A stretch of 21,201 nucleotides of DNA. Origin: a virus. The translations under genes and the position numbers were made by a program. Shown one piece after another: positions 1-21,201 of this stretch (its first letter is position 1; each line of letters opens with the position of its first letter). The stretch is from positions 1 through 21,201 of the IMG/VR virus record IMGVR_UViG_3300017922_000016; one strand, given 5' to 3'. The notes under the pieces were generated by a model. That model did not search any database. It was given only the letters and a program-made list of their open reading frames with translations, and was not told the origin of the DNA.

Positions 1-24
1 CTACAACCAAAGGGAGACAGAGCG

Positions 25-480
25 ATGAAAGACATCGCCACCACTCAACTGGGTTACACGGAACTCGACCAAAACAAGCAAATCGCGAAGGGGAAAGCAA
101 TGCTGGTTTCAACTACTCAGGTTCAAAAGGACTCGGCCCAGGAAAAGGCCACTCTGGTTCTTCGTGCTCCCGCACGTAGATATAAGCTCGTCCGGCTTCA
201 GCCGTCATTGAGCGATAGCCAATCCCCTGAAGCCCGGGCAGCCCACTTTCTTTCAATGCCTGCAAGACTGCGAACCCTTGCCGTGCGTATATACATGCTG
301 CCCACACCAATAGCGGCTTCACTTGTGGGTCTTGCCAGATTTTTTTTCTTTTGCGCTGGCTGGGCGTTGCCTCAACATAAGCGTGGACAGATTGAAGGTT
401 TTTTGAAGTCCATTCAAACAAGTCCGACAGCTCCACCATGGAGCAATGTTTGCGAAAAGAAGCAATCTCATCGTCGGTAA
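25..480 (+). CDS. Doubtful ORF, only the 5' part looks coding
   Basis: An open frame of 151 codons begins with ATG eight bases after a good SD (AGGGAG, 11-16), and its first 30-40 residues look protein-like. From about base 113 onward it runs antisense to a better gene on the minus strand, and there the translation looks like a shadow (Arg/Pro/Ala-rich, an odd FFFF run). One reading is a real early gene whose 3' part was replaced by the minus-strand gene; another is that only the start signal is real. No family is recognised. Its first residues (MKDIATT) resemble those of the transposase (MKDAYTT), which may be chance. Listed because of the start signals, with low confidence. Confidence 0.25.
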   Translation: MKDIATTQLGYTELDQNKQIAKGKAMLVSTTQVQKDSAQEKATLVLRAPARRYKLVRLQPSLSDSQSPEARAAHFLSMPARLRTLAVRIYMLPTPIAASLVGLARFFFFCAGWALPQHKRGQIEGFLKSIQTSPTAPPWSNVCEKKQSHRR

Positions 481-541
481 GAGAGTCACGCAGCTCTTCG
501 TAAAGGTTCAAGGCTTCACAAGCGTATTTATCAATCCACAT
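113..541 (-). CDS. Hypothetical protein, antisense to the early operon
   Basis: This is a 142-aa protein that I do not recognise. The start at 541 (MWIDKY) is chosen because AAGGAG lies five bases upstream on the minus strand; the frame stays open 21 codons further upstream without a comparable site. The protein looks helical and soluble. It has an acidic N-terminal half with SLTDDE and ELSDLFEW segments, a basic patch (SQRKRKK, about residue 80) and a proline-rich tail (PEWPFPGPSPF). No membrane segment or signal peptide is seen. It is transcribed against the transposase genes from just upstream of them, and its composition is less GC-rich than theirs. In Mu the leftward transcript in this area belongs to the repressor, but nothing here looks like an HTH repressor. 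A moron or immunity-type gene is possible but unproven. Confidence 0.6.
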   Translation of the reverse strand: MWIDKYACEALNLYEELRDSLTDDEIASFRKHCSMVELSDLFEWTSKNLQSVHAYVEATPSQRKRKKIWQDPQVKPLLVWAACIYARQGFAVLQALKESGLPGLQGIGYRSMTAEAGRAYIYVREHEEPEWPFPGPSPFEPE

Positions 542-602
542 AAGTACTCCTTTATCGACAACCGATAGCAACGGGATCAAAGCAGCACAAGTGAATACCG
601 CC

Positions 603-2696
603 ATGAAAGACGCTTACACCACAAAAGAACTCACCATCCTGCTTGGGGCAGCTCCGAGCACGATCAGCCGGAGGGCCAAGCGTGAAGGCTGGCCGTCACG
701 TCCTCGCCAGGCCCGTGGTGGAGGCTTTGAGTGGCTTGCTGCGAACCTGCCCGAAGATGTCCGAGCCGCAATCTCCCTGCACGAGACGAGAGCCGAGACA
801 CCGGCTCTGCCCGATGAGAACGTAGTTATCCCTGACTGGGCGTACAAGGTCGGCATGGCTCGATTCCGCCTGGTCAACGAGTGGCGACTTGCTGTGAAAA
901 AGAGCAAGACCACCAAGGGCAAGGCCACGGCCGCTTTCCTGACAGCCTTCAACTCCGGCCAGCTGCTTGCAAGCGAGTACGAAAAGCTGGGCGAGGTATC
1001 GGATAAGACCCTGTATCGCTGGGACAAGAAGCTCCGCGACAACGGCGAGGATTATCAGGTGCTTTGTGACCGACGCGGCAAGTGGTCCAAGGGCGGCCGG
1101 AAGGGACTCGGCCAAATCGGACCGGAAGCAGAAAAGATCTTTCTCGGATGCTGGCTGACGCCGAATCGGCCCAGCATCAAGCTTGCATACGAGGCCACCA
1201 AATCCATCCTGAAAAAACACGGCCAAAAGGCTCCCAGCTACAAGACTGTGGCTCGTTTTGCGAAGCGCTTCGATGAACACCATCACGACCTGGTTGTGCT
1301 CAAGCGTGAGGGCGAGAAGGCTCTCAAGGACAAAGTCGGCCCTTACATTGCCCGTAACGACAAAGTCCTTTCCGTGGGCGACGTCCTCTTCTGCGACGGG
1401 CACGTACTCAACTTCCGCTGTCTGCATCCGACAACTGGGAAACCGTTCCGCCCCACGCTTATCTGTTGGTTTGACTGGCGCTCCCGCATGCCGGTTGGTT
1501 GGGAGATCATGCCCACCGAAGACACTATCGCCATAAGCTCGGCGCTTCATATGGCCATCGGCACGCTCGGGCAATACCCCCGTTGCGTTTACATCGACAA
1601 CGGCAAGGCGTTCCGATCCAAGTTTTTCAGCGAAGCTGATGCCGACTTCGGCGAACTCAACGGACTGTATGCCCGCCTCGGCATCGCCGTGCAGTACAGC
1701 CGGCCATATGAGGCGCGTACCAAGATCGTGGAGCGCTGGTTTCGAACCTTCGACGAGCAGTGTCAGCGTCTGCTGCCGAGCTACATAGGCAACTGCATCG
1801 GCAACAAGCCCGCATGGATGAACCGCAACGAGAAGTACCACGAAGCGGCGCATAATGAATGGACGCCGACCTTGCGGGATGCCTCCGAAATTTTCCGTCT
1901 GTTCGCAACCTGGTACGGACAGCAGGCGCATCGAGGCGTTGACAATCAGAAGCCTCTCGAACTGCTCCAGGCGGGTACAGGGGACGGCGTGGATATGAGC
2001 GAACTGGACCGGCATTTCCTCCATCGTCAAAAGATCACGCCGCGCCGATGCGGGTTCACCATCGGCGGCGTCCGCTTTGAATCCGATGCCCTGTACGGCC
2101 TGAACAAGCCGGTCATGGCCATGTTCAGCTGGGCCGACATGAGCGAAATCCACTTGCACACGCTCGACGGGGAACGACTCGGAACGGCCCGTCCCACGGA
2201 AGCGCTTCACCCGCTTGCCAACCAGTTCGGCGACGAACTTGACCTGCAAAAGATCAGGGAAGCCAACAAGCGCCAGCGCAAGCTCAAAAACACAACCATG
2301 CAGCTGGCCAATGCCTTTGACGGTGACGTTGGTCAGAGCGCCTTCCAGCAACTGCCCTGGATGCAGCAGCAGATGGCTCCGCTCAGGGCTGTTGTCCAGC
2401 CCAAGAAGACAAAGCCGGAACCGACCTTGGACCAAGCGGAAGCAGCCCGACTCGAAGAGGTACGCAGCAAGGTCAAAGCCCTGCCCTCGGCCCCGGATAG
2501 GCCGGACTTCTTTGCCTCGGAATACGAGCGCTATGAGTGGTGCTTCATGCAGTCCGAAATGCACGGCCACTGCTTGGGTGAAAACGACATTTCCTTCATG
2601 CGCGCCTACGAGGCCTCCGAAGAATACCGGACGGCCACGGGCAGACGCTTCGACCAACTGAGGATCGCATACGAGAACAAGAAAATCGCGAGGTAA
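603..2696 (+). CDS. Mu-type DDE transposase (MuA-like)
   Basis: Catalyses strand cleavage and transfer of phage ends during replicative transposition and integration. About 697 aa, close to MuA (663). Residues 1-55 form a Mu-type winged-helix/HTH domain (TTKELTILLGAAPSTISRR...REGWPSR). The middle holds the RNase-H-like core with a DDE triad seen as D265 (LFCDGH, codon at 1395), D332 (VYIDNG, 1596) and E377 (KIVERWF, 1731). A C-terminal beta-barrel and a basic helical tail follow, the parts that in MuA contact MuB and ClpX. The ATG at 603 aligns best with the MuA start; a GTG at 591 in the same frame would add four residues, and neither has a strong SD. The MuB gene follows after two bases, so the two are probably co-translated. 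Confidence 0.95.
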   Translation: MKDAYTTKELTILLGAAPSTISRRAKREGWPSRPRQARGGGFEWLAANLPEDVRAAISLHETRAETPALPDENVVIPDWAYKVGMARFRLVNEWRLAVKKSKTTKGKATAAFLTAFNSGQLLASEYEKLGEVSDKTLYRWDKKLRDNGEDYQVLCDRRGKWSKGGRKGLGQIGPEAEKIFLGCWLTPNRPSIKLAYEATKSILKKHGQKAPSYKTVARFAKRFDEHHHDLVVLKREGEKALKDKVGPYIARNDKVLSVGDVLFCDGHVLNFRCLHPTTGKPFRPTLICWFDWRSRMPVGWEIMPTEDTIAISSALHMAIGTLGQYPRCVYIDNGKAFRSKFFSEADADFGELNGLYARLGIAVQYSRPYEARTKIVERWFRTFDEQCQRLLPSYIGNCIGNKPAWMNRNEKYHEAAHNEWTPTLRDASEIFRLFATWYGQQAHRGVDNQKPLELLQAGTGDGVDMSELDRHFLHRQKITPRRCGFTIGGVRFESDALYGLNKPVMAMFSWADMSEIHLHTLDGERLGTARPTEALHPLANQFGDELDLQKIREANKRQRKLKNTTMQLANAFDGDVGQSAFQQLPWMQQQMAPLRAVVQPKKTKPEPTLDQAEAARLEEVRSKVKALPSAPDRPDFFASEYERYEWCFMQSEMHGHCLGENDISFMRAYEASEEYRTATGRRFDQLRIAYENKKIAR

Positions 2697-2698
2697 CC

Positions 2699-3391
2699 AT
2701 GCGGCGAGACATTTTCATCGAAACAGGAAACGTAGCCAAATTCCGCAAGGCGCTCGGCGTCCTGAGCGACACCGAGCGCGGCAGGCCCGGCATTGGGGTC
2801 ATCCAGGGCGAAGCTGGGCGCGGCAAGACCATGGCCGCCACCGAGTGGCACACCACCAATGGCGGCATCTTCCTGCGCGTCATGGAAGGCTGGAGCCAGT
2901 TCAGCTTTCTGCAGGCGCTTGCCTACGAGGTCTCCGGGGATAGGCCGGGAAACACGAACCGTTGCCGGAACCGCATAATGGACGCCCTGAGTGCATTTCC
3001 GCAGCCCATTATCGTTGACGAGGCCGACCGTCTGCACATGGCGCGCATCGAAGACCTTCGGGACGTGCACGACATGACCGGTTGCCCTGTCGTCCTCATT
3101 GGCGAGGAAGGGTTTTACCCCAAGCTGCATGCCCGCCGGCGGGTCCAGTCTCGCGTCACGCAGGTGGTTGAATTCGATCCGGTCAGCGCCGAGGACGTCA
3201 TGCTGTTCGCCCTGCAGACGGCTTCCCTCGACGTTACCCCCGAGGCCTGCCACAAGCTGGCAACTCTCGCAAAAGGCAGCTTCCGCGTGATTTACAGCTT
3301 CACGCTGCAGCTTGAAGACTTCGCCAAGGCCCAGGGCAGCAACGACATTGATACCGCCGTGATTGAAAAACTGCGGATCGGGAGGGCCTAA
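2699..3391 (+). CDS. MuB-like AAA+ ATPase, target-DNA selection
   Basis: ATP-dependent DNA-binding protein that in Mu polymerises on target DNA, stimulates the transposase and gives target immunity. It has 230 aa. Walker A is GEAGRGKT at residues 37-44 and Walker B is PIIVDEAD around 103-110, followed by sensor-like and lid segments. It is clearly shorter than Mu B (about 312 aa): the P-loop lies near the N-terminus, so the HTH domain that precedes it in Mu B is absent. ATG follows the transposase stop by two bases and uses an SD in AGGTAA. The stop (TAA) overlaps the next start (TAATG). Identity is secure from motif plus position directly after MuA. Confidence 0.92.
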   Translation: MRRDIFIETGNVAKFRKALGVLSDTERGRPGIGVIQGEAGRGKTMAATEWHTTNGGIFLRVMEGWSQFSFLQALAYEVSGDRPGNTNRCRNRIMDALSAFPQPIIVDEADRLHMARIEDLRDVHDMTGCPVVLIGEEGFYPKLHARRRVQSRVTQVVEFDPVSAEDVMLFALQTASLDVTPEACHKLATLAKGSFRVIYSFTLQLEDFAKAQGSNDIDTAVIEKLRIGRA

Positions 3392-4020
3392 TGCGGTCAC
3401 CTGACATGGATAAATTGCGCGGCGTTGTCATCGGACTCAGCGAGGGTGGCCAGAAGGAGCTGAGTAACGCGCTGATATTCCGGGCGCTCGCCCTCGAAAC
3501 CGAGCCGGAAAAGGCACGAGTTCGCCGCCAGCTCGGCACGTTGGTCAAACAGAGCGAACTCGAACGGATCGAACCGGGGGTATATCGCTACAATCCCAAG
3601 GCGCAGAGCCGCCGCAAGGGCGAGGGATATATCCGCATGTGGCGGGCGGTCCGGGCCATGAAGGGCGCGTACACCATCGCCGACATCTCTGCCGTCGCGC
3701 ACATGGATGCATCAACCGTGAGCAAATATATGAAGTACCTGTCCGAACTGGGCTTTGTGCGACGCAACGGCAAGCAGGGAAACAGCATGCTCTATTCCAC
3801 GACGCCCAAGGGACGTGAACAGCGCGAGACGCCGTATCCGCCGCTGGCCATCCGCGACCCGTTCGCGGATGAACGAGCCGCCATGTCCCGGTTGGCTCGC
3901 GTGTTTTTCGAAAAGGATCTGTACACCGATTCGGCACGCAAGGCGGTGCTGAAGGAGTGCGGGACCATAATCAAACGTTTTGACACTCAACATGAGAAAG
4001 GAGGCCATCATGAAAATTAA
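3391..4020 (+). CDS. Two-winged-helix DNA-binding protein
   Basis: A 209-aa protein with two apparent winged-helix segments. The first is around residues 20-70 (ALIFRALAL...LGTLVKQSELERIEPGVYRY). The second, stronger one is around 92-145 (TIADISAVAHMDASTVSKYMKYLSELGFV, then a wing and TTPKGRE). The C-terminal third is helical and charged. It is translationally coupled to the MuB gene through TAATG. A role in early regulation or transposition is likely from context. Because the MuB here lacks its own N-terminal HTH, this protein could supply DNA contact in trans, but that is speculation. I do not recognise a named family. Confidence 0.75.
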   Translation: MRSPDMDKLRGVVIGLSEGGQKELSNALIFRALALETEPEKARVRRQLGTLVKQSELERIEPGVYRYNPKAQSRRKGEGYIRMWRAVRAMKGAYTIADISAVAHMDASTVSKYMKYLSELGFVRRNGKQGNSMLYSTTPKGREQRETPYPPLAIRDPFADERAAMSRLARVFFEKDLYTDSARKAVLKECGTIIKRFDTQHEKGGHHEN

Positions 4021-4267
4021 GGAGACGGCACGCAGGAACGGCAACGCAGGATGGACCAGACCGGACGGCCCCATGAGCCGCAAGATATTTGCGCAGGCTG
4101 TGGCCATCAAGGACACCGCGCTGCGAATCGTGGACCATCCCGCGGTGGTCGAAGAACTGAACCAGTATGCAAACACGCTCATCCGCGAGTCCGAGCGCGT
4201 GGCAAATCTCGAAACCGCCCGTCCCGTCGTGCTGTTCTGCACCGGACACAGGGCCACGATCAATTAG
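4010..4267 (+). CDS. Small hypothetical early protein
   Basis: An 85-aa protein of unknown function. The start at 4010 is set by a perfect AAAGGAGG just upstream; an in-frame ATG at 3980 lacks such a site. It overlaps the end of the preceding gene by 11 bases, so it belongs to the same early operon. The N-terminus is basic (KIKETARRNGNAGW), the middle is helical (residues 28-65) and the C-terminus is hydrophobic (PVVLFCTGH). No catalytic motif or membrane segment is evident. Confidence 0.65.
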   Translation: MKIKETARRNGNAGWTRPDGPMSRKIFAQAVAIKDTALRIVDHPAVVEELNQYANTLIRESERVANLETARPVVLFCTGHRATIN

Positions 4268-4277
4268 GGGGATCGGA

Positions 4278-4877
4278 ATGAGAGACGGTTACATGGAAGA
4301 TGCCCAGGGGCGTTTGGTGCCCCTGGACCAGGTGAAAGAGATCGACAGGGAACGCGACACATTGGTCATGGAACTGGTAGGACAGGTCAAGGCCATGCGA
4401 AGCGCCATGCGCGATCTCAAGGGGCAGATCATGGGCGAGATTGAAGCCTTTGTCCAGTTGAGCGCCGAGCAGCATGGCGCTCAGTTGGGAGGCAAGAAAG
4501 GCAACGTGACGCTCGTGTCCTACGATGGGCGCTACAAGGTCGTGCGACAGATTTCCGAGCACCTTTCCTTCGACGAACAACTGCAGGCGGCGAAAGCTCT
4601 CATCGACGAATGCATCAAGGAATGGACCGAAAATTCCCGCACCGAACTCCAGGTACTCATCAACGATGCGTTTCAGGTGGACAAGGAAGGCAAGATCAAC
4701 ACGGGCCGGGTACTCGGCCTGCGTCGCCTTGACATCAAGGATGACCGCTGGAAGCGCGCCATGGACGCAATATCCGACAGCCTGCAGGTAACCGGTACCA
4801 AGGCGTATGTGCGAATTTACGAACGCCAGGAAGACGGATCATACAAGGCACTGCCGCTCGACATGGCCGCGTTGTAG
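4278..4877 (+). CDS. DUF3164 family phage protein
   Basis: A 199-aa protein matching the DUF3164 family, common in the early regions of Mu-like phages and of unknown biochemical role. Recognisable parts are an N-terminal DAQGRLVPLDQVKEIDRERD segment, a long amphipathic helix (about 25-65), the core GNVTLVSYDGRYKV (about 73-90), the KALIDECIKEW helix and the C-terminal GRVLGLRRLDIKDDRW motif. The start at 4278 follows a GGGGGATC stretch; an upstream in-frame extension runs through the previous gene and is rejected. The position between MuB and HU suggests an early function such as host takeover or replication. Confidence 0.85.
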   Translation: MRDGYMEDAQGRLVPLDQVKEIDRERDTLVMELVGQVKAMRSAMRDLKGQIMGEIEAFVQLSAEQHGAQLGGKKGNVTLVSYDGRYKVVRQISEHLSFDEQLQAAKALIDECIKEWTENSRTELQVLINDAFQVDKEGKINTGRVLGLRRLDIKDDRWKRAMDAISDSLQVTGTKAYVRIYERQEDGSYKALPLDMAAL

Positions 4878-4943
4878 TTCGCACTGGGTACACAAACCAT
4901 CGGAGTGAACAGCAAAACCGCGCGTATGCGCAAGGAGATAGTC

Positions 4944-5222
4944 ATGAACAAGAGCGAATTGGTAACGGCCGTAGCCACAAAATGCGAGAACCTGACCATG
5001 AGCGACGTGGAACAGGCGGTAAACGCCATGATTGAAACCACGACGGAGACCCTTGCCGCCGGCAAGGCGGTGAAGCTGAAAGGGTTCGGGGGCTTCGAAA
5101 TCAAGAAACGCGCTGCCTATCAGGGCCGCAACCCCCGTACGGGTGAGCCCGTGGCGATCCCGGCCAGCAAGGTGGTCAAGTTCAAGCCCGCCAAGGCGCT
5201 GAGGGAGTCCGTGAAGGGCTAA
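4944..5222 (+). CDS. HU-family DNA-bending protein
   Basis: A 92-aa histone-like protein with the whole HU/IHF fold: N-terminal helices (MNKSELVTAVA...), the signature GFGGFEIKKRAAYQGRNPRTGE (about residues 47-68) and the FKPAKALRESV C-terminal helix. HU bends DNA. Mu transposition needs host HU to assemble the left-end complex, so a phage-borne copy could free the phage from host supply; this is inference. The start at 4944 is chosen for AAGGAG seven bases upstream (AAGGAGATAGTC). It is the last gene of the early operon before two hairpins and a drop in GC. Confidence 0.95.
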   Translation: MNKSELVTAVATKCENLTMSDVEQAVNAMIETTTETLAAGKAVKLKGFGGFEIKKRAAYQGRNPRTGEPVAIPASKVVKFKPAKALRESVKG

Positions 5223-5228
5223 AGCGAA

Positions 5229-5266
5229 ACCGCCCTGCGGGGCGGTCGTCGGAGCGTGGCGGCTCC
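5229..5266 (+). terminator. Tandem hairpins after the HU gene
   Basis: Seven bases after the HU stop comes ACCGCCC-TGCG-GGGCGGT (5229-5246), then a weaker GGAGC/GCTCC hairpin (5251-5266). Neither is followed by a T tract, so this is not a classic intrinsic terminator. It could pause polymerase, protect the 3' end or work with Rho. Confidence 0.4.
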
Positions 5267-5322
5267 GGCCTGATGAGCAGCCGACGTGCTTTTGAAAAAT
5301 GATCAGCAGGGGACAGAGCAAT

Positions 5323-5607
5323 ATGAATTTTTGGGAAGTGGTACCGGAACGTACCCGACAAGAAATTATTCCAGACAGTGAAATTGAAGCTGTCCATGCC
5401 AACGCCCAGTTTGGCGACATGCCCAAACGTGAGGTTGTGGATCGGGGTGTCTTGAAATGCGCCTTCGGATTTCATCAGGGCCATACGGTGCGGCACATCC
5501 TGCACGGCCACGGCCTGATTCAAGAAAGATACGGCGAGGGATACCGACTCACCATCGAGGGCCGAGAATACTTTTCCTCTGTCTGGAAAGTCGAAAAACG
5601 CAACTGA
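5323..5607 (+). CDS. Small winged-helix-like protein
   Basis: A 94-aa protein of unknown family. The C-terminal half (HTVRHILHGHGLIQERYGEGYRLTIEGREYF) has the helix-turn-helix-wing pattern of small winged-helix regulators. The start at 5323 follows AGGGGA at about nine bases; an ATG at 5299 would add eight residues but has a poorer site. The gene is less GC-rich than the early operon and lies between two copies of a 12-bp repeat (5291-5302 and 5655-5666), with a hairpin terminator just after it. Confidence 0.65.
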   Translation: MNFWEVVPERTRQEIIPDSEIEAVHANAQFGDMPKREVVDRGVLKCAFGFHQGHTVRHILHGHGLIQERYGEGYRLTIEGREYFSSVWKVEKRN

Positions 5608-5627
5608 TCCGCAAAGAACTGACGGAA

Positions 5628-5649
5628 AAGCCCGGCATGGGCCGGGCTT
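5628..5649. terminator. Bidirectional terminator hairpin
   Basis: Perfect 9-bp stem AAGCCCGGC/GCCGGGCTT with a 4-base loop. It sits between converging genes (5323-5607 on + and the minus-strand pair ending at 5677). Read on the minus strand the stem is followed by TTTTCC; on the plus strand by TTCGATCTTT. It probably ends transcription from both sides. Confidence 0.65.
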
Positions 5650-5676
5650 CGATCTTTGAAAAATGAATAGTGTTGA

Positions 5677-5835
5677 TTAGCCGGATTTCTTTTTCTGCTC
5701 TGCGATCCACGCTTCCATTGCCTCAACCATCGCTTCCCCGATGGTTTTTCCCTGAAGCATGGCCGCCGCTTTGAAGCGACGGCGCAACTCTTCGGGGATG
5801 TTCTTTATCTGCCATGGGGGTGTCTGCCTATTCAT
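5677..5835 (-). CDS. Ribbon-helix-helix (Arc/CopG-like) protein
   Basis: A 52-aa protein with the layout of a ribbon-helix-helix DNA-binding protein: a short strand (PWQIKNIP), then EELRRRFKAAAMLQGKTIGEAMVEAMEAWIAEQ. Such dimers bind operator DNA and often repress their own operon or act as antitoxins. The start at 5835 is chosen because the preceding minus-strand gene ends inside its first codons (8-base overlap), pointing to translational coupling; a longer upstream frame reads as a shadow. It is the second gene of a two-gene minus operon, and it may bind the 9-bp tandem repeats at 6162-6179. Confidence 0.7.
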   Translation of the reverse strand: MNRQTPPWQIKNIPEELRRRFKAAAMLQGKTIGEAMVEAMEAWIAEQKKKSG

Positions 5836-6112
5836 CGTCTTCCCCGGCTTCGCGAAGCGGCTTCTCAAAGTCGTGATACCAGTCGTCGGTTCCGGGGATT
5901 TCCCCGTCGTTGAGTCTATTAAGCATCGCAACCACGGTGTTGGCGACCAGCTCGGCTTCTTCATCGCTGAGCACGATGTTACTAGCTTCGGCATGTCCCT
6001 GGACTTCCCGACCGCGCTCTGCGGGGCTCATGTCGATGAGATCGTTACGATAATCGTTGCTTTCGTCGATGATTCCGTCTGCGACGCGGTAGATTTCATT
6101 TCCGGTTGCCAT
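5828..6112 (-). CDS. Very acidic small hypothetical protein
   Basis: A 94-aa protein with about 25 Asp/Glu against about 7 Lys/Arg, giving a strong net negative charge, and ending in GEDDE. I know no family. The start at 6112 is set by AAGGAG upstream on the minus strand (AAGGAGAATCGAT). The central part (LSDEEAELVANTVVAMLNRLNDGE) is a predicted helix. It is the first gene of a divergent two-gene unit with a ribbon-helix-helix protein. Small acidic phage proteins are sometimes DNA mimics or anti-restriction factors, and the pair could also be a toxin-antitoxin-like unit; both ideas rest on charge and layout only. Confidence 0.65.
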   Translation of the reverse strand: MATGNEIYRVADGIIDESNDYRNDLIDMSPAERGREVQGHAEASNIVLSDEEAELVANTVVAMLNRLNDGEIPGTDDWYHDFEKPLREAGEDDE

Positions 6113-6156
6113 ATCGATTCTCCTTGTTTGGTATGTTGCTTCCCTTTGTTGAGTAC

Positions 6157-6185
6157 AACCTAGCACTACCAGCACTACCGATCAA
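6157..6185 (-). promoter_or_regulatory. Predicted promoter with tandem 9-bp operator
   Basis: On the minus strand, TTGATC (6185-6180) and TAGGTT (6162-6157) are 17 bp apart. The spacer is filled by a perfect tandem repeat, AGCACTACC twice (6162-6179 on the + strand). The predicted start of transcription would be about 38 bases ahead of the acidic-protein gene. The repeat is well placed for a repressor, possibly the ribbon-helix-helix protein of the same operon. The -10 match is weak. Confidence 0.4.
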
Positions 6186-6273
6186 CACTTTTCTTCATTT
6201 TCTTTTATTCATGTTTTTCAGGGGCTTAATCGGAAACCACGAAAAAGCTTAAACCGCAGCAACAGGAGACACC

Positions 6274-6612
6274 ATGGAACTTAGAATCAAAAACGGTTTT
6301 ACAGAACAAAGTTACCGGGAACATCGTCGTAGGTTCCTGCACCAGTCCGGCAACCATCGCCGTGCATCGGGTCGCACGGTCCGTCAGCTTTTGAATACGG
6401 CCATCACCATATCCAAAAATCCGGAACAGCCTCTGGTCTTGGCTGCTCACAGTTACGATTACGCCAAGGAGCTGTTTTGGAAGTTGAAAAATGTCTGCGA
6501 CGACTTAGGAATACCGTTTCCCAGAGTAGTCCATCTTTCCAATGGCAAGGATATAGATCAGCTTCAAGGAATCGGCACGCATATTATGCATCAAGATCAC
6601 TTTCGCAACTGA
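6274..6612 (+). CDS. Hypothetical accessory protein
   Basis: A 112-aa protein I do not recognise. ATG follows CAGGAGA by five bases. The N-terminus is basic (KNGFTEQSYREHRRRF...NHRRASGRTVRQLL). The C-terminal part (QPLVLAAHSYDYAKELFWKLKNV, then PRVVHLS) alternates strand and helix like part of a Rossmann or P-loop fold, but no Walker motif is present. It starts the + strand run after the minus pair, from an AT-rich intergenic region (6186-6250) likely to hold its promoter. Confidence 0.6.
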   Translation: MELRIKNGFTEQSYREHRRRFLHQSGNHRRASGRTVRQLLNTAITISKNPEQPLVLAAHSYDYAKELFWKLKNVCDDLGIPFPRVVHLSNGKDIDQLQGIGTHIMHQDHFRN

Positions 6613-6641
6613 TCGCAGAACAGCGTTCAAAGGAAGCCGCA

Positions 6642-7097
6642 ATGCCTGAATACACGACCATCAAGGATTTTCCGGACTATGAGATCAACCGATCAGGATC
6701 GGTGCGCAGGGCTGACGGTACCTGCATGGGCTCCCCTGTGTCCTCCAAATACAACACAAACGGCGCGGAATATGTTTCGCTTCGTCGGGATGGACGGACA
6801 AGACAGCGGTGCATCAACGTGCTGCTGGTGGAGACTTTCGGCCCAGGGGCGGCACAACAGGCCGGATACCCCGAGCCGGACATGCGGCGCGTACAGGTTC
6901 AGCGCGAACTGGCCGAGCGCCCTCGCTCCGGCAAAAGCCTCGGGCGAGATGGGTACCGTAAATACGCTCGGCGCTGTCACGACTGTGGCAAGCCGACCAA
7001 CAACTATCGCTGCGAAGAGTGCTGGATACGCATTCGCGGCTTCGGCGCGTCCGAGGCTCAGAATTTCCACTTTGATCCGTACAGCGTACATGACTGA
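6642..7097 (+). CDS. NUMOD4-like protein with a four-Cys zinc finger
   Basis: A 151-aa protein. Residues 6-60 resemble the NUMOD4 DNA-binding module of phage HNH endonucleases (IKDFPDYEINRSGSVRR, then a beta-rich YVSLRRDG and VLLVETFGP). Instead of an HNH nuclease domain, the C-terminal part carries a zinc finger with C112, C115, C124 and C127 (Cys-x2-Cys-x8-Cys-x2-Cys). The start at 6642 uses AAAGGA about six bases upstream. It overlaps the next gene by eight bases. It could be a DNA-binding protein left over from a homing nuclease or a regulator in its own right. The NUMOD4 assignment is by motif only. Confidence 0.65.
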   Translation: MPEYTTIKDFPDYEINRSGSVRRADGTCMGSPVSSKYNTNGAEYVSLRRDGRTRQRCINVLLVETFGPGAAQQAGYPEPDMRRVQVQRELAERPRSGKSLGRDGYRKYARRCHDCGKPTNNYRCEECWIRIRGFGASEAQNFHFDPYSVHD

Positions 7098-7299
7098 TCC
7101 GGGACAGAGACCTAGGACCTGCACCGGATGCTGTCACCTGCCGCCAACCTCGGAGGGCTGGTACGGATACAACGGCTGGGATTACAGCACGTGCCCGGTT
7201 GCGGGAATCACCCTGCAAATCGACAAGGACGGTACCGCAACTCCGTTGGAGAACTGCGATCAAAAGGAGATCCGCCATGACAATGGCAAGCCGGAATAA
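7090..7299 (+). CDS. Small Cys-rich hypothetical protein
   Basis: A 69-aa protein that begins within the last codons of the zinc-finger gene and ends 23 bases inside gemA, fitting a tightly packed operon. Cysteines cluster early (CTGCCH, residues 11-16), with a later Cys in DYSTCPV and another near the C-terminus, so metal binding is possible. Aromatic-rich centre (GWYGYNGWDY). No known family. Confidence 0.55.
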   Translation: MTDPGQRPRTCTGCCHLPPTSEGWYGYNGWDYSTCPVAGITLQIDKDGTATPLENCDQKEIRHDNGKPE

Positions 7300-7738
7300 G
7301 ATGATAGCCAAGATCAAGATCGGCCAGAAGCAACTCGGTCTGGATGAAGACACCTACCGCACCATGCTCGACGACAGGTACGGCAAAAGCTCGGCCGCAA
7401 AACTTTCTCTCAAGGAGCTGGCCGACTGCATCCACCATTTGGAGAACCTCGGTGTCAGCTTCACGTCTTCGCCTTCCACGAAGCAAAGGGGGCCGAAAGA
7501 TTTCTATGCCGTTCCTGACAGCGTTCCCTTCGCCCGTCAGAAACGTTGGATCGCATCTATGTGGTACGCGCTGGGGTGGAACATGTCCGGACTGGACTCC
7601 AGAAGCGCCAAACAGTTCGGCGTGGAACGGTTCATCTGGATCAACGATCAGAATCATCTGCAGACACTGGCCAAGGACATGATCAACCGTTGCCGTAACA
7701 AGGGCATAGACCCCGACGATGCAGCATCTGCAAGCTGA
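7277..7738 (+). CDS. gemA: GemA-like regulator (DUF1018, Mu gp16)
   Basis: A 153-aa protein of the DUF1018/GemA family found in the semi-essential early region of Mu-like phages. Mu GemA affects host gene expression and DNA supercoiling. Family features are the N-terminal KIKIGQKQLGLDEDTYRTML...YGKSSAAKLS segment and the C-terminal RQKRWIASMWYALGW plus VERFIWINDQNHLQTLAKDM block. The start at 7277 has AAAGGAGA six bases upstream. It overlaps the following HTH gene by 20 bases. The identification is one of the firmest in the middle region. Confidence 0.9.
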   Translation: MTMASRNKMIAKIKIGQKQLGLDEDTYRTMLDDRYGKSSAAKLSLKELADCIHHLENLGVSFTSSPSTKQRGPKDFYAVPDSVPFARQKRWIASMWYALGWNMSGLDSRSAKQFGVERFIWINDQNHLQTLAKDMINRCRNKGIDPDDAASAS

Positions 7739-8021
7739 GATCGAGCGTCGTTTCGGTACGGTGCATCGCTTTTGCCGGGAGCATCCGGAGCTCAACCGGG
7801 CCACTGTCTACATGCTGTTGGCCGGTACATATGGCGGCAACACAGAGCGACAGGCAGAACGGATCAGAGATGCACTCGGAGACAACAGAAAGGAAAAGCA
7901 GGTTTTTGAAGCCATCAAGCAAGCAGCCTGCGCCCGATGCCACTTCGGGCAACCCTGTTCCCGGTGCGACTCGCTGTTCAAAACCCAGACAGACGCAGCC
8001 ATGAAAGTTTTCTCAAGTTAG
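7719..8021 (+). CDS. HTH protein with compact zinc-ribbon-like motif
   Basis: A 100-aa protein. Residues 1-60 look like a Cro/CI-type helix-turn-helix (IERRFGTVHRFCREHPELNRATVYMLLAGTYGG...). Residues 71-83 contain CARCHFGQPCSRC (Cys-x2-Cys-x5-Cys-x2-Cys), a plausible zinc site. The start overlaps the end of gemA. In Mu this position is near mor, the activator of middle transcription; no Mor-family protein is visible in the window, so this or the next gene might fill the role. Function is inferred from fold and position only. Confidence 0.7.
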   Translation: MQHLQAEIERRFGTVHRFCREHPELNRATVYMLLAGTYGGNTERQAERIRDALGDNRKEKQVFEAIKQAACARCHFGQPCSRCDSLFKTQTDAAMKVFSS

Positions 8022-8039
8022 CTGACCCGGAGGTGGACA

Positions 8040-8477
8040 ATGACAGCCAAGCTTCTGAAAGAATTCGCCGACCTCTACGCCAAGGGGTTTCGTCCGTATA
8101 CTGGCGAGATCACCAGTGAGGTTTATGAACGGCTTGGGTGTACGAAGCCTGAGAAGTCGTACTGGATAGTATACTGGCCGATCCTGCACTGCTTCGGCTG
8201 CTCCAGACGCTGCACACCCAAGACTCCTGAAGGCTTTCAGGTCGTTTTACCGACCGAGGGTGTCACACGAGTAAAATTCGATATCACTCCGGCCCAGATG
8301 CTCCGGTCAAAATCCTTACTCCGGGCCGACGAAGCGGCCTACTGCCTCGCTGTCAGCCCGAGGCAGGTATATGCCTTGGCCGCTGAAGGAAAGCTTGATC
8401 GCCATATAGACAAGCCTTTTCGAGTTACTGTAGAAAGCGTTATTCAAGAGCTGAATCGCACAGAAATGGGAGTATGA
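8040..8477 (+). CDS. Excisionase-like HTH_17 DNA-binding protein
   Basis: A 145-aa protein. The C-terminal 50 residues (SLLRADEAAYCLAVSPRQVYALAAEGKLDR..., about 92-140) have the MerR/excisionase-type HTH_17 pattern seen in small phage regulators. The N-terminal part is unusual, with helical residues 1-33 and a Cys cluster around 51-58 (CFGCSRRC). SD CCGGAGG lies seven bases ahead of ATG. Its end overlaps the start region of the membrane protein gene. A candidate for a late-gene activator in place of Mu C, or a regulator of excision or lysogeny. Confidence 0.7.
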   Translation: MTAKLLKEFADLYAKGFRPYTGEITSEVYERLGCTKPEKSYWIVYWPILHCFGCSRRCTPKTPEGFQVVLPTEGVTRVKFDITPAQMLRSKSLLRADEAAYCLAVSPRQVYALAAEGKLDRHIDKPFRVTVESVIQELNRTEMGV

Positions 8478-8479
8478 TC

Positions 8480-9061
8480 ATGCAAACGACATTTGTTATT
8501 TTAGGTTTTATTTCGCTTTTAGCAGCACTTGTGGGGCTTCTTAAGCCCGGTTTGGTTACCAGCTTCCTTGCTCCGAAACACCGAACCCGTCTCAAAGCCT
8601 TTGGAGGATATGTTGCCATATTCCTCGTCGCGGTATTCATGGTTGGAACTACTGCTAACAACAAGTCCAGTCAGGCGAAACTAAGCAACCAGCCGGGAAC
8701 GAACCAAATGACCTCTACCTCACCGAAAAACGATAATACAAAGCCTGAAGTTCAAGAAGCATCCATCGCCGAAAACAAAGAAGCGCTCCGTAACCTGCTC
8801 GACATGCTTCTGAGCTTTAAGGACGATCCCGAGTTTCACCAGAAGGGTTTTGGTGCAGGATTGCCGTACACGCATACTTGGTTGAAAACTTTAAACGAAA
8901 TATCGCAAGAAATGACGGTAAAAAACGGATATCCACTCGGCTTGGCAACGGCACCGAATGACTTACGCCAGCTCGGCATGGAATACATGCGAAGCCAAGG
9001 ACGAGAGAATCAATTCACGAGGGATTTCCGGCAATTCATAGAAGAAGCCCTTACACAATAG
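8480..9061 (+). CDS. Two-TM membrane protein, probable moron
   Basis: A 193-aa membrane-anchored protein. Two hydrophobic segments fall at about residues 3-28 (FVILGFISLLAALVGLL) and 44-60 (YVAIFLVAVFMVGT), joined by a short basic loop (KHRTRLK). A Ser/Thr/Asn-rich linker and a soluble C-terminal domain of about 110 residues (NKEALRNLLDMLLSFKDDPEF...) follow. The start at 8480 is preferred over ATG 8474 because GGGAG (8468-8472) is then seven bases away. Base composition is more AT-rich than the late genes, and it ends at a strong terminator, so it looks like a late-acquired module. Envelope modification or superinfection exclusion is possible but not shown. Confidence 0.65.
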   Translation: MQTTFVILGFISLLAALVGLLKPGLVTSFLAPKHRTRLKAFGGYVAIFLVAVFMVGTTANNKSSQAKLSNQPGTNQMTSTSPKNDNTKPEVQEASIAENKEALRNLLDMLLSFKDDPEFHQKGFGAGLPYTHTWLKTLNEISQEMTVKNGYPLGLATAPNDLRQLGMEYMRSQGRENQFTRDFRQFIEEALTQ

Positions 9062-9082
9062 CTGTATCTACTCACCTTGACT

Positions 9083-9116
9083 AAAAAAAGCGCCTCACAC
9101 CGAGGCGCTTTTTTTT
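9083..9116. terminator. Intrinsic terminator
   Basis: GCGCCTC (9090-9096), a five-base loop and GAGGCGC (9102-9108), followed by eight T. The A7 run just before the stem can extend it and lets it work on both strands. It separates the middle region from the lysis and structural genes, so late transcription should start after it. Confidence 0.93.
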
Positions 9117-9138
9117 GCACCATTCGCGTGGATTCCTG

Positions 9139-9167
9139 CGATACTGCAACAATGCCGATACTATGCT
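9139..9167 (+). promoter_or_regulatory. Candidate late promoter with CGATACT repeats
   Basis: CGATACT occurs at 9139-9145 and again at 9156-9162, 17 bp apart, between the terminator and the lysis leader. TATGCT (9162-9167) could be a -10 element. No good -35 is seen, as expected for an activator-dependent late promoter such as those driven by Mu C. The activator is not identified. Confidence 0.35.
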
Positions 9168-9248
9168 CCCTGTATCCACCGAGTTAGCCGCTCGGACACC
9201 TCGCACAACGGCGGGGTCGGGCCGCATCCGGCCCCGCCATACAGGGAG
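9166..9248 (+). promoter_or_regulatory. Structured leader hiding the lysis-gene SD
   Basis: CTCCCTGTAT (9166-9175) is a perfect complement of ATACAGGGAG (9239-9248), which contains the SD of the next gene. Between them lie a small hairpin CCGAG/CTCGG (9179-9183, 9191-9195) and a strong one (9210-9220 with 9228-9238, 11 pairs including one G-T, 7-base loop). Together they would fold as a three-way junction closing on the SD. If transcription starts downstream of 9166 the closing stem cannot form and the repeat would be a DNA site instead. Confidence 0.45.
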
Positions 9249-9253
9249 TGACC

Positions 9254-9754
9254 ATGAAACAGCATACCCGCATCGTCATCGTGCGGACCGACACGGGGCC
9301 TGAAGGCACGTTCGGACGAATGATCCTGCCCGGAGGCCGCGACCTCGTCTGCGCCGAATTGCCCTGGCGCAACAACCGCACGAGCAAATCCTGCATTCCG
9401 CCCGGCACGTACGCGTGCTCCATTGAAACATCCCCCACCTACGGCGTGTGTCCCCATGTCCACGACGTGCCCGGCCGCACCGCGATCCTGATCCATCCCG
9501 GCAACTGGGCCGGTGACGTTGATGCCGGACTGCATAGCGATTCCGAAGGCTGCATCCTGCCCGGTAAGGGGTTCGGCCACTATCCGCCCAAGGGTTTTGC
9601 GTCCCAGCGGATGGTCAGCAACTCGCAGCGCGCCTGGGAACTCATCATGGACGAACTGAGGGCCTCCGGCATCGAGGCCGGCGATCACTTCGAGCTGCAG
9701 ATCCTCGACGCTACAGGCGAAGCCGGCAGGGGGTGGAACGATGGGATTCGGTGA
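9254..9754 (+). CDS. DUF5675 protein, probable lysis-cassette hydrolase
   Basis: A 166-aa protein of the DUF5675 family, often found beside phage lysis genes. Seen motifs are the N-terminal beta-rich VIVRTDTGPEGTFGRM, CAELPWRNN, SCIPPGTY and the core ILIHPGNWAGDVD...HSDSEGCILPG. H81, H94 and C100 form an arrangement that recalls the His/Cys of L,D-transpeptidase-like folds; the enzymatic activity is inference. The ATG at 9254 is six bases after GGGAG; a GTG at 9248 overlaps that SD and is rejected. It is the first gene after the late leader and overlaps the holin gene by 14 bases. No other endolysin is visible in the window. Confidence 0.8.
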   Translation: MKQHTRIVIVRTDTGPEGTFGRMILPGGRDLVCAELPWRNNRTSKSCIPPGTYACSIETSPTYGVCPHVHDVPGRTAILIHPGNWAGDVDAGLHSDSEGCILPGKGFGHYPPKGFASQRMVSNSQRAWELIMDELRASGIEAGDHFELQILDATGEAGRGWNDGIR

Positions 9755-10343
9755 TTTCCTCACTGGCGCGCTCAAGTTCGTGCCGGGCGTAGGACAGATC
9801 GTCACCGCCGTGGAAGGCGTGGCCTCCATAGCCGGGGCCATCGGCGGTGATACGGGCAAAAAGATCCAAGACGGCGTTTCTCAGGTCACGGAAGGACTCC
9901 GTGAGGCCGATGCAAAACCGCTCGACGGCGAGCAGCGCGCCGCACTCGAAAAGGCCGGGATGGATATGAAGATCAAGCTGAGGGAGTTGGATCTGAAAGA
10001 CGTCGAGGGCGGCCGCAAGCTCGCCAAAGCCGAGATCAATTCCGAGGACGAATACGTCCGACGCACCCGGCCGCAACTTCTGCGCTGGTACGGCAAGGGT
10101 TCGTTCCTGCTCATCTTCTCCTGCGTTGGCGTGGCCTTCGCCTCTGCCTTTACATCCGCCGTAAGCAAGGACGAGGCCGCGTTCATTATCGACGTGCTCA
10201 AGTGGGCGCTGCCCACGGTCTCGGGCACATTCCTGCTCATGTACCGCGCTTACACAGGCCGCCGGACCCAGGAAAAGCTGGGCCAGCTCGGCATACAGCC
10301 GGAATCGGCCATGGACAAGGCCGCCAAGCTTCTCCGGAGATAA
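9741..10343 (+). CDS. Three-TM-type holin (gene-transfer-release family)
   Basis: A 200-aa membrane protein resembling the 'holin of 3TMs' family. An N-terminal hydrophobic, glycine-rich segment (residues 13-36, VPGVGQIVTAVEGVASIAGAIGG) is followed by a charged helical stretch. The typical EYVRRTRPQLLRWYGKG motif (about 104-120) comes next, then two transmembrane helices (about 120-141 and 148-171) and a basic tail. Holins form the inner-membrane lesion that starts lysis. The start at 9741 lies within the end of the DUF5675 gene, with a purine-rich SD (AGGGGGTGG). DUF2730 follows after three bases. Confidence 0.85.
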   Translation: MGFGDFLTGALKFVPGVGQIVTAVEGVASIAGAIGGDTGKKIQDGVSQVTEGLREADAKPLDGEQRAALEKAGMDMKIKLRELDLKDVEGGRKLAKAEINSEDEYVRRTRPQLLRWYGKGSFLLIFSCVGVAFASAFTSAVSKDEAAFIIDVLKWALPTVSGTFLLMYRAYTGRRTQEKLGQLGIQPESAMDKAAKLLRR

Positions 10344-10346
10344 GCC

Positions 10347-10667
10347 GTGGATCTGCATATTCTCGACATCATCCTGCGCATCATCCAGATCGTGCTTCTT
10401 CCGCTGGTGGCCTTCGTTGTGAAAATCCTCCTGGATCAGCGCAAGCAGCTGAACAGTCTCGACAGGCGCATCACCACGGCCGAGTCCTGCCTCGAACAAG
10501 TGCCCAGCGAAAAGGTGCTGCACGAACTCTCCCTGACAATACGCGACTTCGGCGGCGACCTGCAGGTAGCCGTTGAAAAGATCGAAGGGTTGCGAAACAT
10601 CGTGGATCGCGTGGAACGCGTGGTCGCAAGGCATGAAGAATACCTGCTCCACGGAGGGAACCGATGA
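10347..10667 (+). CDS. DUF2730 protein (Mu gp25-like)
   Basis: A 106-aa protein: one N-terminal transmembrane helix (about residues 8-28, IILRIIQIVLLPLVAFVVKIL) and a long periplasm- or cytoplasm-facing coiled coil with heptad-like leucines and valines up to residue 100. This matches DUF2730/Mu gp25. An inner-membrane spanin-like role has been suggested by such architecture but is not proved. It begins with GTG at 10347, with GGAG seven bases upstream. It overlaps the next gene by four bases (ATGA). Confidence 0.8.
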   Translation: MDLHILDIILRIIQIVLLPLVAFVVKILLDQRKQLNSLDRRITTAESCLEQVPSEKVLHELSLTIRDFGGDLQVAVEKIEGLRNIVDRVERVVARHEEYLLHGGNR

Positions 10668-10966
10668 ATTACAACGACGTGGTTATTGAACATCTTCGCA
10701 TCACCATCCTGCGCCTGTTGTGCGAGCAGCCGAGCTATTCGGCCAACGACAGCATGATCAAGGACATGGTTCCGCAATACGGCTTCCGCCCCTCGCGCGA
10801 CCGCATCCGCACCCAGCTGGCATGGTTGCGCGAACAGGGACTCGTCGGCCTCGACTGCAACACAGGCTGTCACGTGGCGCACCTGACCGAACGCGGCGAG
10901 GAAGTGGCCAAAGGCTTTGCCACGGTTCCGGGCGTCAAGCGTCCCTCTCCCGGCGAGGTTGCGTAG
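10664..10966 (+). CDS. Mu gp26-like winged-helix protein
   Basis: A 100-aa ArsR-like winged-helix protein of the type found next to DUF2730 in Mu-like phages (gp26 position). Residues 8-70 contain VVIEHLRITILRLLCEQPSYSAND and the recognition-helix region PSRDRIRTQLAWLREQGLVGL, then a wing with VAHLTERGEEVAKG. The actual role in phage growth is unknown; DNA binding is inferred from fold. It starts in an ATGA overlap and ends directly against the small-terminase start. Confidence 0.85.
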   Translation: MNYNDVVIEHLRITILRLLCEQPSYSANDSMIKDMVPQYGFRPSRDRIRTQLAWLREQGLVGLDCNTGCHVAHLTERGEEVAKGFATVPGVKRPSPGEVA

Positions 10967-11554
10967 ATGAAGAAACAGGGCCGGGAATATCCGTCGGAAG
11001 CGGTCTGGACCGCGCAGGAACTCTATTGCGTGGCGCGGCTGACGTATAAGCAGGTGGCCGAGGAAACCGGCGTTGCCGTGTCAACACTCAAGCGCTGGGC
11101 CGACAAGTACGAATGGCGCACCAAACGCGACGAGCTGGCGCAGGCCGAAGCCGACCTGCAGGCCGACACAATCCTCGCCCGCTCGGCCATGCTCAAAAAA
11201 CTGATCGAGTCCAAGGACGCCCAGACCGGCTTTGCCGTGGCCAGCCTCGAAACGCTGGCCATGAAGCAGGCCGAAGCAGCCCGTGCCCAGAAGCTCATGA
11301 GCGCCAGCGCCCAGAGGGAGCTGCGCGAGATCCGCACGCAGGAAGATGCGGTGAACGCGCTGCAGGAAGCCGTACAGCTCAAGCTGAACCGACTCCTGCA
11401 AAGCCCTGACGAACTGGATTTCAAGGCCGTTGCCGACGTCCGCAAAGCCCTCGACCTGGTGGCGGAGATGAAGAACGCCGGCAGCGAAGAGCAGGACAAT
11501 GGACGCGGCGTCTCCGGCGACAACATCGAACGCATGCTGGATGCACTGAGGTAA
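10967..11554 (+). CDS. Small terminase subunit (Mu gp27 position)
   Basis: A 195-aa protein with an N-terminal HTH typical of small terminases (QELYCVARLTYKQVAEETGVAVSTLKRWADKYEWRTKRDEL, about residues 17-58). A long alpha-helical oligomerisation region and a flexible C-terminus ending NIERMLDALR follow. It resembles the DUF1804/gp27 group of Mu-like phages. It recognises phage DNA and feeds it to the large subunit. It starts one base after the previous stop codon, and the large subunit begins three bases after its end. Confidence 0.85.
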   Translation: MKKQGREYPSEAVWTAQELYCVARLTYKQVAEETGVAVSTLKRWADKYEWRTKRDELAQAEADLQADTILARSAMLKKLIESKDAQTGFAVASLETLAMKQAEAARAQKLMSASAQRELREIRTQEDAVNALQEAVQLKLNRLLQSPDELDFKAVADVRKALDLVAEMKNAGSEEQDNGRGVSGDNIERMLDALR

Positions 11555-11557
11555 TCC

Positions 11558-13045
11558 ATGGGCATTCGATTGCTTCCGTATCAGCACGAACTCCGCAGTA
11601 CCTTGAAGGAATCTCAGGTCGTGGTCGTGGAGAAGTCCCGACGCACCGGCTACTCGTGGGGCGCAAGCTGGGTTGCCGCCGAATATGCGGCCAAAGCCAA
11701 GGCCCATGGCGGCATGAACGTCTATTACATGGGCTACAACCTGGAGATGGCTCGCGAGTTTATCGAGTACGTGGGTGATGCCGGGAAAACACTGGAACTC
11801 GGCGCTTCTGTGGTTGGTGAAACACTTTGGCAGGACGCAGGCGATCCGGAAAACCAAATCAAGGCATTCCGGGTCGATTTCCGGCACGGCCGCGTCGTGG
11901 CCCTGCCCTCGAAACCGCGATCCCTGCGAGGCATGCAGGGGCTTGTCATTCTCGACGAGGCCGCATTCCACGATGATCTGGACGAACTGCTCAAGGCCGC
12001 GTTGGCTTTGACTGTCTGGGGCGGCAAGGTGCTCATCATCTCCACTCATGATGGCGAGGATAACCCGTTCAACCAGCTCATCCAGGATTGCCGGGGCGGG
12101 CGTCTGCCATATGCGGTGTTGCGATGCGACTTTGACCGCGCCATCAGTGAAGGGCTTTATCAAAGGATCTGCGAGCGCACCGGCAAGATCTGGACCGAGC
12201 ACGGCCAGGCCGAATGGCGGGACCGGATCATCCAGTTTTACGGTGACGGCGCTGACGAAGAACTTTTCTGCATCCCATCGAAGTCCGGCGGTTCCTATCT
12301 GATTCGCACGGTCATTGAAGGATGCATGGACCCGAGCATCCCGGTCCTGCGCTGGGAACCGCCGGCCAAGGACTTCGTGGACTGGCCGGATGAACAGCGG
12401 CACCGGGAAATGCGCGACTGGCTGAAGGCGATGCTTCACCCGCTCCTGACATCCCTGCCGGACAAGCCGGGCTGGTTCGGCGAGGACTTCGGCCGCAATG
12501 TAGACCTGACGTGCATCTGGCCGCTGCAGGAAGCACCGGGCTTGACCTATCGCACTCCGTTCGTGCTTGAGCTGCGCGACTGTCCCTTTTCCCAGCAAGA
12601 ACAGGCCCTTTTCCATGTGGGCAATCATCTTCCCCAACTCTGCGGCGGCGCATTGGACAAGGGCGGCAATGGCGCCTTTCTGGCCGAGCGCGCCCGTCAG
12701 GAATTCGGTGCGGAGATCATCGAACAGGTCCACTTCGCCGAGACATGGAACCTTGAAAACTGGCCCCCGGCCAAGGCCGCGCTGGAGGACCGTACTGCAA
12801 TCATCCCGAAAAGCGACGACATCCTCGACGACTTCCGTGCCGTGAAGGTTGTCAAAGGCGTTCCCAAGGTCCCCCGCGATGCCCGCACCACCGACCGAAA
12901 GGATGCGGGCAAACGCCACGGCGACTCGGCCATCGCCTTTGCTCTGGCCATGTTTGCGGCTCGGAAATTCGAGCCGGGCAATAATGAATGGGATATCTGC
13001 ACCGGCGGAGTAAGCCGCGCCGGTGCGCTCATGAGAGGATACTGA
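11558..13045 (+). CDS. Large terminase subunit (Mu gp28-like)
   Basis: A 495-aa packaging ATPase and nuclease. The ATPase part has the atypical P-loop EKSRRTGYSW (residues 25-34), the Walker B LVILDEAAF (129-137) and the coupling motif LIISTHDGE (159-167). The nuclease part is RNase-H-like, with candidate metal ligands D310 (GEDFGRN), D367 (GALDKGG) and D456 (RHGDSAIA). Length is close to Mu gp28 (about 550). It packages by headful from the integrated copy. The stop overlaps the portal start (TGATG). Confidence 0.94.
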   Translation: MGIRLLPYQHELRSTLKESQVVVVEKSRRTGYSWGASWVAAEYAAKAKAHGGMNVYYMGYNLEMAREFIEYVGDAGKTLELGASVVGETLWQDAGDPENQIKAFRVDFRHGRVVALPSKPRSLRGMQGLVILDEAAFHDDLDELLKAALALTVWGGKVLIISTHDGEDNPFNQLIQDCRGGRLPYAVLRCDFDRAISEGLYQRICERTGKIWTEHGQAEWRDRIIQFYGDGADEELFCIPSKSGGSYLIRTVIEGCMDPSIPVLRWEPPAKDFVDWPDEQRHREMRDWLKAMLHPLLTSLPDKPGWFGEDFGRNVDLTCIWPLQEAPGLTYRTPFVLELRDCPFSQQEQALFHVGNHLPQLCGGALDKGGNGAFLAERARQEFGAEIIEQVHFAETWNLENWPPAKAALEDRTAIIPKSDDILDDFRAVKVVKGVPKVPRDARTTDRKDAGKRHGDSAIAFALAMFAARKFEPGNNEWDICTGGVSRAGALMRGY

Positions 13046-14556
13046 TGCCGACCATACTTGACGCCAAAGGCTGCCCCATAGACTTCTCCTCCCGCAGTCC
13101 CGACCTGAGCACCGAGTTCGCCACCCGCGTGAGCGCCGGGGCCGACTTCGGAAGCTTCCTCGGCCTGCTGCCCGATCCCGATCCGGTGCTGGTGCAGCGC
13201 GGCGAATACTGCACCGTGCTGGATGATCTGACAGCCGATGATCAAGTCTGCATGGCAATGCAAAACCGCAAGCTGCGGGTACTCAATAAGCAGGATTACG
13301 ACTTTGCGCCCGGTCAGGCCAAGGGCAAGGACGTCACATCCGATGCCTCACGTCTGTGCGACGAGCTGGTGGCCGACCTGGAAGCCATCAACCTGCGCAA
13401 CGTGTTCTCATGCATGCTCGACGCGCCGTTCTTCGGCCAGACCGTGCTGGAACTCATGTGGGAGCCGCGCGGCGGACGCCTGCGCCTGGTGGATCTCGTG
13501 GCCAAGCCGCGACACTGGTTCGGATTCGACGACCAAAACCGGCCCGTCTTTTGCGGAAATACCCTTGCAGAGAACACCCGGCTTCCGCACGGCAAATTCG
13601 TGCTGGTGCGGCATTTCCCGACCTTCGAAAACCCCTACGGCCTGCGGCTGCTCTCCCGCTGCCTGTGGCCCGTGGCGTTCAAACGCGGCGGCATCGAATT
13701 CCTTACGCGGTTCTGCGAGAAATTCGGCATGCCCTGGGTGTTGGCCAAGGCTCCAAACAAAGCGGATCGGACCGAGCGCATGAACATGGCCAGCGACCTG
13801 GCTGCCATGGTGCAGGACGCCGTTGCCGTCCTGCCCGCCGGGGCCGACGTGGAACTGGCCAGCGCATCCGGCAAGGCCGGCGATCTGCACGAGGCCTACC
13901 TGCGCCGCTGGGACAAAGCCATTTCCAAGGTGCTCATGGGCCAGACCCTGACGGCGGAGATGGACGGAAGCGGCAGCCGCGCCGCCAGCGAGACTCACTA
14001 CAGTGTGGGCGAAGACATGGCCGAGGCGGACCAGGCCTTGATCACCAGCGCCATGAACGAGCTGGCGATCATCTATCGCGACGTAAATGCCCAGTCCGGC
14101 GTGCTGGCTCCCGTATTCGCCTACAACGAGCCGGAAGACTACGGCGCTCGGGCCGACCTGGACAACAAACTGCACAAGGTGGGCGTACGATTTACCAAAG
14201 CCCATTTCACCCGCCAATACGGGCTGGCTGAAGACGAGTTCGATCTGGAAGGCGCTGCATCTCCGACGGATCATGCCGCACCGATTGAATTCATGGACGC
14301 GGATGATGCTCAGGAAACCGTTGAACAGGCCGTGGCCGAGATCATGTCTGAAGCGATCAAGGCCAACGATGCATTGGTCACGCAACTTGAGAAAGCCGTC
14401 CAGGACGCCGAGAGCTTCGAGGACCTACAGATCCTGCTGGCCGAACTGCTGGGGCAGGACGCGGGCGAGGACGAACTGGCCGAGCTAATCATGCGGATCA
14501 CGCTCAACACGGCTGCCTTCGGTGCCCACGCGGTTACGGAGGAAGCAGATGGCTGA
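13045..14556 (+). CDS. Portal protein (DUF935, Mu gp29-like)
   Basis: A 503-aa portal of the DUF935 family, forming the dodecameric ring through which DNA enters the head. Family features are the start PTILDAKGCPIDF, the segment DDQVCMAMQNRKLRVLNKQDY (about 64-85), GQTVLELMWE, HFPTFENPYGLRLLSRCLWPVAFK and the GQTLTAEMDGSGSRAASETHYSVGEDM block. The start at 13045 couples to the terminase stop (TGATG); the longer upstream frame lies inside the terminase gene. The C-terminal 100 residues are acidic and helical. It overlaps the small zinc-finger gene by eight bases. Confidence 0.94.
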   Translation: MPTILDAKGCPIDFSSRSPDLSTEFATRVSAGADFGSFLGLLPDPDPVLVQRGEYCTVLDDLTADDQVCMAMQNRKLRVLNKQDYDFAPGQAKGKDVTSDASRLCDELVADLEAINLRNVFSCMLDAPFFGQTVLELMWEPRGGRLRLVDLVAKPRHWFGFDDQNRPVFCGNTLAENTRLPHGKFVLVRHFPTFENPYGLRLLSRCLWPVAFKRGGIEFLTRFCEKFGMPWVLAKAPNKADRTERMNMASDLAAMVQDAVAVLPAGADVELASASGKAGDLHEAYLRRWDKAISKVLMGQTLTAEMDGSGSRAASETHYSVGEDMAEADQALITSAMNELAIIYRDVNAQSGVLAPVFAYNEPEDYGARADLDNKLHKVGVRFTKAHFTRQYGLAEDEFDLEGAASPTDHAAPIEFMDADDAQETVEQAVAEIMSEAIKANDALVTQLEKAVQDAESFEDLQILLAELLGQDAGEDELAELIMRITLNTAAFGAHAVTEEADG

Positions 14557-14755
14557 TGAATGCGACAATGCCCAGCGCACGCAGGCCCTGTACCTGCAAA
14601 CCGCGCTTGAGAATCGGATGGCGCGGCCCCACGGGGCGTCACGTCATGTCTGCGATGAGTGCGGCGAGATCATACCGGAAGCCCGCCGGCGAGCCGTCCC
14701 CGGCGTACGTCTCTGCATAGCCTGTCAGGAAGAAGCCGATGCCCGTCACTATTGA
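14549..14755 (+). CDS. TraR/DksA-type zinc-finger protein
   Basis: A 68-aa protein with the C4 zinc finger of the TraR/DksA family: C35, C38, C56 and C59, spaced Cys-x2-Cys-x17-Cys-x2-Cys (CDECGEIIPEARRRAVPG, CIACQ). DksA-like proteins bind RNA polymerase in the secondary channel and change promoter choice. The long coiled coil of DksA is reduced here to one helix (residues 4-24), as in TraR. ATG is preceded by GGAGGAAG. It is wedged between portal and MuF with overlaps on both sides (8 and 17 bases). Confidence 0.85.
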   Translation: MADECDNAQRTQALYLQTALENRMARPHGASRHVCDECGEIIPEARRRAVPGVRLCIACQEEADARHY

Positions 14756-16016
14756 TCCCCTCGCACCGGCCGAAGCCGCTGCATACTGGAAAGGCAAAGC
14801 CCCCGTTTCCGCCGAGGATTTCAAGCGCATGGAGGCGGCCGCCAGAAGCCGCGCCTTCGCGGTTTCCGGCTTGGCCAGGATGGATCAGGTTCAGACGGTG
14901 CAAAACGCGCTGGGCAAGGCCATCACGGACGGAGAATCCCTTGCTGATTTTAAGAACCGAATAGGCGGGATAATCGAACAGCAGGGATGGACCGGCAAGA
15001 AAGCGTGGCGGGTGGAGAACATCTTTCGGACCAACATGCAAAGCGCTTACATGGCCGGGCGTTTCGAGCAGATGAAGCGCGTGGCCAAAGCCCGTCCGTA
15101 TTGGAAGCTGGTAGCCGTACGCGATCGCCGCACCCGGCAGACGCACCTTGCCGTGGACGGCCTCGTGTTCCCGCACGATCACCCGTTCTGGGACACCTGG
15201 TACCCGCCCAACGGCTTCGCTTGCCGCTGCGTGGTGGTCACGCTCTCCAAGCGCCAGGTCAAAGGACAGGGCCTGACGGTCCAGACCGAGATGCCCGACA
15301 CGATCCGCGTGGTCGATCCGGCCACGGGCATGGAATCCTTTGTCACACCGTTGCCCGACAAAGGCTGGGCCACCAACGTGGGCAAGGACTGGCTTTCCGG
15401 ACTGGCACCCTCCGAGCGGGATGGAACGGTCAAGGACCTGAATATCGGCCCCTTTTGTCGATCTGGAGAACATGCCTCGGGAACGTCTTGCAAGCCATCG
15501 CTCAAAGCCCTTGATCCACGACACGTACACCGCATTGGGCAAAAAGACATTCTTCCCACTGGGTTGCCAGACAAAGACTACGTCATGACTTTCCTGAAAC
15601 AATTCGGCCTCAAGGACATCAACGCCAGCAAAGTACACACGCTGCCGGGAGGCATCCCGGTGGTCATCAGCAAAGAGTTCTTCGTCAAGGACAAGTCCAG
15701 CGGCAAAGGGTGGAAGGTCGCAAAAGGCGGACGAGAACAGTTCATCCCACTGCTGGCCAAAACCATCCTCGACCCATTCGAGATATGGCAAACAACCGTC
15801 AAAGTCGGAGCAAACTCGCGGCCTTGCCTGAACCTTTTGCGGCTCTTTGCAGATGATTCGGGAACCGTCGGCGGATATGGCGTTTTCCATCTCATAGGTG
15901 GCCGCAAATGGTCTGCGGCTACGGTGTTCACCCCCAAGACGGGCCAGCCTGAGCGGGATTTGTATCGCTATCTGGAGAAAAAAAGAAACGGTGTGCTCGT
16001 ATACCGCGAGCCATAA
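14739..16016 (+). CDS. MuF head protein fused to predicted RNase toxin
   Basis: A 425-aa minor head protein (Mu gpF/gp30, SPP1 gp7 family) with an extra C-terminal domain. The MuF part (about 1-170) ends in the hallmark RTRQTHLAVDG (H136), WYPPNGFACRC (P156-C164). After a linker, residues about 270-425 (DYVMTFLKQFG..., PLLAKTILDPFEIWQ, GYGVFHLIGGRKWSAATVFTPK, LYRYLEKKRNGVLVYR) match by pattern the PBECR-type (Barnase/EndoU/ColicinE5-D/RelE-like) nuclease domains known at the C-terminus of MuF proteins. This part is visibly less GC-rich than the MuF part, suggesting module exchange. No immunity gene follows. The toxin may be injected with DNA; the family assignment is by motif only. Confidence 0.82.
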   Translation: MPVTIDPLAPAEAAAYWKGKAPVSAEDFKRMEAAARSRAFAVSGLARMDQVQTVQNALGKAITDGESLADFKNRIGGIIEQQGWTGKKAWRVENIFRTNMQSAYMAGRFEQMKRVAKARPYWKLVAVRDRRTRQTHLAVDGLVFPHDHPFWDTWYPPNGFACRCVVVTLSKRQVKGQGLTVQTEMPDTIRVVDPATGMESFVTPLPDKGWATNVGKDWLSGLAPSERDGTVKDLNIGPFCRSGEHASGTSCKPSLKALDPRHVHRIGQKDILPTGLPDKDYVMTFLKQFGLKDINASKVHTLPGGIPVVISKEFFVKDKSSGKGWKVAKGGREQFIPLLAKTILDPFEIWQTTVKVGANSRPCLNLLRLFADDSGTVGGYGVFHLIGGRKWSAATVFTPKTGQPERDLYRYLEKKRNGVLVYREP

Positions 16017-16056
16017 CGCAGAACCGACGCACACCGCAAAAGAAAACCCCAAGTGG

Positions 16057-16103
16057 ACCGGCCCCTTGAGGAGACGAGGCTCCTTTCAAATCCCCGTGCC
16101 GGT
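16057..16103 (+). other. Structured intergenic RNA between MuF and protease
   Basis: The 149-base gap after the MuF-toxin gene contains a nested fold. ACCGGC (16057-16062) pairs with GCCGGT (16098-16103). Inside, TTGA plus GGAG (16066-16073) pair with CTCC (16080-16083) and TCAA (16086-16089) around a two-base bulge. There is no T tract. It could be a pause, a processing site or a remnant of a lost gene. Confidence 0.4.
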
Positions 16104-16165
16104 CGGGGTCATACGAGCACTCGCCTGTAGTCTTCAAACTAAGCCCCCGAAGGAGGGAAGTCAAC

Positions 16166-17038
16166 ATGGCCAAGTGGATAAACATCTTCCGCATCGGCAC
16201 GCACACCGACAGTTCCGGGCGAAGCCGCACCTGGACCGAGAGCGACCTGGACCGGATCGTCGAAAACTACAGTCAGCGCACCGAGGACGCGCCCGTGGTG
16301 TTCGGCCACCCCAAGGACAACGAACCGGCCCAGGGCTGGATCAAGGAGGTCCGGAATAACGACGGAATTTTACAGGCACAGTTCGCACAGGTTTCGGACG
16401 CCGCGCGCGAGGCAGTGGATAATGGACACTATCAGTACGGCAGCCTCAGCCTGACACCCGACCTGAGAATCCGCCACTTCGGTCTGCTCGGCGCAGTCCC
16501 CCCGGCGGTGAAGGGTCTGGGCCGCGTCGAATTTCAGGACGGCGGGCTGACCGTGGACATCAATTTCAACGAGCCGGACGGACCGGCCACCCCGCCGGAT
16601 AATCCGGCACCGGAGGACTCCGACATGAGCAAGGAACTGGAAGCCAAGGTCAGGGACCTGGAAGCCAAGATGGATGCCGAACGCAAGGCACGCGAGAAGG
16701 CGGAAGCCGACCTGAAGGCCAAGGAAACCGAATTCGCCGAAGAGTCGAGCAAGCAGCGCAAGGAACAGCTCACGCAGCGCGTGGACAAACTCGTGGCCGA
16801 CGGCAAGCTCCTGCCCGCCGAAAAGGACAAGGTGCTGGCCTTCTGCGAAGCCCTGAACGGCACCGAGGACAATCCGCGCGAAATGAGCTTCAGCGAAGGC
16901 GAAGGCAAGAAGCCGCTCGTGGATCACTTCATGGATTTCATGGCCGAGCGGTCCGAACACGGCCTGTTCAACGATTTCAAGGCTCCGGAAGACGGTCAGG
17001 ACAACGGCCCGACCGAAGACCTGACGAAGTACGTCTAA
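16166..17038 (+). CDS. Mu-like protease I (head maturation) with scaffold
   Basis: A 290-aa prohead protease/scaffold of the Mu protein I family. Protease part (about 1-130): NIFRIGTHTDSSGRSRTWTE, the APVVFGHPKDNEPAQGW block with H48, YGSLSLTP with S93/S95, and LGAVPPAVKGL. H48 and the serines are candidate catalytic residues. The C-terminal part (154-250) is a long charged coiled coil typical of scaffolds. A strong SD (AAGGAGGG) precedes the start. An internal in-frame start at 16625 probably makes the scaffold alone. Confidence 0.93.
   Translation: MAKWINIFRIGTHTDSSGRSRTWTESDLDRIVENYSQRTEDAPVVFGHPKDNEPAQGWIKEVRNNDGILQAQFAQVSDAAREAVDNGHYQYGSLSLTPDLRIRHFGLLGAVPPAVKGLGRVEFQDGGLTVDINFNEPDGPATPPDNPAPEDSDMSKELEAKVRDLEAKMDAERKAREKAEADLKAKETEFAEESSKQRKEQLTQRVDKLVADGKLLPAEKDKVLAFCEALNGTEDNPREMSFSEGEGKKPLVDHFMDFMAERSEHGLFNDFKAPEDGQDNGPTEDLTKYV
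16625..17038 (+). CDS. Nested scaffold protein (Mu Z-like), internal start
   Basis: Within the protease gene, in the same frame, ATG codon 154 is preceded by a perfect GGAGGA (16612-16617) at seven bases. It would yield a 137-aa protein, MSKELEAKVRDLEAKMD..., made up of the coiled-coil scaffold and C-terminal capsid-binding region. Mu itself makes a scaffold (Z) from an in-frame internal start in gene I, as lambda does with C/Nu3. The SD and start are seen; expression is inferred. Confidence 0.75.
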   Translation: MSKELEAKVRDLEAKMDAERKAREKAEADLKAKETEFAEESSKQRKEQLTQRVDKLVADGKLLPAEKDKVLAFCEALNGTEDNPREMSFSEGEGKKPLVDHFMDFMAERSEHGLFNDFKAPEDGQDNGPTEDLTKYV

Positions 17039-17054
17039 TCAATCAGGAGGCAAC

Positions 17055-17411
17055 ATGACCATCACCGGCAATCGCGGCTCCATCGGAGCCGAGGGCGAAC
17101 GCGCCCACACCAACCATCATCCCGCCATCGTCGGCCACGGTGCAGTCCTGGCCAACAACGGCGAGTACCCCATCGGCCTCATCGTCAAGGAAGACGCGGG
17201 CGGCCTGCTGATTCCCTACACCGGCTCCGCCGACACCGACACTCCGGTGGGCGTCATCGACGAACCCGTCAATACTGCCGAAGAAGGCGCGGCCATGGTG
17301 ATCCGGCACGGCACGGTCCGCGCCAATCTGATCAAGATCGGCGCGACCGGCGATCCCGCCACGGCCGACGACATCAAGAAACTGGCAACCATCGGCATTT
17401 TCGCCGTCTAA
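17055..17411 (+). CDS. Head decoration-like protein
   Basis: A 118-aa beta-rich protein between protease and major capsid, where Mu-like and lambda-like phages encode a decoration protein. The sequence (GAVLANNGEYPIGLIVKEDAGG, then PVGVIDEPVNTAEEGAAMVIRHGTVRANLI) fits the decoration-like fold of lambda gpD relatives, with strands separated by Gly/Ala turns. It probably trimerises on the capsid surface and stabilises it. AGGAGG lies five bases before ATG. Assignment is from position and general pattern. Confidence 0.7.
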   Translation: MTITGNRGSIGAEGERAHTNHHPAIVGHGAVLANNGEYPIGLIVKEDAGGLLIPYTGSADTDTPVGVIDEPVNTAEEGAAMVIRHGTVRANLIKIGATGDPATADDIKKLATIGIFAV

Positions 17412-17423
17412 GGAGACGTTTGC

Positions 17424-18407
17424 ATGTTCACTCAGCTTAAAGGGGTATTCAGCCCGCAGGCAGTGGCACAGCACCTCAAGGGCCTGCCGCCCATCAAAAC
17501 CACCATCATGGATTCCTGCTTTCCCGGCCGCAGCCAGAAACCGTTCGCCCTGGTGGGCATCAGCGACGTGCTGGACGTGGTCGGCACCGTGCCGGTGATC
17601 CGGCGCGGCGGCCAGTCCACGCCTGTTGGCGCGGGGAGCGTGAAGGTCGACATGATCGAGCCGCTGCCGGTCAAGCCGTCCAAGGACATCACCGGTCAGG
17701 ACCTCAACAACCTGCGGCAGATCCTCGGTCAGAAGGCCAGCGTGGACGCCTGGACCCGCGACGTCATCGCCCACCTGCGCGACACCTGCCGCTTTACGAC
17801 CGAGGCCATTGCAGCCACGGCGCTGACCGGCACCATCAGCTGGCCGGTGCGTCTGGACGGCGGCGGCTGGGAAACCTACGAGGTGGATTTCGGCACGCCG
17901 CATCGCGTCATGCCCGGCAAACTGCTGACTGAAACAGACGTCAAGGTCTCCGACCTGTTTGAGATTCTGTCCGACATGGAATCCGCCATTCAGGACGGCG
18001 GATACGGCGGCGAGATCGAATTCATGGCAGGCAAGGCTGCCTATCAGGCCGCTTACGCCCTGGTGGAGGACTACAAGTCCACGGCCAAGCTCCGGGTGGC
18101 CATCGAGGGCGGCGTCATCGACGTGGGCGGCTACAAGATCCGCAAGATGTCCGAGAAGTACCGTGACCCCAAGGGTGGCGGCATGCTTCCGAAGGTTCCG
18201 GCTGGCGAAATTGTTGCCTACGCCAAGGACGCCCCGGCCAAGATCATCTACTGCGCTCTGGACGACGTGGAAGCCAATCTGCAGCCGTATCCGTTCTTCC
18301 CCAAGCCGATGAAGCTGATCGAAGGAAACGGCTACCGCATCATCGGGCAGTCCAAACCGCTCCCTGCACGCTCTCCCAAGTCCATCTGCTGGGCCGAAGT
18401 GGTCTAG
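17424..18407 (+). CDS. Major capsid protein (lambda gpE type)
   Basis: A 327-aa HK97-fold capsid protein similar to the lambda E family (Phage_cap_E), rather than to the classical Mu gpT. Typical parts are the start FSPQAVAQHLKGLPPIKTTIMDSCFPG, the VPVIRRGGQSTPVG strand-loop, the IEPLPVKPSKDITGQDLNNLR block, and late strands IDVGGYKIRKMSEKY, GEIVAYAKDAPAKIIYCALDD and a C-terminal GYRIIGQSKPLPA. It is downstream of protease, scaffold and decoration genes, as expected. AAGGAG precedes ATG. A perfect 15-bp hairpin follows the stop. Confidence 0.9.
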   Translation: MFTQLKGVFSPQAVAQHLKGLPPIKTTIMDSCFPGRSQKPFALVGISDVLDVVGTVPVIRRGGQSTPVGAGSVKVDMIEPLPVKPSKDITGQDLNNLRQILGQKASVDAWTRDVIAHLRDTCRFTTEAIAATALTGTISWPVRLDGGGWETYEVDFGTPHRVMPGKLLTETDVKVSDLFEILSDMESAIQDGGYGGEIEFMAGKAAYQAAYALVEDYKSTAKLRVAIEGGVIDVGGYKIRKMSEKYRDPKGGGMLPKVPAGEIVAYAKDAPAKIIYCALDDVEANLQPYPFFPKPMKLIEGNGYRIIGQSKPLPARSPKSICWAEVV

Positions 18408-18416
18408 CTGCAAATT

Positions 18417-18452
18417 TGCGCCCTGTTGCCCTCATCCGGGCAACAGGGCGCA
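18417..18452 (+). terminator. Perfect 15-bp hairpin after the capsid gene
   Basis: TGCGCCCTGTTGCCC (18417-18431), a six-base loop TCATCC, then its exact complement (18438-18452), ten bases after the capsid stop. No T tract follows (CGGTACGC). It may be a partial terminator or an mRNA 3'-end stabiliser that raises capsid yield relative to downstream genes. Confidence 0.6.
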
Positions 18453-18515
18453 CGGTACGCGAAACAACCCTAAACCTAGTTCAAAACCAGTCCAAAACGC
18501 ACGAGAGGGCCACGC

Positions 18516-18944
18516 ATGTACTGCCAAAAGACCGACCTGACCGGCTATGTGCTCAACGCCTACCTGACGGCGGCCGAAGAGCAGACGCCCGGAATCGTCG
18601 ACCAGACTCTGGCGAACGTGTCCGGCGAGATCGACGACGCGCTCCGGTCCCGCTTCGAGCTGCCGCTTGCCGAAGTGCCGGGCACGCTGACCCGCATCGC
18701 CGCCGTCATGGCCTCCTACAGGATCGTGGGTGCCATCACGTCGGTCATGGCCTCGGAGGGTGGCAGCAACAATGAATGGATACCGCTGCAGACCCAGTAC
18801 AAGCAGGCCGTGAAAGACCTTGAAGCGGTCCGCAGCGGCAAGCTGGACATCGGCTTGAAGGAACTGGGCGAGGAACCGCGCGTGGATACTGAAACCATGG
18901 TCGTCACCAGACGCCCCAAGGGACTGCTGTGGAGGTGGAAGTAA
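18516..18944 (+). CDS. DUF1320 protein (Mu gp36-like)
   Basis: A 142-aa protein of the DUF1320 family, Mu gp36 position, thought to act at the head-tail connection. Matching parts are the start MYCQKTDLTGYVLNAYLTAAEEQ, VSGEIDDALRSRFELPL, the helix TRIAAVMASYRIVGAI, the KQAVKDLEAVRSGKLDIGL segment and the end RRPKGLLWRWK. It follows a 108-base gap holding the hairpin. The stop overlaps the next start (TAATG). Confidence 0.9.
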   Translation: MYCQKTDLTGYVLNAYLTAAEEQTPGIVDQTLANVSGEIDDALRSRFELPLAEVPGTLTRIAAVMASYRIVGAITSVMASEGGSNNEWIPLQTQYKQAVKDLEAVRSGKLDIGLKELGEEPRVDTETMVVTRRPKGLLWRWK

Positions 18945-19390
18945 TGGGCGGCACGAGTTTCAGGCTGGATTGGGGCGGACTGGACCGCATGGTCGGCAGC
19001 GCCACGATCAAAGCTGGCAGGACACGTCAGGCCATGGCCGAGATCGGCGAAGCTCTGGCCTCGTCCACCATTGCACGCTTCGATGCCGCAGCCGGCCCCG
19101 ACGGCACGCCCTGGGAGCCGTCTCAGCGGGCCGAGCAGGAAAGCGGCAAAACACTTGTGGACACCGGGCGGCTGCGCGGCTCCATCGGCTACGAGGCCAG
19201 CCCCTCACAAGTCTCGGTGGGCAGCAACCTCGTCTATTCACGCATCCACCAGCTCGGCGGCAAGGCAGGTCGAGGCCACGCCGTAACGCTGCCCGCCAGA
19301 CCCTACATCGGCATATCCGAAGACGACATCAAAGAGGCCCGCGCCATTCTGGTCGAGCACTTTGTTGACGCGTTCGGAGGCCCCCGATGA
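18944..19390 (+). CDS. Virion morphogenesis protein (Mu gpG / P2 gpS type)
   Basis: A 148-aa protein of the phage virion morphogenesis family (tail completion, head-tail joining). The pattern is clear: IGEALASSTIARFDAAAGPDGTPWEPS, LVDTGRLRGSIGY, VSVGSNLVYSRIHQLGGKAGRGHAVTLPARPYIGIS and a C-terminal helix. The start at 18944 is chosen for GGAGG eight bases upstream and TAATG coupling; a GTG at 18929 sits on that SD and is rejected. It overlaps the next gene by four bases. Confidence 0.92.
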   Translation: MGGTSFRLDWGGLDRMVGSATIKAGRTRQAMAEIGEALASSTIARFDAAAGPDGTPWEPSQRAEQESGKTLVDTGRLRGSIGYEASPSQVSVGSNLVYSRIHQLGGKAGRGHAVTLPARPYIGISEDDIKEARAILVEHFVDAFGGPR

Positions 19391-19926
19391 GGCAGACCGC
19401 CTTTGCCATCATCCAGGCCGCCGCCGTAGCTGCAGGGCTGCCGGAAAGCGCCGTCATGCACACCCCGGAAAAGGACGGCCCGACCCTGCCCAAGCGTCGC
19501 GCCGAAATATCCTATCTCCCCGAGCAGTACCGGCGCACCGGCAGACCCGTTCGCAAACGTCCGAGCGTCGGCAAAGAGGACACGCACCGCACGCTTCGCC
19601 GCGAAATCTACACCGTCCGGCTGCCGGTGCGCGTGGCCGTTCGCTCGGATGACGAAACCTGGCTGCGTGACTTCGCTACCGCCTTTCGCACGGCGCTGCC
19701 CAAGCGGACCACGGATGACCGAGGCAACCCGGTGAGCGTGACCGTGGAGAAGGCCGAGTACGGCGGCTTCACCGGCAAGGTGGTGGAAGTTTTCAAAAAG
19801 AGGTCCAAAACCTTTCACGTGTCGGTGACGGGCATGACCACCAGAGATACCGAGATCCCGCTCGTGCGCGATGCCGACATTACCCCCAAATACAGGGAGG
19901 CAAACAATGGCCAAGAAGAAGGCTGA
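19387..19926 (+). CDS. Mu gp37-position protein, possible tail terminator
   Basis: A 179-aa protein in the place of Mu gp37 (between G and the tail sheath). It has a helical N-terminus (AFAIIQAAAVAAGLPE), a basic stretch (RTGRPVRKRPSVGKED) and a beta-rich middle (YTVRLPVRVAVRSDDETWLRDFATAFRTALP). A C-terminal part with VVEVFKKRSKTFHVSVTG follows. The fold pattern is like tail-terminator proteins that read out individual domains, but I cannot prove membership. ATGA overlap with the upstream gene; it overlaps the next gene by 20 bases. Confidence 0.7.
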   Translation: MRQTAFAIIQAAAVAAGLPESAVMHTPEKDGPTLPKRRAEISYLPEQYRRTGRPVRKRPSVGKEDTHRTLRREIYTVRLPVRVAVRSDDETWLRDFATAFRTALPKRTTDDRGNPVSVTVEKAEYGGFTGKVVEVFKKRSKTFHVSVTGMTTRDTEIPLVRDADITPKYREANNGQEEG

Positions 19927-20101
19927 CAAAAAGGAAACCCTTCATCCCGTGGAAACCCTCGCCGCCGACCTGCCCGTCTGGGAACTGGCTGCGCTGCGGC
20001 AGGCCACGGGCTGGACCGAAGGCAAACAGATCACCGGGGCGGACTTCGAGGATGCCCTGACCAAGCTCCGCGCCCGTCCGCAGGGCGGCGGCAGAATCTA
20101 G
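19907..20101 (+). CDS. Small conserved tail-region protein
   Basis: A 64-aa protein with a lysine-rich start (AKKKADKKET) and a C-terminal WELAALRQATGWTEGKQITGADFEDAL...RPQGGGR motif. It takes the position of Mu gp38. The compact helical motif around residues 25-58 looks like a small adaptor. GGGAGG lies six bases before the ATG at 19907; the in-frame ATG at 19871 has no SD. Function unknown. Confidence 0.7.
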   Translation: MAKKKADKKETLHPVETLAADLPVWELAALRQATGWTEGKQITGADFEDALTKLRARPQGGGRI

Positions 20102-20110
20102 GGAGGCCCC

Positions 20111-21201
20111 ATGAACGACGTCATCGAATATCTCATCGACGGAACCAGCGGCCTTGCGCCCGGCAGCGCCTCCGGCATGGCCATCATCGCCGGGGTCTGC
20201 TCCGAGGGCGAGGTCGGCAAAGGCTATCTGCTCGGCAAACGCAGCGACCTGCGCGGTCTGCTGGGAGACGGCCCGCTGGTGGACCGCCTGTACGACATCT
20301 TCGCCACCGGCGGTCAGGAGCCGGTGGTCATAGCGGTTCCGGTGGAAGGTCTGCCCGGCGGCTACATCGGCCGCGTCAAGCACGCCGGAACCGGCCCCGG
20401 CGCCACGACCAGCGGTGTTGCCGGCAGCAATGCCGACGCCGTGATCGAGATCGTGACCGAAGGCCAGCTCGGCACCGCCACCTACAAGCTGTCTCTGGAC
20501 GGCGGCGAGACCTGGGAAAATGCCATGGCCACGCCCGCCAACGGGCAGATCGCGCTCGGGGAAACCGGTGCCTATCTCACTCTCGAAGACGGCGCGCACG
20601 TAACCGGAGACACCTATTCGGCCATCGTTCGCGGCCCCATCGGCCCCGTGAAACAGGTCGGTACCGGCCCTGAAATCGACGTTGCCGGCACGGTCAAATC
20701 CGCCGCCGAAATCGTCCTTCGCATCGCCGCCGGCGGCGGTCGCAACGAAGGCACCTACCAGCTCTCCGAAGACGGTGGCGACAATTGGAACACGGTCCGG
20801 ACCATTCCGGTGGACGGCGTGATCCAGGTCGGCTCCACCGGCGTGGCCATCACCGTTCCCGACCAGGAAATGAACGCTGGGACCGAATACAGCCTGCGCC
20901 TCAATGCGCCCGTCCCGTCCATATCTGCGGTCATGTCCGCTCTGGAAGCACCGCTGGAAATCTACGACGTGGAGTTCGTGCACATCGTCGGTCCCACCGA
21001 TGCGGTTGACTGGGCGGCCTGCGGTGCCAAGGCTGACGAACTCTGGAACGCGCATCGTCCCACCTACTTCAAGACCGAATTCCGCATGCCCTACGACGGC
21101 GAGGACCTGAGCGACTGGGCCGCCGCATGGATCGAAGAACGGTCCGGCTTTGCCCACCGCTTCGTCCAGAACATCGCCGCATTCGGCGAGGCCTCGGACG
21201 C
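20111..21201 (+). CDS. Tail sheath protein (Mu gpL position), 3' end missing
   Basis: The first 363 codons of a contractile tail sheath, DUF2586-like; the frame is open to the window edge. GGGAGG lies four bases before ATG. The N-terminal domain (MNDVIEYLIDGTSGLAPGSASGMAIIAG..., GYLLGKRSDLRGLLGDGPLVDRLYDIF) is the sheath core. Two consecutive beta-rich domains with a 91-residue period follow. GTGP is at 93-96 and 184-187. The Asp-box-like SLDGGETW (128-135) recurs as SEDGGDNW (219-226). Core sequence resumes at about 268 (SISAVMSALEAPLEIYDVEFVHIVGPTDAVDWAACG). The inserted domains would face outward from the sheath. Confidence 0.85.
   Translation, partial: MNDVIEYLIDGTSGLAPGSASGMAIIAGVCSEGEVGKGYLLGKRSDLRGLLGDGPLVDRLYDIFATGGQEPVVIAVPVEGLPGGYIGRVKHAGTGPGATTSGVAGSNADAVIEIVTEGQLGTATYKLSLDGGETWENAMATPANGQIALGETGAYLTLEDGAHVTGDTYSAIVRGPIGPVKQVGTGPEIDVAGTVKSAAEIVLRIAAGGGRNEGTYQLSEDGGDNWNTVRTIPVDGVIQVGSTGVAITVPDQEMNAGTEYSLRLNAPVPSISAVMSALEAPLEIYDVEFVHIVGPTDAVDWAACGAKADELWNAHRPTYFKTEFRMPYDGEDLSDWAAAWIEERSGFAHRFVQNIAAFGEASD

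Follow-up and report, generated by a model that had tools for sequence, protein, structure and literature searches.

A probable promoter-position translational lock ahead of the lysis operon of uncultured Mu-like phages

The window, the whole stretch of DNA analyzed here, covers positions 1 to 21,201 of the virus record IMGVR_UViG_3300017922_000016 (21,201 nucleotides) and holds a Mu-like phage. Genes for a Mu-type transposase and an AAA protein, DUF3164, HU and GemA are followed by a terminator and then by the late genes, in the order DUF5675, a holin-like gene, DUF2730, portal and Mu-like protease. The leader of interest lies, as the initial annotation had it, right after the terminator (9090-9116), which was missed by a simple consensus scan, and ahead of DUF5675 on the plus strand. 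The holin that had been named as the next gene is likely but not certain, since the match to GTA_holin_3TM falls just under the cut-off of Pfam. The 14-nt overlap of the two genes makes translational coupling probable. In the early operon, a type II hammerhead ribozyme (5222-5286, plus strand; Rfam RF02276, 74 bits) is found directly 3' of the HU gene, and it is present in 9/9 relative contigs scanned; type II hammerheads are known from prophages, where a role in transcript processing has been proposed (PMC3088659).

Judged from its position in the operon, DUF5675 is likely an endolysin. In Mu-like relatives from Shewanella and Geobacter the same slot is occupied by other genes. By sequence reading, these are lysozyme-, endolysin- or transglycosylase-like in L067, L068, L071 and L074, which makes a peptidoglycan-cutting role of DUF5675 likely; L072 and L073 have a DUF5675-like gene in the slot. 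Invariant residues H81 (His) and C100 (Cys) suggest an enzyme. Foldseek searches with the predicted structure (pLDDT 78.6) gave no confident or usable match. Among annotated phages, matches to DUF5675 are mostly in Vibrio phages, and the leader region has no similar DNA there.

Table 1. Features of the lysis leader and neighboring genes in the window
Feature	Position	Strand	Remarks
phrog_33310 protein	8040..8477	+	C-terminal excisionase/BldC-like wHTH; candidate late activator
Intrinsic terminator	9090..9116	+	7-bp stem, 8 T; ends upstream operon
-35-like/activator region TTCCTG	9133..9138	+	20 nt before -10; from 11-lineage alignment; putative function
-10 element TACTAT	9159..9164	+	TAnnnT in 13/13 leaders; putative promoter
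5' arm CTCCCTGTAT	9166..9175	+	complementary to SD arm
Predicted transcription start G	9172	+	7-8 nt after -10; from -10 position and spacing inferred for Mu Plys
Inner hairpin 1	9179..9195	+	6 bp; neither sequence nor presence conserved
Inner hairpin 2	9210..9238	+	12 bp; neither sequence nor presence conserved
3' arm ATACAGGGAG	9239..9248	+	contains SD CAGGGAG (9242-9248)
DUF5675 gene	9254..9754	+	first gene of late/lysis operon; Pfam E 4e-24
Holin-like gene	9741..10343	+	GTA_holin_3TM, below Pfam cut-off; 14-nt overlap with DUF5675

A repeat search bears out the perfect 10-bp inverted repeat of the initial annotation: the arms 9166-9175 and 9239-9248 are 10 nt long, 100% complementary and 63 nt apart. 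The same search detects an inner inverted repeat (9210-9220 / 9228-9238), and both enclosed hairpins that had been announced are also present in the predicted fold. The minimum free energy structure of 9160-9270 reaches -50.5 kcal/mol, with an outer helix of 11 bp (9165-9175 with 9239-9249, one G-U), against a mean of -34.2 for 200 dinucleotide shuffles, none of which folds as well (z -4.75); this and all other structures are thermodynamic predictions on single RNAs, with energies that vary with the flanks chosen. The three-stem fold is unchanged in a 249-nt context. The Shine-Dalgarno sequence (SD) CAGGGAG serves the ATG at 9254, with five bases in between, and is predicted to be buried in the 3' arm, which supports the proposal that the leader sequesters it. 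The arm pattern CTCCCTGTA-N45..75-TRCAGGGAG has a single site in the window and occurs in 0/100 shuffles.

Protein and pattern searches yielded 13 leaders including that of the window, all from uncultured Mu-like phages. We count them as 11 lineages, since G001 nearly duplicates the window and G003 nearly duplicates G002. Every one of the 13 precedes a DUF5675 gene, and all share a layout in which a TAnnnT -10 element is followed by a CTCCCTG arm, 9 to 69 nt of insert, CAGGGAG and a start codon. A terminator stands ahead of the promoter in 11/13, its T-run 50-53 nt before the -10 element. In G009 (L090/L118) and G011 (L098/L119) its place is taken by a gene on the opposite strand, so that read-through may be scarce there; the SD hairpin is kept in both. 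The inserts (69, 69, 69, 69, 41, 17, 37, 64, 9, 61, 9, 38 and 67 nt) are unrelated among distant lineages, have no core that can be aligned in all, and range from a bare 9-nt loop in G008 and G010, where the entire device reads GCTCCCTG-(9 nt)-CAGGGAG(C), to two large hairpins; the device of G005 reads CTCCCCGT-(short hairpin)-ACGAGGAG. The sole element common to all leaders is the outer helix that holds the SD. For this reason, neither a conserved three-stem architecture nor a ligand-type reading of the RNA switch in the initial annotation is upheld. A ligand riboswitch or ribozyme is rejected in view of the lack of a conserved insert and of the Rfam search at the leader, which returned no family at gathering score and, with E allowed up to 10, no credible match.

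Six further loci with the arm pattern (L008, L009, L012, L014, L015 and L017) are chance palindromes that lack the operon. No such leader accompanies distant relatives of phrog_33310 in the phylum to which a Geobacter genome belongs. It is also absent from the Mu-like relatives in Shewanella, where a terminator hairpin instead stands immediately ahead of the lysis gene. In the Shewanella prophages L067 and L071-L074, this terminator-like hairpin and its T-run lie about 10 nt or less from the start codon of the first lysis gene, a different gate in the same genomic place.

Several observations bear on whether the pairing of the arms is selected. Eleven pair positions in 11 lineages make 121 helix cells, of which 100 are paired. 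Exchanging the 3' letters between lineages within columns gives 93.1 paired cells, with 4/5000 shuffles reaching 100, and slid registers give 41-61. Two-sided changes are seen at pair 0 (GC, UA, GU), at pair 6 (UA to CG in G005, which is altered in both arms, CTCCCCG/CGAGGAG) and at pair 9 (AU to UA in the three lineages G004, G009 and G011). Compensating changes in homologues, which the initial annotation had asked for, thus exist to a modest extent at pairs 6 and 9. Two-sided changes are no more numerous than in column shuffles (1590/5000 reach the observed number), because the arm core hardly varies; covariation is thin, and we regard it as supportive, not decisive. Two other findings argue for a coupled constraint on arm and SD. 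The SD is CAGGGAG in 12/13 leaders, while other genes of the same phages have drifting SDs, mostly around GGAGG. When the arm is replaced by random sequence, only 0-5 of 200 replacements per lineage hide the SD as well as the observed arm.

The 5' arm adjoins a putative promoter. The arm follows the -10 element of this promoter (TACTAT, TATTCT, TATTTT, TAGCAT, TATCTT, TAATCT or TATCAT) at a distance of 0-2 nt in each of the 13 leaders, and T-12, A-11 and T-7 are invariant. These are the three most important positions in sigma-70 -10 elements. Further upstream, TTCCTG is part of a conserved block in which a C and a T, near -44 and -37, never vary (counting the first base of the -10 element as -12), and conserved bases continue beyond it, as would be expected of an activator-dependent late promoter. 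That a simple sigma-70 scan of the window found no promoter was to be expected from the 20-nt spacer. In G005, sequence reading indicates that the upstream spacer is too G+C-rich for any -10 element further upstream. As to the activator, no Mor/C homologue was matched among the window proteins scanned, in which only an HTH_17/excisionase-like protein was found. This phrog_33310 protein has a C-terminal winged helix like that of Xis/BldC (Foldseek probability 1.00 but E 0.08; weak HTH_17), and is a possible substitute for Mor/C as activator of the late promoter. Its N-terminal part is Cys-rich.

Since the -10 element ends 0-2 nt before the arm, transcription should start inside the 5' arm, at about 9171-9172; the CTG/CCG that the arm conserves at this point gives a pyrimidine-purine step at G9172. 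The first 5-6 nt of the arm lie between the -10 element and this predicted start, so that CTCCC would be the -10-to-+1 stretch and would be absent from late RNA. The initial annotation had assumed that the whole 5' arm is part of the late transcript, and the position of the -10 element speaks against this. A start downstream of 9175, named there as fatal to the proposed switch, is not what the promoter predicts, although the predicted start comes close. With a start inside the arm, the device would be a gate on read-through transcripts, and not a switch on the late transcript.

Predicted SD accessibility differs accordingly between the two kinds of RNA. The median cost of opening the seven SD bases is 11.0 kcal/mol in read-through RNA, 4.1 in RNA from the G and 4.6 with random arms; for the window itself the values are 11.0 in read-through RNA versus 4.1 in RNA from 9172. 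Folding of the latter RNA is not strikingly better than that of shuffles (z -1.41). The lock is weaker in G004 and G011 (8.0 and 6.7 kcal/mol), and inner pairs 7-10 would persist in the late RNA of some lineages.

Together, these data suggest a model, which we consider probable, in which the leader is a promoter-position translational lock of the T4 gene e type on the first gene of the lysis operon. RNA polymerase would enter from upstream, either from the middle operon past the terminator or, in a lysogen, from host promoters. The read-through RNA would carry the full CUCCCUG arm, which would pair with CAGGGAG and hide the SD, leaving DUF5675 silent and, by way of the 14-nt overlap, probably the holin-like gene as well. 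The late promoter would start RNA at about G9172, within the arm, and because this message would lack CUCCC, the outer helix could not close and the message would be translated. In this model we infer where late RNA starts, that read-through RNA exists, that repression takes place and that the lock serves to prevent premature lysis. The timing of lysis, proposed in the initial annotation, is supported as the likely purpose, and the structure is conserved where the lysis operon begins. For a temperate phage, host promoters that read into the prophage would presumably be a further hazard against which the lock guards.

It is conceivable, but in our judgment unlikely, that the late transcript starts upstream of 9166 and includes the whole arm, as in the switch of the initial annotation; the hairpin would then lower or delay translation on every message until a protein, an RNA or the kinetics of translation relieves it. 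The fold is indeed very stable, and inserts long enough to be tested are more structured than mononucleotide shuffles in every lineage (z -2.2 to -4.9), a strength of folding that the promoter-position lock does not need. An extended -10-like sequence, TGCGATACT (9137-9145), could moreover, in the window alone, start RNA near 9152. However, such an upstream sequence is missing in most relatives, and the only -10 element conserved across lineages touches the arm. The insert has no conserved ligand core and may be a bare 9-nt loop, and the plain 8-bp hairpins of G008 and G010, if unrelieved, would silence the operon.

It is less plausible still that CTCCCTG is a promoter element, comprising discriminator and start region, whose match to the SD is fortuitous or has drifted to fit, with no regulatory pairing. 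CTCCC, which the late RNA would lack altogether, is near-invariant in the manner of a DNA element. Yet the SD arm is just as invariant, unlike other SDs of these phages, both arms are changed in G005, and pairs 0 and 9 are altered on both sides. In addition, a promoter-like pattern with TCCC hits in essence a single meaningful site in each phage, which is the lysis leader, and the few other hits look like chance. Two other readings we hold to be very improbable. A DNA operator for a dimeric regulator would explain a perfect dyad beside the late promoter, but it is rejected on account of an arm spacing of 9 to 69 nt, intolerable for a rigid dimer site, and its 3' half coincides with the SD every time. 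Equally remote is a mainly 5'-terminal mRNA stabilizer with SD burial as a by-product; the inserts of long leaders are strongly folded and would form the 5' end of the late RNA, but G008 and G010 have the SD-pairing arm and no insert hairpin.

The promoter-position lock invites a more general reading, for and against which we see the chances as even: one short DNA word would be both promoter part and lock, with the -10-to-+1 stretch selected as anti-SD of the gene it drives and no constraint on the evolution of the insert. The result would be a minimal promoter, proof against read-through, that keeps the lysis operon of the prophage silent wherever it is integrated. In its minimal form, the 24-nt module after the -10 element of G010 and G008, it would be a compact natural promoter whose gene cannot be expressed from other promoters. 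For annotation, the rule would be to look for an anti-SD just after the -10 element of late promoters.

A related principle operates in the IS10/Tn10 transposase gene, where read-in transcripts fold and hide the start region and the proper promoter starts inside the repeat; there it serves a transposon, here a lysis operon. The Plys late promoter of Mu is activated by C and, like the putative promoter described here, lies ahead of a lysis gene and has a non-consensus -10 element and a poor -35 (PMC4461284). In the printed 92-mer of Plys (PMC4461284), we read TAGACT as the -10 element, with the start about 7 nt further on and CAGGGAA also downstream. The -10 element is followed by GCCATC, which, in contrast to the arm of the leaders studied here, is not complementary to CAGGGAA, so the lock is not a general feature of Mu.

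The closest parallel in mechanism is gene e of T4, in which longer early transcripts hide the SD and yield about 100-fold less lysozyme, whereas late promoters just ahead of the gene give RNAs that are missing the 5' strand and translate well; soc, 49 and I-TevI are further precedents (PMC3014915). In T4 an SD helix in RNA initiated upstream guards against premature lysis; here such a helix is present in predicted folds and would serve the same end. The mechanism is proven for T4 and only predicted here. The phages differ, ours being Mu-like, with no T4 late promoter TATAAATA and no gene e, and having a TAnnnT -10 element, a 20-nt spacer and DUF5675 as first gene. The device differs as well, since here the arm would fill the interval from -10 to +1 and encloses anything between a 9-nt loop and two hairpins. 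The putative T4-type trick in these unrelated phages is apparently independent, and it may have been described earlier beyond the open-access literature. If the model is correct, T4's silencing of lysozyme on early messages arose again in Mu-like phages, which would suggest that phages generally need to shield their lysis genes against read-through.
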